Source: Gluconobacter sphaericus NBRC 12467 (GTDB lineage Bacteria; Pseudomonadota; Alphaproteobacteria; Acetobacterales; Acetobacteraceae). From it: a stretch of DNA of 64,000 bases. The translations under genes and the position numbers were made by a program. The notes under the pieces were generated by a model. The model did no database searches. It saw only the letters and a program-made list of their open reading frames with translations, and was not told the origin of the DNA. The DNA is taken from assembly GCF_006539125.1 (NCBI RefSeq), contig NZ_BJMK01000005.1:1-64000 (forward strand). Direction: 5' to 3'. Below are positions 1 through 64,000 of this stretch, piece after piece; the first letter of the stretch is position 1, and every line of letters starts with the position of its first letter.

Positions 1-143
1 AATGCAGAGTGTCAAACAGAATTCACAAGGCACTTATCAACAGGGAAAATGCCGGTTTTCTGGGACAAAAGAGACTAACCCCCGTTATTCATTGCGAATC
101 GCACTCGAAAAAAGGCGGTTTTTTCTCAATTTTTCTGCTCTTC
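1..143. other. intergenic, nothing recognised
   Basis: Window edge downstream of the phosphoesterase gene. A purine-rich stretch followed by a T-rich stretch near 108-133 could act as a weak terminator on either strand, but the stem is poor. No RNA gene or convincing reading frame is seen. Confidence 0.4.
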
Positions 144-959
144 TCAGAAGTCCGGCCAGTTGGGAGCCAGGTGCCCACCCATCCGCAGCGGAGCGACCTT
201 CCGGGCCAGGCCGGTTGCGTCATCTGTCTCCACCATCAGCCCACAAACCGTCGCCTCCCCTTCTGCCGGCTGCGGCCGATCCCCGGGAATCTTGCGAACT
301 AGTCTGTGCAATGAGGCGGGCTTCCCCATTCCGATCACGCTATCGTAGTCGCCGCACATTCCAGCATCCGTCTGATACGCCGTGCCCGCAGGCAGAATAC
401 GGTGATCGGCTGTTGGAACATGCGTATGCGTCCCCACCACGACAGAAGCCTTGCCGTCGAAATAAGCCCCGAAGCCCATTTTCTCGCTGGTGGCTTCTGC
501 ATGAACATCGATCAGGATCGCATGGACCGTCACTCCCAGACGATGCCGGGAGAGGATTTCGCTGACGACGCGGAAGGGGTCATCCAGCGGATCCATGAAG
601 ATGCGACCCATCACATTAATGACCAGTGCCCGGCGCCCACGGCTGATTTCGACGATATGACTCCCCTGCCCCGGTGTTCCGGCAGGATAATTGGCAGGTC
701 TGACGATGTGGGGGGCCTGATTGATGTAGCCGATCATGTCCCGCCGATCCCACGCATGGTTGCCCAGCGTGATCACATCGATACCGGCATTGTGCAGGTT
801 CTTGGCAATATCGGGAGACAGGCCATATCCGTGTGACGCGTTCTCTCCATTGGCGACCACCAGATCAAGCGAGAGTTTCTGGCGCCAGTCGGCCAGGTTC
901 CGGATAATGGCTTCACGCCCGCTACGCCCGATAATGTCGCCAAGAAACAACAGTCTCAA
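144..959 (-). CDS. TIGR00282-type metallophosphoesterase (YmdB-like)
   Basis: A 271-residue cytoplasmic protein of the YmdB-like dinuclear metallophosphoesterase family, whose members hydrolyse 2',3'-cyclic nucleotides or related phosphodiesters. The metal-binding blocks are in order: GDIIGRSGR at about residue 7, NGENASHGYG at about 37, TLGNHAWDRR at about 65 and GTHTHVPTAD at about 175. Length is normal for the family. It starts only 3 bases after the 5-formyltetrahydrofolate cyclo-ligase stop, so it is probably the last gene of the zapA/6S/5-FCL transcript. The family assignment is firm; the physiological substrate is inferred only from relatives. Confidence 0.88.
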   Translation of the reverse strand: MRLLFLGDIIGRSGREAIIRNLADWRQKLSLDLVVANGENASHGYGLSPDIAKNLHNAGIDVITLGNHAWDRRDMIGYINQAPHIVRPANYPAGTPGQGSHIVEISRGRRALVINVMGRIFMDPLDDPFRVVSEILSRHRLGVTVHAILIDVHAEATSEKMGFGAYFDGKASVVVGTHTHVPTADHRILPAGTAYQTDAGMCGDYDSVIGMGKPASLHRLVRKIPGDRPQPAEGEATVCGLMVETDDATGLARKVAPLRMGGHLAPNWPDF

Positions 960-962
960 CAG

Positions 963-1550
963 TCAGTCTTTCATAGTGATTTTGGAAAAATCGGTCCTGA
1001 TGATTCCGCGCTCGGTCACGATCGTCGGGATCGGAATATCGTAAGGACCTCTGGGAACACGATCGACCTGTTGTCCGGCAAAACCGAAACCGATTGCCGT
1101 TACATCCAGCATGGCCAGAGTACGATCATAGTAGCCGCCCCCATATCCGAGCCGATAGCCAAAAACATCGAAGGCCAGAAACGGCACCAGAACCAAATCC
1201 GGAATATCGATTTCACCCTCGGGATGCGATGTACCAAAGCGACCTGCCACCATGATGCTGGCAGGCGTCCATCGCCGGAAGATCAGGGGGGAGCCTTTGC
1301 GCGTGGTTTCCGGCAGCAAAACCTGCCGTCCGGACACAGAAAGAGCATGGCAGAGGGGGCGGAGATCCACTTCTCCGGCCAGTGGCCAGACCGCCGCGAT
1401 CTTGCGAGCCGGTCGTGCCCGAATTTCTCTCAAGAGGAATTTCTGCAATACCGCCTCGTCATCAGGAGAAGCGGCCTGCCGCAACTGGGCCATTTTCAGG
1501 CGCAGGTCTTTTTTTAAAAGGTCGAGGTCAGAAATCTGTGGAGCCGCCAA
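963..1550 (-). CDS. 5-formyltetrahydrofolate cyclo-ligase
   Basis: A 195-residue enzyme converting 5-formyl-THF to 5,10-methenyl-THF with ATP. The family signature GYGGGYYDR lies near residue 138, and the N-terminal KKDLR block matches the usual phosphate-binding start. The chosen start is a TTG at 1550; the next in-frame ATG (residue 20) would remove that conserved block, so I prefer TTG. It lies directly behind the 6S RNA, the classic ssrS-ygfA arrangement of proteobacteria, and is probably made from read-through of the same promoter. Function is well supported; the start codon is less certain. Confidence 0.88.
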   Translation of the reverse strand: MAAPQISDLDLLKKDLRLKMAQLRQAASPDDEAVLQKFLLREIRARPARKIAAVWPLAGEVDLRPLCHALSVSGRQVLLPETTRKGSPLIFRRWTPASIMVAGRFGTSHPEGEIDIPDLVLVPFLAFDVFGYRLGYGGGYYDRTLAMLDVTAIGFGFAGQQVDRVPRGPYDIPIPTIVTERGIIRTDFSKITMKD

Positions 1551-1559
1551 AGCCGTTGG

Positions 1560-1692
1560 TCTTTTCAGCCCTCCTAGACCTGCAAGTGCAGGTGGGCACC
1601 GGTTAACGTGACCAGGGCCACGACAGAGCCAGTTCCCTAAGGAATGCTTATCGGCCCGGGGGATGATTTGCCTGACGCACCAGGCAGCTCCA
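1560..1692 (-). ncRNA. ssrS: 6S RNA
   Basis: The 190-base gap between zapA and 5-FCL holds a sequence that reads on the minus strand like alphaproteobacterial 6S RNA: a GC-rich closing arm, the conserved segment GGGCCGATAAGCATTCC, then AACTGGCTCTGTCGTGGCCC and a 3' arm ending near ACCTGCACTTGCAGGT. 6S RNA mimics an open promoter and sequesters housekeeping sigma-factor RNA polymerase in stationary phase. Synteny (zapA, ssrS, 5-FCL) is the usual one. The ends are estimated: the 5' end from the promoter, the 3' end from where resemblance stops. Confidence 0.8.
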
Positions 1693-1698
1693 CCACCT

Positions 1699-1726
1699 AT
1701 ATTAGACTGTCCAGCCCGATATTCAA
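1699..1726 (-). promoter_or_regulatory. predicted 6S RNA promoter
   Basis: On the minus strand, TTGAAT (1726-1721) is separated by 16 bases from TAATAT (1704-1699), giving a sigma70-type promoter with predicted start near 1692, just where the 6S-like sequence begins. Inferred by eye only. Confidence 0.5.
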
Positions 1727-1742
1727 TGTAAAGGTTGCAGAA

Positions 1743-2087
1743 TTAGGGGGTGCGCTCGAGTTCCGCAGCCAGAAGCTCCGCCTGCCCCGCCAGACGTGCC
1801 AGACGGTCCTGCCTTGCCCCTTCAAGCCGAAGGAACTGCTTGGCCTGCTGGATCTGCGCCTCAGCCTGGGGTGAGATCTGCCGACGTTTCAGCTCAAAGA
1901 TCTCATCGGCCATCAGCAGGGCGGCCATCATGAGCGTCTTGGATTCGCTTGCGGCCCCACCCAGAGTCCGCGCCCGCTGAAGCCAGCCTTCTACATGACG
2001 AGCCATGTCATAAAGATGCGCTTCCTCGCCATCCTGACACCCGACATTATAGACGTAGCCATTGAGACGAATGGATACCTGTCCCAT
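1743..2087 (-). CDS. zapA: cell division protein ZapA
   Basis: A 114-residue ZapA-family protein, which binds and bundles FtsZ at mid-cell. The N-terminal beta-rich head begins VSIRLNGYVYNVGC and contains EEAHLYDMARHVE; a long helical, probably coiled-coil tail follows from about residue 60, with many Gln and Ala residues. Length is typical. It follows a small coiled-coil gene by 3 bases and precedes 6S RNA, the standard alphaproteobacterial context. Confidence 0.87.
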   Translation of the reverse strand: MGQVSIRLNGYVYNVGCQDGEEAHLYDMARHVEGWLQRARTLGGAASESKTLMMAALLMADEIFELKRRQISPQAEAQIQQAKQFLRLEGARQDRLARLAGQAELLAAELERTP

Positions 2088-2090
2088 CGG

Positions 2091-2330
2091 TCAGTCCTCC
2101 TTCCTGTCAAGCACGCCCTGAATGCGGGCGCACAACGCATCGATATTGGCCGCGAATTCCGAAAGATCCGGAGCAGAATGCAGCGCACGCTCGCAGGCTT
2201 CCTTTGCCAGCACATGACGCTCGGATGCAGCGGCGATCCGCATCATCGCTTCCTCAAGACGTTCAACCGTCTTATCGTCCTGCACACTATCTGTCTCTGT
2301 CTCGTTTACCGCCACGATCTTTCCGTTCAT
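2091..2330 (-). CDS. small helical protein upstream of zapA (DUF4164-like)
   Basis: A 79-residue acidic, mostly helical protein without membrane segments or signal peptide. Residues 22-75 could form a coiled coil. Its place 3 bases before zapA matches the short DUF4164-type genes often found there in alphaproteobacteria, but I recognise the family mainly from context and length. A role with ZapA in division is an inference. It is the first gene of the minus-strand transcript; the divergent neighbour starts only 33 bases away. Confidence 0.6.
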   Translation of the reverse strand: MNGKIVAVNETETDSVQDDKTVERLEEAMMRIAAASERHVLAKEACERALHSAPDLSEFAANIDALCARIQGVLDRKED

Positions 2331-2362
2331 GCACTCATTCTGCCAGTAAATGCCCGATTAAA

Positions 2363-2797
2363 ATGCCCAATACAGATCCGCTCCGGCAAGACCATCAGGA
2401 AAGACCCGATCCCGGCATGGGGTCAAGGACATCACTACCTGCTCACTACCCTGTTTTCATAATTCCGTCCCGTCAGGAGATGGATCAACTTCTTCTGTCC
2501 TGGGATAAACCGTTTCTTGCCCTCTCCGCTGAAAGTGCGGGTAACGCGTTCGGCATCCGATGGTGGCTTGAAGTTGTGAGATCATGGGCCGGACGATCCA
2601 TTCTGGACTGCGGCGCATCACCCACAATTGCCCGGCAGGCACTGGATGCAGGAATTGGCTGGGCCATCTGCCGGGTCAGCGCTGCCCAGTTCCGGGCCTT
2701 GGAAACATATAATGATTATCGCGGACGTATCCTGCCTCTCCGTCCGCCTAGCTCCTGCCGCCACAATCTGCGAGAACGTCCCCATGACAGCTTGTGA
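2363..2797 (+). CDS. conserved hypothetical protein next to the ThiE-like gene
   Basis: A 144-residue protein with the ATG at 2363 as the likely start; a later in-frame ATG at 2480 would give 105 residues and begins nearer to the conserved-looking part. The C-terminal two thirds (SWDKPFLALSAESAG, SILDCGASPTIARQALDAG) look soluble and compact, with no transmembrane stretch. I do not recognise a family with a known function. Its stop lies 14 bases inside the start of the ThiE-like gene, so the two are translationally coupled and probably act together. Confidence 0.6.
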   Translation: MPNTDPLRQDHQERPDPGMGSRTSLPAHYPVFIIPSRQEMDQLLLSWDKPFLALSAESAGNAFGIRWWLEVVRSWAGRSILDCGASPTIARQALDAGIGWAICRVSAAQFRALETYNDYRGRILPLRPPSSCRHNLRERPHDSL

Positions 2798-3362
2798 TCT
2801 CTACCCCGTTCTGCCCGCTGGTTTTAAGACGGACGCTGCCCTTGAGGTACTCCGCGACATCCTCGGGCTGCCCACAATAACGGCTCTTCGCATCCCCGCC
2901 GGATGGACCCCGGAGGCAACACAGCTTTCACAGCTCGTGGACCTACTCCATGCTAATGGTGTCGCCATGATCCTGGAAGTCGCGGGATCGCTGGCTGACA
3001 CACCAAAATCTCTTCTGGGGATCTGTGACGGACTCCATGCAGCCAACGTCGAAGAGCTTGTAAACCTGCGTAAGACGGTTGGAAGCGACATGCCTGTTGG
3101 CTGTCTGTGCACCAATCGCGACGACGCCATGAAGTCTGGCGAATCGGGGGCCGATTACGTCGCATTTCCGCCCGGCGATCTGGAGCTAGTGAAATGGTGG
3201 AGCTCCGTCATGGAGCTACCAGTCATCGCCGAAAATATCCGAAATACGGAAGACGCCTCGTCTGCCATTACGGCAGGCGCCGACTTCCTTGCCATCCCAC
3301 TTCAGTTCGATGGCAAGGATGCGGAGCGTTTTTCAGCGATGACCCTTCTTGCTGCCGGCTGA
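2784..3362 (+). CDS. thiamine phosphate synthase-like (ThiE/TenI fold) protein
   Basis: A 192-residue protein resembling the ThiE/TenI barrel family. Visible features are the central strand-helix ladder, VGCLCTNRDDAMKSGESGADYVAFPP at about residue 98-123 (matching the GADYV-x-P loop of ThiE) and PVIAENI...AGADFLAIP near the C-terminus. Several usual ThiE catalytic and pyrophosphate-binding residues are not obvious, so it may be a divergent paralogue, not the thiamine enzyme. It overlaps the preceding gene by 14 bases, and its 3' end overlaps the convergent FAS1 gene by 30 bases. No TPP riboswitch is seen upstream. Confidence 0.65.
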   Translation: MTACDLYPVLPAGFKTDAALEVLRDILGLPTITALRIPAGWTPEATQLSQLVDLLHANGVAMILEVAGSLADTPKSLLGICDGLHAANVEELVNLRKTVGSDMPVGCLCTNRDDAMKSGESGADYVAFPPGDLELVKWWSSVMELPVIAENIRNTEDASSAITAGADFLAIPLQFDGKDAERFSAMTLLAAG

Positions 3363-4118
3363 CGCCGGTTTCAGCACCGGCACAGGCAGAAGTGTATCCT
3401 GCGTGAAGTAGAGAACGCCGTTGGATTGGGGGAAAGACCTACTCCCCAGACGATTGGTCTGACCTGCCGTATTTTCAAGGATCAATTCGCCCGTCTGCGG
3501 GGAACGCAGCACGCCCAGCAGATCACCATACAGGGTCTTCAGCCCGATAGCGCGACCATGATTGCGTTGGATGGCCTTGCGCAGAGCCGCCTCATCCCAT
3601 TTCCCATATGCAATCGTATAGCCCAAAATGTGAGCGAGCTGCCCACGATTGGCGGGCGCAAGCAGTCCACCCGGCCAGCGGGCGCTCAGACGCTCCATGG
3701 CGGCGTTGGGAATGGCAAAGAGCGTGTAGGGGCCCGGACCACTGATCCAAGGATCGAGTTTCGCAACCTGCATGGCCTTGACGTAATCGGAAAGTTCCAG
3801 CGATCCCGCAATGTTTTCATTGAGCGGCCGGTCCTCATAGGACAGCATCGGCGGCGAATGATAGGCAACCGGGCTGTTGGGAGCGCCGTCCGGGCTGGGC
3901 TGATATGCTTGGACGGCGCTCCCAGGCATGAGGGCCGCGCGAGCACTGATCTGGGCCTCGAAGCTATCCTGGTAGTTCTTCGTCCAGTCGGTACCCTGCC
4001 AGTCAGGATCGCCGCAAGCGGAGAGCGAGACCCCCAAAAGAAGCCCCACGCCGAGTTTCAGTCCCTTCCCCCAGCGCGGAAACCATCCTGACGAGAAAAC
4101 ATCGAGTCGCACATCCAT
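3333..4118 (-). CDS. FAS1 (fasciclin) domain lipoprotein
   Basis: About 261 residues. The N-terminus has a basic stretch, a hydrophobic segment and the lipobox LSAC followed by GD, so the mature protein should be a lipid-anchored envelope protein. A single fasciclin domain follows (roughly residues 115-250), with the H1-like motif GPYTLFAIPNAAMERL and an H2-like NGVLYFTQDTLLP end. FAS1 domains mediate adhesion in many organisms. Start sites at 4133 and 4157 are also possible; none has a strong ribosome binding site. The gene is expressed behind the Gly/Trp-rich lipoprotein and converges with the ThiE-like gene, sharing 30 bases. Confidence 0.75.
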   Translation of the reverse strand: MDVRLDVFSSGWFPRWGKGLKLGVGLLLGVSLSACGDPDWQGTDWTKNYQDSFEAQISARAALMPGSAVQAYQPSPDGAPNSPVAYHSPPMLSYEDRPLNENIAGSLELSDYVKAMQVAKLDPWISGPGPYTLFAIPNAAMERLSARWPGGLLAPANRGQLAHILGYTIAYGKWDEAALRKAIQRNHGRAIGLKTLYGDLLGVLRSPQTGELILENTAGQTNRLGSRSFPQSNGVLYFTQDTLLPVPVLKPASAGSKKGHR

Positions 4119-4174
4119 GCCTGATCGCACCATCCTGTGAGCGGGAGAAACGACCATAGAGCAGGTTGGCCGAA

Positions 4175-4603
4175 TCAGCACCCATCCCCGCGCATGGTCC
4201 ATCCGACGACCTTGCCGCTGACCAGCTCAAATGTCGTCTGACAGCTGGTGTTGTAATAGGTCGCCGGGAAACCGCCGCCCCATCCACCCATGCCACCCCA
4301 GCCGCCACCCCAGCCGCCCATACCACCCCAGCCGCCGCCCCAGCCGCCCATGCCGCCTCCCCAGCCATCCCAGCCCCAGCCACCACCGCCGGAATACTGG
4401 GTCTGGTTATCAATATAGGCGAGGAACGTATGGCCCTGGGCGTCGTAGTTACGGGTGGGCACACCGAACTGACGCAGCACGTCCACTTCGGACTTGCCAA
4501 CCATGGAATCCAGAACCTTGCGCTGCTGAAGGGTGGGGACTTCACAGGCCGAAAGGCCCAGCAGCGCCAGGACGGACAGCAATCCAATTTTTTTCATCAT
4601 CAT
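4175..4603 (-). CDS. Gly/Trp-rich repeat lipoprotein
   Basis: A 142-residue protein. The start at 4603 is preceded by a GGGGA motif; it begins MMMKKIG and has the lipobox LSAC. A SmpA/BamE-like helical stretch follows (VGKSEVDVLRQFGVPTRNYDAQGHTFLAYID), in keeping with small outer-membrane lipoproteins. Residues about 75-115 form a low-complexity block with three near-perfect copies of the decamer MGGWGGGWGG. The C-terminus (TTFELVSGKVVGW) again looks BamE-like. I infer an outer-membrane lipoprotein whose fold is interrupted by a glycine/tryptophan loop; its function is unknown. Confidence 0.7.
   Translation of the reverse strand: MMMKKIGLLSVLALLGLSACEVPTLQQRKVLDSMVGKSEVDVLRQFGVPTRNYDAQGHTFLAYIDNQTQYSGGGGWGWDGWGGGMGGWGGGWGGMGGWGGGWGGMGGWGGGFPATYYNTSCQTTFELVSGKVVGWTMRGDGC
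4272..4382. repeat. in-frame tandem repeat encoding MGGWGGGWGG units
   Basis: About three imperfect 30-base direct repeats, read on the minus strand as Met-Gly-Gly-Trp-Gly-Gly-Gly-Trp-Gly-Gly. The copies differ mainly at third codon positions, and the unit is a multiple of three, so copy-number change would keep the frame. Confidence 0.75.
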
Positions 4604-4707
4604 TTTCCCCGACTGTGCCGCGGCAATGCGGTCATGTTCCTCTTTCGACACGTTCTAGCCCTTCTGACGCAAAAGAAGGATTAAAACTCCTGCAAGTTCT
4701 GAAAAGA

Positions 4708-5703
4708 TCAGGCCAACCACAAAATGTCACTGATCCGCGGCGCTCCGGTTGCCAGCATGACCAACCGGTCAAACCCGAGCGCAATCCCTGAACAGGGCGG
4801 CAGATCCGGCAAAGCCGCCAGAAACGCCTCGTCCACTGCCCAGTCCTGATCCGGCGACAGTTCCATACGACGCTTACGATCCGTTGCAAAACGCTCCCGT
4901 TGTTCCACCGGATCGGTGAGCTCTTCAAAAGCGTTCGCCAACTCCAGCCCGCCCACATAAAGCTCGAACCGCAGAGCCGCACGCCCGTCTTCGGGGTCCC
5001 GGCGTGCAAGCGCCGCCTGTTCCGCAGGCCAGTGCGTCAGGAACGTCGGACGCGTGCGCCCGATCGCGGGCTCGACACGCTCCAGAAGAAGCCGGAAAAA
5101 CAGGTCCTCCCAGCTCTCCCCGTTCCGCAGGCCAACACGCGCCTGCCTGGCGAGAGCTTCGGCATTTCCCGCTGTCCCCAGCAAATCCGCCCCCACATAG
5201 CGGGCGAATGCAGCCTGCATCGTCAAACGCTCGAAGGGGAGTGACAGATCAATGACATCCATCCCCCGATGCACCACGGGCGGCAGAAGCACGCGCAGGA
5301 AGGATTCGGTTTCATCCATGAGAGACGACAAATCCGCGCCCGGACGATACCATTCGAGCATCGTGAACTCCGGGGCATGCGTATTGCTGGCCTCACCGTT
5401 GCGCCAGACGCGCGCCATCTGGAACACCGGCCGCCCCGTCGCCGCGACAATCCGCTTCATCGCGAATTCCGGACTCGTATGCAGGAAACGCGCCTCACGG
5501 GAGCCGTCCGGCCCTTCAAGCTCCGTCCTAAAACAGCGCAGATGGACTTCTTCGCCCGGAACAGGAACCGCGAACGGCGTTTCCACTTCCAGGTATCCGC
5601 GCTCTTCAAAGAAGGTCCGGACCGATCTGACCATCAGCGTACGGCGCTCAAGCAGGGGCAGGCGCTCGGCAATCCGGCCCGGATCAGCAGACAATACGGT
5701 CAT
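4708..5703 (-). CDS. epmA: EF-P lysine-34 ligase EpmA (GenX/PoxA)
   Basis: A 331-residue class II lysyl-tRNA synthetase-like enzyme lacking an anticodon-binding domain; known EpmA proteins attach (R)-beta-lysine to a conserved lysine of elongation factor P. Motif 2 appears as RVWRNGEASNTHAPEFTMLEWY near residue 102, and motif 3 as GIALGFDRLVML near the C-terminus. Length matches EpmA (about 325) and not LysS (about 500). It is divergent from epmB with 53 bases between starts, and efp lies 1.7 kb away, which strongly supports this assignment over a tRNA ligase. Confidence 0.93.
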   Translation of the reverse strand: MTVLSADPGRIAERLPLLERRTLMVRSVRTFFEERGYLEVETPFAVPVPGEEVHLRCFRTELEGPDGSREARFLHTSPEFAMKRIVAATGRPVFQMARVWRNGEASNTHAPEFTMLEWYRPGADLSSLMDETESFLRVLLPPVVHRGMDVIDLSLPFERLTMQAAFARYVGADLLGTAGNAEALARQARVGLRNGESWEDLFFRLLLERVEPAIGRTRPTFLTHWPAEQAALARRDPEDGRAALRFELYVGGLELANAFEELTDPVEQRERFATDRKRRMELSPDQDWAVDEAFLAALPDLPPCSGIALGFDRLVMLATGAPRISDILWLA

Positions 5704-5756
5704 GACGTCTCTCGCTCCTGTTGCAAAACCGGGACCCGCACCGCTAGAGGCATCAC

Positions 5757-6827
5757 ATGGATGACATGGTCAAGACAGCCCCACAACATTCCGCGAAACG
5801 TTCTGCAAAACGTCACACACTTCGCACACCGTCCGACCTGATCGAGGCAGGGCTGGCGGCGGAAGCCGACCGCGCAACGCTCGAAGCGGTGGGCGAACGC
5901 TTCACAATGGCCATTCCCCCCGCCTTTCATGACCTGATCACGCATCCGGACGATCCCATCGCCCGACAGGTCATTCCCGATGCGCGCGAACTCGTCACGC
6001 TACCTCACGAAGACGCGGACCCGATTGGCGATGACGCCCTGTCCCCCGTCCCCGGCATCGTGCACCGCTATGCAGATCGTGCCCTGCTCAAGCCTTTGCT
6101 GGTCTGTCCACTTTACTGTCGGTTCTGTTTCAGGCGCGAACATGTCGGCCCCGGCGGTGGACTGCTTAGCGATACACAGCTTGAAGCCGCACTCGACTGG
6201 GTGCGACAGCATCCCGATATCCGCGAAATCATCCTGACAGGCGGCGATCCACTCATGCTGGCTCCACGCCGACTAAAGCATATCGTGCAGTCCCTGTCCT
6301 GCATCCCGCACATCGAAACCATCCGCATCCATTCCCGCGTTCCCGTCGCCGACCCGGCCCGTATGACAGAAGACCTTCTAGATGCGATGGAAACCGATCG
6401 CGCCATGTGGCTGGTCGTTCACGCCAACCATGCCAGCGAGCTGACTCCGCAGGCGGCAAAGGCGATCCGCGCCGTCCTGTCCCGGGCCATTCCGGTGCTC
6501 TCGCAATCCGTCCTGCTGCGCGGGGTCAACGATACGGTTGAAAGTCTGGAAGCCCTACTGCGGGCATTCCTGAAAGCGCGGGTAAAACCCTATTACCTGC
6601 ACCATCTCGATGCCGCCGCAGGAACAGGACATTTCCACGTTCCCGTCGCGGAAGGGCAAGCTCTGCTGAGGCAGCTACGCGGGCGCGTGACTGGCCCAGC
6701 CTGGCCGACCTACGTCCTCGATATTCCTGGTGGCCGGGGCAAAGTTCCGATCGGGCCGGAATATCTGGACTCTGCATCTCCGGGCACGGTCTCAACGCCT
6801 GACGGAGAGGCATGCAGCTTCACCTGA
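5757..6827 (+). CDS. epmB: EF-P beta-lysylation protein EpmB (lysine 2,3-aminomutase family)
   Basis: A 356-residue radical-SAM enzyme converting (S)-alpha-lysine to (R)-beta-lysine for EF-P modification. The 4Fe-4S motif is C117-x3-C121-x2-C124 (CPLYCRFC), followed by LTGGDPLML for SAM binding and a C-terminal region with KPYYLHHLD. It is shorter than catabolic lysine 2,3-aminomutases, as expected for EpmB. It is paired divergently with epmA. A third modification enzyme, EpmC, is not present here; EpmC hydroxylation is dispensable in known systems. Confidence 0.93.
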   Translation: MDDMVKTAPQHSAKRSAKRHTLRTPSDLIEAGLAAEADRATLEAVGERFTMAIPPAFHDLITHPDDPIARQVIPDARELVTLPHEDADPIGDDALSPVPGIVHRYADRALLKPLLVCPLYCRFCFRREHVGPGGGLLSDTQLEAALDWVRQHPDIREIILTGGDPLMLAPRRLKHIVQSLSCIPHIETIRIHSRVPVADPARMTEDLLDAMETDRAMWLVVHANHASELTPQAAKAIRAVLSRAIPVLSQSVLLRGVNDTVESLEALLRAFLKARVKPYYLHHLDAAAGTGHFHVPVAEGQALLRQLRGRVTGPAWPTYVLDIPGGRGKVPIGPEYLDSASPGTVSTPDGEACSFT

Positions 6828-6851
6828 CACACCTCATAAAATGAAGCCGCC

Positions 6852-7160
6852 TTATTTGGCGTCGAACATGTGAGTGGCATGGGTGATGGCCCCACCCGCA
6901 CGGATGGCGGCGGCCACAAGGGCGATCTCGGAGAGCTGCGCATCTGTTGCGCCGGCCTCGCGGGCTGCCTTGACGTGAAGCTCGATACAATAAGGGCACT
7001 GCGTCGTCAGAGCGACGGCCACGGCGGCGAGCTGCTTGGTCAGTGCGCTCACTGCACCTTCCGCGAAGGCCGCACGGTCGAACTGCCAGAACGCATCCAT
7101 ACCCTTCGAGGCATTGGCTTCAAGATCGGAAATACGCGAGAGGTTCTTCATATCATACAT
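6852..7160 (-). CDS. carboxymuconolactone decarboxylase / AhpD-like protein
   Basis: A 102-residue all-helical protein of the AhpD-like superfamily. The redox motif CPYCIELH sits at about residue 57, with the glutamate and distal histidine typical of AhpD-type peroxidase-reducing proteins, and a helical region ALVAAAIRAGGAITHATH follows. Members act as alkylhydroperoxidases or thiol-disulfide carriers. It converges with epmB (24-base gap) and is divergent from efp across 215 bases. The specific role is unknown. Confidence 0.82.
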   Translation of the reverse strand: MYDMKNLSRISDLEANASKGMDAFWQFDRAAFAEGAVSALTKQLAAVAVALTTQCPYCIELHVKAAREAGATDAQLSEIALVAAAIRAGGAITHATHMFDAK

Positions 7161-7375
7161 GCGGCTTCTCCTTGCCTTTCGCTCTGAGCATCAGGGCAGC
7201 GACATATTCTGACATGACCTATCCGGAGCCCGGCCCCAAGCCCCCTACCCTTCACACTTTCCTGAAGACACAAACCGTCCAGCGCCCCTTGGCCTTGCTT
7301 CCAGCCCCCGTGCAGCGCTAGAAGCCCACAAGACGTGACAGAAAATCCCTTACCCAGGGTCATCAGGACACAAGC
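7161..7375. promoter_or_regulatory. divergent intergenic region of the AhpD-like gene and efp
   Basis: 215 bases without a supportable gene. It must hold promoters in both directions. An AGGA ribosome binding motif lies 7 bases before the efp start. No riboswitch-like fold was recognised. Confidence 0.4.
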
Positions 7376-7942
7376 ATGAAACAGCAAGCCAACCTTATCC
7401 GGGCCGGCCAGGTCATCGAGCATGACGGTCGCCGCTGGACGGTTCTCAAGCAGCAGATCATCACCCCGGGCAAGGGTGGCGCCTTCATTCAGGTCGAAAT
7501 GCGCGACCTCAAGACGGGCAACAAGACCAACGAGCGTTGGAGAACGGCTGACTCCGTCGAGCGTCTGATGACGGAAGACAAGGACTACACCTATTCCTAC
7601 ATGGATGGTGACAATGTCGTCCTGATGGACCCGGAGACGTTCGAGCAGCTGATCCTCGCCAAGGACATCTTCGGCGACCAGTTCGCCTTCCTTCAGGACA
7701 ACATGCCGCTGAACGTCAAGCTGGTCGAAGGCGACCCGGTTGGCGTGGAACTGCCGCCTCATGTGACCCTGGAAATCACGGAAGCTGATCCGGTGGTCAA
7801 AGGTCAGACGGCCAGCTCGTCCTACAAGCCCGCCGTCCTGTCCAATGGCGTCAAGACGCTGGTCCCCCCGTTCATCGAAGCCGGTGAGCGCATTGTTGTC
7901 CGCACGGAAGACGCCTCCTACGTCGAACGCGCGAAGGACTGA
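7376..7942 (+). CDS. efp: elongation factor P
   Basis: A 188-residue EF-P with the KOW-like N-domain and two OB domains. EF-P enters the ribosomal E site and rescues ribosomes stalled at polyproline. The modifiable lysine is K33 in the loop TPGKGGAF, the position equivalent to lysine 34 of E. coli EF-P, which is beta-lysylated by EpmA/EpmB; both genes are close by. The C-terminal OB domain ends with the usual GERIVVRTEDASYVER block. It precedes the IMPase gene by 6 bases. Confidence 0.96.
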   Translation: MKQQANLIRAGQVIEHDGRRWTVLKQQIITPGKGGAFIQVEMRDLKTGNKTNERWRTADSVERLMTEDKDYTYSYMDGDNVVLMDPETFEQLILAKDIFGDQFAFLQDNMPLNVKLVEGDPVGVELPPHVTLEITEADPVVKGQTASSSYKPAVLSNGVKTLVPPFIEAGERIVVRTEDASYVERAKD

Positions 7943-7948
7943 TCCACC

Positions 7949-8776
7949 ATGCGTCTCTCCCCGCACATGGCCGTCATGCAGGGCGCGGCACAGAAGGCTT
8001 CACGCCGTCTGCTCCGTGATTTTGCAGAGGTCGAACAGCTTCAGGTCAGCATCAAGGGCCCAGGAGATTTCGTCTCCCAGGCTGATCTGCGCGCCGAAAC
8101 CATCCTCCGCGAGGAACTGAGCCGTGCGCGGCCGGGCTACGCCTTCCTGATGGAAGAAAGCGGCGCTTCGGGCGGGGACAACTGGACCTGGCGCTGGATC
8201 GTCGACCCGCTGGACGGCACGACGAACTTCCTCCATGGCATTCCGCACTGGGCCATTTCCATCGGCCTTCAGCGCAGATTGCCGGACGGATCAGTCGAAC
8301 TGGTCGCGGCGGTTGTCTACAACCCGGCTGCCAACGAAATGTTCTGGGCCGAAAAGGGCGTGGGCGCGTTCCTTAACGAGCGTCGCCTCCGCGTCTCCGG
8401 TCGCCGCAACATGCTGGAAGCCGTTTTCGCAACGGGCATTCCCTTTGCGAAGGTCCCTAGCAGCAGCCGTCTGCCGTTCGCCCGCGTTCTTGGTGCCCTG
8501 ATGCCGCAAGTCGCGGGGATTCGCCGCTTCGGTGCCGCTGCCCTCGATCTCGCATGGGTGGCAGCAGGCCGCTACGAAGGCTACTGGGAATTCGGCATCA
8601 AACCATGGGACTGCGCAGCCGGTCTGCTTCTCGTCCGCGAAGCAGGTGGTTATGCGACCGACCCGGATGGCAACGAACTCCATGATTTGCCGGATGACGT
8701 GAATGTCGTTGCCGGAAACACCAACCTGCACGGCACCCTGCGCGCGCTCGTGCATGAGGCCCTGAACCGGGGTTGA
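7949..8776 (+). CDS. inositol monophosphatase family protein
   Basis: A 275-residue Mg-dependent sugar-phosphate phosphatase of the SuhB/IMPase family. Metal-binding motifs are EES at about residue 68, WIVDPLDGTTNFLHGIP at about 81-97 and WDCAAGLLLVREAGG near residue 222. Length is normal. It is cotranscribed with efp (6-base gap). Whether it hydrolyses inositol phosphates or another phosphomonoester such as PAP cannot be told from sequence. Confidence 0.9.
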   Translation: MRLSPHMAVMQGAAQKASRRLLRDFAEVEQLQVSIKGPGDFVSQADLRAETILREELSRARPGYAFLMEESGASGGDNWTWRWIVDPLDGTTNFLHGIPHWAISIGLQRRLPDGSVELVAAVVYNPAANEMFWAEKGVGAFLNERRLRVSGRRNMLEAVFATGIPFAKVPSSSRLPFARVLGALMPQVAGIRRFGAAALDLAWVAAGRYEGYWEFGIKPWDCAAGLLLVREAGGYATDPDGNELHDLPDDVNVVAGNTNLHGTLRALVHEALNRG

Positions 8777-8799
8777 TCTACCGGAGCTGACGAAACTGC

Positions 8800-8828
8800 C
8801 CTCACGCCCCATTGCGGGAGTCGTGAGG
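8800..8828 (+). terminator. hairpin after the efp-IMPase genes
   Basis: Perfect 7-base inverted repeat CCTCACG/CGTGAGG with an inner GC-rich stem. There is no T-run, so termination is uncertain; it could also be a processing or stability element ahead of the OmpA-like gene. Confidence 0.35.
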
Positions 8829-8850
8829 CGTCGTCTAGGATCGGCCTGAC

Positions 8851-9597
8851 ATGAACAGGCCGATCCTCTCCTCCCTTTCTCTGGCGGCCTTTCTGGCCTG
8901 CCTCTCGCTGCCCGCCGCACAGGCACAGGTCACCAGCAATCTGGATGATCTGCCTCAGGGCAAGCCAGCTCCCACAGCAAAAAAACCGGCTGCGGCGCTA
9001 CAGACGGCCCACACCTCGGCCGCACACAGCAACACGAAGCCGGTCTCGCAGAAACCTGCCCCGACAGCCACTCCGGTCAAATCTGCTCCGGCGCATGAGA
9101 CGGTTCCAGGCGTTCCCCCCGCTCCGCCGCCGCCCGTCGTGCTGCCCCCGCCATTCGTTCCAGTCCAGCTCCATCCGCCCGCTCCTCCGGCGGACGTGAC
9201 AGCTGTCGCCGATGCCGCAAGCCATACGGAATCGCTGCCTGACGGTGGATTGCGGGTTCTGTTCGCATCCGGAAGCGACGCGCTGAACGCCGACAGCCTC
9301 AAAACGCTGCAGACCTATGGAACCGAACTCTCCCATCACCCGGAAGAGCGGGTGGTGCTGATCGCTCATGCTACCCTGCCGGGCGATGACGTCTCCATGC
9401 CACGTCGCATCGCGCTGGCCCGTGCGCTCACCGTTCGTTCGATCTTCATTCACGCAGGCGTGGCCACGACCCGTCTCTATCCCCGCGCGCTGGGACGTCC
9501 GGACGCCGGAGACAGCGCACCTGCCGACCGGCTGGATATTGTCATCGAGACAAATCCCGCAGCCCCCTCACCTTCCGCAAACGGCCTGCCAAAATAA
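8851..9597 (+). CDS. secreted proline-rich OmpA-domain protein
   Basis: A 248-residue protein with a Sec signal peptide (hydrophobic residues 5-24, cleavage after AAQA). A long Ala/Pro/Lys-rich linker (about 40-120) contains the run PPAPPPPVVLPPP. A C-terminal OmpA/MotB-like domain (about 130-240) carries LFASGSDALNADSLKTLQTYG and the peptidoglycan-binding region RRIALARALTVRS...LGRPDAGD. It is the first gene of a three-gene set with MotA- and MotB-like proteins (gaps 18 and 3 bases) and is inferred to be their periplasmic wall-contacting partner. Confidence 0.72.
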   Translation: MNRPILSSLSLAAFLACLSLPAAQAQVTSNLDDLPQGKPAPTAKKPAAALQTAHTSAAHSNTKPVSQKPAPTATPVKSAPAHETVPGVPPAPPPPVVLPPPFVPVQLHPPAPPADVTAVADAASHTESLPDGGLRVLFASGSDALNADSLKTLQTYGTELSHHPEERVVLIAHATLPGDDVSMPRRIALARALTVRSIFIHAGVATTRLYPRALGRPDAGDSAPADRLDIVIETNPAAPSPSANGLPK

Positions 9598-9615
9598 CAT
9601 CAGGAAAGACACGCC

Positions 9616-10752
9616 GTGACACGTCCTACGACCTATCTGCTCCGAATGGCCGTTTTCCTTGTCGCGGTCGGCCTTCTGGCCGCGACAATGGGCACGACCC
9701 TGCTTCATGCTTTCAACGCGAACCCCAAACTTGATGCCATCATCCTCGGCGTACTCCTGCTGGGCATCCTGTGGAACCTGCATGTCGTCCAACGCCTCAT
9801 GCCGGAAGTGCACTGGGTTGAGCTCCTGCGTCAGCCCCGCGCCGGTCTGGCCGCTCCCAAGGCGCCGCGCCTGCTCGCCCCCATGGCCAGCATGCTGGCG
9901 GCCCGCAACCGCACGGACCGCCTGACGCTTTCCACCCAGACGACGCAGGCCATGCTCGACAGCCTATCTTCGCGTCTGGATGAAAGCCGGGAAATCTCCC
10001 GCTACATGACGCAGCTCCTGATTTTTCTGGGACTTCTGGGGACGTTCTACGGTCTTCTGCTGACGGTCAGCTCCATCGCATCCGTCATCGGCGGCATGTC
10101 CGCAGGCGGCGGCGATATGGACGTCATGTTCAACCAGCTCAAGACCGGATTGGCCGGACCGCTGGCAGGTATGTCTACAGCGTTCTCAGGTTCGATGTTC
10201 GGTCTGGCCGGCGCACTGGTTCTCGGCTTTCTGGATCTGACGGCCGGTCAGGCCCAGACACGCTTCTTCAACGAGCTGGAAGAATGGCTGGCCGGTGTAA
10301 CGCGCGTCAGCGGCAGCACGGCCATCGACAGCGACGGCGCACCTGTCCCGGCCTATGTTCAGGCCCTGCTCGAACAGACCGCCGAAAATCTGGAAACGCT
10401 CCAGAACGCCGTCTCCCGCAGCGAGGAAAACCGCGTCCGCGAACTACACATGCTCGACAGCCTCCAGGAGCGCCTGCGCGGCATGACGGATCTTCTGGCT
10501 GCAAACCAGACGCTCATGACTCGCACCGCCGAAACCCAGACTGCGCTCCTGCGCCATATGGGCGATGACGGTCCGGGCTCGCAGGGCACAGCGCTCATAC
10601 GAATTGAAACGCATCTCAGCCGACTGATCCAGGAACTGCATGAAGGCCGCGCCCAGACGATCGGAGAGCTCCGCAACGATCTCCGTGTTCTAGCCCGCAC
10701 GATCGCCGCGGCTTCTGGCAGCGCAACGCCCCCCCCCGGCAGGCAGGACTGA
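9616..10752 (+). CDS. MotA/TolQ/ExbB-type proton-channel-like membrane protein
   Basis: A 378-residue protein with a GTG start preceded by AGGA. It has four likely transmembrane segments: residues about 9-30, 38-55, 131-155 and 193-212. The last two carry the FLGLLGTFYGLLLTVSSI and GLAGPLAGMSTAFSGSMFGLAG blocks typical of MotA/TolQ/ExbB pore helices. A long cytoplasmic, probably coiled C-terminal tail (about 240-378) follows. With the MotB-like neighbour it should form a 5:2 type ion-driven motor. No flagellar or Tol genes adjoin it. A standalone envelope motor is inferred. Confidence 0.75.
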   Translation: MTRPTTYLLRMAVFLVAVGLLAATMGTTLLHAFNANPKLDAIILGVLLLGILWNLHVVQRLMPEVHWVELLRQPRAGLAAPKAPRLLAPMASMLAARNRTDRLTLSTQTTQAMLDSLSSRLDESREISRYMTQLLIFLGLLGTFYGLLLTVSSIASVIGGMSAGGGDMDVMFNQLKTGLAGPLAGMSTAFSGSMFGLAGALVLGFLDLTAGQAQTRFFNELEEWLAGVTRVSGSTAIDSDGAPVPAYVQALLEQTAENLETLQNAVSRSEENRVRELHMLDSLQERLRGMTDLLAANQTLMTRTAETQTALLRHMGDDGPGSQGTALIRIETHLSRLIQELHEGRAQTIGELRNDLRVLARTIAAASGSATPPPGRQD

Positions 10753-10755
10753 TCC

Positions 10756-11757
10756 ATGGCCCGGCGCAGACGCGGATCTCACAACGCCCTCGATGCTTGG
10801 CCCGGCTATGTGGACGCTCTGTCCACCCTGCTGATGGTCGTGACATTCGTCCTGCTGGTGTTCGTCGTGGGGCAGCAGTTCCTTTCGGTCTCGCTGTCAC
10901 GACGCGAACACACGCTTGACGCCCTGCAAAAGCAGCTGGCCGAGCTGTCTCACATGCTGTCGATGACAGAAGACAAAAACAAAAGCCTCTCCTCGACCGT
11001 TGCCACCCTATCGGACGAAAAGCAGCACAATCAGGTCCAGCTCCAGACTCTCTCGACCCAGATCGCCGCCCTAACAGGGCAACTTCAGTCAAAAGATCAG
11101 GCTCTGGCCTCGGCTGATGACACGAGCAAACAGCAGAATAGCAAGATCTCTGACCTGCAGGCCCAGATCGAGGAACTGACCCGTCAGCTTCAGGCGATCA
11201 GTAACGCTCTCGATATTGAAAAGAAGGCCGAACAGGGCAAGGACGCCCAGATTGCAGACCTTGGCAACAAGCTCAATCTTGCACTTGCCGACAAGGTCAA
11301 TCAACTCAAGCGCTACCGCTCGGAGTTCTTCGGGCGCCTGCGCGACCTTCTGAAAAACCAGAAGGGCGTAAACGTCGTGGGAGATCGCTTCGTTTTCCAG
11401 TCGGAAATCCTGTTCCCGCAGGGCAGTGCCGATCTGACGCCGGAAGGCCGCAAGGAAATCACGACGCTTGCCCATACCTTCAAACAGGTCGCCTCAACGA
11501 TTCCGACAGATCTTCCGTGGATTCTGCGTGTGGACGGTCACGCCGACCGCCAGCCGATCCACAGCGCCTTTCCCAGCAACTGGGAGCTGTCTTCCGAACG
11601 TGCCATCACCGTGGTCAAGCTGCTCATTGCCGAAGGTGTGGACCCGCACCATCTGGCCGCGACAGGCTTTGCCGACTACCAGCCTCTGGACGCTGCCAGC
11701 ACACCGGCGGCCTATGCCAGAAACCGCAGGATCGAATTCCGTCTGACGGACCGCTGA
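10756..11757 (+). CDS. MotB/OmpA-type peptidoglycan-binding motor partner
   Basis: A 333-residue protein with a basic N-terminus (MARRRRG), then WPGYVDALSTLLMVVTFVL, in which D20 corresponds to the proton-accepting Asp of MotB. One transmembrane helix (about 18-42) is followed by a long coiled coil (about 50-190), then an OmpA-like domain (about 205-333) with SSERAITVVKLL and ARNRRIEFRL for peptidoglycan binding. It is encoded 3 bases after the MotA-like gene. The coiled coil is longer than in flagellar MotB, suggesting a stator spanning more of the periplasm. The partner and job are unknown. Confidence 0.76.
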   Translation: MARRRRGSHNALDAWPGYVDALSTLLMVVTFVLLVFVVGQQFLSVSLSRREHTLDALQKQLAELSHMLSMTEDKNKSLSSTVATLSDEKQHNQVQLQTLSTQIAALTGQLQSKDQALASADDTSKQQNSKISDLQAQIEELTRQLQAISNALDIEKKAEQGKDAQIADLGNKLNLALADKVNQLKRYRSEFFGRLRDLLKNQKGVNVVGDRFVFQSEILFPQGSADLTPEGRKEITTLAHTFKQVASTIPTDLPWILRVDGHADRQPIHSAFPSNWELSSERAITVVKLLIAEGVDPHHLAATGFADYQPLDAASTPAAYARNRRIEFRLTDR

Positions 11758-11767
11758 TCCCACTCCC

Positions 11768-11795
11768 GCCTGTCTTGTCACAAAGGCAGGCTTTT
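11768..11795 (+). terminator. terminator after the MotAB-like operon
   Basis: Stem GCCTGTCTT/AAGGCAGGC (one G-T pair) with loop GTCACA, followed by TTTT. It separates the motor operon from lepA. Confidence 0.7.
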
Positions 11796-11806
11796 ACGCA
11801 GATCTA

Positions 11807-11835
11807 CTGACATTTCTGCGATAATCCCTTATGTA
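11807..11835 (+). promoter_or_regulatory. candidate lepA promoter
   Basis: Two overlapping options: an extended -10, TGC-GATAAT (11817-11825), or CTGACA (11807-11812) with a 17-base spacer to TATGTA (11830-11835). Either gives a very short or absent leader before the ATG at 11842. Confidence 0.35.
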
Positions 11836-11841
11836 GCACCC

Positions 11842-13644
11842 ATGACCGATACCCCGCTCTCTCTTATCCGCAATTTCTCGATCATCGCCCACATCGATCA
11901 CGGTAAATCGACGCTGGCCGATCGCCTGATTCAGGCCTGTGGTGCCCTGACCGCGCGTGAGATGAAAAACCAGGTCCTCGATTCGATGGAACTCGAGCAG
12001 GAGCGCGGGATCACCATCAAGGCGCAGACCGTCCGCCTGACCTATCCGGCCAAGGACGGCAAGGTTTACACGCTGAATCTCATGGACACGCCGGGCCATG
12101 TCGACTTCGCCTACGAAGTCAGCCGCTCGCTCGCTGCCTGTGAAGGCTCGCTTCTGGTGGTCGATGCCTCTCAGGGCGTGGAAGCCCAGACGCTGGCGAA
12201 CGTCTATCAGGCCCTCGACGCCAACCATGAAATCGTCCCGGTCCTGAACAAGATCGACCTTCCGGCTGCTGAGCCCGAGCGCGTCCGCGCCCAGATCGAA
12301 GACGTAGTTGGCATTCCTGCCGATGACGCCGTCGAAATCAGCGCCAAGACCGGCATCAATATCGAAGGCGTACTCGAAGCCCTTGTCCAGCGCCTCCCTG
12401 CCCCTACGGGTGATGCCGAAGCCCCGCTTCAGGCCCTGCTGGTCGATAGCTGGTACGATGCCTATCTTGGCGTCATCATTCTCGTCCGTATCAAGGATGG
12501 TCGCCTCAAACGTGGTGACCGCATCCGCATGATGCAGACCGGCGCAACCTATCATGTCGATCAGGTCGGCGTGTTCCTGCCCAAAATGCAGTCGGTCGAT
12601 AGCCTCGGTCCGGGCGAAATGGGCTACATCAACGCTGCCATCAAGACCGTCGCGGACTGCAATGTCGGCGACACTGTCACCCTTGACCGCCGCCCAGCCG
12701 AAAAAGCTCTGCCGGGCTTCAAGCCCTCCATTCCCGTAGTGTGGTGTGGCCTGTTCCCGATTGATGCCGACGATTTCGAAAAGCTGCGCGACAGTCTTGC
12801 GAAACTGCGCCTGAACGATGCGTCATTCCACTTCGAAGCCGAGACCTCTGCGGCGCTGGGCTTCGGTTTCCGCTGCGGCTTCCTTGGTCTGCTGCATCTG
12901 GAAATCATCCAGGAGCGTCTGTCCCGCGAGTTCAATCTGGACCTGATCGCAACAGCCCCGTCCGTAGTTTACAAGATGCACATGACGGATGGCACGGTCG
13001 AAGATCTGCACAACCCGGCCGACATGCCGGAACTGAGCAAGATCGAAACCATTGATGAGCCGTGGATCAAAGCCACCATCATGGTGCAAGACGAGTATCT
13101 CGGTCCTGTCCTGACGCTGTGCTCCGAGCGCCGTGGCATCCAGGTCGATCTGACCTATGTCGGCAACCGCGCCATGGCCGTCTACCGCCTGCCGCTGAAC
13201 GAAGTGGTGTTCGATTTCTACGATCGCCTAAAATCCATCAGCCGCGGCTATGCCTCGTTCGACTACCAGATGGATGGCTACGAAGAGAGCGATCTCGTCC
13301 GCATTTCCATCCTCGTAAACCACGAACCGGTCGATGCACTGTCCTTCATCTCGCACCGCACCGTCGCAGAACAGCGCGGACGCTCCATCTGTGCGAAGCT
13401 CAAGGACCTGATCCCCAAGCAGCTGTTCAAGATCGCCATTCAGGCCGCCATCGGCTCCAAGGTCATTGCCCGTGAGACCATTGGCGCGCTGTCCAAGGAT
13501 GTGACGGCCAAGTGTTATGGCGGTGACATTTCCCGCAAGCGCAAACTTCTGGATAAGCAGAAGGAAGGCAAAAAGCGCATGCGCCAATTCGGTAAAGTCG
13601 AAATCCCCCAGAGCGCCTTCCTCGCTGCCCTGAAGATGGACTGA
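11842..13644 (+). CDS. lepA: elongation factor 4 (LepA)
   Basis: A 600-residue translational GTPase that back-translocates or remodels ribosomes. GTP-binding motifs are AHIDHGKST (G1, about residue 15), DTPGHVDF (G3, about 82) and NKID (G4, about 136). EF-G-like domains II, III and V follow, then the LepA-specific C-terminal domain with the [16 protein letters not shown] basic tail. Full length with normal ends. It is followed by a glycosyltransferase gene after 10 bases. Confidence 0.97.
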
Positions 13645-13654
13645 TCCCTGCCTT

Positions 13655-15061
13655 ATGTCGAAAAGCGCTGCCATCCTGTTCGTTCACAATGAAGTCGACA
13701 CGATCGGATGGTGGCTCGCACATCATGCGACCATCGGATTTTCAACACTGATCGTCTGTGACGACAATTCGACTGACGGAACAGCCGCGATTTTGTCTAA
13801 CGCGGCCACACTCTACGACATCCGCGTCCATTCTTCCGATACGACCCTGACCGAACGGCTGGACCGTCAGACCCGCTTCCACGCAATGGCTCTGGAACAG
13901 GGCAAAAACGAATTCGACTGGATGATGATCCTGGCGGCGGATGAATATCTGCATTTTGAAACCGCCAGGTCCGTCGCCGAGTTCACTGCCGCCGCATCTG
14001 CCACCATGCTTCCGATAAACTGGTGCCTGTTTGGCTCGTCAGGCCGCACGGTTCCATCCCCCTTCTCTCCGGTTGAAACCTTTACACGGCATGGTCTGCT
14101 GAGCCTGCCTGATCATCGCATCGTTCGGCACCTCGTTCAGCCCCGCCAAATCGGCAACAATCTGCCCGACCCGTTTTCAGCACTTGAGAAAAGTGCAACC
14201 TGGGCCGACAGTCGTATCCTTCATTTCGCCGCTGGCGATCATGAAAGCTTCCTGCGGCGCAACTCCAGCACCACGCCGGACAAAGCCTGGCAGAATTTCG
14301 ACCGCAACGACGCCGAATATACAGGCGCGAGCCGCTGGCTGCCGGAAAGCCGCCGAATTGCCTCTTCCGTCGTACAGGCGTCGCTGACGGATCTTTACTG
14401 GCACCTCAAGGCCACCGTTACTCATGCAGATCGGTCCGTTTTGCAGGATCTCGGCCTAACACCGGCACAATTTTCCACGCCATCATCCCGCCAGCCCCCT
14501 CCGCAGTTCCATTTCTGCACACTCGGCCAGACGAAGCAGCTGATGAAGGACATGCAGACGGGATCTCTCGTGTCTGTCGGGGCGGGAGATATGAATTTCG
14601 GCCGTTACAACCCCCTGATCATGGCCCTCGAAGTATCGGATGGAGATGTCTGGAACGCTTGCCTCTTCACGGAGAACCCACTCCCCGGGCGCTACCTTTC
14701 CCTTCCCGGTTCGCCCACGCTTCTGCCGATGGTGCCGCTTCATGTCATGATCGCAGAAAATAAGGTCCTGTCGCCCATCAGTGGCGCAGAAATCCGGATT
14801 GCCATTCCCGACCATGCTCTGACCAAAATCGACGCCACTACGGCACTCTACACGCGGATGACATCATTCATGGTGCTGACGGCGGAAGGTCATGGTCTTG
14901 CCGATCTTTTGCGGGGGATCGACCGGCTGCCAGCGCCAGACGCCAGCGCGCTGGGCTGTGCCATTGCGATGCTTGCCCCCGACGACGCCGAACGCCTCGC
15001 GCAGGCCTTCCCTGGCCTGATCCCACGAAGCCTCATGCCGCTGCGTCCCCCTCAGCCCTGA
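13655..15061 (+). CDS. glycosyltransferase family 2-like protein
   Basis: A 468-residue cytoplasmic protein. The N-terminal third is a GT2-like fold of the Glyco_tranf_2_4 kind: HNEVDTIGWWLAHHATIGFSTLIVCDDNSTDGT at about residues 10-43, with the nucleotide-sugar aspartates, and a later acidic motif AADEYLHF. The C-terminal half (about 260-468) has no family that I recognise. It lies 10 bases after lepA and may be cotranscribed. The sugar substrate is unknown; a role in capsule or surface polysaccharide is only an inference. Confidence 0.7.
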   Translation: MSKSAAILFVHNEVDTIGWWLAHHATIGFSTLIVCDDNSTDGTAAILSNAATLYDIRVHSSDTTLTERLDRQTRFHAMALEQGKNEFDWMMILAADEYLHFETARSVAEFTAAASATMLPINWCLFGSSGRTVPSPFSPVETFTRHGLLSLPDHRIVRHLVQPRQIGNNLPDPFSALEKSATWADSRILHFAAGDHESFLRRNSSTTPDKAWQNFDRNDAEYTGASRWLPESRRIASSVVQASLTDLYWHLKATVTHADRSVLQDLGLTPAQFSTPSSRQPPPQFHFCTLGQTKQLMKDMQTGSLVSVGAGDMNFGRYNPLIMALEVSDGDVWNACLFTENPLPGRYLSLPGSPTLLPMVPLHVMIAENKVLSPISGAEIRIAIPDHALTKIDATTALYTRMTSFMVLTAEGHGLADLLRGIDRLPAPDASALGCAIAMLAPDDAERLAQAFPGLIPRSLMPLRPPQP

Positions 15062-15392
15062 AGCGACACTCTTCCGGAACAGCGCAAACATGATGAGGCG
15101 GCGCATGTTGTAAAATATACATGCTGGCCCGGGTGATACCGACAGTTTGGACGACCAATTCCGTCTATGATTTCTAGTCGGCAAAGACATACTCGACACG
15201 CGAGCAGATCACCAAGCTCGTTCAATCGAGCGAGCCACTCTTCAACAGCAAAAAAAACCAGAGAGCTCTTCGAACCCTCCAGAACCGAAAAAAAATCGAA
15301 TCCGAAATGAAAAGATATGATCCGGCCCGTGGCAGGAACGGCTTTTTTGACTATAGCTTGGCCCAGCCATTACCTGCCCCCGGAGCGTCCGC
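15062..15392. other. 331-base intergenic region before the purine permease
   Basis: No supportable gene or RNA. AT-rich relative to its surroundings, with A-tracts near 15250-15294 and a short inverted repeat GCTCG/CGAGC around 15217-15236. TTGACT at 15347 could be a -35 box for the permease, but the matching -10 (about 15370) is weak. No purine riboswitch-like consensus was seen. Confidence 0.4.
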
Positions 15393-16727
15393 TTGCTACT
15401 ACCCAGACTCGACCGCTGGTTTCATATCACGGCCCGCGGTTCAACGATCCCACGTGAGATCATTGCCGGACTGACGGTTTTCGGGGCCATGGCCTATATC
15501 GTGGCCGTCAATCCCGCCATCCTTTCGGCAGCGGGTCTGGACCGCCATGACATGGTCATGACGACCATCGCCGGCGCAGTCGCCGGCACACTCCTGATGG
15601 CTCTCTGGGCCAGACTGCCCATCGCCCTCGCTCCCGCCATGAGCAGCAACGTCCTGTTCGCACAGGTCGTCGTCCAGCAGGCCCATGTCAGCCCGCGCAC
15701 GGCCTTCACGGTCGTTCTGTTCAGCGGCCTGTGCTTCACAGCTCTTTCCCTCAGCCAGATCCGCCAGCGCATCATCCGCGGATTCCCGCCTTCAATCGTC
15801 CTCGGCATCCAGATCGCCCTCGGCGCTTTCATTGCCCGGATCGGCCTGACAACAGGCGGGATCGCCGTCCCCTCATCTGAAGGCCTGACATTTGGATCCC
15901 TGCACAACCCGTCCGTTCTACTCAGCATGGCAGGTGTTGCCCTAAGCGCCATCCTCGTGGTGCTGCGCATTCCGGCAGGTCTGCTCATCGCCATTCTGAC
16001 CATCACCATGGCCGGCCTTTTCATCCAGACACCTTCCGGCCCGATCACTCATCTACCCGCCCAGCTTCTGGACTGGCCGCACTACCCGACCAACCTCTTC
16101 CTTCCATTCGATTTCCACGAATATTTTTCCCATCTCGGACTGCTCGTCCCCATCACCCTGTACTTCCTGCTAAGTGATTTCTTCGACGCAACCGCAACCA
16201 TGATGAGCGTCGCCCATCGCGCCGGTCTGGACGGAACAGTCGAAAAACCCGCTCTGGACCATCGCGCCTTCGGTTCCGACGGTGCCGCAAGTATCATTGG
16301 TGCCTCGCTCGGAACATGCACAGTCTCCGCCTATGTCGAGAGCCTTGCAGGCGTTGAAGCCGGTGGTCGCACAGGCCTGAGCGCACTGGTCGTCGCCGTC
16401 CTGTTCGCCCTGTCTTCGGTATTCTGGCCGCTCATCACCGCTATTCCGGCCATTGCCACGGCCCCCGTGCTCATTCTTGTGGGCCTGAACATGCTCGGCA
16501 GCCTCAGTCGGGTCGCCGAAACACCCTCAGAAGCCATCCCGCCTCTGACCATGCTGCTCATCGCAGGTGTGACGGGGAATTTCATGCTGAGCCTGTCATG
16601 TGGCCTGCTGATCTACACCGCGCTCGCTATCGCCACGCGCCGGTTCCAACGCCTGACGCCCATCGTTCTCGGCCTGGATGCCGCCTTCGTCTTCTACATG
16701 ATCCTTCAGGCCCACATGGGCGCATGA
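15393..16727 (+). CDS. AzgA-type purine (hypoxanthine/guanine/adenine) permease
   Basis: A 444-residue inner-membrane transporter of the NCS2/AzgA group, proton symporters of purine bases. TTG start with GGAG upstream. Helical segments run throughout. Signatures include REIIAGLTVFGAMAYIVAVNP at about residue 23-43, the NxxR-region SNVLFAQVVVQQ, and the core SDFFDATATMMSVAHRAG plus SIIGASLGTCTVSAYVESLAG. Length is usual. Substrate specificity is inferred from the AzgA subfamily. Confidence 0.85.
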   Translation: MLLPRLDRWFHITARGSTIPREIIAGLTVFGAMAYIVAVNPAILSAAGLDRHDMVMTTIAGAVAGTLLMALWARLPIALAPAMSSNVLFAQVVVQQAHVSPRTAFTVVLFSGLCFTALSLSQIRQRIIRGFPPSIVLGIQIALGAFIARIGLTTGGIAVPSSEGLTFGSLHNPSVLLSMAGVALSAILVVLRIPAGLLIAILTITMAGLFIQTPSGPITHLPAQLLDWPHYPTNLFLPFDFHEYFSHLGLLVPITLYFLLSDFFDATATMMSVAHRAGLDGTVEKPALDHRAFGSDGAASIIGASLGTCTVSAYVESLAGVEAGGRTGLSALVVAVLFALSSVFWPLITAIPAIATAPVLILVGLNMLGSLSRVAETPSEAIPPLTMLLIAGVTGNFMLSLSCGLLIYTALAIATRRFQRLTPIVLGLDAAFVFYMILQAHMGA

Positions 16728-16785
16728 CTACTTTCGAGATGCAGTTTTAACTCTTTCTTTATGACTTCCGGGCAGGCTGTCTGTC

Positions 16786-17562
16786 ATGACTTCCTGCCCC
16801 GCCGCCCCCCGCCACGTCTTCATTGCCACACCCTGCTTCGGTGGCACCGTCACACTAAACTACATGCAGTCCCTGATCAGCTGCATGGCCGCAGCCCCAG
16901 CCCATAACCTGCAACTGACGCTCTCGACCATCGGAAGTGATGCCCTTATCACACGGGCCCGAAACACACTGCTGCATCAGTTCGTAACCATGACCGATGC
17001 GTCCCATCTTCTCTTCATCGACAGTGATATCGGCTTTTCCATCACCGATATTCTCGCCCTTCTGGATGCAGATCGTCCCCTGATCGGCGGGACTTACCCT
17101 CTGAAATCCCATTACTGGGACAATGATACGGACCGTTTCATCGCCGCTGGAGAACCCGCCGCCACGGCCAGCTTACGTTATGTCGGCGACTGCACTGCGC
17201 TTCACGACGGCAGTGCACCAAGCGAAATAGCGCCCGTCTCTTATATTGGCACCGGCTTCATGCTCATGACGCGCCAGATGGTGCGCGACATGATCACCCA
17301 TTATCCGGAAACGCGTTACAGCCGCATCGACGCCAGAACCGAAGGCAGCAGTCCGGACGTCCCCTCCTCAGACGCCTACGCCCTTTTCGACTGCCTGATC
17401 GATCCTGAAACCCGTACCTATCTTTCCGAAGATTTCGCGTTCTGCCGACGCTGGATCACGATGGGCGGAAGCGTCTCTCTACACCGCCGCCTTTCCCTGA
17501 CACATACCGGCAGCACGACGTTCAAGGGCAACCTGGCCATCCGAACCCTATCCCTTTCCTAA
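16786..17562 (+). CDS. putative glycosyltransferase (Anp1-like fold)
   Basis: A 258-residue protein resembling GT-A glycosyltransferases of the Anp1/mannan polymerase-like kind: FIATPCFGGTVTLNYMQSL at the N-terminus, ARNTLLHQF, then LLFIDSDIGFS at about residue 74-84 with the DxD metal motif, GTYPLK, and YIGTGFMLM. No signal peptide or membrane segments. It stands alone, 58 bases after the permease and convergent with the phage-like pair. Function beyond probable sugar transfer is unknown. Confidence 0.62.
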   Translation: MTSCPAAPRHVFIATPCFGGTVTLNYMQSLISCMAAAPAHNLQLTLSTIGSDALITRARNTLLHQFVTMTDASHLLFIDSDIGFSITDILALLDADRPLIGGTYPLKSHYWDNDTDRFIAAGEPAATASLRYVGDCTALHDGSAPSEIAPVSYIGTGFMLMTRQMVRDMITHYPETRYSRIDARTEGSSPDVPSSDAYALFDCLIDPETRTYLSEDFAFCRRWITMGGSVSLHRRLSLTHTGSTTFKGNLAIRTLSLS

Positions 17563-17638
17563 CCCCCCAACCGACCCAATCCGATTTCCCACGCCCCTTG
17601 CCACTATTCGGTCATATTGAAACGATTTAAGTACTCAT

Positions 17639-17678
17639 GCGGTGTCGGGAGCGTGATGCATACATTCCCCGACACCGC
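17639..17678. terminator. large hairpin between convergent genes
   Basis: Perfect 11-base inverted repeat GCGGTGTCGGG/CCCGACACCGC with an 18-base loop. It lies at the shared 3' end of the glycosyltransferase (plus) and lysozyme-like (minus) genes. No T-run on either side, so termination efficiency is uncertain. Confidence 0.55.
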
Positions 17679-17688
17679 TCCCCCATAT

Positions 17689-18168
17689 TCAGACCATAGC
17701 CGCCTGCCGGAAATACGGAATATTACTTAGCGGGTCCGCCGCACCCGCAGCCGTATTGTAATACTGCTTGTGAAAACGGCTGAGAGCGGCCGGATCACTC
17801 GTCGCCGGCAAGGCCGCTGAAACCCTATAATACCGGATACGCGCCATCGCAGACGCATATCTCAGGTTTGAAACCAACTGTGCACTCCTCGGCAGATCCT
17901 GCGAAAGCATCCCCTGTAGAATCCGTCCAAACCGCTTTCCGGCCGGATAACACAGAAAATTGACCCAGCAATCGTCATGCGTCGCGGGCTCCATCTGCCA
18001 CAGTCCCAGAGCCGGTCCCCCACCAATCTGTCTTACATAAGTGCCCCGACTCTCCGCCAGAGCCGTTCCCGTCACCAGATTGACCGCAACATCCCCATCA
18101 AGCCCCAGCGCCGCCAATGCCGGAGCAACCACCAGATGCTTGAGCTGGCCCACATCAATTCCGCTCAT
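17689..18168 (-). CDS. phage-type lysozyme/transglycosylase-like protein
   Basis: A 159-residue protein without a signal peptide. NLVTGTALAESRGTYVRQ (about residues 30-47, candidate catalytic Glu39) and GPALGLWQMEPATHDD (51-66) resemble the ES...GLxQ signatures of goose-type or transglycosylase-fold muramidases carried by phages. It starts 9 bases after the stop of the holin-like gene with a GAGGGGG ribosome binding site inside the spacer. Being leaderless it would need a holin to reach the wall, which the neighbour may supply. Function is inferred; no enzyme assay-level motif is certain. Confidence 0.6.
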   Translation of the reverse strand: MSGIDVGQLKHLVVAPALAALGLDGDVAVNLVTGTALAESRGTYVRQIGGGPALGLWQMEPATHDDCWVNFLCYPAGKRFGRILQGMLSQDLPRSAQLVSNLRYASAMARIRYYRVSAALPATSDPAALSRFHKQYYNTAAGAADPLSNIPYFRQAAMV

Positions 18169-18177
18169 GCCGCCCCC

Positions 18178-18522
18178 TCACTTCGTGCTCAGGGACAAGG
18201 CAAAATGCACCATACCCGTTCCCAGAATGGATGTTACCAACGTGATGATCCCGGTAATGACCGCCCGCCCCCCGATCAGGCGGTCCAGTTTGCCGTTGAC
18301 GACACGATTCCCCTCGTCAACCTTCGCTTCCAGCAACTTCATCTGATCCCGCAACGACGAAATTTCCTGCCGCATCTCAGTACGCAGTTCCTCGTATCGA
18401 TCCGACAGCCCTCCTGCGATCGTCTCCAGCCGCAGCACCCGATCCTCAAGCATCCGAAGCGTATAAGCCCGTCTCTCATTTCCATCAGCCAGACTGATTG
18501 CCAGGCCTTCCCTGTCCGACAT
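18178..18522 (-). CDS. coiled-coil single-TM protein, XhlA/holin-like
   Basis: A 114-residue protein. ATG at 18522 preceded by GGGGGAC. Residues 15-80 are a charged amphipathic coiled coil; one transmembrane helix (about 87-108) and a short tail SLSTK follow. This layout matches the phage XhlA-type proteins that cooperate with holins in lysis. It is transcribed from a strong-looking promoter with a terminator in its leader, and followed after 9 bases by the lysozyme-like gene. Assignment is from architecture and context, not from a sequence motif. Confidence 0.55.
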   Translation of the reverse strand: MSDREGLAISLADGNERRAYTLRMLEDRVLRLETIAGGLSDRYEELRTEMRQEISSLRDQMKLLEAKVDEGNRVVNGKLDRLIGGRAVITGIITLVTSILGTGMVHFALSLSTK

Positions 18523-18533
18523 GCCGTCCCCCA

Positions 18534-18567
18534 AATAAAAAAAGCGCTCCCCGAGGGGAACGCTTTT
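18534..18567 (-). terminator. terminator in the leader of the holin-like gene
   Basis: On the minus strand AAAAGCG.TCCCC pairs with GGGGA.CGCTTTT around a 4-base loop, with one mismatch, followed by TTTTTTTATTT. It sits only about 10 bases after the predicted transcription start and 12 bases before the holin-like ATG, so transcripts must pass it to reach both genes. Confidence 0.65.
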
Positions 18568-18583
18568 GTGGCATTAAGCCATT

Positions 18584-18612
18584 AATATAGAAACAAACAT
18601 GCCGTTTATCAA
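18584..18612 (-). promoter_or_regulatory. strong predicted promoter of the holin-lysozyme pair
   Basis: Minus-strand TTGATA (18612-18607), exactly 17 bases, then TATATT (18589-18584): close to sigma70 consensus and the best promoter match I found in the window. Predicted start is near 18577. Confidence 0.6.
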
Positions 18613-18690
18613 CGAAAACCTAAAACCCACCATCTGACACAGGAAAAGCCGCCTTGGCCCTCCTGCCAGATAGGCGCATAATAGTGCCCC

Positions 18691-18945
18691 ATGAGCGTTC
18701 CCACGACAGAAACACTCCTTGATCTGCGCGGTCTGGCCTGTCCGATGCCCGTCCTTAAGGCTAACCGCGCCCTGCGCGACATGCCGCCAGGTGCGAAGCT
18801 CCGTATCCTCGCGACAGACCGCGCATCCGTGGCAGATTTCCAATCCTACTGCCGCGAAACCGGCCACGCGCTCATTGCGTTTACAGACACCGCAGGCGTT
18901 CTTTCCTTCATGATCCGGCGACGTGCAGAAACGTCACCGCCCTGA
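18691..18945 (+). CDS. tusA: TusA-family sulfurtransferase
   Basis: An 84-residue TusA/SirA-like protein that carries persulfide sulfur, for tRNA thiolation or molybdopterin synthesis. The signature LDLRGLACPMPVLKANRAL (about residues 11-29) contains the CPxP motif with the active cysteine. Length is normal. A TAATAG box (18679-18684) lies only 6 bases before the ATG, so the message may be leaderless; the -35 is poor. Monocistronic. Confidence 0.87.
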   Translation: MSVPTTETLLDLRGLACPMPVLKANRALRDMPPGAKLRILATDRASVADFQSYCRETGHALIAFTDTAGVLSFMIRRRAETSPP

Positions 18946-19042
18946 AGAAACTCCAGCGTTCCCATGCTCGGGGCTGGCAAAACCTGTCTTCTGCCTGTAA
19001 TCCCCTCGCTACCTTGTTCCAAAGTGTGCCTTGAGGCTTTTC

Positions 19043-19294
19043 ATGCCCGAACCCATTGATGCCATGTCTTTCGAGGATGCTCTCTCCGAACTGGAGCGGA
19101 TTGTCCGCGGCCTTGAAGGCGGCCAGATGAAACTCGAGGACGCTATTTCCGCCTATGAACGCGGTGCTGCCCTGCGCAAACACTGTGATGCGAAGCTGGG
19201 AGAGGCCGAGATGCGTGTCCGCGCCATCGTGCAAAACGATGACGGCACGACAGGCACGGAGCCTCTTGCCGATACCGGAGAGTCCGGCCGATGA
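19043..19294 (+). CDS. xseB: exodeoxyribonuclease VII small subunit
   Basis: An 83-residue XseB, which partners XseA to degrade single-stranded DNA. The conserved SFEDALSELERIVRGLEGGQMKLEDAISAYERGAAL block spans residues about 9-44. ATG at 19043 is preferred to the TTG at 19031. It overlaps ispA by 4 bases (ATGA), the usual alphaproteobacterial xseB-ispA-dxs operon start. xseA is not in the window. Confidence 0.93.
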   Translation: MPEPIDAMSFEDALSELERIVRGLEGGQMKLEDAISAYERGAALRKHCDAKLGEAEMRVRAIVQNDDGTTGTEPLADTGESGR

Positions 19295-20196
19295 ATGCCC
19301 CTACCACGTCTGTTTCCCTGAAGGACGCGCTCGCCCGCGCCTGTTCCGAGATCGAAAACACGATCGAAAACCTGCTGCCTATGGTGCCGGGAGACGAGTC
19401 CATTCTTATTGAAGCCATGCGCTACGCAGCCCTCGGCGGCGGCAAGCGTCTGCGTGGTTTCCTGGCTGTCGAAGTGGCCACTCTGTTTGGCGCCGACCGC
19501 CAGGCCGCCCTGCGTGTCGCTGCATCGGTCGAACTACTTCACGCCTACTCGTTGGTACATGATGACCTGCCGTCCATGGACGATGACGACCTGCGACGTG
19601 GACAGCCGTCCACGCACAAGCAGTTTGACGAAGCCATCGCGATTCTGGCCGGTGACGCCCTTCAAACCCGCGCTTTTGAAATTCTCGTCGAGCCTGAAAC
19701 CAGCCCCAACGCGACCGTTCGCGCCAATCTGGCGCTTGCGCTTGCACAGGCTTCCGGATCGGCCGGTATGGTCGGCGGTCAGGTCATCGACATCCGTGGC
19801 GAAGGCCGTGCCCTCCCGCTGGACCAGGTCCGTCGTCTGCACGCCCTGAAGACCGGTGCCCTCATCCGCTATGCCGCCGAGTCTGGTGCCATTCTCGCCG
19901 ATGTGGACGACGCCCGTCGCGCCGCCATCGTCGCCTATGGGCGTGATCTCGGGACCGCCTTCCAGGTTGCAGACGACGTACTGGATTCCACAGCAACCGC
20001 CGAGGAACTCGGCAAAACCGCGGGCAAAGACGAAGCCAGCGGCAAATCAACCTACGTCTCCCTGCTCGGCATTGATGGTGCCCGTGCCGAAGCCCGTCGC
20101 CTGAGCGACCGGGCCCGGGAGGCCCTTTCATCTTTCGGTGCACAAGCCGACGCCCTCAGGGCTCTGGCAGATTATGTCGTCGAGCGCAGGAACTGA
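19291..20196 (+). CDS. ispA: farnesyl diphosphate synthase
   Basis: A 301-residue trans-prenyltransferase making farnesyl diphosphate from IPP and DMAPP/GPP. First aspartate-rich motif [14 protein letters not shown] (about residue 89); second motif DDVLD (about 230). Upstream [10 protein letters not shown] and a chain-length region with small residues fit the short-chain synthase. It lies 4 bases before dxs, joining precursor supply and elongation in one operon. Confidence 0.94.
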
Positions 20197-20200
20197 TCCC

Positions 20201-22183
20201 ATGAGCAAGAATTCCTCTACGATTCCTACCTATGGCCGCTATCCCGAACTGGATCGCGTCCGTTTCCCTGCCGACATGCGGAACCTGTCCGTCGATCAGC
20301 TCAAGCAGCTTGCCGAAGAACTGCGCTCTGAAACCGTTGACGCCGTATCCACCACGGGTGGCCATCTCGGCGCCTCTCTCGGCGTAGTCGAGCTGACCGT
20401 CGCCCTGCACGCCGTTTTCAACACACCCGACGATCGCATCATCTGGGACGTCGGCCATCAGGCTTATCCGCACAAGATCCTGACCGGCCGTCGCGACCGG
20501 ATCCGCACCCTGCGTCAGCCCGAGGGCCTATCGGGCTTTACCCGTCGTTCGGAAAGCGAATACGACCCGTTCGGCGCTGCCCACTCCTCCACCTCGATTT
20601 CAGCTGGCCTCGGCATGGCCGTTGCGCACCATCTGCGTGCGGAAGAAGACCCGAGCTATCACGAACGCAACGTCATCGCTGTCATCGGCGACGGCTCGAT
20701 TTCGGCTGGCATGGCCTATGAAGCCATGAACAACGCCGCAGTCGCAGGCCCCGGCGCAAACCGCCTGATCGTGGTGCTGAACGACAACGAAATGTCGATC
20801 GCTCCCCCGGTCGGTTCGATGTCGGACTACCTGTCGCGTCTGATGTCCTCCCGCCAGTTCTTCAGCCTCCGCGATCTCGCTGGCAAGGTCGCCAAGCGCC
20901 TTCCGGGTAAAATCGAGCGCACCGCCAAGCGCGCCGAAGAGTATGCCCGCGGCCTGATTACAGGCGGCACGTTGTTTGAAGAGCTTGGCTTCTACTATGT
21001 TGGCCCGGTCAACGGCCACGACATGAGCCAGCTCGTGCCGATCCTGCGCAACCTGCGCGACGCCGACGATCAGGGTCCGATCCTGCTGCACATCATCACC
21101 GAGAAAGGCCGCGGCTACAAACCCGCCGAAGCCGCCGGTGACAAGTATCACGCCGTCAGCAAGTTTAACGTCGTCACGGGCGAGCAGAAGAAGGCCCCGG
21201 CCGGACCGCCGAGCTATACGTCCATCTTCAGCCGCGAACTGATGCGCCGTGCCAAAACCGACGATAAGCTGATCACGATCACGGCCGCCATGCCGTCCGG
21301 CACAGGCCTGAGCGCCTTCGCCAAGGCCTATCCGGACCGCTTCTTCGACGTCGGCATTGCCGAACAGCACGCTGTCACCTTCGCGGCCGGTATCGCGTCC
21401 GAAGGTCTGCGCCCATTCTGTGCAATTTACTCGACCTTCCTGCAGCGCGCCTACGATCAAGTCGTCCATGACGTCGCGCTTCAGAACCTGCCAGTCCGTT
21501 TCGCCATTGACCGCGCCGGCCTGGTCGGTGCCGATGGCGCCACCCATGCCGGTTCGTTCGACCTCAACTACCTGTGCTGCCTGCCGAACATGGTGGTAAT
21601 GGCACCGTGCGACGAAATCGAACTGCTGCACGCCACAGCGACGGCCTGTGAATATGACGCCGGACCGATCGCCTTCCGCTACCCGCGTGGCAACGGCATC
21701 GGCCTTGATCTGCCTGAAAAGGGCGAAGTTCTGGAAATCGGCAAAGGGCGCATCGTCCGCGAAGCCCGTCGCGCGCCGAACGCTCGCGGTGGCGTCGCCA
21801 TCCTGTCGCTTGGCCCGCGCCTGCATGAATCCCTGCGCGCCGCTGACCAACTGGCCGCACAGGGTGTTCCAGTCACGGTTGCCGATGCCCGCTTCGCCAA
21901 ACCGATCGACAAGGGTCTAGTGGAAGATCTGGCAAACCAGCACGAAGTCTTCATCACGCTTGAAGAAGGTGCCATTGGTGGCTTCAGCAGCCTCGTCGTT
22001 CAGCACCTTGCCGAAACCGGTCTGCTCGACAAGGTGAAGTTCCGTCCGATGGCCCTGCCGGATCGTTACATCGATCACAACACGCAGGACGCACAGTACG
22101 AAGAAGCCGGCCTGACCGCACCGCATATCGTACGCACCGCGGCAGACGCCCTTGGCGTCGAAGTCGCCCAGCAGTCCGCCTGA
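20201..22183 (+). CDS. dxs: 1-deoxy-D-xylulose-5-phosphate synthase
   Basis: A 660-residue TDP-dependent enzyme condensing pyruvate and glyceraldehyde 3-phosphate, the first and committing step of the MEP isoprenoid pathway. TDP-binding [17 protein letters not shown] near residue 165, the transketolase-like central domain with [15 protein letters not shown] near 440, and the C-terminal domain are all present. ATG at 20201 follows ispA by 4 bases. Length is slightly above the usual 620-640. Confidence 0.97.
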
Positions 22184-22190
22184 ACGACTG

Positions 22191-22952
22191 ATGGCTAAAC
22201 GCCGTGCCGACCAGCTCCTCGTTGACCGGGGACTGGTCGAAAGCCGGACACGGGCACAGGCCCTGATCATGGCGGGCCTCGTCTATACGAGTGACCGCCG
22301 GATCGCGAAAGCCGGCGACCAACTCCCCGAAGACGCGCCCCTCGCCCTCAAGGGGCAGGACCACCCTTGGGTGTCGCGTGGCGGGCTCAAGCTGATCCAC
22401 GCGATTGAACATTTCGGGCTGGCCCCGAAAGGCCGCGTCGCCATCGACGTTGGCGCTTCGACCGGCGGCTTTACGGACGTCCTGCTCACGCATGGGGCTG
22501 CGAAGGTCTATGCCGTGGACGTCGGACATGGGCAGCTTGCCTGGAAAATCCGCTCGGACGAACGCGTCGTCGTTATGGAAAAGACGAATGCCCGCGCCCT
22601 GACGGCCGCACAGATTCCCGAACCAGTAGGGATCGTGGTCTGCGATGCCAGCTTCATCGGCCTGCGCACCGTCCTGCCTGCCGCCCTTGAGCTCACGACG
22701 CCGGATGCCTGGGCCGTAGCCCTCATCAAGCCCCAGTTCGAAGCAGGCCGCGGGGAAGTCGGCGCAAAAGGCGTCGTCCGGGACCCGGCTGTCCACGACC
22801 GTGTCTGCGAAGAAATCCGGGAGTGGTTCGCAGCCCTCCCCGGCTGGGAAATCCTCGGGATCGAAGCCAGCCCCATTACCGGTCCGGAAGGCAACCGTGA
22901 GTTTCTGATCGCAGCCAGAAAAACCGGCACGGCACAGGCTACTGCAGAATAG
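22191..22952 (+). CDS. tlyA: TlyA-type rRNA 2'-O-methyltransferase / hemolysin family
   Basis: A 253-residue protein with an N-terminal S4 RNA-binding domain (RADQLLVDRGLVESRTRAQALI) and an FtsJ-like methyltransferase fold with DVGASTGGFTDVLL (about residue 86) for SAM binding. TlyA family members 2'-O-methylate 16S and 23S rRNA; the hemolysin name is historical. Start at 22191, 7 bases after dxs, a common operon position in alphaproteobacteria. Confidence 0.9.
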   Translation: MAKRRADQLLVDRGLVESRTRAQALIMAGLVYTSDRRIAKAGDQLPEDAPLALKGQDHPWVSRGGLKLIHAIEHFGLAPKGRVAIDVGASTGGFTDVLLTHGAAKVYAVDVGHGQLAWKIRSDERVVVMEKTNARALTAAQIPEPVGIVVCDASFIGLRTVLPAALELTTPDAWAVALIKPQFEAGRGEVGAKGVVRDPAVHDRVCEEIREWFAALPGWEILGIEASPITGPEGNREFLIAARKTGTAQATAE

Positions 22953-23032
22953 TTTGCTAAAATAGTTTTCCGGGGAAGACCGCGCTTTTCCTTTGGAACT
23001 GCAGGTCTCCCCCGTGCTATGGCTCCGCCGCC

Positions 23033-24256
23033 ATGACAGCCGTAATCCATCCCGATATCCGCCCCCGAATCAATTCCGTCGCGTCCGACGATCTGAACGC
23101 TGCCGAGCGCGAGCGCATTCACGCGAAATCCGCCCTGTTCGCACCGCCCGAAGCACGTCTCACGGACGGGAGGCGCGATCTAGTAGGCCTGTCGCGCGAA
23201 GAATTGGCCGCACTCATGACGGAAATCGGCGAGAAGCCCTTCCGCGCCAAACAGCTCTGGCACTGGATCTACCATCAGGGCGCAACCGATTTCTCGGCGA
23301 TGACAACCATCGCCAAGCCCATGCAGGCCAAGCTCGCGGAACATTTCGTCGTCAGCCGCCCCACGACCGCGACCGAACAAACCTCCGTGGACGAGACGCG
23401 CAAGTTCCTCTTCCGCTTCCGCGACGGCCAGGAAGCCGAAACCGTCTACATCCCGGATCGCCGGGAAGACCGGGGCGCTGTCTGCATTTCCTCGCAGGTC
23501 GGCTGCACCCTGTCCTGCACCTTCTGCCATACCGGCACCCAGAAGCTCGTCCGCAACCTCGGCCCTGCCGAGATCGTCGGCCAGTTCATGGCAGCCCGCG
23601 ATAGCTACGGCGAATGGCCCAGCCCGAGCGCAGACATGCCGCGCTACCTGTCCACCATCGTACTGATGGGCATGGGCGAGCCGCTCTACAATTACGAAAA
23701 CGTCGCCAAAGCCATGCGGATCATCATGGACGGCGAAGGCATCGCCCTATCTCGCCGCCGCATCACCCTTTCGACGTCCGGTGTGGTCCCGATGATGGAT
23801 CGTTGCGGCGATGAACTTGGCATCAACCTGGCCATCTCGCTGCATGCCGTAACTAACGAACTGCGCGACCAGATCGTGCCGCTCAACCGCAAATACCCGA
23901 TCGAGGAACTAATCGCCGCCTGCCGACGCTATCCGGCCGCATCCAACTCACGCCGCATTACTTTCGAATACATCATGCTCCGTGGCGTGAACGACAGCGA
24001 AGCCGATGCCCGCGAACTCGTGCGTCTGATCCGTGACTTACCGGCCAAGGTGAACCTGATCCCGTTCAACCCCTGGCCCGGCTCGGATTTCCAACCCTCG
24101 ACCCGCCAACAGCTCACGAAATTCGCCAACATCGTGATGGGCGCCGGCTTCGCCTCGCCCATCCGCACTCCGCGCGGTCAGGACATCCTTGCGGCCTGCG
24201 GTCAGCTCAAGACCGAAAGTGAGCGCCAGCGCCGTTCCGCCCCCCCCGAAGCCTGA
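23033..24256 (+). CDS. rlmN: 23S rRNA/tRNA (adenine-C2)-methyltransferase RlmN
   Basis: A 407-residue radical-SAM enzyme that methylates A2503 of 23S rRNA. The cluster motif is CTLSCTFC (C-x3-C-x2-C) near residue 160, in [32 protein letters not shown] and the C-terminal catalytic cysteine region DILAACGQL are intact. Length is a little long for the family because of an N-terminal extension of about 40 residues. Monocistronic, with an 80-base leader. Confidence 0.96.
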
Positions 24257-24333
24257 CATTCGCCCGGTTTCCCTCTTCTCCCCGAGATGCTAGAAACGCT
24301 TCTCAAACGAAACACACCAAGGACCACGCAGTT

Positions 24334-25566
24334 ATGAGCGCCCACCAGGACGTCAAGAAAGTTGTGCTCGCCTATTCTGGCGGCCTGGACACTTCGGTAA
24401 TCCTCCGCTGGCTCCAGAAGACCTATAACTGCGAGGTCGTCACCTTCACCGCCGACCTCGGCCAGGGTGAAGAACTCGAACCTGCCCGCAAGAAGGCCGA
24501 AATGTTCGGCGTCAAGGAGATCTTCGTCGAGGATCTGCGCGAAACCTTCGTCAAGGATTTCGTGTTCCCGATGTTCCGGGCCAACACGCTCTATGAAGGC
24601 CAGTACCTGCTGGGCACCTCCATCGCCCGTCCGCTGATCGCACAGCGCCAGATCGAGATCGCCGAAGCCGTCGGCGCCGACGCCGTGGCGCATGGTGCAA
24701 CCGGCAAGGGCAACGACCAGGTCCGCTTCGAACTCGGCTATTATTCGCTCAAGCCGGACGTAAAAGTCATCGCCCCCTGGCGCGAGTGGAACCTGACGTC
24801 TCGCACGAAGCTTCTTGCTTTCGCCGAAGAAAACCAGATCCCCGTCACGAAGGACAAGCGCGGCGAAGCTCCGTTCTCCGTGGACGCGAACCTCCTGCAC
24901 TCCTCTTCCGAAGGCAAGCTGCTTGAGGATCCGTCGATCGGCGCGGAAGAAATCGTCTTCCAGCGTACGATTTCACCGGAAGCCGCACCCGACGTCGCAA
25001 CCGAAATCACCATTGATTTCGTCAGCGGTGACCCGGTCGCCATCAACGGCGTGGAGATGACCCCGGCAACCCTGCTGACCCGCCTCAACGAACTGGGCCG
25101 TGACAACGGCATCGGCCGTCTCGATATCGTGGAAAACCGCTTCGTGGGCATGAAGTCCCGCGGCATCTACGAGACGCCGGGTGGCACGATCTTGCTGGCT
25201 GCCCACCGCTCGATCGAAAGCATCACGCTCGACCGTGAAGCTGCCCATCTCAAGGACAGCATCATGCCGCGCTATGCCGAGATCATCTATAACGGTTTCT
25301 GGTTCTCGCCCGAGCGTCGAATGCTTCAGGCCCTCATCGACACCAGCCAACATTCCGTGACCGGCCGTGTCCGCATGCGCTTGTACAAGGGCAATGTAAC
25401 CTGCGTGGGTCGTGAAAGTCCGCACAGCCTGTATGATACCCGCGTCGTGACTTTCGAGGACGACGAAGGCGCCTATAATCAACAGGATGCCCAGGGCTTC
25501 ATCAAGCTCAACGCCCTGCGCCTGCGGCTTGGCGGCCAGATCGGCCGTCGCGGCGGTACGCTCTGA
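24334..25566 (+). CDS. argG: argininosuccinate synthase
   Basis: A 410-residue enzyme ligating citrulline and aspartate in arginine biosynthesis. The ATP-PP loop [12 protein letters not shown] is at about residue 13. [11 protein letters not shown] near 128 and the C-terminal catalytic domain are as in the family. Complete. The FKBP lipoprotein follows after 26 bases and may share the transcript. Confidence 0.97.
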
Positions 25567-25592
25567 TTTCTCAACAGACTCCCCGGGGGACC

Positions 25593-26096
25593 ATGACCAG
25601 TCTGATCCGTCTTACATCCGCTTTCGCCCTGTGTGGCGCCCTCGCCCTGACAGGGTGCGCCGGTGGCCGCAAGCAAGTGGATGATTCCGACCTGACGCCC
25701 GAACAGTTTATGGCGAAAATCCATGCTGAACCCGGCGTCAAGACCCTGCCGGACGGCCTGTCCTACAAGGTTCTCCAGTCGGGTCCCAAGGATGGTGAAA
25801 GCCCGCATCATGGCTCCACCATCATGGTCATCTATGAAGGCCGTCTCCCCGATGGTGGCATCTTCGACAGCTCTGACCAGCACGGTAACGGCGCCTATAT
25901 GGAAATGCCGCTCGACGGCCTCGTACAGGGCTGGCTTGAAGCGCTGCCCATGATGCATGTCGGTGACGAATGGATGCTCTACCTTCCGCCGAACCTCGGC
26001 TACGGCAAGCGCTCCATGGGCATTATCCCGCCCAACAGCCCGCTGATTTTCAAGATCCGCCTTCTGGGCGTCAATAACGGCGGCGGTCAGCAGTAA
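25593..26096 (+). CDS. FKBP-type peptidyl-prolyl isomerase lipoprotein
   Basis: A 167-residue protein. Signal peptide with lipobox LTGC at about residues 19-22, so it should be lipid-anchored in the periplasm. An FKBP domain covers about 75-160: VMVIYEGRLPDGGIFDSS, VQGWLEALPMMHVGDEWMLYLPPNLGYG and PLIFKIRLL match the FKBP core. A helical N-terminal part after the anchor resembles Mip-like proteins. A periplasmic folding catalyst is inferred. Confidence 0.88.
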   Translation: MTSLIRLTSAFALCGALALTGCAGGRKQVDDSDLTPEQFMAKIHAEPGVKTLPDGLSYKVLQSGPKDGESPHHGSTIMVIYEGRLPDGGIFDSSDQHGNGAYMEMPLDGLVQGWLEALPMMHVGDEWMLYLPPNLGYGKRSMGIIPPNSPLIFKIRLLGVNNGGGQQ

Positions 26097-26106
26097 AAGC
26101 CGTCAC

Positions 26107-26143
26107 CTCTGCCGGAGCAGCATTCAGGACTGTTCCGGCAGAG
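26107..26143. terminator. shared convergent hairpin with the tdk stop codon in its loop
   Basis: Fourteen-base stem CTCTGCCGGAGCAG/CTGTTCCGGCAGAG (one G-T pair) with a 9-base loop. The thymidine kinase stop codon (26124-26126) lies in the loop. It serves the ends of the FKBP and tdk genes; no T-run. Confidence 0.6.
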
Positions 26144-26666
26144 TCCAATGCGCCTCGCAACGCGCTTCATAAAGCTCCTGGTCCCCCGTCTCCAGAAGAT
26201 GACCGGTGTCATGGGTTTTCGCGGTCCAGACGGCAGGCGCGCCACAAACATGACAGCGCGCCGTCAGGACAATAACCTCGTCCGCATCTTCCCTTAGCCG
26301 CTCCATGACGTCGAACGGAACGCGCCGGTAATCGGTATCCAGCCCCCCGACGGTCACATCCACGCCCCGCGCCCGAACATCCCGGATATCCTCAACGATA
26401 TCGCCCTGATAATGCGGCGCAACCCAGAATTGCCCCTCATCCAGAACGATATGACCGTACAGGTCCGCATCTTCGGGCCATGTGTTCACCGACATCGCAG
26501 CGAGATGAGATCCATCCCGGCTAACGAGCTCTGCGCCATCGCGCGTATCAAAGCCGGGCTTGAGGGCCAGAACATCCGTCTGCTTTTTCGCGGCAGCAAT
26601 CAGATGCGCGGATTTCCCCGCAAACATCGGCCCCACATACAATACAAGACGGCCTCTAACGGTCAT
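26124..26666 (-). CDS. tdk: thymidine kinase (type II)
   Basis: A 180-residue tetrameric-type thymidine kinase for dTMP salvage. P-loop GPMFAGKSAHL at about residue 10; DEGQFW near 83 with the catalytic glutamate; GLDTDYRRVPF near 113. The zinc site is CHVC plus RCEAHW, so the fourth ligand is probably His where many relatives have Cys. The ATG at 26666 has AAGGAG five bases upstream and is preferred to 26690. Confidence 0.93.
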   Translation of the reverse strand: MTVRGRLVLYVGPMFAGKSAHLIAAAKKQTDVLALKPGFDTRDGAELVSRDGSHLAAMSVNTWPEDADLYGHIVLDEGQFWVAPHYQGDIVEDIRDVRARGVDVTVGGLDTDYRRVPFDVMERLREDADEVIVLTARCHVCGAPAVWTAKTHDTGHLLETGDQELYEARCEAHWTLPEQS

Positions 26667-26761
26667 GGCTTCTCCTTCCGATAGCGCCATGAGCCCTATT
26701 ACAGCCGATTTGCCAAGCCCCGGACTTGCTGAAACGGCTCTGAAAATGCGACAACGACGCT

Positions 26762-27247
26762 GTGATCAGAATTGACCCAGCCGTCCGACTGCCTCTGTTT
26801 CTCGCCATTTTCATGGTGGCGGTCTTCGTTGTCGGTCACGCTTGGGAAAATCGCGCTCAGGCCCCGCGCGAATACGCCAATGAATGCAGCACCTGCCACC
26901 ACGGCGGTCATGGTCAGGTTTCTGAAGTCGCCCCGATTTTTGGCCGCGTTGGCCCGATCGCACAAACTCCTGCCGGGCATCACTACCTGGCCGACGTCCT
27001 GCTTTACGGACTAAACGGCCCCATTACGGCGGGAGATGGCCATTACAACAGTTCCATGCCGTCTTTTCACCGCCTCTCCAACGACGAGATCGCCCGCATC
27101 CTGACATTCGTCGCAAGTCAAGAAATACCCGCAGACGCCCCGACATTCACCGCCGCTGACGTCGCAGCCGCACGGGCTCATCCGATGTCGGCGACGGAAG
27201 TTTTGCAAGAACGGCAGAAGCTCGACCTGCAAACACCCGTTCATTGA
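26762..27247 (+). CDS. membrane-anchored monoheme cytochrome c
   Basis: A 161-residue protein. GTG start with a poor ribosome binding site. One N-terminal transmembrane or uncleaved signal segment (about residues 8-26), then the heme motif CSTCHH at about 42-47. A class I cytochrome c fold follows with NSSMPSFHRLS as likely Met ligand and DEIARILTFVASQ as the C-terminal helix. It should face the periplasm. The donor and acceptor are unknown; acetic acid bacteria have many periplasmic dehydrogenases that use cytochrome c. Confidence 0.8.
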   Translation: MIRIDPAVRLPLFLAIFMVAVFVVGHAWENRAQAPREYANECSTCHHGGHGQVSEVAPIFGRVGPIAQTPAGHHYLADVLLYGLNGPITAGDGHYNSSMPSFHRLSNDEIARILTFVASQEIPADAPTFTAADVAAARAHPMSATEVLQERQKLDLQTPVH

Positions 27248-27289
27248 AGCCGTTCGCTTCCCCTTTCCCAACAAATGAAGACAGAACCC

Positions 27290-28279
27290 ATGCAGCGCGT
27301 ATTTTCCGGCATTCAGCCAACCGGCATTCCCCATCTGGGCAATTATCTCGGAGCAATCCGCAACTGGGTTACGCTGCAGGAAGACCATGACTGCGTCTTC
27401 TGTCTGGTGGACCTGCATTCCATCACCATGCCCTGGGACCCGCAAACCCTGCGTGAACAGACGCTCGGTTCGACAGCCTGCCTTCTGGCGGCCGGAATCG
27501 AACCCACACGCCTGTACAACCAGTCTGCCGTCAGCGCGCATGCCCGCCTCGGTTGGATTTTCAACTGCGTCTCGCGCCTCGGCTGGCTCAACCGCATGAC
27601 CCAGTTCAAGGACAAGGCCGGCAAGAACCGCGAGAACCATTCGGCGGGCCTGTATGTCTATCCGAACCTGATGGCCGCCGACATTCTGGCCTTCCACGCA
27701 ACCCGCGTCCCCGTCGGCGAAGACCAGCGCCAGCATATCGAGCTCACCAACGACATCGGCCAGAAGTTCAATCACGACATGGGCGTGGAGTTCTTCCCGC
27801 AGGTGGAGGCCTTCATCCCTCCCGCCGCAGCCCGCGTCATGAGCCTGCGCGATGGCAGCAAGAAGATGTCCAAGTCCGACCCGTCAGAACAGAGCCGCAT
27901 TGTCCTGACCGACACCGCAGACGACATCGCCCTGAAAATCCGCCGCGCCAAGACCGATTCCGAACCGCTCCCCAGCGAAACGGACGGTCTGAGCGAACGT
28001 CCGGAAGCCCGAAACCTCGTCTCCATCTATGCAGCTATGTCGGATGAAACACCGGCAGACATTCTGGCCCGCTTCAGCGGTCAGGGCTTTGGCCCGTTCA
28101 AGAATGCTCTCGCCGATCTTCTGGTGGAACGTCTGGCCCCGGTCGCCAGCGAAACGCAGCGCCTGCTTCAGGACGAAACGCATCTGCTCTCGGTCCTGCG
28201 TGCCGGTGCCGAACGTGCAAACAGCGTTTCGGAACCGATCGTTCAGGAAGCCGAACGCCTCGTCGGCTTCCTGCGCTAG
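27290..28279 (+). CDS. trpS: tryptophanyl-tRNA synthetase
   Basis: A 329-residue class I aminoacyl-tRNA synthetase charging tRNA-Trp. The HIGH-type motif is PHLGNYLG (about residue 14) and the KMSKS motif is KKMSKSD (about 194). The start MQRVFSGIQPTG matches the family; an upstream ATG at 27275 would add five residues. Complete length. It converges with lpxB, with only 4 bases between stops. Confidence 0.96.
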   Translation: MQRVFSGIQPTGIPHLGNYLGAIRNWVTLQEDHDCVFCLVDLHSITMPWDPQTLREQTLGSTACLLAAGIEPTRLYNQSAVSAHARLGWIFNCVSRLGWLNRMTQFKDKAGKNRENHSAGLYVYPNLMAADILAFHATRVPVGEDQRQHIELTNDIGQKFNHDMGVEFFPQVEAFIPPAAARVMSLRDGSKKMSKSDPSEQSRIVLTDTADDIALKIRRAKTDSEPLPSETDGLSERPEARNLVSIYAAMSDETPADILARFSGQGFGPFKNALADLLVERLAPVASETQRLLQDETHLLSVLRAGAERANSVSEPIVQEAERLVGFLR

Positions 28280-28283
28280 GATT

Positions 28284-29531
28284 TCAAATGCTGGACGACC
28301 GGGAAACCGGCTCGTTCAGCAAATCCATGATCTCCGCAGCAGCTGCATCAGCGGGCGTCCCCACAGGCGGTGCGAGCATCTCAAGCACGTCAGCAAACGC
28401 CATACGCTGCTTTTCCACCATCTGCGGATCACTCAACAGCTTCGAGACCATCTCGGTCAGTTTCTTTGGCGTGCAATCTTCCTGAAGCAGTTCCGGCACC
28501 ACTTCTCGTCCGGCCAGCAGATTGACCATCGCCACATGCGGCACTTTGATCAGACGCCGCGCAATCGTCGCCGTCACCGGGTTGACGCGATACGTCACCG
28601 CCATCGGCACATTACCCATCGCAAGCTCCAATGTGGATGTCCCTGACTTGGTCAGGGCGCACTGCGCTGCCGCAAAGGCGTCGTGCTTGTCATGGATATC
28701 CGTGACGATATGGGGCTGAACCGGCCATTTACGGATCAACTGACGGATCGTCGGCGCAATCACAGGCGCAACCGGGATCACAGGACAGATATCCGGATAC
28801 TGCACCCGCAACAGATCCAACATCTTGCGAAAAACAGGCAGAAGCCGGGGGGCTTCCGAACGCCGGCTACCCGGCATCAGGATCACAACGGGCGCATTGG
28901 CCGGAATATTGTGCCTCAGCCTGAAGCGCTGCGCATTCCCCTGCCGCACGCCCGACTGAAGCACCGGATGCCCGACAAACCGCCCCTCAAGCCCGCGCTT
29001 TGCAAACCACTCAGGCTCAAAAGGCAGGAGGCAAAGCAGCCTGTCCCAGAGCCCCGGAAACTCCTTGACCCGGTTTTCGCGCCAAGCCCAGACCTGAGGC
29101 GCCACATAATGAACGCGCTTAATCCCGGAACGCTCAATCTTTTGCAACAGACGCAGAGCAAAACCTGGGCTGTCGATCGTCACAACAAGATCCGGCTTAC
29201 GCAACTCAATATCCTGAACGGCCTCCAGAAGCCGCTGCGACAGATGCCGCAGACGGGGCAGCACTTCGACAAGCCCCATGACCGCCAGATCGCTCATGGG
29301 AAACAGGCTGTGCAGCCCGAGCGCTTCCATACGCCCGCCCCCGACACCAGCAAAAACCAGCGAAGGGTCCTGCGCATGGAGTGCCTGCATAAGACGTGCA
29401 CCGATCACGTCTCCACTGGCCTCACCCGCCAGAATCCAGATTACCCGCCCGTAACGGGGCAAAAGCGTGGCTTTTTGGGAAGGGTCCGTCGAGGACTGTC
29501 CGTCAGATCCGGATTCTGGAAGAGAGTTCAT
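28284..29531 (-). CDS. lpxB: lipid-A-disaccharide synthase
   Basis: A 415-residue GT19 glycosyltransferase joining UDP-diacylglucosamine and lipid X at the inner membrane. LAGEASGDVIGARLM at about residue 34, then PQVWAWRENRVK and LMPGSRRSEAPRLLP are hallmark blocks. The N-terminal 25 residues form a polar extension that may reflect a later true start. It overlaps pheT by 4 bases (ATGA), an unusual partner; lpx genes are usually with fabZ/lpxA. Confidence 0.94.
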   Translation of the reverse strand: MNSLPESGSDGQSSTDPSQKATLLPRYGRVIWILAGEASGDVIGARLMQALHAQDPSLVFAGVGGGRMEALGLHSLFPMSDLAVMGLVEVLPRLRHLSQRLLEAVQDIELRKPDLVVTIDSPGFALRLLQKIERSGIKRVHYVAPQVWAWRENRVKEFPGLWDRLLCLLPFEPEWFAKRGLEGRFVGHPVLQSGVRQGNAQRFRLRHNIPANAPVVILMPGSRRSEAPRLLPVFRKMLDLLRVQYPDICPVIPVAPVIAPTIRQLIRKWPVQPHIVTDIHDKHDAFAAAQCALTKSGTSTLELAMGNVPMAVTYRVNPVTATIARRLIKVPHVAMVNLLAGREVVPELLQEDCTPKKLTEMVSKLLSDPQMVEKQRMAFADVLEMLAPPVGTPADAAAAEIMDLLNEPVSRSSSI

Positions 29532-31996
29532 CGACGCAGCACAGCCCCTGTTGCCTTGAGCACCGCAGCTTCCACCGATTTGGAAACCGCTTCAAGCTGC
29601 GCATCCGTAAGACTCTCGCTCTGTGGCTGCAAGACCACTTCCACCCCGAGCGAACGATGTCCTTCCGGCAGACTGCCGCCCTCAAACACATCAAACAGCC
29701 GGACATCCTGCACCAGATTGCGATCCGCCATCCGCGCGGCCTTCAGAACAGCCTGAATTTCCACATCCGATCCCGCCACGAAAGCGAAATCACGGCGGAC
29801 AGGCTGCAGCGGAGACAGAACAGGCGCAGCTTTGCGCTTAGCCTTTGGCAGCGGTACCTGATCCAGATAGGCTTCGAACGCCACCACGGTTCCGCTCAGT
29901 CCCAGCGCCCGCGCGACACGCGGATGCAGTTCACCAAACGTCCCCAGCACCATCTTCGGACCCTGCCGTACCTGGCCAGACCGGCCCGGATGATAGAAAC
30001 CCGGAGCATCAGCCGTGACCGACAGCGCTGCTTCCGGCACTCCCAGTGCCACCAGAGCGGCAGTCAGATCCGCCTTCGCCTCCCAAAGCGTTGCTTCATG
30101 CGCCGCAACACCAGGCTCACGCGCCGTCAGACCAGCCCGCAGACCCGCCAGGCGCAGATGCTGTCCGGTTGCATCGAAGCTCGGTCCAACCTCGAACAGC
30201 GCCCCTTCACCCGACAGACCCAGACCGCGGGCCAGATTACGTGAAAGAGCCCGCGCCAGATTGATCAGTGGGGTCGGACGGAGCTGGTCCAGATCAGTGG
30301 CAATCGGATTCAGCAGATGATGCGCTTCCGACACGTCACCGAACAGAGCCGCATCATCCTGCGCCACGAACGAGAAGCCAACCGTCTCGGTCAACCCGCG
30401 TGCCGCACAGACACGACGCAACAGGGCCGCACGCGCCTGAAGCGGCGTTACAGCCGGAGCCGGCACAACCGTCGTCTGCGGCAACGCAACCGCCGGAACA
30501 TTGTCCAGCCCGTAAAGCCGCAGCACTTCCTCAAGCAGATCGCATTCCGCTTCCATTGCCTGCACATGGCTGGCAGCCCGACCCGCCACGTCTTCATCCA
30601 GCGTCGGGGCCTGCGCCAGAACCTGTCCCGAGGCAATGTCATTGCGCCAGGACGGCACCAGGAACGTCGCGGCGTCTTCCGTCCGTTCCGTCACCTCAAA
30701 GCCCAGATGCTCAAGGGAGCGGACGGCATCGTCAGCCGCGATATCTACACCGCCCAGCGTCTTCAGACGCTCGAACCGCAACGTCGCCGTCCGTTCCCAG
30801 TCCGGCAGAGCACCAGCCTCGGTGATCTCGCTGACTTCACCGCCACACAGATCGCGGATCATGATCGTAGCGGCTTCAAGTCCATTGAGAACCTGTGCCG
30901 GATCGATCCCGCGCTCGAACCGCTGCCGCGCGTCGGTGTGAATGGCCAGACGACGTCCTGTCAGAGCAATCCGTACAGGATCAAAGAGAGCGGATTCTAC
31001 AAACACATCAGTCGTGTTTTCATCCACGCCACTGCTTTCACCGCCAATCAGACCGGCAAGCGACTGCACACCGGCTTCATCGACAATGACCATATCCTCG
31101 GTGCCGAGCACATATTCGCGCCCATCAAGGCCCGTAAAGGTCTCTCGAGCCGCAGGCGTCACCGTAAGCGTATCGCCTTTAAGTTTTGCAACATCAAAGA
31201 CATGCAGCGGACGGCCGAGATCATAAGTGAGGTAGTTCGTAACATCGACAAGCGCCGAAATCGGCTTGACCCCGACAGCCTCCAGACGACGCTGCAGCCA
31301 ATCCGGGCTCGGCCCGTTCTTCACGCCCCGGATCACACGCCCAACAATATACGTGCAAGCCGGATGTTCGGTCTTCCACGCCAGCGGAGACGGAAAATCC
31401 CCTTCCACGGCTTCCGTAAGCCAGGACTTGAGACGTCCGATGCCTCCCGCGGCCAAATCGCGCGCAATGCCACGAATGCTCAGCGCATCGCCGCGGTTGG
31501 GCGTAATCGCGATTTCGATAACCGGATCATCCAGTTCCGCATAGGCCGCATAGGACTCCCCGATCGGAGCTGCTTCGGAAAGCTCGGCAATCCCGTTACT
31601 TTCCTCACCCAGTCCCAATTCCTTCAGAGAGCACAGCATTCCGTTGCTGTCCTGCCCGCGGATTTTGCCCTTCTTGATGGTGATATCAAGCCCCGGGACA
31701 TAGGTTCCCGGCGTCGCGAAAATCACATGCAGACCCGCACGCGCATTTGGTGCGCCGCACACGACCTGCACGTCTTCAAAACCAGCGCCAGCCGCCACAC
31801 GACAGACCTGAAGGCGGTCTGCATCAGGATGACGATGCGCTTCGACAATCTTGGCCGTCCGGAAACCCACCAGACGGTCGGCAGGGTTCTCAACGCCTTC
31901 AACCTCAAGCCCGATGACATTCAGCCGGGCGCAGATGTCTTCAACAGAAGCTGTAAAATCAAGATGTTCACGCAGCCATGAGAGAGAGAACTTCAT
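29528..31996 (-). CDS. pheT: phenylalanyl-tRNA synthetase beta subunit
   Basis: An 822-residue subunit of the alpha2-beta2 enzyme. The N-terminal tRNA-binding EMAP-like domain (about 39-150), the B3/B4 editing domain, the B5 domain and the C-terminal ferredoxin-like anticodon-binding domain (about 730-822) can be followed. It begins 1 base after the pheS stop and is translationally coupled to lpxB. Complete. Confidence 0.96.
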   Translation of the reverse strand: MKFSLSWLREHLDFTASVEDICARLNVIGLEVEGVENPADRLVGFRTAKIVEAHRHPDADRLQVCRVAAGAGFEDVQVVCGAPNARAGLHVIFATPGTYVPGLDITIKKGKIRGQDSNGMLCSLKELGLGEESNGIAELSEAAPIGESYAAYAELDDPVIEIAITPNRGDALSIRGIARDLAAGGIGRLKSWLTEAVEGDFPSPLAWKTEHPACTYIVGRVIRGVKNGPSPDWLQRRLEAVGVKPISALVDVTNYLTYDLGRPLHVFDVAKLKGDTLTVTPAARETFTGLDGREYVLGTEDMVIVDEAGVQSLAGLIGGESSGVDENTTDVFVESALFDPVRIALTGRRLAIHTDARQRFERGIDPAQVLNGLEAATIMIRDLCGGEVSEITEAGALPDWERTATLRFERLKTLGGVDIAADDAVRSLEHLGFEVTERTEDAATFLVPSWRNDIASGQVLAQAPTLDEDVAGRAASHVQAMEAECDLLEEVLRLYGLDNVPAVALPQTTVVPAPAVTPLQARAALLRRVCAARGLTETVGFSFVAQDDAALFGDVSEAHHLLNPIATDLDQLRPTPLINLARALSRNLARGLGLSGEGALFEVGPSFDATGQHLRLAGLRAGLTAREPGVAAHEATLWEAKADLTAALVALGVPEAALSVTADAPGFYHPGRSGQVRQGPKMVLGTFGELHPRVARALGLSGTVVAFEAYLDQVPLPKAKRKAAPVLSPLQPVRRDFAFVAGSDVEIQAVLKAARMADRNLVQDVRLFDVFEGGSLPEGHRSLGVEVVLQPQSESLTDAQLEAVSKSVEAAVLKATGAVLRR

Positions 31997-31997
31997 G

Positions 31998-33068
31998 TCA
32001 CACGCCCTCCGTCAGCGTAGCAGGCGAAAATGCCGAAAATCCGTAATGACGCAGCCAGCGCAGATCGCTTTCGTAGAAAGACCGCAGATCGGGGATGCCG
32101 TTCTTCAGCATCGCCAGACGCTCGATCCCCATTCCAAACGCAAATCCCTGCCATTCGGCCGGATCAAGCCCACAGTTCGCCAGAACCCGTGGATGGATCA
32201 TCCCCGATCCCAAAACTTCCAGCCAGTCAGAGCCAGCACCGATCTCGCCAGTCGCCTTCGACCAGCCGATATCAACTTCCATGGAAGGCTCGGTGAACGG
32301 AAAGTAAGACGCACGAAACCGCACAGGCAGGTTCGGCTTGTCGAAATAGACGCGCAGGAATTCGATCAAGCAGCCCTTAAGGTGGCCAAGCGTGATGTTG
32401 CGATCGACTACAAGACCTTCACACTGATGGAACATCGGCGAATGGGTCGCATCATGATCAGCGCGATAGGTACGGCCGGGTGCAATGATGCGGACCGGAG
32501 GCTGTGAACCGAGCATTGTACGGATCTGCACACCCGAGGTCTGTGTGCGCAGCACCCGTGGCTCCCCACCCTCATTCTTCGGAGGCAAATAGAACGTATC
32601 GTGTTCGGTCCGGGCGGGATGATGCTCGGGCGTATTCAGGGCCGAGAAATTATGCCACTGGCTTTCGATATCCGGCCCTTCGGCGACGGAGAAGCCCATT
32701 GCGCCGAAAATGGCCGTCATTTCCTCAATGGTCCGGCTGATGGGATGGATGGTGCCTGTCACAACTGCGGGCGCCGGCATCGTCACATCCACGCGCTCAG
32801 AGCGCAGACGCGCCTGAAGCGCCTCTTCCTCGATATCGCGACCACGGGCCTCAATAGCTGCCGTCAGTTCATCGCGCAGACCATTCAGCGCCTGACCGCG
32901 CTCTTTGCGCTCCTGCGGCTCCAGCTTGCCCAACTGTTTAAGCAGAGCCGTCAGCGCACCAGACTTCCCCAGCGTCCCGACGCGGATCGCGTCCCACTGG
33001 ACGCGGTCCTGCGCTCCGGCCAGCGCAGCCAGCGTGTCATTCCTGAGTATATCGAGATCGTCAGCCAT
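31998..33068 (-). CDS. pheS: phenylalanyl-tRNA synthetase alpha subunit
   Basis: A 356-residue catalytic subunit. An N-terminal coiled coil binds tRNA (about 1-85); the class II core follows with RTHTSGVQ-type motif seen as RTQTSGVQIRTM, then HQCEGLVVD and the C-terminal motif 3 GMGIERLAML. ATG at 33068 has GGGGATGGGCGGT upstream and gives the family start; an upstream in-frame ATG at 33134 would place the terminator hairpin inside the gene and is rejected. Confidence 0.96.
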   Translation of the reverse strand: MADDLDILRNDTLAALAGAQDRVQWDAIRVGTLGKSGALTALLKQLGKLEPQERKERGQALNGLRDELTAAIEARGRDIEEEALQARLRSERVDVTMPAPAVVTGTIHPISRTIEEMTAIFGAMGFSVAEGPDIESQWHNFSALNTPEHHPARTEHDTFYLPPKNEGGEPRVLRTQTSGVQIRTMLGSQPPVRIIAPGRTYRADHDATHSPMFHQCEGLVVDRNITLGHLKGCLIEFLRVYFDKPNLPVRFRASYFPFTEPSMEVDIGWSKATGEIGAGSDWLEVLGSGMIHPRVLANCGLDPAEWQGFAFGMGIERLAMLKNGIPDLRSFYESDLRWLRHYGFSAFSPATLTEGV

Positions 33069-33084
33069 ACCGCCCATCCCCTGC

Positions 33085-33126
33085 AGCACAAAACAAAACG
33101 GGCCGTCCTGATAACAGGACGGCCCG
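33085..33126 (-). terminator. intrinsic terminator between rplT and pheS
   Basis: Perfect 12-base stem CGGGCCGTCCTG/CAGGACGGCCCG with loop TTAT, followed on the minus strand by TTTTGTTTTG. It separates the ribosomal protein genes from pheST, whose start is 17 bases farther on; pheS must be read through it or from a promoter overlapping it. Confidence 0.85.
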
Positions 33127-33165
33127 CCAGTCACCAGACCCCCGAAGGGATCAAGCCGGAAAAGC

Positions 33166-33522
33166 TCAGCCGAGAGCGGCCTGGGCCTTCTTCACGATTT
33201 CACCGAAAGCAGCGCTATCGTCAAAAGCGATGGCGGCGAGGACCTTACGGTCGATCTCGATGCCAGCCTTGTCCAGACCATTGATGAAGCGGCTGTACGT
33301 CAGACCATGCTCGCGGACAGCAGCGTTGATACGCTGGATCCACAGGGCGCGGAAATCACGCTTCTTGTTGCGACGGTCACGATACGCATAACGCAGCGCC
33401 TTCTCGACGCGCTCCAGAGCAATACGGTAGTTCGTGGACGAACGGCCGCGATAGCCCTTGGCGAGCTCGAGAACCTTCTTGTGACGGGCGTGCGACGTTA
33501 CGCCCCGCTTGACACGTGCCAT
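33166..33522 (-). CDS. rplT: 50S ribosomal protein L20
   Basis: A 118-residue L20, an assembly protein of 23S rRNA domain I. The basic N-terminal extension ([18 protein letters not shown]) and the core [23 protein letters not shown] are typical. It starts 13 bases after rpmI. Confidence 0.97.
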
Positions 33523-33535
33523 TTACCTTATCTCC

Positions 33536-33736
33536 TCAGAGCCCGTAGGGCGCCCACTGCTTGATTGTCTTCGCATCCATGTCCGTCATGGTCTGAGGAC
33601 CGCGGTTGGTGCGCTTCATCTTCTGCGGACGGTTGATAAGGCCATGGCGCTTGTTGCCCGGGCCGCACATCACTTTGCCGGTCGCGGTGATCTTGAACCG
33701 CTTCTTGACCGACGACTTGGTCTTCATCTTGGGCAT
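33536..33736 (-). CDS. rpmI: 50S ribosomal protein L35
   Basis: A 66-residue L35: [15 protein letters not shown] at the start and the basic KRTNRGPQ region. The ATG at 33736 is the family start. The infC gene that often precedes rpmI is absent; the neighbour upstream is the divergent glucose dehydrogenase. Confidence 0.95.
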
Positions 33737-34046
33737 TTCGGTCTCCCTCGCCGTAAACGATTGGTCCTGCACACAGTAAGGACTCTGCACGGCCGGGCAT
33801 GCCACTCGTGGCCCGGACGCGTGCGCGGAAGCGGTGTCCTTATCGGAGACCAAAGTATTCTGCAAGCGCATTATTTTCTTGAACGCTCAATCATAAGTTC
33901 CCCCTTTCCTCAAGTCACGACGACGTGAATGCCCTCACAGTGACGTGAGCGAGATGAACCTTCTGACATCTTGACCCTTGATATCCTTCCATGTGCTTTG
34001 TCCGGAAGTCACCGTGCTGCACCAGAACAACATCTTCAGGAACATC
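33737..34046. promoter_or_regulatory. divergent rpmI / glucose dehydrogenase control region
   Basis: 310 bases without a gene. On the minus strand, TTGCAG, 17 bases, TAAGGA (about 33862-33834) could start the rpmI transcript. On the plus strand a TTGACC at about 33972 is a possible -35 for the dehydrogenase, but no clear -10 was found. Two palindromes (33915-33928 and 33934-33949) lie just upstream and are listed separately. Confidence 0.45.
33915..33949. promoter_or_regulatory. paired palindromes upstream of glucose dehydrogenase
   Basis: TCACG-N4-CGTGA (33915-33928) is a perfect inverted repeat, and CTCAC-N6-GTGAG (33934-33949) a second one 5 bases on. Both contain the half-site TCAC/GTGA. 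They look like operators for a dimeric regulator of the dehydrogenase; no regulator is known to me for this element. Confidence 0.45.
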
Positions 34047-36473
34047 ATGAGTACAACATCCCGGCCAGGGCTCTGGGCCCTGATAACGGCCGCGGTCTTC
34101 GCGCTTTGCGGCGCGATCCTTACCGTTGGCGGCGCATGGGTCGCTGCCATCGGCGGCCCTCTTTATTATGTCCTCCTCGGTCTGGCGCTCCTCGCCACGG
34201 CTTTCCTCTCATTCCGGCGCAATCCAGCTGCCCTTTACCTGTTCGCAGTTGCCGTTTTCGCAACGGTCATCTGGGAACTCACGGTTGTCGGTCTCGACAT
34301 CTGGGCCCTGATCCCGCGCTCGGACATCGTCATCATCCTCGGCATCTGGCTGCTGCTGCCGTTCGTCTCCCGCCAGATCGGTGGTACGCGGACGACCGTT
34401 CTGCCGCTCGCCGGCGCCGTTGGCGTTGCGGTTCTGGCCCTATTCGCCAGCCTCTTCACCGACCCGCATGACATCAGCGGCGAACTGCCGACGCAGATCG
34501 CAAACGCCTCCCCCGCCGACCCGGACAACGTCCCGGCCAGCGAATGGCACGCCTATGGTCGTACGCAAGCCGGTGACCGCTGGTCCCCACTGAACCAGAT
34601 CAACGCATCCAACGTCAGCAACCTCAAGGTCGCATGGCATATCCACACCAAGGATATGATGAACTCCAACGACCCCGGCGAAGCGACGAACGAAGCGACC
34701 CCGATCGAGTTCAACAACACGCTTTACATGTGCTCCCTGCACCAGAAGCTGTTTGCGATTGATGGTGCCACCGGCAACGTCAAGTGGGTCTACGATCCGC
34801 ATCTCCAGATCAATCCGGGCTTCCAGCATCTGACCTGCCGTGGCGTCAGCTTCCACGAAACGCCGGCCAATGCCACGGATTCCGATGGCAACCCTGCTCC
34901 GACGGACTGCGCCAAGCGCATCATCCTTCCGGTCAATGATGGCCGTCTGGTTGAAGTCGATGCCGACACAGGCAAGACCTGCTCCGGCTTCGGCAACAAC
35001 GGCGAAATCAATCTGCGCCTTCCAAACCAGCCTTACACGACGCCCGGCCAGTACGAGCCGACGTCTCCGCCGGTTATCACGGACAAGCTGATCATCGCCA
35101 ACAGCGCCATCACCGATAACGGCTCGGTCAAGCAGGCTTCAGGCGCCACGCAGGCATTCGACGTCTACACCGGCAAGCGCGTCTGGGTGTTCGATGCGTC
35201 CAACCCGGATCCGAACCAGCTTCCGGATGACAGCCACCCTGTCTTCCACCCGAACTCCCCGAACTCCTGGATCGTGTCGTCCTACGACAAGAATCTGAAC
35301 CTCGTGTACATCCCGATGGGCGTGGGTACTCCCGACCAGTGGGGCGGTGACCGCACGAAGGATTCCGAGCGTTTCGCTCCAGGTATCGTTGCGCTGAACG
35401 CAGACACGGGCAAGCTCGCCTGGTTCTATCAGACCGTTCATCATGATCTGTGGGACATGGACGTTCCGTCCCAGCCGAGCCTCGTGGACGTAACACAGAA
35501 GGACGGCACGCTTGTTCCGGCCATCTACGCTCCGACCAAGACCGGCGACATCTTCGTCCTCGACCGTCGTACCGGCAAGGAAATCGTCCCGGCTCCGGAA
35601 ACCCCGGTTCCCCAGGGCGCTGCTCCGGGCGATCACACCAGCCCGACCCAGCGGATGTCTCAGCTGACCCTGCGTCCGAAGAACCCGCTGAACGATTCCG
35701 ATATCTGGGGCGGCACGATCTTCGACCAGATGTTCTGCAGCATCTATTTCCACACCCTGCGCTACGAAGGCCCCTTCACGCCGCCGTCGCTCAAGGGCTC
35801 GCTCATCTTCCCGGGCGATCTGGGCATGTTCGAGTGGGGCGGTCTGTCCGTCGATCCGCAGCGTCAGGTGGCTTTCGCCAACCCGATCTCCCTGCCGTTC
35901 GTCTCCCAGCTCGTTCCCCGCGGACCGGGCAACCCGCTCTGGCCCGACGAAAACGCCAAGGGTACAGGTGGTGAAACCGGACTGCAGCACAACTATGGCA
36001 TTCCGTATGCCGTCAACCTGCATCCTTTCCTGGATCCGGTGCTGCTGCCGTTCGGCATCAAGATGCCCTGCCGCACGCCGCCCTGGGGCTATGTCGCCGG
36101 TATTGACCTGAAGACCAACAAGGTCGTCTGGCAGCACCGCAACGGCACACTGCGTGACTCGATGTACGGAAGCTCCCTGCCGATCCCGCTGCCACCGATC
36201 AAGATCGGTGTCCCGAGCCTTGGTGGCCCGCTCTCCACGGCTGGCAACATCGGCATCCTGACGTCGTCCATGGATTACTACATCCGGGCTTACAACCTGA
36301 CGACGGGTAAGGTCCTCTGGCAGGATCGCCTGCCGGCTGGCGCCCAGAACACTCCGATGACCTATGCCATCAACGGCAAGCAGTACATCGTAACCTATGC
36401 AGGCGGACACAACTCGTTCCCGACCCGCATGGGCGACGACATCATCGCCTACGCCCTGCCCGATCAGAAATGA
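34047..36473 (+). CDS. gdh: membrane-bound PQQ-dependent glucose dehydrogenase
   Basis: An 808-residue quinoprotein that oxidises D-glucose to glucono-1,5-lactone in the periplasm and passes electrons to ubiquinone. Residues 1-145 hold five transmembrane helices; the rest is the eight-bladed PQQ propeller, with tryptophan-docking repeats and the active-site region HHDLWDMDVPSQPSL near residue 474. The C-terminal GGHNSFPTRMGDD keeps a His at about 788, the position known in Gluconobacter to affect sugar range. ATG at 34047 with AGGA upstream matches the known protein; sequence and length agree with the Gluconobacter enzyme as I remember it. Confidence 0.97.
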   Translation: MSTTSRPGLWALITAAVFALCGAILTVGGAWVAAIGGPLYYVLLGLALLATAFLSFRRNPAALYLFAVAVFATVIWELTVVGLDIWALIPRSDIVIILGIWLLLPFVSRQIGGTRTTVLPLAGAVGVAVLALFASLFTDPHDISGELPTQIANASPADPDNVPASEWHAYGRTQAGDRWSPLNQINASNVSNLKVAWHIHTKDMMNSNDPGEATNEATPIEFNNTLYMCSLHQKLFAIDGATGNVKWVYDPHLQINPGFQHLTCRGVSFHETPANATDSDGNPAPTDCAKRIILPVNDGRLVEVDADTGKTCSGFGNNGEINLRLPNQPYTTPGQYEPTSPPVITDKLIIANSAITDNGSVKQASGATQAFDVYTGKRVWVFDASNPDPNQLPDDSHPVFHPNSPNSWIVSSYDKNLNLVYIPMGVGTPDQWGGDRTKDSERFAPGIVALNADTGKLAWFYQTVHHDLWDMDVPSQPSLVDVTQKDGTLVPAIYAPTKTGDIFVLDRRTGKEIVPAPETPVPQGAAPGDHTSPTQRMSQLTLRPKNPLNDSDIWGGTIFDQMFCSIYFHTLRYEGPFTPPSLKGSLIFPGDLGMFEWGGLSVDPQRQVAFANPISLPFVSQLVPRGPGNPLWPDENAKGTGGETGLQHNYGIPYAVNLHPFLDPVLLPFGIKMPCRTPPWGYVAGIDLKTNKVVWQHRNGTLRDSMYGSSLPIPLPPIKIGVPSLGGPLSTAGNIGILTSSMDYYIRAYNLTTGKVLWQDRLPAGAQNTPMTYAINGKQYIVTYAGGHNSFPTRMGDDIIAYALPDQK

Positions 36474-36498
36474 TCTGACAGGACCCTTTGGGCTATAG

Positions 36499-36534
36499 AA
36501 AAGGGGAGATGCCATTAGGCATCTCCCCTTTTTT
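36499..36534 (+). terminator. terminator of glucose dehydrogenase
   Basis: Fifteen-base perfect stem AAAAGGGGAGATGCC/GGCATCTCCCCTTTT with loop ATTA, followed by TTC. Strong intrinsic terminator. Confidence 0.9.
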
Positions 36535-36607
36535 CATTCCGGCAGACTGGCGGAAGATACAATAGTTACATATAGTAACAAATTCATTTCCCGATGAGAG
36601 ACATATC

Positions 36608-37261
36608 TTGAGACTGTCCGTCATCCACCCACTTCTGACTCTTACCCTTTTCTTTGCGGGCAGCAGCCTGCCCGCAAAGGCCGAAGACCATCCTCTCGGC
36701 GCGATGCTGGATCCCCACCATCACAGCACCCTCATTTACCCGCCCGCCGAACTTGAATTTCACAGAAGTGGAACGGCCCATGTCCGCTGCGTCATCAGCG
36801 CTTCCGGAATAGCCACCGACTGCCAGTCTTCCGCCTCACAACCGGATTTCGGCCTCGCAGCCGAGCAGATGACCTACAGCTCAACGTTCCTGCCCGCATA
36901 CCAGAACAACGTGGCCACTCCCGGCACCTGGGAGAAAACCTACACCTTCCATGCCTCGCCTGACTTAACGACACCGATGCTCGACAAGGCCCATACGCCC
37001 CCACCCCATTATCCCGAAGCCGCCGACGCTGCCGGAATTAGCGGTCACATCACTGTCCTCTGTCAGATCGACCAAATAGGCGCCGCACATGACTGCATAG
37101 TCAGCGACGGCCCACCCATCCTAAAACGCGCTTCGCTCGCCTATTTCAGCCTTGCCAGATACTACCCGGCCCTCAGGGACGGAAAACCCGTCACAGCACA
37201 GTACCGGGGGAACATCACCTGGGACACGACTCATCCCGTGGACCAGCAAGGCTTCCATTAG
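36608..37261 (+). CDS. periplasmic TonB C-terminal-like protein
   Basis: A 217-residue protein with TTG start (GAGAG upstream) and a signal peptide (residues 5-25). Two TonB C-terminal-like halves are visible: residues about 45-115 (RSGTAHVRCVISASGIATDC) and about 130-205 (HYPEAADAAGISGHITVLCQIDQIGAAHDCIV). Each has a pair of cysteines that could form a disulfide. It lacks the N-terminal membrane anchor and proline-rich spacer of true TonB, so it is not an energy transducer by itself. Function unknown. Confidence 0.65.
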   Translation: MRLSVIHPLLTLTLFFAGSSLPAKAEDHPLGAMLDPHHHSTLIYPPAELEFHRSGTAHVRCVISASGIATDCQSSASQPDFGLAAEQMTYSSTFLPAYQNNVATPGTWEKTYTFHASPDLTTPMLDKAHTPPPHYPEAADAAGISGHITVLCQIDQIGAAHDCIVSDGPPILKRASLAYFSLARYYPALRDGKPVTAQYRGNITWDTTHPVDQQGFH

Positions 37262-37367
37262 CCTGCCAGTACAAGACAGCTTGCACGCCGCTCTCAACAT
37301 ATGCATGCTTTTCCGAGAACCGGGCTTCGTTCCCCGTAACCCGGCACCGCTCTGGAGATCATACCCC

Positions 37368-37598
37368 ATGCTGTTCCGTCGTCTCTCCGTTGCCTCACTC
37401 GCCGTTCTGGCGCTCGGTACCCAGATAGCCCATTCCAAGCCCTGTCGCGACGACAAAGGCAAATTCACAAAATGCGAAGCTCCCCAGAAGCCGAAGCCCT
37501 GCCGGGACGCAAAAGGGAAATTCACGAAGTGCCCGACGACTGCCAATGGCACAGCAGCTGCGACCAGTACCGCTCCGTCGGTAAGTCACCCGCAGTAA
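37368..37598 (+). CDS. small secreted protein with CRDxKGKFTKC repeats (PsiF-like)
   Basis: A 76-residue protein. Signal peptide (hydrophobic residues 5-19, cleavage after AHS). The mature part has two copies of KPCRD-[DA]-KGKFTKC separated by EAPQKP, then a Thr/Ala/Ser tail. Four cysteines could form disulfides or bind metal. GGAG lies 10 bases before the ATG. The general look resembles the small PsiF-type or other basic periplasmic proteins, but the function is unknown. Confidence 0.65.
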   Translation: MLFRRLSVASLAVLALGTQIAHSKPCRDDKGKFTKCEAPQKPKPCRDAKGKFTKCPTTANGTAAATSTAPSVSHPQ

Positions 37599-37615
37599 GA
37601 TTATAATTTCTGCAT

Positions 37616-37652
37616 AAAAAACCCCGCTGGCGTTGAGCCTGCGGGGTTTTTG
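37616..37652. terminator. bidirectional terminator
   Basis: AAAAAACCCCGC...GCGGGGTTTTT with an inner GGC/GCC pair. T-runs on both strands; it serves the small secreted protein gene and the convergent sufE. Confidence 0.88.
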
Positions 37653-37656
37653 CTTT

Positions 37657-38091
37657 CTAGTGTGATGCGCGCTTTTGAATGGCTTGCGCCATGGCCTCAA
37701 CCCCATTACCGCGGTTCGTTGACAGCGCCTTAACCAGCCCCATATCATGCAAAAACACCGGTCTTGTTCCCAAAATTTCCGATTTCGGGCGGCCGGAATA
37801 AACCCTTAGCAAAAGGGCCACGAGCCCCTGAACGATCGCGGCATCCGACGCCCCGGCGAAAAACAGCTTTCCATCCCGTTCGACCGCTTCAAGCCAGACC
37901 TGGCTCTGACAGCCCGGAACACGATGGGCATCATCCTGCCATTTTTCCGGAAATGGCGGCAGCTTGCGTCCCATCTCAATGATGTACTGATACCGTTCCA
38001 TCCAGTCATCAAACAGACCCAACTCAGCCTCGATCTCCTCGATAGCCGCAGCAGCCGTGTCCTCCTGGGGAACAAGATAGGCATCACTCAC
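37657..38091 (-). CDS. sufE: Fe-S cluster assembly sulfur carrier SufE
   Basis: A 144-residue SufE that accepts persulfide from a SufS-type cysteine desulfurase. The active cysteine is C61 in HRVPGCQSQVWL. Other family blocks are EIEAELGLFDDWMERYQYIIEMGRKL and the C-terminal GNGVEAM. Length is typical. The other suf genes are not in this window. Confidence 0.93.
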   Translation of the reverse strand: MSDAYLVPQEDTAAAAIEEIEAELGLFDDWMERYQYIIEMGRKLPPFPEKWQDDAHRVPGCQSQVWLEAVERDGKLFFAGASDAAIVQGLVALLLRVYSGRPKSEILGTRPVFLHDMGLVKALSTNRGNGVEAMAQAIQKRASH

Positions 38092-38148
38092 GTGTCACAA
38101 TCTCCAATTCACAGACTCATTGCCGCCAACCCATGCAAAACCGGCTTC

Positions 38149-40086
38149 TTATGACGCGCCAGCGTCAACAGAACGCATGGTTTCAGCCACAGCCCTCTGC
38201 AGGCTTTCCTGCGTAAAGGGCTTCGGCAAAAGAAGCCCGTTTTCAGGGGCCGGCATATCATCTGTGTGCCCGCTGATAAACAGCACCCTCAATCCGGGCA
38301 GGGCCTTCAACAATGCTTCCGCACAGGCCAGACCATCATGATCCGGCATCCTCATATCAATGATCGCCAGCGCGAAAGGGGACGCCGGATCAACACGCTT
38401 CAGCGCATCTGCCAACGAGGCAACAGCCGTCACCTCATGGCCATCCTGGGCCAGGAATCCGGCTGTCACCATTCGCACTGGCGCTTCATCATCCAAAACC
38501 AGAACTTTCAGGCGCTGTTCAAGCTTCACACCCTGAAGCGGCCGCACAGAAACCCGCTCCTGGCTATCCCGCGCCACGGGAAGCAGCAGCGTCATGCGCG
38601 TCCCCTTGCCCACGACACTGTCAACAACGATTTCGCCATAACTCCGACTCAGAAAACCATACACACTGGACAGACCCAGCCCGGTCCCACGCCCGACATC
38701 CTTGGTCGTAAAGAAGGGATCAAAAATTCTTGCCACAACCTCCGGCGGCATACCTTCGCCTTCATCAACGATCTCCAGCGCTACGGCCCGGTCCGGACAG
38801 CATTCCGCGGGAAGACCCGTCCGCTTCTGCTCGACGACATGTGCACTGACTCGCACCGTGCCACCATCCGCCATGGCATCCCGTGCATTCACACACAGGT
38901 TCAAGAGCGCCATTTCAAGCTGGTCTGCATCAGACCAGACCAGCGGCAGATCCGACGGCACATCTTCCACACACAGCGCGCACGGAGCCGCCGATGCCGA
39001 TACACCCCGCTTTTTGAGGCTCTGGCGCAAAAGATCCGTCAGCCCCGGCAGCAACTGCCCCAACGACACCGCCGACAAACGCGCCTCACGCGGGCGTCCG
39101 AACTGAAGCAACCGCCGCGTCAGAACGGCCCCGCGCTGGGCAGAATCCGTGGCATTGCGAAGCAGCGCCATAGATGCCTCATCAAACTCCGCAATATCTT
39201 CCAGAAGTTCGAGAGACCCTGAAATCGCCGCCAGCAGATTATTGAAATCATGCGCGATACCGCCAGCCAGCGTCCCAAGCGACTGCAGCTTTTCAGCCTG
39301 ACGCAGTCGTGATTCCATAGCGACACGGGCCGTCACATCCCGGTCCATGCTGACCTGCCAGGCATCCGCCCTGGAAGCACCTTCCGGCCAGGCAAGAGCC
39401 AACCGCGTCAGCTCATGCCAGCGCACAACAGAACGCCCCTCTCCTTCCGTAAGAACCTCGCTGACCAAACGCTCTTCCTGCCCGGAAACACGGACATCTT
39501 CACGCATGGCGGTGATCTCGGGCCATAGCTTTTCAGGAAAATGAGCCTGCTCGTTCTCAGCCCCGCTCTCGGATTCATTCCGGACATTGCTGCGGATGCA
39601 CCGCCCGTCCCTATCCGAAAAAACAAGCCCGATTGGAAGAGCTTCCATCAGTCCACGCAGCAACGCCTGCTCGGTCTTCAATGCTCGCTGCGCCAGACAG
39701 TGCTGCGTGACCTCGCCCACCAGAGAGCGCAGCGCATCCGAATCCCACGGCTTATGCACATAAGCCTGTACCTGGCCCTGATTCAGCGCAGATACGACGG
39801 CCTCCAGATCCGCATATCCCGTCAGCAGAATACTACGCGCGTCCGAAAAAGCCCGCGCCTGCATCAGCAACTGGTCCCCGGTCAGGCCAGGCATCCGCTG
39901 ATCAGAAATAATGGTCGCAACATCCCGATATTCCCGCAACAGATCCAGCGCCCGCAGCGGGTCCGTCGTGGACAGGATTTCATACTGGTCTTCCAACAGA
40001 TCCGTCAGGGCAACGAGGATTTCCTCCTCATCATCCACCAGCAGAATTAGAGGACGCGACGGCCCTTTTGCGCTCCAGAAAGTCAT
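38149..40086 (-). CDS. hybrid histidine kinase (REC-PAS-HisKA-HATPase-REC)
   Basis: A 645-residue soluble hybrid kinase. N-terminal receiver (13-130) with D62 in ISDQRMPG, T89 and K112; a PAS-like linker (about 140-250); HisKA with H279 in LAGGIAHDFNN; an ATPase domain with NARDAM, DEGEGMPPE and GTGLGLSS; and a C-terminal receiver (525-640) with D577 in IIDMRMPD. All catalytic residues are present. There is no transmembrane segment. The ATG at 40086 overlaps the stop of the upstream kinase gene (ATGA), so both are made together and likely form one phosphorelay. The signal is unknown. Confidence 0.85.
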   Translation of the reverse strand: MTFWSAKGPSRPLILLVDDEEEILVALTDLLEDQYEILSTTDPLRALDLLREYRDVATIISDQRMPGLTGDQLLMQARAFSDARSILLTGYADLEAVVSALNQGQVQAYVHKPWDSDALRSLVGEVTQHCLAQRALKTEQALLRGLMEALPIGLVFSDRDGRCIRSNVRNESESGAENEQAHFPEKLWPEITAMREDVRVSGQEERLVSEVLTEGEGRSVVRWHELTRLALAWPEGASRADAWQVSMDRDVTARVAMESRLRQAEKLQSLGTLAGGIAHDFNNLLAAISGSLELLEDIAEFDEASMALLRNATDSAQRGAVLTRRLLQFGRPREARLSAVSLGQLLPGLTDLLRQSLKKRGVSASAAPCALCVEDVPSDLPLVWSDADQLEMALLNLCVNARDAMADGGTVRVSAHVVEQKRTGLPAECCPDRAVALEIVDEGEGMPPEVVARIFDPFFTTKDVGRGTGLGLSSVYGFLSRSYGEIVVDSVVGKGTRMTLLLPVARDSQERVSVRPLQGVKLEQRLKVLVLDDEAPVRMVTAGFLAQDGHEVTAVASLADALKRVDPASPFALAIIDMRMPDHDGLACAEALLKALPGLRVLFISGHTDDMPAPENGLLLPKPFTQESLQRAVAETMRSVDAGAS

Positions 40087-41903
40087 GCTGCGCGGCCAGT
40101 CGCCACCGGCCCCTCCTCGGTCATGCGAACGGGCAAACTCATCCGGAAACACGCTCCGACCCCGCGCCCGTCCGGCAGATTGGCGTCCGTTACCTCAATC
40201 ACCCCGTCATGCGCCTCCATAACGCTATAAGCAATGGCCAGCCCCAGACCTGTCCCGGTTCCAACGGGCTTGGTCGTGAAGAACGGATCGAAAATTCGCG
40301 TCCGCAAGTCAGGCGGCAACCCCGATCCGTCGTCACTCACACTCATTTCGTAGCGCCCGTTTTCCAGCCGCGAGGCAATGACGATCCTGCCCCGCACGAT
40401 ATCTCCATCCGTAGACATGTCCGCCATCGCATCAGCCGCATTGGAAATGATGTTCATGACAGCCTGATTGAGAAACGCTGGCTGACAGACCAGTTCGGCC
40501 GGCGCCTGAAGATCTTTCTGCACGATGATCCCCGGCCCCAACTTGTGCGCCAGAAGAGCCAGCGCCGTTTCCAACGCTGCCGGAACATCGACCTTCTGGA
40601 AGGAGCTCTCATCCAGCCGTGAAAAGCGGCGCAGACTCAAAACAAGGTTCTGGATCCGCTGCAAGCCGAGCTTCATCGAGTCCAGACGCGACATACCTTT
40701 TTTCGTCAATGACATCGCCTCGTCGGACGCATTGACACCCTGCAGGCGTTTGAGCGTCCGCGCTACCGTATCGGCATGTGCAATCGTGAAAGCGAGCGGG
40801 TTGTTGATCTCATGCGCAATCCCCGCCACCAGTTCACCCAGCGAGGCCATTTTTGCCGTCTGAACGAGCTTGGACTGCGCCTGAAGAAGCCGCTCATTCG
40901 TCCGCGCCAGTTCCATGTTGGCCTGCGCCAAAGCTTCGGCCATTTCCGCCTTGGCTCGCGCCGCTTCCAATGTCAGCGCGTTCTGCTGACGCTCGATTTC
41001 CTGCTGGCGGAACTCGTCCTGCGCCATCCTGCGCTGGGCCAACGTACGGATTCGCATCGCGAGCGCTTCAAGCGCGATATCACTCGGTACCAGATCGTCG
41101 ATTCCTGCTTCGAAGAACTCGCCGGAAGACTGCCGCCTGAACCGTGATGCTTCCACGATCCCAAGGGTCCGGAACGGAATGCCACCGGCCTCCAGAACAG
41201 CCTGCCGCCGCGCATCCAGAAGCCGGCAGAACTTCAGATCCTCGTCCCCGCTGCCCAGTTCCAACACCAGACAGTCCGGACTGTCCGCCCCCCGAAGCCA
41301 CCCTCCCTCAATCAGATCGTCGGACCGCTCGATCGAGGTGACAGTATGCCCATCACGCCAGAGCAGTTCTCCCAAAGTAGTCTCGGGAACATCCTCGACA
41401 ACTTCTTCCCCCTCTTCATCATCACGCGGAGAATTAACGATCACGATCCGCGCCCGGCGCAGACGGGATGCCTCATCGACCTGAAGGAGTTCCGGCCCTT
41501 CGCGAAGAAGAGCGCGCATCCGCAGCACCATGAGATCCGGATGGGCTGACTTGGAAATATAGGCGTCCGCACCACTCTCCAGCCCCTCACGCTCCACACC
41601 TGGTGACGCATCTTCCGTCAGCATCAGGATCGGGATGTTCCTGGTCAGCGCATCCAGACGCAACCGCCGCGCAAGCTGGCCACCACTCATGCCCGGCAGT
41701 TCGGTACAGGCAACCACCAGATCCGGCATGGCCTCCTCGATCGTGCCCAGCGCCTCTTCGCCACTCATGGCGCAGGTCAGCGCAAACCCCTCCTTAACCA
41801 GAACCTGGGCAATCTGTCTGGCATGGTCACAGTCGGGTTCCACAAGGACCACCCGAGGCATGTTGGACGTCACCATAGGCATCTCGAACTCAGGAAAAGG
41901 CAT
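40083..41903 (-). CDS. histidine kinase with two degenerate receiver domains
   Basis: About 606 residues, soluble. Receiver-like domain 1 (16-135) keeps T96 and K118 but has C66 where the phospho-acceptor Asp should be ([12 protein letters not shown]). Domain 2 (about 150-295) has E215 at that place (CLVLELG). A coiled coil (296-350) leads to HisKA with H364 in GIAHEINNP and an ATPase domain with [15 protein letters not shown] and GTGLGLA. The kinase core looks active, the receivers unable to be phosphorylated. Start choice among several ATGs is uncertain. Coupled to the downstream hybrid kinase. Confidence 0.83.
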
Positions 41904-42019
41904 GACAGCACGGGAAAGTTTGCATTGGCGTTCTCTTGCAGCTAGTCCGAAGTGAACCATTCGTCCGTTTTCAGGGGCGAAGACTAACTCCCGTTGCCGG
42001 ACCACTGGAAGCCATATCT

Positions 42020-42430
42020 ATGGACATGCAGCCCCCATCCCATATCACGGACCGCCTTCTGGGCCGCAGCAGCCGCAGCGATTCATCGCTCACCACGTCC
42101 TCCATGATCAGGACGGGCATCTGGTCGGTCTGCTATTTCGCCTTCTACCTGGCCCAGCAGATCGCCGAACTTCTGGCGCCTCTCCTTCTGATTCTCGGAG
42201 CGGGCTGGTACATCCTGCCACATATCGTCAATGCGATCACCACGAGCGCTGCTACAGCAGATCCACAAGCGCGTGACATCATGAACCATGTCGCCGGGAC
42301 TCTCCCGGACCATCTGCAGATCGGTTCTCACCTCGTTACGCCGGGCTCCCTGATTTTCGACGGTATCCTCCTCATGGCCATCGCCGCGATCGGAGCCACG
42401 GTCTCGGCCCTCGCCGCCCGCAACATGTAA
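42020..42430 (+). CDS. small two-TM membrane protein, unknown function
   Basis: A 136-residue protein. A polar, Ser-rich N-terminus (1-30), a transmembrane segment with a long aromatic stretch (about 33-70), a periplasmic or cytoplasmic loop with ADPQARDIMNHVAGTLPDHL, and a second helix (about 108-133). No motif recognised. It is divergent from the kinase pair and converges with the zinc-ribbon gene. Confidence 0.6.
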   Translation: MDMQPPSHITDRLLGRSSRSDSSLTTSSMIRTGIWSVCYFAFYLAQQIAELLAPLLLILGAGWYILPHIVNAITTSAATADPQARDIMNHVAGTLPDHLQIGSHLVTPGSLIFDGILLMAIAAIGATVSALAARNM

Positions 42431-42442
42431 GATGCGTAGGGG

Positions 42443-42931
42443 TCAGGAAAAATGTCCGACCCCAGGCAGAAAGCCGAAAACTCCTGCGCCCTTGCAGTAC
42501 CACAGTGCAGCCACCCCAGATCCTGCCAACACAAGACTGGCGCCCCAGGCCGCAATCCAAGCTCCCGTAGACCCGATCATCGACAAAGCAGCCGTGTCCG
42601 TGGGCGTCTGTACCTCTCCGGTCGAGCGCGAATGCAGAACCGCGGAACGGCGGCCATCGCTGCGACTGGCCATCGCCCCGGTCGCCCGGAACGCGCCTTC
42701 GCCCCCTGAAGCCGGCGACTCCGCAACGAAAGGCGCAGCCTCCTCTTCGGGCACCTCGAAAGCTTCAGGCGCGGCAACAGCCCCTGAGGGCGCCTCTTCC
42801 GGTTTCGAAGCTACGGTCACGCTCAGCTCCCAGCTCTCTCCGCAGTTGGCACAACGCAGACGTTTGACTCCTTTTGTCAGCGCCTCCGGAACCTCAAAGA
42901 CTGCATGGCAGTGGGGGCATTCAATGCGCAT
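42443..42931 (-). CDS. MJ0042-type zinc-ribbon membrane protein
   Basis: A 162-residue protein. The N-terminal zinc ribbon is CPHCHAVFEVPEAL...LRCANCGESWEL (CxxC...CxxC, residues 5-36), the MJ0042 finger-like domain. An acidic, Ala/Pro-rich linker follows, then one transmembrane helix (about 128-150). Such proteins commonly sit next to ftsE in alphaproteobacteria. Probably cytoplasmic zinc ribbon with C-terminal anchor; function unknown. Confidence 0.75.
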   Translation of the reverse strand: MRIECPHCHAVFEVPEALTKGVKRLRCANCGESWELSVTVASKPEEAPSGAVAAPEAFEVPEEEAAPFVAESPASGGEGAFRATGAMASRSDGRRSAVLHSRSTGEVQTPTDTAALSMIGSTGAWIAAWGASLVLAGSGVAALWYCKGAGVFGFLPGVGHFS

Positions 42932-43054
42932 TCAATCAATCCCTTCGACAGCCGGCTCCGATCCGGCCTAGCCTGATCCGTGTGCTTGCCTGTTATGACG
43001 AAATGATCGTTATTAAATGGTTAATAAATTACCTACCTTTTCAATGAAGGCATC

Positions 43055-43756
43055 ATGATTCGCCTCCTGAATGTCTCGATGATGCCCCCCGACGTAGGAC
43101 AGCCCGTTCTGCGAAATCTGACGCTCACCGTCCCGCAGGGAGAATTCCGCTGGCTCCTCGGGGCGTCCGGAGCAGGAAAGTCGAGTCTACTGCGCCTCCT
43201 GACACTCGAAACACGCCCTTCGGCCGGTCAGATGGACCTGCTTGGCGTGTCCATCAGTCAGGCCAGCCGGACCACGTTACGAAACCTGCGGCGAAGGATC
43301 GGGTTTGTTCCCCAGGACTATCGCCTGATCGGGGAATGGACTGTGTTCGACAACGTGGCTCTCCCGCTGAGACTGCGCGGCGCCTCCGAACGCGACACCA
43401 GACGCGAGGCCTTCGCCGTTCTGGAATGGCTGGACGTTGCGCATCTCGCTGACAAGCGCCCTGGGACCCTTTCCGGCGGTGAACAGCAGCGCGCCGCCAT
43501 CGCCCGCGCCCTGATTGGCCGTCCGGAAGTCCTGCTGGCTGACGAACCCACCAACGCCCTCGAGGACGCGCAGGCCCGTCGCTTGCTGGCCACGTTTCAG
43601 GAACTGGTGGAAATGGGCACGACTGTCATCGTTGCCACCCATAATGAAGCGCTGATCCGCGAAACTCCGGCCGCGTCCATCATCCTCCAGGACGGCACAC
43701 TCGCAGGAACCGATATTCAGGACGGAATTGCCGCACTCCGGAGCAATAAAGCATGA
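43055..43756 (+). CDS. ftsE: cell division ATP-binding protein FtsE
   Basis: A 233-residue ABC-type ATPase that with FtsX activates septal peptidoglycan hydrolases. Walker A GASGAGKSS (about residue 36), signature LSGGEQQRAAIARAL (about 137), Walker B VLLADEPT (about 158). Overlaps ftsX by 4 bases. Confidence 0.93.
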   Translation: MIRLLNVSMMPPDVGQPVLRNLTLTVPQGEFRWLLGASGAGKSSLLRLLTLETRPSAGQMDLLGVSISQASRTTLRNLRRRIGFVPQDYRLIGEWTVFDNVALPLRLRGASERDTRREAFAVLEWLDVAHLADKRPGTLSGGEQQRAAIARALIGRPEVLLADEPTNALEDAQARRLLATFQELVEMGTTVIVATHNEALIRETPAASIILQDGTLAGTDIQDGIAALRSNKA

Positions 43757-44661
43757 GCGCGCCTGTCTCCCCCGGCCTGCGCTCCGGCAGCCTGCCGCTT
43801 CTGGTCGCACTCATGACCCTACTAGGCGGACTTTCGCTCGCCGGACTGACAGGCGTTCAAACTCTGGCCGAAGGCTGGGCCGGCGCCGCGCGCAACGCCA
43901 CCACAATCGAGATCCCGTCCGATACGCCCCAGCTTGAAGACCGCACCCGCACGCTCATCCAGACGCTCCATAAGACACCAGATGTCACCACCGTTCGAGA
44001 ACTTTCTCCGCAGCAGGTACAGACCCTTCTCGCCCCCTGGCTCGGGCAGATCTCGGACAGCGGACATCTCCCCGGCCTTTCCCTGCCCGTCGTTCTGATC
44101 ATCGCCCATACCGGAACACCTGATTTGGGTAAGATCGTCCATGAGACCCTGCCAGAAGCCGTTGTGGAAGAAGACCGTCGCTGGGGAGAGCGCCTTAACG
44201 GTCTGGGAATCAGCCTCGTCGCCTGCGCCTGGCTTGCGGTCAGCCTTATCGCCGCCATCGCAATCCTTTCAGTCGGCATGACCGTCCGCCGCTCCGTAAT
44301 GGCCCAGCGCAAGGCCGTCGAGATCGTCCATTTCCTCGGTGCCGGAGATATGATGATCTCCAGTCGCATTGCTGGCAGGGCCGCCCTTCTGAGCCTCGCC
44401 GGGGGCCTCACTGGATTGTTCTTCCTGAGCCCGGTCATCACCATGCTCGCTCGAAAACTGGCACCCTTCTCACGTGACGCTGGACCAATCGCGCTGCCTG
44501 CAACAACATGGCAGAGCATGCTGGTCAGCGAGTGGAACACCCTGCACGTCCTACCCCACCTTCTACTCGAAGAGCTTGGCGCCCTGCCTCTGATTGCCGC
44601 CTGCCTGGGCTGGCTTACCGCTCAGACCGTCGTGCTCGTCTGGCTCCGGCGGCTGCCATGA
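43753..44661 (+). CDS. ftsX: cell division protein FtsX
   Basis: A 302-residue permease-like partner of FtsE. Four transmembrane segments: about 14-33, 155-177, 213-236 and 277-297; between the first two lies the periplasmic domain (about 35-150) that contacts hydrolase activators. Sequence is divergent, as is usual for alphaproteobacterial FtsX. Overlaps the next gene by 4 bases. Confidence 0.87.
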   Translation: MSAPVSPGLRSGSLPLLVALMTLLGGLSLAGLTGVQTLAEGWAGAARNATTIEIPSDTPQLEDRTRTLIQTLHKTPDVTTVRELSPQQVQTLLAPWLGQISDSGHLPGLSLPVVLIIAHTGTPDLGKIVHETLPEAVVEEDRRWGERLNGLGISLVACAWLAVSLIAAIAILSVGMTVRRSVMAQRKAVEIVHFLGAGDMMISSRIAGRAALLSLAGGLTGLFFLSPVITMLARKLAPFSRDAGPIALPATTWQSMLVSEWNTLHVLPHLLLEELGALPLIAACLGWLTAQTVVLVWLRRLP

Positions 44662-45251
44662 AGCGCCTGTTTCTGACATGCCTGGCTCTAGGCGGGCTCT
44701 GGCTTGCAGGATTCACTTGGTTCATTCAGGACGCGAGCAAGGCTTCCGTCACGGCCCCCGTCTGCGACGGCATCGTCGCCCTGACCGGTGGAGAGCAGCG
44801 CGTCGATACGGGCATCACGCTCCTGCGGGGCGGATACGGGCACCTGCTCCTGATCTCAGGAGTCGGCCCCCATGTCACGTTGCAGCACATCCTGCATCTC
44901 CAGCAGGAGTCTCTTTCCTCCCCCCTGGCAGAGCGAATCACGCTCGGCCGCCGTGCCACCAGCACGATCGGCAACGCCCACGAAACCGCCCAGTGGGCCC
45001 GTGACAATCACCTCCACCGCCTGCTGATCGTCACAGCCGGCTACCATATCCGCCGAGCGGTTCTCGAAATCCATCGCGTGGCTCCGGATCTAGCCCTCGT
45101 ACCCTATCCGGTCGTGCCCCTTGCCCTTCAGGCGCCCCTTTCCCGCCGGATCCTGTTCTTGATGTTCCGCGAGTACAACAAATTCATCGGCGCGGAAATC
45201 TGCGTCCTCACCGGCCTTCCGGATGGCCGGGAAGGACTGGATGGCGCCTGA
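44658..45251 (+). CDS. YdcF/SanA-like DUF218 protein
   Basis: A 197-residue protein with an N-terminal signal anchor (residues 2-20) and a DUF218 domain: DGIVALTGGEQRVDTGITLLRGG (about 33-55), STIGNAHETAQWARDNHLHRLLIVTAGYHIRRA. DUF218 proteins are linked to vancomycin resistance and envelope polymer metabolism. ATGA overlap with ftsX and proximity to plsC suggest an envelope job. The exact reaction is unknown. Confidence 0.8.
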   Translation: MKRLFLTCLALGGLWLAGFTWFIQDASKASVTAPVCDGIVALTGGEQRVDTGITLLRGGYGHLLLISGVGPHVTLQHILHLQQESLSSPLAERITLGRRATSTIGNAHETAQWARDNHLHRLLIVTAGYHIRRAVLEIHRVAPDLALVPYPVVPLALQAPLSRRILFLMFREYNKFIGAEICVLTGLPDGREGLDGA

Positions 45252-45293
45252 CAGCCCTTGTGTCCGAACCGCTTTTCTGGTGTGCAGAACACC

Positions 45294-46046
45294 ATGATGA
45301 GCATTCTTCGCGGCGTCCTTTTCAATCTCTATCTTTTCTGGATCACCCTGTTCATGGGCCTCGGCACCGTTCCGATCCGCCTCATGAAAAATCAGGATCT
45401 GGCCCTGTCCTACGCGAAACTTTGGGCACGGGCCATTCTGGCCGGATTTACTCGGATCTGCTCGGTCCGCATCGAAGTCACGGGGCGCGAGAACCTGCCT
45501 TCCGGTCCGCTGCTGATCGCCTCGCAGCACCAGTCCTTCTTCGACGGCTTCATCTGGATGACTCTTGTCGACCGGCCCGACTACATCATCAAGTCCGAAC
45601 TGACCCGTATCCCCGTCGTAGGCCCGATGCTGCTCCTGACCGGCATGATCGCCATCGACCGGAAGGCCGGCTCAAAAGCCCTCCGCAACATGATGCGGGA
45701 CAGCAAGGCAGCCCATGCCGACGATCGTCAGATCATCATTTTTCCCGAAGGAACCCGTACCCTTCCCGGAGAGCGTCATCCGATCCAACCCGGCATCGTC
45801 GCCCTGGCACGACAGACAGACGTTCCCATCGTGCCCGTCGCAACCGATTCAGGTCTATTCTGGGACCGCAATGCCTGGTTCAAGCGTCCGGGAACCCTGC
45901 ACGTCGTCATCGGTCACCCCCTGCCGCCCCAGCAGGAGCGCAAGGCCTTCACCCAGGCTCTGGAGAGCGCGTGGGATGAACTGTGCACAACCCATACCCT
46001 TCCCCGCGATCCTGTGGATAACTCTGTGGACCCAGAAAATGCATGA
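45294..46046 (+). CDS. plsC: 1-acyl-sn-glycerol-3-phosphate acyltransferase
   Basis: A 250-residue membrane-bound acyltransferase forming phosphatidic acid. N-terminal transmembrane helix (about 4-25). Catalytic motif QHQSFFDGF (H-x4-D, about residue 79), FPEGTRTLPGER (about 155) and VPVATDSGLFWDRN. Length normal. A second ATG directly follows the first. Last gene of the ftsEX group. Confidence 0.92.
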   Translation: MMSILRGVLFNLYLFWITLFMGLGTVPIRLMKNQDLALSYAKLWARAILAGFTRICSVRIEVTGRENLPSGPLLIASQHQSFFDGFIWMTLVDRPDYIIKSELTRIPVVGPMLLLTGMIAIDRKAGSKALRNMMRDSKAAHADDRQIIIFPEGTRTLPGERHPIQPGIVALARQTDVPIVPVATDSGLFWDRNAWFKRPGTLHVVIGHPLPPQQERKAFTQALESAWDELCTTHTLPRDPVDNSVDPENA

Positions 46047-46295
46047 CCAGGCTGCAAAAAACTGAAATTTTTCAGAAGTATTCCAGACCCGACGCCTTCC
46101 TGACGCCCTACCTCTGACAGAATCTCCGAATTCCTTGATTTTCTGACACTTTCAGCATTTCACGCTTCCAGAAGCCCCGTTTAAAATCACACGTTCGTGA
46201 GCTTTTTCCAACGCTTTGGAGCTTCTTTCAATGGTTGGGGATAAAACAGATGGGACTTGACCAATCCCGCAGCCACACCTGAAAAGATATGCTCA
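46047..46295. other. intergenic region plsC to DUF2125 gene
   Basis: About 250 bases, AT-richer than its neighbours, with no gene, RNA or convincing promoter. A short palindrome CACG-TT-CGTG lies near 46192. Confidence 0.35.
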
Positions 46296-47360
46296 ATGGC
46301 TCGTCCATTCTTTACTGTGCGTTACGGTCGATCTGCTGTGGTATTGATTGCCGTACTCGCAATAGCTGCAGTGCTGGATACAGTCTTCTGGCTCTGTACG
46401 ATCCACAGGCTGGACGTTACGGCCCAAACCACTCTGACTTCCGCGCACGAAAATGGCTGGAGGGTTGAGACGACTCCTCTGCGTAAGGGCGGCTGGCCCT
46501 TCGGGGCCTGGGTGGAAATCGACCGCCTGAACGGTACACACCCAGCCTCGGCCGCATCGCCTTATGATGCGGGATGGGCCGGTGAGAAAATCCGTCTGGG
46601 CGGATCATGGCTCTCCCTGCTCCATGCAGGGCTTCTGCTCTCCCTGACAGGACATCAGGCCGCCCGCCTCGTTGTGAATAAGAATGTTCTGACCGTGCTG
46701 ACGTCTGGCCTTCAGATCGGCTTCCGCACTCCGGAACACCTGATCTTTTCGGCGCCCCGGCTTCAACTGGCCTTTTCCGGCAGATGGCCGGGCAGACAAT
46801 TCTCCGTACAGACCCTCTCCGGACGCCTCATCCGGTTTCCCGCTGCCCGTCCGGATGCCACACGCCTCGGCCTCATCGCGGATGCCGCCACAGTTAATGG
46901 TTTTCCCCTGCCCTATGGCCTCTCCAGCGATCTGCGCAACGGACGTCTGGCAATCGCCCTGACAGCATCGCAGTCATCACCCAGCCTTTCACTGCTCGAT
47001 CCCACCTCTTACGGACGCTTCATCCTTCAGGATGCATCCGCGTCTCCCGTTCCGGCCTCCTCAGACAACCGGATCACCCTGACAGGCGCCATCTCCCTGC
47101 CAGAACAGAATGGCACGCTCACCCTCACCATGACCCACTGGCAGGAACTGGCGGCCCGGCTGCTTAATCGTCCGGAAATAGAGTCACATCTTGCTCCTGA
47201 CCTTCAGTCGGTACTGCAAAAATTGCTGCAAAAAACATCCAGTATCCCGACCATGAAGCAGCGCGCCCTTTCTCTCTCCATGCCAGTCATCAATGGTCAA
47301 ATCCTTCCGGATGCGCAGACAGTTTCAGCGCTTATCAGTCATGGCTTCAGAGCCCCCTGA
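46296..47360 (+). CDS. DUF2125-like periplasmic protein
   Basis: About 354 residues. ATG at 46296 is preferred over a TTG at 46257. N-terminal membrane anchor (about 11-33). The mature part starts GWRVETTPLRKGGWPFGAWVEIDRL and continues as a beta-rich, Ser/Leu-rich domain with no catalytic motif, in keeping with the DUF2125 family common in alphaproteobacteria. A role in the outer envelope is an inference from AsmA-like looks. It precedes the cio operon but has its own region. Confidence 0.68.
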   Translation: MARPFFTVRYGRSAVVLIAVLAIAAVLDTVFWLCTIHRLDVTAQTTLTSAHENGWRVETTPLRKGGWPFGAWVEIDRLNGTHPASAASPYDAGWAGEKIRLGGSWLSLLHAGLLLSLTGHQAARLVVNKNVLTVLTSGLQIGFRTPEHLIFSAPRLQLAFSGRWPGRQFSVQTLSGRLIRFPAARPDATRLGLIADAATVNGFPLPYGLSSDLRNGRLAIALTASQSSPSLSLLDPTSYGRFILQDASASPVPASSDNRITLTGAISLPEQNGTLTLTMTHWQELAARLLNRPEIESHLAPDLQSVLQKLLQKTSSIPTMKQRALSLSMPVINGQILPDAQTVSALISHGFRAP

Positions 47361-47387
47361 ACGCCTTGGAAAATTCTGGATGCCGCA

Positions 47388-47401
47388 TTGATTTTTATCA
47401 A
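47388..47401. promoter_or_regulatory. FNR/CRP-type palindrome upstream of cioA
   Basis: TTGAT-TTTT-ATCAA is a perfect match to the FNR-family consensus TTGAT-N4-ATCAA. Its centre is about 184 bases before the cioA start codon. Inference: oxygen- or redox-responsive control of the quinol oxidase. Confidence 0.65.
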
Positions 47402-47578
47402 AATAATGCTCAGCGCATCAAACTTTTCTGGCAAAATACGTTTAAAGGGTTCAAAAGACGGCAACACACGAAGAAATCACAACTTCGTTACCCTGTTGTG
47501 TGTGCGTGAGGCCCCTGAGGAGCCGACATCCTTCCTCCTGGCCTTTGCGTTTCGCCATCTACCCAGAAGGTAATCGAC

Positions 47579-49018
47579 ATGTTTGGCTTGTCGGCTCTAT
47601 TCTTGGCGCGTTTCCAGTTCGCATTTACGGTCGGGTTCCATATTGTATTCCCGGCTTTCTCGATCGGTCTCGCAGCCTATCTCGCAGTCCTCGAAGGCCT
47701 GTGGCTCAAAACGGGGCGCAGCGCCTATCTGGACCTCTTCAAATACTGGCTGAAGGTCTTTTCCGTCGTCTTCGGCATGGGTGTGGTCTCCGGCCTCGTC
47801 ATGTCCTACGAATTCGGAACGAATTGGTCGGCCTTCTCGCAGAAAGCCGGTCCAATCCTCGGTCCAATGCTGGCCTATGAGGTCATGACGGCCTTCTTCC
47901 TTGAAGCCGGCTTCCTCGGCGTCATGATGTTCGGCCTCAACCGCGTCGGCAAGGGCCTGCATTTCGCAGCCACCTGCATGGTCTCGATCGGCACGCTGAT
48001 TTCCATGAGCTGGATCCTGTCCTCCAATTCCTGGATGCAGACACCCCGCGGCTACCGCATCGACGAGGCGACCGGCCGTTTCCTACCTGTTGACTGGTGG
48101 CAGATCGTCTTCAACCCGTCCTTTCCGTACCGCATCGTGCACATGGGCCTCGCAGCCTTCCTGTGCGTGGCCTTCATTGTGGCAGGTGTGGCCGGATGGC
48201 ATCTGCTCAAGGCCCGTCGTGAAGGCCGTCAGGCGTCCGAACAAGTCCGCTTGATGTTCTCCATGGCCATGTGGATGGCCGCCATCGTCTCCCCGATCCA
48301 GGTTCTGGCGGGTGATACGCAGGGCCTGAATACGCTTGAATATCAGCCTGCCAAGATTGCCGCGCTCGAAGGGGACTGGGAATCCGAAAGCCGGGCACCA
48401 GAGATCCTGTTCGGCATTCCGGACATGGAAAACGAGACCACGCATTACAAAATTTCCATTCCCTACATGGGTTCGCTGATCCTGACGCACAGCCTGAATG
48501 GCAAGGTCCCGGGCCTGAAGGACTTCCCGAAGGAAGACCGCGCCTATTCCCCACTGCTGTTCTTCTCCTTCCGCATCATGGTCGCCCTTGGCATGCTGAT
48601 GGTGCTGGTTGGTCTGTGGTCGCTGTATCTGCGTTGGAAAGGCAAGCTGTACGATACGCCGCTTCTGCACCGTATCGCGCTGTTCATGTCGCCTGCGGGC
48701 TTCCTCGCCCTGCTCTGCGGCTGGATCACGACTGAAGTCGGTCGCCAGCCCTTCACGGTCTACGGCCTGCTGCGGACCTCCGACAGCGTCTCCCCGATCG
48801 CTCTGCCGAGCATCGCAACGTCGATGATTGCCTTCATCGTCGTCTATTTCATCGTGTTCATGGGTGGCATCACCATCCTGCTGCGGACCTTCGCCGAAGA
48901 ACCCCATCCAGGCGAACACGGCCCCGCTGAAGACCAGCCCCAGCGTGCCGCAGGTACAACACAGGTCTCCCATCAGCCCCCGTCCAGCCCGACGGCCGGC
49001 GCTGGCATGGCGGAGTAA
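47579..49018 (+). CDS. cioA: cyanide-insensitive quinol oxidase subunit I (CioA)
   Basis: A 479-residue bd-type quinol oxidase subunit holding hemes b558, b595 and d. FQFAFTVGFHIVFPAFSIGL at about residue 12-31 contains a heme-ligand His; the region near 190 has MAMWMAA; GRQPFTVYGLLRTSDSVSP near 390 is the classic quinol oxidase block. The Q-loop is short, as in the CIO subgroup. Ends with a polar tail. With CioB it reduces oxygen in the inner membrane without proton pumping. Confidence 0.94.
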   Translation: MFGLSALFLARFQFAFTVGFHIVFPAFSIGLAAYLAVLEGLWLKTGRSAYLDLFKYWLKVFSVVFGMGVVSGLVMSYEFGTNWSAFSQKAGPILGPMLAYEVMTAFFLEAGFLGVMMFGLNRVGKGLHFAATCMVSIGTLISMSWILSSNSWMQTPRGYRIDEATGRFLPVDWWQIVFNPSFPYRIVHMGLAAFLCVAFIVAGVAGWHLLKARREGRQASEQVRLMFSMAMWMAAIVSPIQVLAGDTQGLNTLEYQPAKIAALEGDWESESRAPEILFGIPDMENETTHYKISIPYMGSLILTHSLNGKVPGLKDFPKEDRAYSPLLFFSFRIMVALGMLMVLVGLWSLYLRWKGKLYDTPLLHRIALFMSPAGFLALLCGWITTEVGRQPFTVYGLLRTSDSVSPIALPSIATSMIAFIVVYFIVFMGGITILLRTFAEEPHPGEHGPAEDQPQRAAGTTQVSHQPPSSPTAGAGMAE

Positions 49019-49023
49019 GAACC

Positions 49024-50049
49024 ATGACAGAAACAGCCGGCTTCTGGCTCCCGGTGGTCTGGGCGCTGCTCGCAGCAACCGCCATCTTCCTCTATGTCTG
49101 CCTTGATGGTTTCGACCTCGGTATCGGCATCCTGTTCCTCAAGGAAAAGGACCACGATCACCGTAACCTCATGGTCAACACCGTCGCTCCAGTCTGGGAC
49201 GGCAACGAAACCTGGATGATCTTTGGCGGAGCCGCACTCTATGGCGTCTTCCCCGTCGCCTACGGCACGATCCTCCCGGCCCTTTACCTGCCGATCCTGT
49301 TCATGCTGCTGGCCCTGATCCTGCGCGGCGTGTCATTCGAGTTCCGCTTCAAGTCGGAATCGCCCATGAGCCAGTTCTTCTGGGACATTTCCTTCTGCGG
49401 CGGCTCCATCGTGGCGGCCTTCATGCAGGGCATCATTCTCGGAACGCTCGTCCAGGGCATCAAGGTCGAGAACAACGTGTTCGTCGGTTCCAGCTTCGAC
49501 TGGTTCTCACCGTTCTCCCTGTTCTGCGGCCTTGCCGTGGTCATCGGCTACGCACTTCTCGGGGCGACCTGGCTGCTATGGCGCTGTGAAGGCGAACTGC
49601 ACGACACGATGCGCAGGATTTCCTTCACTCTTGCCGGTCTGATGCTGGTCACGATCGCCCTGGTCTCCGTCTGGACGCCGATGCTCCACGCCACATACAT
49701 GCAGCACTGGCTGGACATGCCGCAGCTCGCTCTGGTGGCGCCGGTTCCGGTTGCAGTCGTCGTTCTCGCAGCAACGCTATTCCTCGGACTGCGGAACCCG
49801 CGCTCGCACCTGCTGCCGTTCATCGCGACGCTGGGCCTGTTCTTCCTGTGCTTCAGCGGTCTGGGCATCAATGTGTGGCCCTATATCGTACCGCCGACCA
49901 TCACCATCTGGCAGGCCTCCTCTCCGCCGGAGAGCCAGACCTTCCTGCTGGTCGGTACGATGTTCCTTTTGCCGCTGATCCTGTCCTACACGGCCTATTC
50001 GTACTACGTGTTCCGCGGAAAAATGTCCGCCGAGCATCACTACCACTAA
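49024..50049 (+). CDS. cioB: cyanide-insensitive quinol oxidase subunit II (CioB)
   Basis: A 341-residue eight-helix subunit II. Starts FWLPVVWALLAATAIFLYVCLDGFDLGIG, where the DGFDLG motif is conserved, then NTVAPVWDGNETWMIFGGAALYGVFP. Follows cioA by 5 bases. Complete. Confidence 0.95.
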   Translation: MTETAGFWLPVVWALLAATAIFLYVCLDGFDLGIGILFLKEKDHDHRNLMVNTVAPVWDGNETWMIFGGAALYGVFPVAYGTILPALYLPILFMLLALILRGVSFEFRFKSESPMSQFFWDISFCGGSIVAAFMQGIILGTLVQGIKVENNVFVGSSFDWFSPFSLFCGLAVVIGYALLGATWLLWRCEGELHDTMRRISFTLAGLMLVTIALVSVWTPMLHATYMQHWLDMPQLALVAPVPVAVVVLAATLFLGLRNPRSHLLPFIATLGLFFLCFSGLGINVWPYIVPPTITIWQASSPPESQTFLLVGTMFLLPLILSYTAYSYYVFRGKMSAEHHYH

Positions 50050-50067
50050 GAACAGGGAGTCCGGCCC

Positions 50068-50217
50068 ATGCGGATCGAATACGGACAGCCCGACCAAAAA
50101 CCGGGTTTCCTGAACTGGATGAAACGTGTGGGCTGGTTCATAGCGATCTGGGCCGGCGGCGTTATCGTCGTCGGCCTCGGAGCCGAACTGCTCAAGAAGA
50201 TCATCTTCGGCTGGTAA
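50068..50217 (+). CDS. small third subunit of the bd-type oxidase (DUF2474-like)
   Basis: A 49-residue single-helix protein: short polar start MRIEYGQPDQ, then a helix from about W17 to L41 and KKIIFGW at the end. It starts 18 bases after cioB and is followed by the operon terminator. Such DUF2474-type miniproteins follow cioAB in many proteobacteria and are likely counterparts of CydX. GGGAG lies upstream of the ATG. Confidence 0.82.
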   Translation: MRIEYGQPDQKPGFLNWMKRVGWFIAIWAGGVIVVGLGAELLKKIIFGW

Positions 50218-50234
50218 CGGTCGGACGACCTTTC

Positions 50235-50271
50235 AAAAAAGCCCCGCCTCTTTCGAGCGGGGCTTTTTTTT
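50235..50271. terminator. bidirectional terminator after the cio operon
   Basis: AAAAAAGCCCCGC/GCGGGGCTTTTTT stem with a 9-base loop and T-runs on both strands; also serves gloB. Confidence 0.92.
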
Positions 50272-50281
50272 GTGTGTGCCT

Positions 50282-50998
50282 TCAGAACGTATCCTTTTCC
50301 CTGCGCAAGCGCGCAAACGTCGCCACATCCGGCGCAAGCAGAAACGGATTTGTCTGGCGCTCCACTCCGAGTGTCACCGGCAACGTCGGCCGCCCGGCTT
50401 CCAGCAGACGCTCGACTTCCCCGGCCCGCGCCTTCAGGGCTGCGTTGTCCGGCTCGACATGAAGCGCAAAGGCCAGATTGGAGCGGGTATATTCATGTCC
50501 CGCACAGACAAGCGTCTGATTCGGCAGACTGTCATAACGACGCAAACTGTCGAACAACTCTTGCGCTGTCCCTTCCAGCAACCGCCCGCATCCCAGACTA
50601 AACAGCACATCCCCGCAAAAGAGCGCCGGAACCTCGGGCACGACATACGACACATGCCCTACAGCATGGCCCGGCGTGGACAGAACCCGGATCTTCACAC
50701 TCTCCAACGAGAAACTGTCTCCATCTTCCAGGTCATGATCCAGCGGGGGCAGCCATTCCTTTTTCTGCCGGGGTCCATAGACCTTTGCGCCATAGCGCTC
50801 CCGCAAAGCATTCGTGCCCGCCGTATGGTCGGCGTGATGATGGGTCAGCAGGATCATGTCGAGCCGCCCTTCCCCGATTTCGTCCATGATCGGCCCCGCT
50901 TCACCGGGGTCGACGACGGCGCGCTGACCTGCTGTCGCGGTCAGAAGCCACGCATAATTGTCAGAGAGAACCGGAATCGGCTTGATATCGAGTGGCAT
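50282..50998 (-). CDS. gloB: hydroxyacylglutathione hydrolase (glyoxalase II)
   Basis: A 238-residue metallo-beta-lactamase-fold hydrolase releasing D-lactate and glutathione from S-lactoylglutathione. Zinc motif THHHADHTAG (about 54-63), HAVGHVSYV and FCGDVLFSLGCGR follow, with the C-terminal substrate domain. ATG at 50998 with AAGGGG upstream is preferred to longer starts. Divergent from the methyltransferase with 40 bases between starts. Confidence 0.93.
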   Translation of the reverse strand: MPLDIKPIPVLSDNYAWLLTATAGQRAVVDPGEAGPIMDEIGEGRLDMILLTHHHADHTAGTNALRERYGAKVYGPRQKKEWLPPLDHDLEDGDSFSLESVKIRVLSTPGHAVGHVSYVVPEVPALFCGDVLFSLGCGRLLEGTAQELFDSLRRYDSLPNQTLVCAGHEYTRSNLAFALHVEPDNAALKARAGEVERLLEAGRPTLPVTLGVERQTNPFLLAPDVATFARLRREKDTF

Positions 50999-51038
50999 GA
51001 CTGTTCCCCTTGGAGTGTCCTGCTGATGAGGTAGCTGC

Positions 51039-51761
51039 ATGCTGACGTCCCTGGCCCGCATCCGTTCCGATGATGCCGCCACTTTCTACGAAAGCCGACA
51101 GGGCCAGCGCACGGCGCTGCTTCTCAACGACCGCCTGCAGAGCATCATGCCCCCCATGCGCGGCCGAAGGATCCTCGGGATAGGCTATACAGCCCCCTAT
51201 CTTCCGGAAAGTGCGGAATTCGCCGTTTCGGGTCGCCTCCTGCATCCACAGACGCAGAGAACCAGCCGAAGCAACATCCCCTGGGCGGACTGCATCGTCA
51301 GCAGCGGACGTCTGCCCTTCGACGACCTCTCGATGAACGCCGTCCTCGTGGTCCACGGTCTCGAATTCACCCGCTTCGCTCCAGATTTCCTCCGCGCCAT
51401 CTGGCGCACCCTCAACGATGACGGGGTCCTGACGCTGGTCGTTCCCAACCGCTCCGGCTATTGGGCCCACACGGATGCCACACCCTTCGGTCATGGCATC
51501 CCATACAGCAGCGGCCAACTAACGCGCCTGCTCGATCAGGCCCTGTTCCGGATCGAACACCATTCCTCTGCGTTGATGCCTCCGCCCGCCGCGCTGTCAG
51601 TCACGCAGGGGCGCCTGATAGAACGGGCGGGCCATACACTTCGCCTCCCCTGCGGCGGAGTGCACGTCGTCACGGCCCGCAAGAACGTCTATGCGGGAAC
51701 GCCTCTGATCGACGAAAAACTGCGCACCCCGCTCCCCCGACAGATAGCCAAGCCCGCCTGA
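51039..51761 (+). CDS. class I SAM-dependent methyltransferase
   Basis: A 240-residue protein with a type 11 methyltransferase-like fold: [14 protein letters not shown] (about 42-55) in place of the usual G-x-G-x-G, a [11 protein letters not shown] acidic strand and [17 protein letters not shown]. No substrate motif. The glycine-rich loop is weaker than usual. Such genes stand next to gloB in many alphaproteobacteria; the role is unknown. Confidence 0.78.
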
Positions 51762-51850
51762 AGACGGAGAAAGCAGAAAACCTGCCCGAAAAACGCCTTC
51801 TTTGTGGCGAATTCTTGACCCTCCCGCCGTGTGCCGTAAGAGTGCGTTCC

Positions 51851-52528
51851 ATGTCGCTGATCCAGTCCTTCAAGCTTGTCCTGTCGCCGCCGCACCGTGC
51901 CGCGACTCCCTTCCTCCTCGCGGGCTCGCTCGTCGGGCTGCTCGGACGGGCCACGCCCTGGCGCGCCACCCGTCTACTGGGCAACGCAGGCATCGCCTTC
52001 ACGGCTTTCTGCCTCTATTTTTTCCGCGACCCCAAGCGCACGCCGCCGCCACGCACTGATCTGGTGCTGGCCTCCGCTGACGGTCGCGTTACATCCGTCG
52101 CGCTGGTCACCCCGCCTGCCGCTCTGGAAATGGGTCACACTCCGGTCTGGCGCGTCTCAACGTTCCTCTCCGTGCTGAACGTCCACATCAACCGCATGCC
52201 CGCCGCTGGTGAAGTCACAAAGATCGCCTATCACGCCGGCAAATTCCTCAATGCCAGCCTCGACAAGGCTTCCGAGCACAACGAACGCAACGAACTGCGC
52301 CTGACGCTGCCAGACGGTCGCAACATCGGCGTTGTCCAGATCGCCGGGCTGATCGCACGCCGCATCCTGTGCTTTGTCGAAGAAGGCGACCGCGTAGAAG
52401 CCGGCGAGCGTTTCGGCCTGATCCGCTTTGGCTCGCGCACCGATGTCTACCTGCCGCCTGGCGTCGAACCCCTGGTTGTGGAAGGGCAGACCATGGTCGG
52501 TGGCGAAACTGTCCTGGCGAAGCTCTGA
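51851..52528 (+). CDS. psd: phosphatidylserine decarboxylase proenzyme
   Basis: A 225-residue short (PSD-B-like) proenzyme. The self-cleavage site is the Gly-Ser of [13 protein letters not shown] (about residue 192), giving a pyruvoyl cofactor. [13 protein letters not shown] is conserved. An N-terminal membrane segment (residues about 17-55) is present. It produces phosphatidylethanolamine. Followed after 14 bases by pssA. Confidence 0.92.
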
Positions 52529-52542
52529 GCCAGACGCCGTTC

Positions 52543-53424
52543 ATGACCACACCGCCAACGGTTGAACCCATCCGCCCCACCAAAAGACGCCGCATCCGAC
52601 GCAGGCTCCGACGCATGGGGCGCAATCCCCGCACTCGCGTGCGTGGGCCGTCGTTCAACCGCCTCATCCCCAACATCATGACGATGCTCGGCCTCTGCGC
52701 CGGGCTCAGCGGCATGCGTTTCGCGCTCGAACACCAGTTTGAGCCTGCGGCCGTAGCCCTACTGATCGCCGCCTGCATCGACGGTCTGGACGGGCGGATC
52801 GCACGGTTACTCAAGGGAGCCACCCGCTTTGGCGCGGAGTTCGACAGCCTGTCCGACTTCGTATGCTTCGGTGTGGCCCCCTCCTTCGTGTTGCTGATGT
52901 GGTCGCTCGAACATGCCGGACGCTATTCTTTCGTCCCGTGCATTCTGTTCACGGTCTGCATGGCGCTGCGTCTGGCCCGCTTCAACGCGAGCCTCGATGA
53001 CGACGACAAGCCAGAATATTCCTATAGCTTCTTCACAGGCGTTCCCGCCCCTGCCGGAGCCGGACTGGTGCTGTTTCCGGTTTTTTTGGGACTTGAGGCC
53101 GATCGTCTCCACGCCGAAGGTTTAGCTACCTTTGCCCGCCTGCCCCTCGTCTCAGCTGTCTGCCTGATTTTTACCGGACTACTTCTTGTCTCAACGCTGC
53201 CAGTCTGGTCGTTCAAGAACTTCAAGGTTCCGGCGCGCTACGTCCTGCCCCTGATGCTCGGAACAGGACTATATGCCGCCCTTCTGGTCGCTGACCCCTG
53301 GGGTGCCCTCGCAGGTGCGGGATTACTCTATATCGCAATCCTCCCTTTCTCCCGCCGCTCTTACCATCGCCTGAAATTGGCGGCGGAAGAAATGTCGGAA
53401 ACGGTTGAAGAAGAACCTGCCTGA
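52543..53424 (+). CDS. pssA: phosphatidylserine synthase (CDP-diacylglycerol-serine type)
   Basis: A 293-residue CDP-alcohol phosphatidyltransferase. The family motif DG-x2-AR-x8-G-x3-D-x3-D is seen as DGLDGRIARLLKG...FGAEFDSLSD near residue 80. It starts with an unusually basic stretch (KRRRIRRRLRRMGR) that may bind membranes or ribosomes. Several transmembrane helices follow. It feeds psd, in the same operon. Confidence 0.93.
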   Translation: MTTPPTVEPIRPTKRRRIRRRLRRMGRNPRTRVRGPSFNRLIPNIMTMLGLCAGLSGMRFALEHQFEPAAVALLIAACIDGLDGRIARLLKGATRFGAEFDSLSDFVCFGVAPSFVLLMWSLEHAGRYSFVPCILFTVCMALRLARFNASLDDDDKPEYSYSFFTGVPAPAGAGLVLFPVFLGLEADRLHAEGLATFARLPLVSAVCLIFTGLLLVSTLPVWSFKNFKVPARYVLPLMLGTGLYAALLVADPWGALAGAGLLYIAILPFSRRSYHRLKLAAEEMSETVEEEPA

Positions 53425-53441
53425 GAGCAGGAAATGCCAAC

Positions 53442-53476
53442 AAAAAAGGCCGCCCGGAAAACCGGGCGGCCTTTTT
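53442..53476. terminator. bidirectional terminator
   Basis: AAAAAAGGCCGCCCGG/CCGGGCGGCCTTTTT with an AAAA loop. T-runs on both strands; between pssA and fructokinase. Confidence 0.92.
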
Positions 53477-53498
53477 CATATCCAATTACGCGACAGAC

Positions 53499-54434
53499 TT
53501 ATTCCGTCACGTCCCACAACCATGCCGCGCCACGCACGCCAGAGCTGTCACCATGCTTGTTCTTAACGATCGGCGTCGTGCAGACCGGCGTAATGACATG
53601 CTTGGCCAGAAGCGGCGGCACGCGCTCATACAGCGTATGAATATTGGAGACGCCACCACCCAGAACAATCACATCCGGATCAAGGAAGTTGATGACCATG
53701 GCACAGGCCCGGGCAAAACGCTCAGTGTAACGGCCTAAAGCCGCAATCGCCGCCTGATCACCATTGGCCGCAGCCTCTTCGATCCCGGCCGTATTACGGT
53801 TACCCGGCCCTTTCCAGTCCGCGGCAAGTGCCGGCCCCGAAAGGTAGCGCTCCATGCAGCCCTTGTTCCCACAGAAGCACTCGCGCGCCGGCGCATCTTC
53901 TTCCGTCGGCCAAGGCAGCGGCAGATGCCCCCATTCGCCAGCAATATGATGACGCCCTTCAAGAACGCGGCCGTTATTGACAATGCCCGCACCCATGCCG
54001 GTCCCGATGATGACACCAAACACCGTCAGCATACCCTTGGCCGCGCCATCGGCCGCTTCGGACAAAGCAAAGCAGTTCGCGTCATTTTCCGTCCGGACCG
54101 GGCGCGCCAGAGCGGATTCCAGATCATGACCGAAAGGCTGGTTGTTCAGCCAGGTCGCATTGGCGTTCTTGATCAGCCCGGTTTCCGGGGAGATCGATCC
54201 CGGAATGCCGATGCCCAGCGTAGACGTATGCTGCCCGGCCGACACACGGTGGCTCGGCACCGCACCCAGACGGCGGTCCACATCCGTCACCAGATCACGC
54301 ATAGCCAGAACGGCTTCATTATAGATACCGGGATTGGGAATGCGTTCGCGCAGGACGAGATCGCCCGAACGGTTCAGAACGGCAATTTCGATCTTCGTGC
54401 CACCAAGATCAATTCCAAGGCGATAATCAGCCAT
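53499..54434 (-). CDS. ROK-family fructokinase
   Basis: A 311-residue sugar kinase. ATP motif GIDLGGTKIE at residues 8-17, IGTGMGAGIV near 143, and the ROK zinc motif CFCGNKGCMERYLSG near 187. Length and motifs fit fructokinase/glucokinase of the ROK type; the substrate is inferred. It lies downstream of the Ehr-like operon after a 165-base gap. Confidence 0.85.
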   Translation of the reverse strand: MADYRLGIDLGGTKIEIAVLNRSGDLVLRERIPNPGIYNEAVLAMRDLVTDVDRRLGAVPSHRVSAGQHTSTLGIGIPGSISPETGLIKNANATWLNNQPFGHDLESALARPVRTENDANCFALSEAADGAAKGMLTVFGVIIGTGMGAGIVNNGRVLEGRHHIAGEWGHLPLPWPTEEDAPARECFCGNKGCMERYLSGPALAADWKGPGNRNTAGIEEAAANGDQAAIAALGRYTERFARACAMVINFLDPDVIVLGGGVSNIHTLYERVPPLLAKHVITPVCTTPIVKNKHGDSSGVRGAAWLWDVTE

Positions 54435-54599
54435 CTCTAGCCCTGTGCTCTATACGGTGACCTGAACGACAGGCGACCGAACCTCATGGGAAACGCATCC
54501 AGTGCGTCCGTCTGCTTTAACGCGAAACCGTGTCACGACAAGCCGTCCGAAGACAAAACTTCGTTGTTTCAGGCAATTTCCAGTTTCAGAATATCGCGA
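54435..54599. other. intergenic, nothing recognised
   Basis: 165 bases between the last gene of the hydrogenase-like operon and fructokinase. No terminator or clear promoter was found. Confidence 0.35.
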
Positions 54600-55085
54600 T
54601 CAGACCCGCGCCAGTTCCTCAAGCGCGTGCAGGATCTCCTGCGGCGCTGGTGGACAGCCCGGAATCGCACGCCGCACCGGCGTCAGGGCCTGCAAGCCTC
54701 CCAACGTCGCATAACCGGCCGGAAACGGCCCTCCATCGACTGCACAAGCCCCAACCGCAATCAGGCTCCGGCCCGGCGGCATAGCCCGCCACACCCGGTC
54801 TAACATTTCAGCACAGACCCGCGTCACCGCCCCGGTCAGCAGCAACCAGTCCGCATCCGCCGGATCGCTCACACAAACAAAACCCGCCTGCTCCAGCGCG
54901 AACGCACTGCCATTGAGGGACTCGACCTCCATGAAGCATCCCTCGCAGCCACCGGTCTCAAGAATATACAGCCCGATCGGACGCTCCCGCCGCGGAATTT
55001 CCCCGTTCACAGACGCCCGCCCACGCGTTGCATCCATGAAAGCGTAAAGCAGGCTCAGAGGCCCCGTCCGTTGTACAGCCTTCAC
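54600..55085 (-). CDS. NuoB/HyfI-like Fe-S subunit of the hydrogenase-related complex
   Basis: A 161-residue NuoB/HycG/HyfI-type small subunit. It keeps all four [4Fe-4S] ligands: C47 and C50 (ETGGCEGC), C114 (AVGACAVDGG) and C144 (AIPGCPPAP). GTG start whose codon overlaps the large-subunit stop (GTGA), with GGGGA upstream, so it is translationally coupled. It should be the cytoplasmic electron-carrying subunit that contacts the large subunit. Last gene of the six-gene set. Confidence 0.82.
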   Translation of the reverse strand: MKAVQRTGPLSLLYAFMDATRGRASVNGEIPRRERPIGLYILETGGCEGCFMEVESLNGSAFALEQAGFVCVSDPADADWLLLTGAVTRVCAEMLDRVWRAMPPGRSLIAVGACAVDGGPFPAGYATLGGLQALTPVRRAIPGCPPAPQEILHALEELARV

Positions 55086-56521
55086 AGCGCAATCCCCGCC
55101 GGTGAAATCCCGATCGAACCCAGAGCCGCCGGCACCCGGCTGATGGGATAACCCCGCAGCATCGCGCCCAGAACCGGCAGAAGCGATACACCCGGATCCC
55201 TCACATGCAGGCTCTCGATCCGCCCGTCTTTCAAACGCACCCAGTACCACACATCTCCGCGCGCGCCCTCGGCCACGCCAATGCCCTCATCCGTCCGGTC
55301 CGGCGCGGGCTCGTCGTCTTCCAGACCGATACTCCCCAGAATCCGCTCCAGCAGCTTGAGAGAGTCGCGGATTTCGGCAAGCCGCAGCCCTTCTCGCGCC
55401 CGAGCATCCCCCTGGCTCGATCCTGTCGCCCGCAATGCCTCCAGCCGCATCCCGGCCTCCCGCCGCCGCATGTCCATGCTGCGGCCACTCGCCCGCCCGC
55501 TCACGCCACCCACGGCAAAGCGTTCGGCCAGCCTCACATCCAGAACCGCAAATCCGTCCAGCCGCGATGCAAAAACCCGATGAAGCTCTTCCAGCGCTGC
55601 AAGACGCGGTTGCATTACCGCATGAACGGCCTGAGCCAGCGGCACGATCTCGAGCCCATCCCGAAACCCGTCACAAGTCACCATATCCATCAGACGTCGC
55701 GAAACACCCTGCTCCGCACAGGCCCGCGCGATGGCTTCCCGCGCATGATCGCAATGCGTCGCGAGCAACTCCGCATCCACACCCCGCGCCGTCCTAGCCA
55801 TGTCGAACAGATGGAGCGACATCCGCTCGATCTCCAGCAACACCATCCAGACATCCCGAATGCCGGGCCCCGGAACCAGCCCGCGCGCCTGCGCCACAGC
55901 CCGCGCGAAAGCCAGAGGATGCGCCACGAATCCACCCGCCGTCATCCGAGACACCAGCGGCATGGCCTCTTCCGGCGTCCGCCCCAGCAGGCGCGACACA
56001 ACTCCGCGATGCGCGCCTCCCGCACAAACCTCCACACTCCGGACTTTGCCCTTCCGAACCTCAAAGGACAGTTCCAGCGGTCCGCTCAGCCCCGTCTGCT
56101 CAGGACGCAATAGATGACTTCCCGCCAGCGGCCGCAATCCTCCTGCCGCTGGCCCCGGACGGGACGACAGCGGCCAAGTGGACGTCCAACCGCCTTCATC
56201 CAGCGCCGACGCTCCATTCCCATGGGCATCCATCGCTTCCACGCCATACAGATCATACGCCACGCGTTCGCCCCACTCGGCCCCGGCAAAACGCGAGGAC
56301 GGCGCAAGATAACGCCGCTCTTCCACTGCCGTGCTCGTCAGAAGCGGACGATCCCCCTCCAACAGCAGCACGTAGGCACGGGCATCATCCGCCCAGCAGG
56401 ATATTAATGGCAACGTCGCGCCCGGCGCCGACAGCATTGCGCTCCACTGTTCGGCATCAAGATGATAATGCGACAACGCAACCCGCTCGCCGCTGCGGAT
56501 GATCCGTCCCATCCCCATCAT
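55082..56521 (-). CDS. NuoCD/HyfG-like large subunit lacking the nickel ligands
   Basis: A 479-residue fused NuoC-NuoD-type protein. The N-terminal NuoC-like part ends AEWGERVAYDLYGVEAMD (81-98). GGAHRGVVSRLLGRTPEEAMPLV follows. Where group 4 hydrogenases read VERVCGICGFAH, this has VSRMTAGGFVAH, so the two cysteines are T194 and G197. At the C-terminus SLDPCYSC is replaced by SIGISPAG, so the cysteines are S473 and G476. No NiFe site can form. The fold appears kept. Overlaps its neighbours by 4 bases at both ends. Confidence 0.82.
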   Translation of the reverse strand: MMGMGRIIRSGERVALSHYHLDAEQWSAMLSAPGATLPLISCWADDARAYVLLLEGDRPLLTSTAVEERRYLAPSSRFAGAEWGERVAYDLYGVEAMDAHGNGASALDEGGWTSTWPLSSRPGPAAGGLRPLAGSHLLRPEQTGLSGPLELSFEVRKGKVRSVEVCAGGAHRGVVSRLLGRTPEEAMPLVSRMTAGGFVAHPLAFARAVAQARGLVPGPGIRDVWMVLLEIERMSLHLFDMARTARGVDAELLATHCDHAREAIARACAEQGVSRRLMDMVTCDGFRDGLEIVPLAQAVHAVMQPRLAALEELHRVFASRLDGFAVLDVRLAERFAVGGVSGRASGRSMDMRRREAGMRLEALRATGSSQGDARAREGLRLAEIRDSLKLLERILGSIGLEDDEPAPDRTDEGIGVAEGARGDVWYWVRLKDGRIESLHVRDPGVSLLPVLGAMLRGYPISRVPAALGSIGISPAGIAL

Positions 56522-57606
56522 GGCCGCCACCCCGTCACCGGATGCCAGGCCAAAAACAGCGGACCACACAGCCCCCCCAGAAGCAAAACTGCCTGCATTA
56601 CGACCACCATGCCCCGCTCTCCCCGAGCAAACGCTGGCAGAAGCGTCCTGTGCCTCACAGACCACAAAGCAGGCAGCAGACACACCATCAGCAGAACCAG
56701 CTGCCCGGTTTCAAGCGACCGCCCGATCCCGACAAGCGCACAAAACACCGGCCAAGGCGCAGCCCCGGCCGCAATTCCATCCTCGCCCTCTGCACCGCGC
56801 AGGTCCAGAACCGCAAGCCCAAGCGCCGCAAGCAGCAGCAGGATCAGCGCCGTGCCTTCCGCAGTCGCAGCCGCCAGAGCCCCGAAGGCAGACAGCATCG
56901 GCAGGGACATATTCCGGCCTGAGGAGCGTGACGAGACGAGCATGATGATCGTCCCGAACCCCGCGATCAGCATCAGCAGATGAACCAGCGGATACGCACT
57001 CAGCCGGAACATCAGCATGAGTGCCGAAAACCGCAGCCCCGTATCCAGAAGCGCTGCCTCAGGCGCCGAAGTCGGCGAGGGCCCAAGCCCTGCCAACATG
57101 CACAGCCCCACTGTCAGCAGCACCGCACCAAGCGACGACTGTTGCATCGGCAGAAGCGAAGCCCCCAGAAGCCCCAGCACCACACCGCCCAGCCGGCTGC
57201 GCGCCATATCCCAGACAACAAGCGCCTTGCGAGGCCCACGCCCCTCACGCCAGGCCAGCAGAACCGTTCCCGCACCACACAGAACCGTCACGGCAAAAGC
57301 GGAGTGAATGTTGAGTGCCAGAAGCGCACAGCCAGTCACCAGAAACGGCAGGATGCGCCCGGTCCGGTCCTGAGCCTGCGGCAGAAGCAGCGGAATTGCC
57401 GTCACGATACAGGAACACGCTGCTGCCAGCGCATCCGTGCCCGGCATGAGCCAGACAGCCAGCGGCGTAATGACGAGCCCGGCCACAGCGAAAGTCAGAC
57501 TACTGGCAGGCTGGCGGTTTTCTGGCGTCAGAAGAAGCAGCAATGCCGCCAGAAGCGGCCAGACCGTTACGGCAAACAGGGTTCCAACAGGAGCAAGCGG
57601 ATGCAT
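56518..57606 (-). CDS. HyfF/NuoN-like antiporter-type subunit lacking the channel lysine
   Basis: A 362-residue very hydrophobic protein with about ten helices, shorter than the 450-500 of HyfF/NuoN. The region GLCMLAGLGPSPTSAPEA (168-183) aligns by eye to the TM7 block of antiporter subunits (K-A-G-L-x-P-L-H-x-W-L-P-E-A), with L171 where the pump lysine belongs. The TM5 glutamate position also has a non-polar residue. ATG at 57606 shares one base with the preceding stop (TGATG). Confidence 0.68.
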   Translation of the reverse strand: MHPLAPVGTLFAVTVWPLLAALLLLLTPENRQPASSLTFAVAGLVITPLAVWLMPGTDALAAACSCIVTAIPLLLPQAQDRTGRILPFLVTGCALLALNIHSAFAVTVLCGAGTVLLAWREGRGPRKALVVWDMARSRLGGVVLGLLGASLLPMQQSSLGAVLLTVGLCMLAGLGPSPTSAPEAALLDTGLRFSALMLMFRLSAYPLVHLLMLIAGFGTIIMLVSSRSSGRNMSLPMLSAFGALAAATAEGTALILLLLAALGLAVLDLRGAEGEDGIAAGAAPWPVFCALVGIGRSLETGQLVLLMVCLLPALWSVRHRTLLPAFARGERGMVVVMQAVLLLGGLCGPLFLAWHPVTGWRP

Positions 57607-58127
57607 CAGACGTCCTCCACCCTGCGCCACGCCAAACGCGGCAGAAGCGTCACACCGAGCGCCGCCAAAACACCCCACAGGCTCAGCGCCGCTGCAAAAA
57701 GCGGCCATGAATGAAGCACGCAGGCCACGACGACCAGCCCGTCCGCAGCCCGTAAAAGTCCCGTGAACTGAACCAGCGGCGCCCCCCATGCCGCACCGCA
57801 AAGACCGGCCAGAACCGCTCCAGCCCCCAGAACAGGCGCAAGTCCCAGACCCGCACCCGATAGTCCGAGCGCGAGCAGCAACACAAGCGTCCCGACAACC
57901 GGCAGAACAGCCGCCCGATCCGGCGCTTCCGGCGCAAAGCGCCGCAGCCAGACCCAGGCAAGAAAATTCAGCCCGACCAGGGCCGCAGACGTCAGAAGCG
58001 CCATCACCCCCGAACAAACCGTCGCCCCCGCAAAGGCACAGACCGCCCCATAGAGCGGCAACCCCCGCCCGTCCTTGCCCAGACCCGCCAGCGCCAGAAG
58101 CAGCAGTAATCCAAACCCCACGATCAT
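57606..58127 (-). CDS. HyfE-like membrane subunit
   Basis: A 173-residue protein with about five transmembrane helices and a short polar tail (LPRLAWRRVEDV). Fits the size and place of HyfE, which carries NuoK-like helices, but no diagnostic glutamates are obvious. Starts with an ATGA overlap with the NuoH-like gene stop. Confidence 0.6.
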   Translation of the reverse strand: MIVGFGLLLLLALAGLGKDGRGLPLYGAVCAFAGATVCSGVMALLTSAALVGLNFLAWVWLRRFAPEAPDRAAVLPVVGTLVLLLALGLSGAGLGLAPVLGAGAVLAGLCGAAWGAPLVQFTGLLRAADGLVVVACVLHSWPLFAAALSLWGVLAALGVTLLPRLAWRRVEDV

Positions 58128-58993
58128 GTGCCAAACCTCCCCGCCAGAGCCAGAAGGAGCGCCACACCCGCAAACAACGCCGTCAGCCGCGCACTCCGCT
58201 CCTGCGCCATCAGACGCAGCCCGACCGCCACAGCAACCGTCAGCGCCAACCTTCCCCCCAATGCCAGAAACCCGAGCCACCAGCCCTGCACACCGCCCTG
58301 CGCAAGTCCGACACTCACCGGCAACGCCAGATCCGCCAGCAGCAGCAGCCAGCCACAATTCAGCACATCGGCAATACTGCGCGTGGCCTCACGTTCATGA
58401 CGATCCTGAAGGCCGGACAGCATCTGCGTCACATCATCCGAGCGCAAAGGCGGACATGCAATTCCAAGCGCCAGCGCACAGGCTGCAAGCGCACCCTCCA
58501 GGCCCGGCTCAGGCTCGATATGCAGCATCGCGCACAGGCCCGACAAACCGTCCGTCCCCGGTGCGGCCAGAGCAATGAGGGCCTCGGTCAGACACAGGAG
58601 CAGAACTGCAGGCACCAGACGGCCCCCTTCACCCTGCACCAGGCCCGGCCCCAGGAATCCGCGCCCCAGCAGCACGACCAGCCCGACAACAAGCGGATCA
58701 GCCAGCGACGACAACGCCGAGCCCGTTGTAACTGTCGGCAGACACACAAGCGTCAACACACCCGCCGTCAACGCCATCGCCGGACGTCCGCCTAGTGGAG
58801 CCTGAAACAGCGCTCTCCAGACACGCGCCGCCTGTAACAGACGGAACCGCACGCTCCCGACTGACCGTCCCGCCAGCCAGAGCGGCAGGCTGTCCAAACA
58901 CCAGCCCATCACCGGCGCCAGAACGAGAAGCAGCCCCACTTGAAACAGCGCTTCCAACACGGACAGCAGGATCAGTCCGATCTCATGCCCCAT
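58124..58993 (-). CDS. NuoH/HyfC-like membrane subunit
   Basis: A 289-residue protein with about eight helices. CLPTVTTGSALSSLADPLVVGLVVLLGR (about 97-124) and the later stretch around MLHIEPEPGLEGALAACALALG resemble HycD/HyfC. The arginine/glutamate-rich quinone-cavity loops of NuoH are largely lost. Length is a little under HyfC (about 310). One-base overlap with the upstream gene. Confidence 0.62.
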   Translation of the reverse strand: MGHEIGLILLSVLEALFQVGLLLVLAPVMGWCLDSLPLWLAGRSVGSVRFRLLQAARVWRALFQAPLGGRPAMALTAGVLTLVCLPTVTTGSALSSLADPLVVGLVVLLGRGFLGPGLVQGEGGRLVPAVLLLCLTEALIALAAPGTDGLSGLCAMLHIEPEPGLEGALAACALALGIACPPLRSDDVTQMLSGLQDRHEREATRSIADVLNCGWLLLLADLALPVSVGLAQGGVQGWWLGFLALGGRLALTVAVAVGLRLMAQERSARLTALFAGVALLLALAGRFGT

Positions 58994-60345
58994 CACGCCA
59001 TCACTCCCAGTACCGCCAGAACGAGACCAAGAAGCACAAGCCAAAGCCCCACCGCGCCCTGACGCAAATCGGGAAGAACAGGAGCCTTTACGTTTCGAAG
59101 CACTCTGAGCCGGCGCCGCCCTGCCACGATGACGCTACGCATTTTCCACCCCAGGGAGGGTGCTTCCTCAAACAGACCGTCCCCGACCGAAAGCAGATTT
59201 CCCAGCGCAGGAAGAAGCGTGGAGGCCGCCTGCACAATCCCTCCGACAACCCGCCAGGGACGCACCAGAACACACCACAGAATAGCCCCTGTAAGCACGA
59301 AAGCTGGCAACCGCAGAGAGGCGCCATCCCCACCGCCCATGCGCCAGACAGGCCAGACCCACTCTCCACTTATGAAATGCAGAACCGGACTCGCCATCCC
59401 AAACACCAACGCAGGCAACAGCAGACTTGCCGCCCCTATGAAGAGAACAGAGGTGCCCGGAACAGTCCCCTGCCACGCCCGCAAAACCCGTCCCACAATG
59501 AGAATATCCGAGAGAGACAGCAGCCCCAGCAGCAGGGCAACTACGACACCCAGCACGCTCCAGCCCTCGACCCCTGCCGCCATACCGAGCGCGGCATGAA
59601 TCCCAAGCCATAGGACAACGAGTCCGGGCAAAGGTGGAAACGGCAGCCGTAACACCGACAACGCCGGAAACACGCGTCCCAGTACGGCCGTCAAAACCAG
59701 CAGTGACAGATCAAGAAGTGTGGCTTCCAGCGCAATCCGGGCACAAACCGCCAGACCTTCCGCCTGCGCTGCCACGACCAGAACCATCAGCAGAACAGGC
59801 CGCAAAAGCCCCAGATCTCCCGGACGACAGGCCCCAAGGACAGACCGGCCCAGCAATGCGATCACAGCCGCCCCAAGCCCTGCGACGAGCTCAGCCGGAA
59901 CCGACACAGGCGCATGCCAGACCAGCGATACGCCCAGAATGCCCATCACGGCGGGAAATGCCCCGCCTTCCTTCTCCTCGTCAGGCTGGCGCACCAGCGC
60001 AGACCAGAACAGGACTGGCAACACTGCCAGCACCAAGAATGTCTGGGCCGGAAACAGCACAGAAAGCAGCAGAGCCGGAACACTCCACACTGCCGGACAG
60101 GCCTCCCGGTCCTGAGCCGCAATCACGCCCAGCGCGACAGCCTGAACGGCTGGCGACAGGCCCAGAACCGTAGCCAGCGCCGCCACACAGAGAACCGCGG
60201 CTCTCCCTGCACGCCCCGGCTGTATCGCCTGCACACAGGCAGGAACGACCAGAAACGCCAGGCAGAGAGAAACCGGATCAACATGAAAAAGGGAGTCGAA
60301 AATATGCAGGGCGCGGTCCGAACAAGAAGTGAAAACGGACCGCAA
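58993..60345 (-). CDS. HyfB/NuoL-like membrane subunit, short and divergent
   Basis: A 450-residue integral membrane protein, start TTG at 60345, 12 bases after the aldo/keto reductase stop. It begins FDSLFHVDPVSLCLAFL, like the NuoL/HyfB start. About twelve helices. HyfB is usually near 670 residues; the C-terminal arm is missing and the canonical channel lysines are not recognised. Ends with a soluble-charged stretch and one helix. Confidence 0.6.
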   Translation of the reverse strand: MRSVFTSCSDRALHIFDSLFHVDPVSLCLAFLVVPACVQAIQPGRAGRAAVLCVAALATVLGLSPAVQAVALGVIAAQDREACPAVWSVPALLLSVLFPAQTFLVLAVLPVLFWSALVRQPDEEKEGGAFPAVMGILGVSLVWHAPVSVPAELVAGLGAAVIALLGRSVLGACRPGDLGLLRPVLLMVLVVAAQAEGLAVCARIALEATLLDLSLLVLTAVLGRVFPALSVLRLPFPPLPGLVVLWLGIHAALGMAAGVEGWSVLGVVVALLLGLLSLSDILIVGRVLRAWQGTVPGTSVLFIGAASLLLPALVFGMASPVLHFISGEWVWPVWRMGGGDGASLRLPAFVLTGAILWCVLVRPWRVVGGIVQAASTLLPALGNLLSVGDGLFEEAPSLGWKMRSVIVAGRRRLRVLRNVKAPVLPDLRQGAVGLWLVLLGLVLAVLGVMA

Positions 60346-60357
60346 TCATCACGACCG

Positions 60358-61203
60358 TCAGATCATGGCGAGAGATACCTTGCGTTTCGGCGGAGGGAAA
60401 GCACTGTCCAGCGTTTTGAGATCCGCATCCGTCAGACTGATCTCCAGACTGGCCAGATTTCCGGCAACATGCTTCGGCGATCCGGCCTTCGGAATGGCCA
60501 TCACATTCGGCCGGCGCAGCACCCAGGCCAGCGCAATCTGCGCCGGATCAGCAGGCCCCAGGGACGTCTCATGGCGCGACGCCACATCCTTCAGTGCCGG
60601 ATGCTCCAGCAGCGCTCCGCCCTGCCCGAGCGGCGAATATGCCATCGTGACCGTATCGGTACTCAAATCATGATCCAGAAGATCGAACTCTGTCCCGCGA
60701 TGCTCAAGATTATACAACACCTGATTGACCAGACAGTTTCCCGACAGGCTCTCAACTTCCTCCATGTCATCGACATCAAAGTTCGAAACACCCCAGCCCC
60801 GGATCAACCCGTCATCCTTCAGGTCTTCGAACGCGCGGATCGTCTCCTCAAGCGGCGTGCCCCCGCGCCAGTGCAACAAGTACAGATCCAGCCAGTCCGT
60901 ATCGAGATGCTTCAGTGAACGCCGGCAGGCCTTGCGCACACCATCATACGACGCATTGGACGGCACCACCTTACTGACGAGGTAAACGTCATCGCGCACA
61001 TCCGAGATGGCCTCGCCCACAAGCTTTTCTGAACGACCATTGCCGTACATCTCGGCCGTATCAATAACCCGCAAACCAGCCTCAAGCCCCTTGCGCAGGC
61101 TCTCAACCTCATGCGTATGCCGGGCCGCACTGTCGCCGACATTCCAGGTCCCCATTCCAAGCGCGGGAACTGTGACACCGTTCCTGAGCGTGACTGTTTT
61201 CAT
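60358..61203 (-). CDS. aldo/keto reductase
   Basis: A 281-residue NADPH-dependent oxidoreductase. The tetrad is D and Y in DTAEMYGNGRSEKLVGEAI (about 48-66), K in SKVVP and H in LYLLHWRG. The C-terminal NADPH-binding end has VMAIPKAGSPKHV. AGGAAA lies upstream of the ATG. It begins the part of the run that leads directly into the hydrogenase-like genes (12-base gap). Acetic acid bacteria use such reductases on ketogluconates and other sugars; the substrate is unknown. Confidence 0.88.
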   Translation of the reverse strand: MKTVTLRNGVTVPALGMGTWNVGDSAARHTHEVESLRKGLEAGLRVIDTAEMYGNGRSEKLVGEAISDVRDDVYLVSKVVPSNASYDGVRKACRRSLKHLDTDWLDLYLLHWRGGTPLEETIRAFEDLKDDGLIRGWGVSNFDVDDMEEVESLSGNCLVNQVLYNLEHRGTEFDLLDHDLSTDTVTMAYSPLGQGGALLEHPALKDVASRHETSLGPADPAQIALAWVLRRPNVMAIPKAGSPKHVAGNLASLEISLTDADLKTLDSAFPPPKRKVSLAMI

Positions 61204-61224
61204 GATTATTTCCTGTCTGTGTCT

Positions 61225-62349
61225 TCAGACAACGATAGGATCAGCCGGCTGTTCCCTCGAAACTTCAGTCTGCGCCCCCATATCCGTCTTCGGCGCTACA
61301 CCATTTTGCGCCAGAAGACCCCGCAGTTTCCGCACGATCGGGAAGACCTCGACGTTATGATCACCGCCGAGTTCGCACCAGGCGTTCTGCTCCAGTTCCA
61401 TGATTTCGCGGTCTTCTTCAAAGATCCGGTGCGTGAAGATACCCAGCGCAGGCCAGATTATGTCGATCAGGAACGGCGTTTTAGGCCGCAGCACCGACAG
61501 TAGGCCGAAACACTGCGTACTCATGCCATCCGCCGTATTCGGCACATAAACGCTGAACAATTCCATGATCAGGTCGCCATCCTTGTCATGGATTTTCAGG
61601 CTCTGATACGGATAGGCCGTGCGGATACTGACGATTTCCTCGACCGGCTGCTCCCGGTTCGGATCATCATGATGCTTACCAAAAATCAGACGTTCCGCCA
61701 GTGGCTGCTGATTTCCACTGCGCGCAAAGCTGTAGCGTGCCTCGATGAAGCCCTCACCGGCATCCTGCCCCAGAAAACGTGCCCTGATCTGCCCCATCTG
61801 ACGGCGGTGCAGGAACTGATGGTTCATGTCCATCAGGTTCTCATGCATGAACGTGTAATGGCACTTCACGACAGGGCTGAAGCGCCGTGTTTTGAAGGCC
61901 GGATTGTCCACCTGAGCCAGAGACGGCAACGGCACGCTCTCCGCCTTTTTTGCATCGCCCGGAAAAATGAAGATCATCCCACCGGCCTCACGACAGGGAT
62001 ACGTCTTCACGCCATTCGGCAATTTGCCTTTACCCAGATACGGCACATCAATGCACCGCCCGGACCGGCCATAAGCCCAGCCGTGATAGCAGCACTGGAC
62101 CACCTCACCGCTAACCTTCCCCAAACTGAGCGGAACCTGCCGGTGCGCACAGCGGTCCTCGAGCGCGAAGACACGTCCTTCTTCGGGCCGCACCAATGCA
62201 ACAGGAAAGCGCCCGAACCGTCGTCCGATCGTCTTGCCGCGCTTGAGATCCTTTGACCAAGCCAGAGGATACCAGAAGTCGGGATTAATATCGACGCGAC
62301 GAAGATCAGTCTTCAAAGGCGCAGGGGAAGAATTCGCGGGCTCTGTCAC
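61225..62349 (-). CDS. Rieske-type ring-hydroxylating oxygenase
   Basis: A 374-residue Rieske non-heme iron oxygenase alpha-like subunit. The 2Fe-2S cluster uses C67-x-H69 (CAH) and C86-x2-H89 (CCYH). The mononuclear iron site is in MHENLMDMNHQFLHRRQMG: N171, D174, H177 and H181. GTG start with AGAGG upstream. It is 21 bases before the aldo/keto reductase. No reductase or ferredoxin partner follows, so the electron donor is unknown. Confidence 0.83.
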   Translation of the reverse strand: MTEPANSSPAPLKTDLRRVDINPDFWYPLAWSKDLKRGKTIGRRFGRFPVALVRPEEGRVFALEDRCAHRQVPLSLGKVSGEVVQCCYHGWAYGRSGRCIDVPYLGKGKLPNGVKTYPCREAGGMIFIFPGDAKKAESVPLPSLAQVDNPAFKTRRFSPVVKCHYTFMHENLMDMNHQFLHRRQMGQIRARFLGQDAGEGFIEARYSFARSGNQQPLAERLIFGKHHDDPNREQPVEEIVSIRTAYPYQSLKIHDKDGDLIMELFSVYVPNTADGMSTQCFGLLSVLRPKTPFLIDIIWPALGIFTHRIFEEDREIMELEQNAWCELGGDHNVEVFPIVRKLRGLLAQNGVAPKTDMGAQTEVSREQPADPIVV

Positions 62350-62433
62350 AGTCAGGTATCCTCTCCAGTGGAATGAACAGCACCCCGGTTACGGAGCGTC
62401 TTCCATCAAGGGAAACGGATACAATTTGAAACC

Positions 62434-62910
62434 TTACCCCGCCTTTTTCCAACCCCGCTCTTCCTGTTTCCAATACACGAGATTGTGACCGGAAGATTTC
62501 ATCGCCACCCAGCGTTGTCTTGCCCGCTGAACGGATTGTGGATTTCCGCCATCGAACAGATCAAAAACCCGCGTAAAAGACGCAAACTCATCGCTCCCCG
62601 CACCATCCACACGGAACAGGAACCGAGCCTCGTTCGGCACATCCTCACCCTCGGTCAACCAGATCGGCTGCCGAGCCGCATGACTGCTCTTTGCAGTGCC
62701 ATGTGGCAACCAGACCGGGTCCCGGCATGCCCACAACGCCGCATCCAGCGCCATGACCGCAGCCGCATCGGGACAACGCACAACCGCACGCTCCCCCGCA
62801 TCCAGCGTCCGACCCAAAAGAGCCGGAAGCGCTTCTTCAAGCGGCGTACGAGTCAGATGATAGAACCCGACATCCACAGCGTGATCCTGCTCCTCAGGCG
62901 CTGGCTTCAT
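62434..62910 (-). CDS. holC: DNA polymerase III chi subunit
   Basis: A 158-residue HolC, which binds psi and single-stranded DNA-binding protein. [21 protein letters not shown] (about 15-35), [16 protein letters not shown] and DPVWLPHG fit the family. It overlaps pepA by 17 bases, and the pepA-holC pair is typical of alphaproteobacteria. Confidence 0.88.
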
Positions 62911-64000
62911 GCACCTTCACGAACCGGTCCAGCAGACGCACACCAAAGCCCGTCGCACCCTTCGGCGCGATAGCGGACGCCTTGGTCTTCCAAGCCGTCC
63001 CCGCGATATCCAAGTGCGCCCAGTCCGTGTCACCCACGAAGCGCTTGAGGAATTCCGCGGCAAGGATCGCACTGCCCGGACGCCCACCGATATTCTTCAT
63101 GTCGGCAATATCGGAATCGATTTCGCGGTTATAGGCCTCGCCCATCGGCATCCGCCACAGGCCTTCGCCCACCTGAGCCCCAGCCTCGGCCAGCCCCTTC
63201 GCCAGCGCATCGCTATTGCTGAACAGACCGGCATTTTCATAGCCCAAGCTGACCACGATCGCGCCTGTGAGCGTGGCGAGATTGACCATCAGCTTCGGGC
63301 TGAACCGCTTGCGCGTGTAAGACAGCACATCCGCCAGAACGAGACGCCCTTCCGCATCGGTATTGAGGACTTCGATCGTCTGCCCATCATAAGCCCGCAC
63401 GATATCACCCGGACGCTGCGCCCCGCCGGACACCATGTTCTCAACCAGCCCGACCACACCGATCGCATTAACCGGTGCCTTACGACGGGCCAGCGCACTC
63501 ATGAGGCCAATCACAGTCGCGGCCCCGCCCATGTCGGTCTTCATCTCGTCCATGCCAGCCGCAGGCTTGATGGAAATGCCACCGCTATCGAATGTGACAC
63601 CCTTACCGATGAACGCCAGAGGCGCCTCGCTGCCACCGCCATCGTGACGGACAATCACCGTCCGGGGCTTGTGAACGCTACCCTGTGCTACGCCCAGAAG
63701 CGCGCCAAAACCCAGCTCCGTCATGGCCTTCTCGTCGAGAACCTCAACCGTGAGGCCAAGTTCCCGCAGTTCCTCAATACGCTGCGTAAAGGTCTGGGGA
63801 TAAAGCACATTCGGCGGCTCGCTCACGAGGTTCCGCGTCAGGATCACACCCTGCGAGACCGCATCCAGAGCCACCCACCGCGCCTGCGCTGCCGCGACGT
63901 CGGAAACCGCAACATGCAGCGTTTTCAGAACCGGCCGGCTGTCGGATTTTTTCGTGCGATACAGGTCGAAATCATAGGATGCCAGACGCGCTCCCAAAGC
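62894..64000 (-). CDS. pepA: leucyl aminopeptidase (partial, 5' end outside the window)
   Basis: C-terminal 368 residues or so of an M17 metallopeptidase. [32 protein letters not shown] holds metal and catalytic residues; [12 protein letters not shown] is the family hallmark. The reading frame runs off the window end without a convincing start; TTG near 63997 is not credible as the start because typical PepA is about 490 residues. It cleaves N-terminal residues from peptides in the cytoplasm. Confidence 0.94.

What the first reader, a model, noticed from the sequence alone, without database searches (positions are those of the whole stretch)
55082..56521. Hydrogenase-type large subunit in which all four nickel-ligand cysteines are replaced
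The VERVCGICGFAH box of group 4 hydrogenases reads VSRMTAGGFVAH (T194, G197) and the C-terminal SLDPCYSC box reads SIGISPAG (S473, G476), while the flanking residues still align. The gene is intact and tightly overlapped by its neighbours, so this looks like a selected loss. It would be an energy-converting-hydrogenase-related (Ehr) type protein whose reaction is unknown.
Basis: partly seen in the sequence, partly recalled or inferred. Interest (0 to 1): 0.8.

Follow-up and report, generated by a model that had tools for sequence, protein, structure and literature searches.

The report
Hydrogenase relative without nickel or pump
A Gluconobacter gene cluster encodes a relative of hydrogenase and respiratory complex I that lacks the nickel site, as a known class does, and also lacks the usual proton-pumping residues of its membrane parts, yet natural selection keeps it intact, so it probably does a job other than pumping.

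Summary
It is not a recent loss: the set is absent from the window, from 80 of 83 loci read in its family, and from 20 of 20 read in other alphaproteobacterial families (the 3 exceptions are true hydrogenases). That absence defines the known Ehr class. The gene is under purifying selection (dN/dS about 0.08) and uninterrupted in 26 of 26 genomes of the genus.

Ehr operons of other families keep the canonical proton-channel residues of HyfB (18 of 18) and HyfF (20 of 20). In a large Acetobacteraceae branch that holds this window, these and the HyfE glutamates are gone and the His loop of HyfG is no longer conserved, while the [4Fe-4S] ligands of HyfI remain. All six genes are under purifying selection; seven genomes carry a pump-type and a pump-less copy.

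I read it as an Ehr-derived complex that no longer pumps canonically, probably a membrane-anchored [4Fe-4S] relay, sensor or scaffold. Its reaction is unproven; a rewired ion path or slow decay remain possible.

The parts
55082..56521 (-). hyfG-like large subunit (NuoC-like plus NuoD-like), 479 aa, without the nickel cysteines
55931..55942 (-). former N-terminal CxxC box, codons of T194 to G197
   Evidence: alignment; coordinates computed
55094..55105 (-). former C-terminal CxxC box, codons of S473 to G476
   Evidence: alignment; coordinates computed
54600..55037 (-). hyfI-like small subunit, 145 aa, with the four [4Fe-4S] ligand positions C31, C34, C98, C128 kept
   Evidence: Pfam Oxidored_q6 8.9e-24; alignment; PDB hits; start codon chosen by me
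56518..57606 (-). hyfF-like antiporter-type membrane subunit, shortened to 362 aa, one lysine in all
   Evidence: no Pfam or NCBIfam hit; two-step profile link
57606..58127 (-). hyfE-like (NuoK-type) membrane subunit, 173 aa, both membrane glutamates replaced by Ala
58124..58993 (-). hyfC-like (NuoH-type) membrane subunit, 289 aa
   Evidence: iterated profile; charged columns
58993..60345 (-). hyfB-like antiporter-type membrane subunit, shortened to at most 450 aa (start codon uncertain), three lysines
   Evidence: two-step profile link and operon position
60358..61203 (-). aldo/keto reductase gene ending 12 bp before the hyfB frame; possible first gene of the operon, link unproven
   Evidence: Pfam Aldo_ket_red 1.3e-52; neighbourhood

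Best explanation
The gene encodes the large subunit of an Ehr (energy-converting hydrogenase-related) complex of a derived branch found here only in the Acetobacteraceae. Step 1, ancient and general to Ehr: the four nickel cysteines were replaced, mostly by S-S-S-G, while the pump stayed intact. Step 2, in this branch: the His loop of the large subunit lost its conservation, the canonical Lys/Glu proton axis of HyfB and HyfF and the two membrane glutamates of HyfE were lost, and in the window's sub-branch HyfB and HyfF shrank. What stays conserved is the set of six genes, the [4Fe-4S] ligands of HyfI and the HyfG residues that should surround the cluster. Most likely it is no longer an energy converter. 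I infer that it works as a membrane-anchored [4Fe-4S] module: an electron relay without pumping, or a redox-responsive scaffold. Shown from sequence: the losses, their placing on a tree, purifying selection, retained ligand positions. Inferred: assembly, a bound cluster, the absence of pumping, the relay or sensor role.
For: Pump residues in 18 of 18 HyfB and 20 of 20 HyfF outside the family against 0 Lys at TM7 in 40 HyfB and 36 HyfF of pump-less loci. One branch of 39 pump-less rows plus one unclassified row, SH-aLRT 96, with no pump-type row. HyfE glutamates: 10 and 11 of 11 pump-type rows, 1 and 0 of 29 pump-less rows. HyfI ligand positions: 30 or 31 of 31 pump-less rows. H171, R192, R376, E418, G422 in 41 of 41. 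dN/dS 0.05 to 0.20 for all six genes. Uninterrupted hyfG in 26 of 26 genomes of the genus. Both types side by side in seven genomes. No hypD and no other 49-kDa-type subunit in this genome.
Against: Pump-less HyfB, HyfC and HyfF have conserved charged positions of their own, and the window's HyfB has six acidic residues in predicted helix cores, so another ion path is possible. The window's own HyfB and HyfF link to pump-type relatives only through intermediates: directly 67% and 4% profile probability. One genus keeps HyfI without three of the four ligands and one genome has broken genes. No biochemistry; structure models unusable.
Confidence: 0.5

Rival explanations
1. It still moves ions or another solute, by residues other than the canonical Lys/Glu set: a rewired pump or transporter driven by, or gated by, the cluster.
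For: Conserved charged positions in the window's sub-branch (19 rows): HyfB H250 (17 basic) and D340 (16 acidic), HyfF K127, R136, R138, D188, R201, HyfC D116, D238, R303. HyfB of Gluconobacter and Neokomagataea keeps E196 and D212 in 12 of 12.
Against: Several pump-less HyfB and HyfF proteins of 364 to 637 residues have no lysine at all; HyfE has lost both glutamates; most of the conserved charges look like helix-end positions (by eye, not tested).
Confidence: 0.2
2. It is a slowly decaying relic kept intact by chance or by low-level use.
For: Fast divergence and shortening of membrane subunits; broken hyfG and hyfI in G126; lost cluster ligands in genus g100; hyfB dN/dS about twice that of three of the four neighbours.
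Against: dN/dS 0.05 to 0.20 across the operon; 26 of 26 genomes of the genus with uninterrupted hyfG; 79 of 200 genomes sampled from the order with a pump-less-type HyfF match.
Confidence: 0.15
3. It is an ordinary Ehr complex: a nickel-free oxidoreductase that still couples its unknown reaction to canonical proton pumping.
For: Same gene order hyfB-C-E-F-G-I as pump-type Ehr loci; same tree.
Against: Canonical pump residues absent in HyfB, HyfE and HyfF; the His loop shared by pump-type Ehr is not conserved (Q142, E150 in the window).
Confidence: 0.1
4. It is a working [NiFe] hydrogenase with unrecognised nickel ligands.
For: Clear homology to formate hydrogenlyase large subunits.
Against: No cysteine in or near either box; no hypD match in the genome; no HyfA or HyfH gene between hyfB and hyfI.
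Confidence: 0.01

Closest known systems
Ehr complexes (energy-converting hydrogenase-related), e.g. in comammox Nitrospira (PMC10284858) and lineages sibling to Cyanobacteria (PMC6349859); passages seen
   Same: Group 4-derived large and small subunits with antiporter-like membrane subunits and no CxxC nickel motifs; function unknown
   Different: Ehr are suspected of charge translocation because of their antiporter-like subunits (PMC6349859); here those subunits lack the canonical channel residues
E. coli hydrogenases 3 and 4 (HycE, HyfG; group 4 [NiFe] hydrogenases)
   Same: Fused NuoC/NuoD-like large subunit, HyfI-type small subunit, HyfB/C/E/F-type membrane subunits
   Different: No nickel cysteines; no HyfA, HyfD or HyfH gene in the operon; no hypD in the genome; HyfB and HyfF shortened and without the channel Lys/Glu
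Respiratory complex I (NuoB, NuoCD, NuoH, NuoK, NuoL/M/N)
   Same: Homologous core; [4Fe-4S] ligand positions of the NuoB-type subunit kept
   Different: No NADH module in the operon; NuoCD His columns read Q142 and S146, NuoCD Tyr column A195; channel residues absent
Mbx of Pyrococcus furiosus (named as an Ehr-type complex in PMC6349859)
   Same: Nickel-free relative of membrane-bound hydrogenase
   Different: Described there as a ferredoxin-using complex that potentially pumps protons; the window's operon has no ferredoxin-type gene and no canonical pump residues

Membership tests
Ehr complex | Large subunit homologous to group 4 hydrogenases but without the CxxC nickel motifs | tested here: met
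   definition from PMC10284858 and PMC6349859, passages
Ehr complex | Branches with other Ehr large subunits, apart from the hydrogenases | tested here: met
   80 Ehr-type rows form one branch, support 100, beside L104 hydrogenase; quick tree; no published Ehr reference sequence was included
Ehr complex | Antiporter-like membrane subunits | tested here: met
   homology through intermediates only: pump-less core to other pump-less 99.3% (HyfF) and 96.5% (HyfB), those to pump-type 100%
Ehr complex | Presumed charge translocation: canonical Glu/Lys axis in those subunits (suspected, not a formal criterion) | tested here: not met
   columns in the window's own HyfB and HyfF are uncertain, lysine totals 3 and 1 agree
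Group 4 [NiFe] hydrogenase | Four nickel-ligand cysteines | tested here: not met
Group 4 [NiFe] hydrogenase | Maturation gene hypD in the genome | tested here: not met
   0 matches in the genome, 4 of 14 control genomes ring; genome 99.92% complete
Complex I | Quinone-site His and Tyr of NuoD (which residues: recalled) | tested here: not met
   Alignment columns read Q142, S146, A195 in the window
Complex I | NADH-binding module | tested here: not met
   none among the genes of the operon; not searched in the whole genome
Any energy-converting complex of this superfamily | Measured redox-coupled ion transport | not testable with these tools
   needs biochemistry

The most novel reading that the evidence does not exclude
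A branch of the complex I / group 4 hydrogenase superfamily has lost metal site, conserved substrate loop and canonical proton axis, at least twice independently within one bacterial family, and yet persists as a six-gene complex under purifying selection, sometimes beside a pump-type copy: a 'pseudo-complex I' whose whole membrane arm has been turned to a non-pumping task.
Probability: 0.5. Interest if true: 0.75.

Novelty: new variant of a known kind. Interest (0 to 1): 0.55.

Why it matters
Complex I and its relatives are treated as ion pumps. A long-lived branch that keeps the architecture but drops the pump residues would show what the scaffold can do without pumping, and is a natural control for which residues are needed for coupling. 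The window's genome has no other match to the 49-kDa complex I subunit, and Gluconobacter can be modified genetically, so the function can be tested directly. It also warns annotators: such genes look like hydrogenase-4 components but lack the nickel site and, on present evidence, the canonical pump.

Tried and rejected
Cysteines elsewhere in the large subunit: five exist, none in the boxes. A missing small subunit: no hyfI was found beside hyfG in 10 of 40 loci; a search of 16 genomes found an Ehr-type copy in all 16, so a complex without the cluster subunit was dropped. A redox partner in the neighbourhood: clustering of flanking frames gave operon genes, housekeeping genes and the aldo/keto reductase; frames were not all named. 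Structure predictions of HyfB and HyfG from 12 and 14 close sequences gave mean pLDDT 48.4 and 35.4 and were not used; no fold search was run. A hydropathy count of charges in helix cores separated HyfB but not HyfF (E. coli HyfF itself scored 0 Lys). Promoter scan: 2 found, 1.5 expected. Two Gluconobacter oxydans knock-out papers hold no hydrogenase term in the main text (PMC8602642; PMC12041372; term searches only, supplements not searched). Ten paper searches listed no paper that I could recognise as being on pump-less Ehr or on this operon in acetic acid bacteria; the library lacks most subscription journals. The papers that first named Ehr are known to me from recall only and were not seen.

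Full report
OBSERVATION. The coordinates are right but the gene lies on the minus strand: ATG at 56521, stop ending at 55082, 479 codons without an internal stop. In alignments with E. coli HyfG, HycE and NuoCD, the nickel cysteines of HyfG (243, 246, 517, 520) fall on T194, G197, S473 and G476. It is no chance frame: Pfam Complex1_49kDa E = 3e-13, PDB hit to formate hydrogenlyase subunit 5 with 8.8e-9, and a small subunit next door with Oxidored_q6 8.9e-24. The organism is a Gluconobacter: named loci from G. potus and G. oxydans are 98 and 97% identical. I take the unnamed family code f1 to be the Acetobacteraceae on that ground.

THE FOUR CYSTEINES. The loss is old. I read the large subunit in 83 loci of the family besides the window. 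They were picked from the matches, which lists 137 of 150 genomes with a match, some of them complex I, plus two named loci; many weaker matches were not fetched. Three keep all four cysteines (L098, L099, L104: true hydrogenases); none of the other 80 does. One of these (L077) has a single cysteine at the second position, and one (L082, a broken gene) could be read at two positions only. Outside the family I fetched 20 of the 23 genomes with a match better than 1e-24 among 289 sampled from the class: 19 are S-S-S-G and one S-T-S-G. Absence of the CxxC motifs is the published mark of Ehr complexes, whose function is called unknown (PMC10284858, passages; PMC6349859, passages). This part of the finding is therefore known in kind.

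THE OPERON. On the minus strand, in order of transcription: hyfB 58993-60345 (start uncertain), hyfC 58124-58993, hyfE 57606-58127, hyfF 56518-57606, hyfG 55082-56521, hyfI 54600-55037. The first five overlap by 1 or 4 bp. There is no HyfA, HyfD or HyfH gene among them, and in 40 related loci no frame had HyfA or HyfH among its three best queries or HyfD as its best. Pfam (E up to 0.001) and NCBIfam (E up to 1) find nothing in the four membrane proteins. Iterated profiles recruit the window's HyfC and HyfE together with recognisable relatives. For HyfF and HyfB the link runs in two steps, with no rows shared between the profiles compared: the window's sub-branch matches the other pump-less rows (HyfF 99.3%, E = 3e-20, 358 columns; HyfB 96.5%, 8e-10, 295 columns), and those match pump-type rows (100%, 5e-45 and 1e-78). 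Directly, the sub-branch matches pump-type HyfB weakly (67%, 5e-5) and pump-type HyfF not at all (3.7%). Residue columns in the window's own HyfB and HyfF are therefore uncertain; those in the other pump-less rows are not.

THE PUMP RESIDUES. In complex I each antiporter-like subunit has Glu in TM5, Lys in TM7, Lys or His in TM8 and Lys or Glu in TM12, and small subunits carry E-channel glutamates; the review calls the axis residues essential in any mechanism (PMC10212512, passages). I read the columns of NuoM 144, 234, 265 and 407. Of 84 rows (window included) 37 are pump-type, 42 pump-less, 3 hydrogenases and 2 unclassified for want of HyfB and HyfF. Pump-type: HyfB 32 of 33 at each column; HyfF 37, 36, 35 (Asn at TM8, as in E. 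coli HyfF) and 34 of 37. Pump-less, one broken-gene locus dropped: HyfB 2, 0, 0, 0 of 40; HyfF 4, 0, 0, 0 of 36. These tallies are partly circular, because the class was set by the same residues. The tree of the large subunit is independent of them: 39 of 41 pump-less rows and one unclassified row form one branch (SH-aLRT 96) without a pump-type row (quick tree, several long branches). The other two (L085, L106) sit inside the pump-type rows, and holding all 41 together is rejected (AU p = 0.0004), so the residues were lost at least twice. Outside the family 18 of 18 HyfB and 20 of 20 HyfF have them, so pump-type is ancestral. Without any alignment: the window's HyfF has one lysine and its HyfB three, and several pump-less proteins of 364 to 637 residues have none; some pump-less rows are richer (L069 has 27 in HyfB), so totals alone do not prove it.

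HyfE agrees. The glutamates at E. coli HyfE 159 and 178 are Glu in 10 and 11 of 11 pump-type rows and acidic in 1 and 0 of 29 pump-less rows; the window has Ala at both. In HyfC the window is charged at 10 of 28 positions that were chosen as charged in E. coli HyfC and most of ten pump-type rows (those have 24 to 28); the other pump-less rows have 7 to 21. In HyfG, pump-type rows have His at columns 142 and 150 (36 of 37 each) and Asp at 196 (37 of 37). In pump-less rows the commonest letter at 142 is Arg (7 of 41), His at 150 remains in 10 of 41 and Asp at 196 in 6 of 41; the window has Q, E and G. H171, R192, R376, E418, G422 and S469 stay in 41 of 41, and E230, R233, R275, D350 and R352 in 40 of 41. 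The four former cysteine positions are S-S-S-G in 27 of 37 pump-type rows and take 23 states in 41 pump-less rows, although Ser at 473 (29 of 41) and Gly at 476 (35 of 41) remain common. The HyfI ligand positions are kept in 30, 31, 30 and 30 of 31 pump-less rows with a HyfI in the locus and, read by eye, in nine copies lying apart from hyfG (L087-L095).

SELECTION AND SPREAD. Over 12 Gluconobacter sequences (11 for hyfB) median pairwise dN/dS is hyfB 0.198, hyfC 0.127, hyfE 0.051, hyfF 0.096, hyfG 0.082, hyfI 0.103; four neighbours, over 10 to 12 sequences, give 0.081, 0.080, 0.030 and 0.097. The method is Nei-Gojobori, pairs share branches, and dS reaches about 1.1. hyfG is uninterrupted in 26 of 26 genomes of the genus. 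A profile of pump-less HyfF matches 79 of 200 genomes sampled from the order, in 16 of 51 genera; all 79 are in the window's family, but the families of 101 unmatched genomes were not shown. That the pump-less type is confined to this family rests and is not exhaustive. Seven genomes carry both a pump-type and a pump-less locus: G083, G047, G127, G147, G099, G137, G062. This argues that the pump-less form is a distinct thing and not merely the dying stage of the other.

AGAINST MY READING. Genus g100 keeps an open hyfI without three of the four ligand positions in three of three species; dN/dS there is 0.29 to 0.39, from few changes. G126 has a broken hyfG and a stop in hyfI. The window's HyfB has six acidic residues in predicted helix cores, E196 and D212 of HyfB are invariant in 12 Gluconobacter and Neokomagataea sequences, and pump-less HyfB, HyfC and HyfF have conserved charged positions of their own, so another ion path is possible. 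In HyfF and HyfB, uncharged conserved columns have drifted as well (kept at 0.31 and 0.35 on average, charged ones at 0.16 and 0.23), so part of the loss reflects general divergence. The structure models were too weak to use.

MECHANISM. This genome has no hypD match and no other match to the 49-kDa subunit family. The operon has no canonical pump and no ferredoxin-type gene. What is kept is the cluster ligands, conserved residues of the large subunit that should lie around the cluster, and all membrane subunits. I commit to a membrane-anchored [4Fe-4S] module that does not pump by the canonical path, an electron relay or a redox-responsive scaffold, at about even odds. An aldo/keto reductase gene lies upstream on the same strand in the window and in 22 of 41 pump-less loci (within 140 bp of the hyfB frame in 16), 3 of 37 pump-type loci and 0 of 20 loci of other families. 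It is a candidate partner, but holC and pepA nearby are as conserved (24 loci each), so this may be mere synteny.

Noticed in passing
L186, L187, L188 (three species of genus g100); L080: HyfI stays open but lacks three of the four [4Fe-4S] ligand positions; dN/dS 0.29-0.39 from few changes. If functional, that complex would have no metal at all.
   Followed up: partly
L082 and L093 (genome G126): hyfG is broken into pieces and hyfI holds a stop, while the sister genome G046 has open frames.
   Followed up: partly
L085, L106 (and possibly L117): A second, independent loss of the pump residues inside pump-type Ehr; HyfB and HyfF there are still long.
   Followed up: yes
L066, L072, L131: Pump-type loci with single channel residues replaced, possibly intermediate states.
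   Followed up: no
L087-L093: In seven genomes hyfI has moved away from the rest of the operon but keeps the ligand positions.
   Followed up: partly
window 60358-61203 (-): Aldo/keto reductase upstream of hyfB, present in 22 of 41 pump-less loci; may be a partner or synteny.
   Followed up: partly
window 61225-62349 (-): Rieske oxygenase whose best NCBIfam match is 4beta-methylsterol monooxygenase, 161 bits against a cut-off of 600; beside the operon in 1 of 41 other pump-less loci.
   Followed up: no
L098, L099, L104: Loci of the family with all four cysteines, i.e. true group 4 hydrogenases, in genomes that also carry Ehr.
   Followed up: no
window 47579-50049 (+): Two adjacent genes whose translations look like cytochrome bd-type oxidase subunits I and II (judged by eye, not searched).
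   Followed up: no
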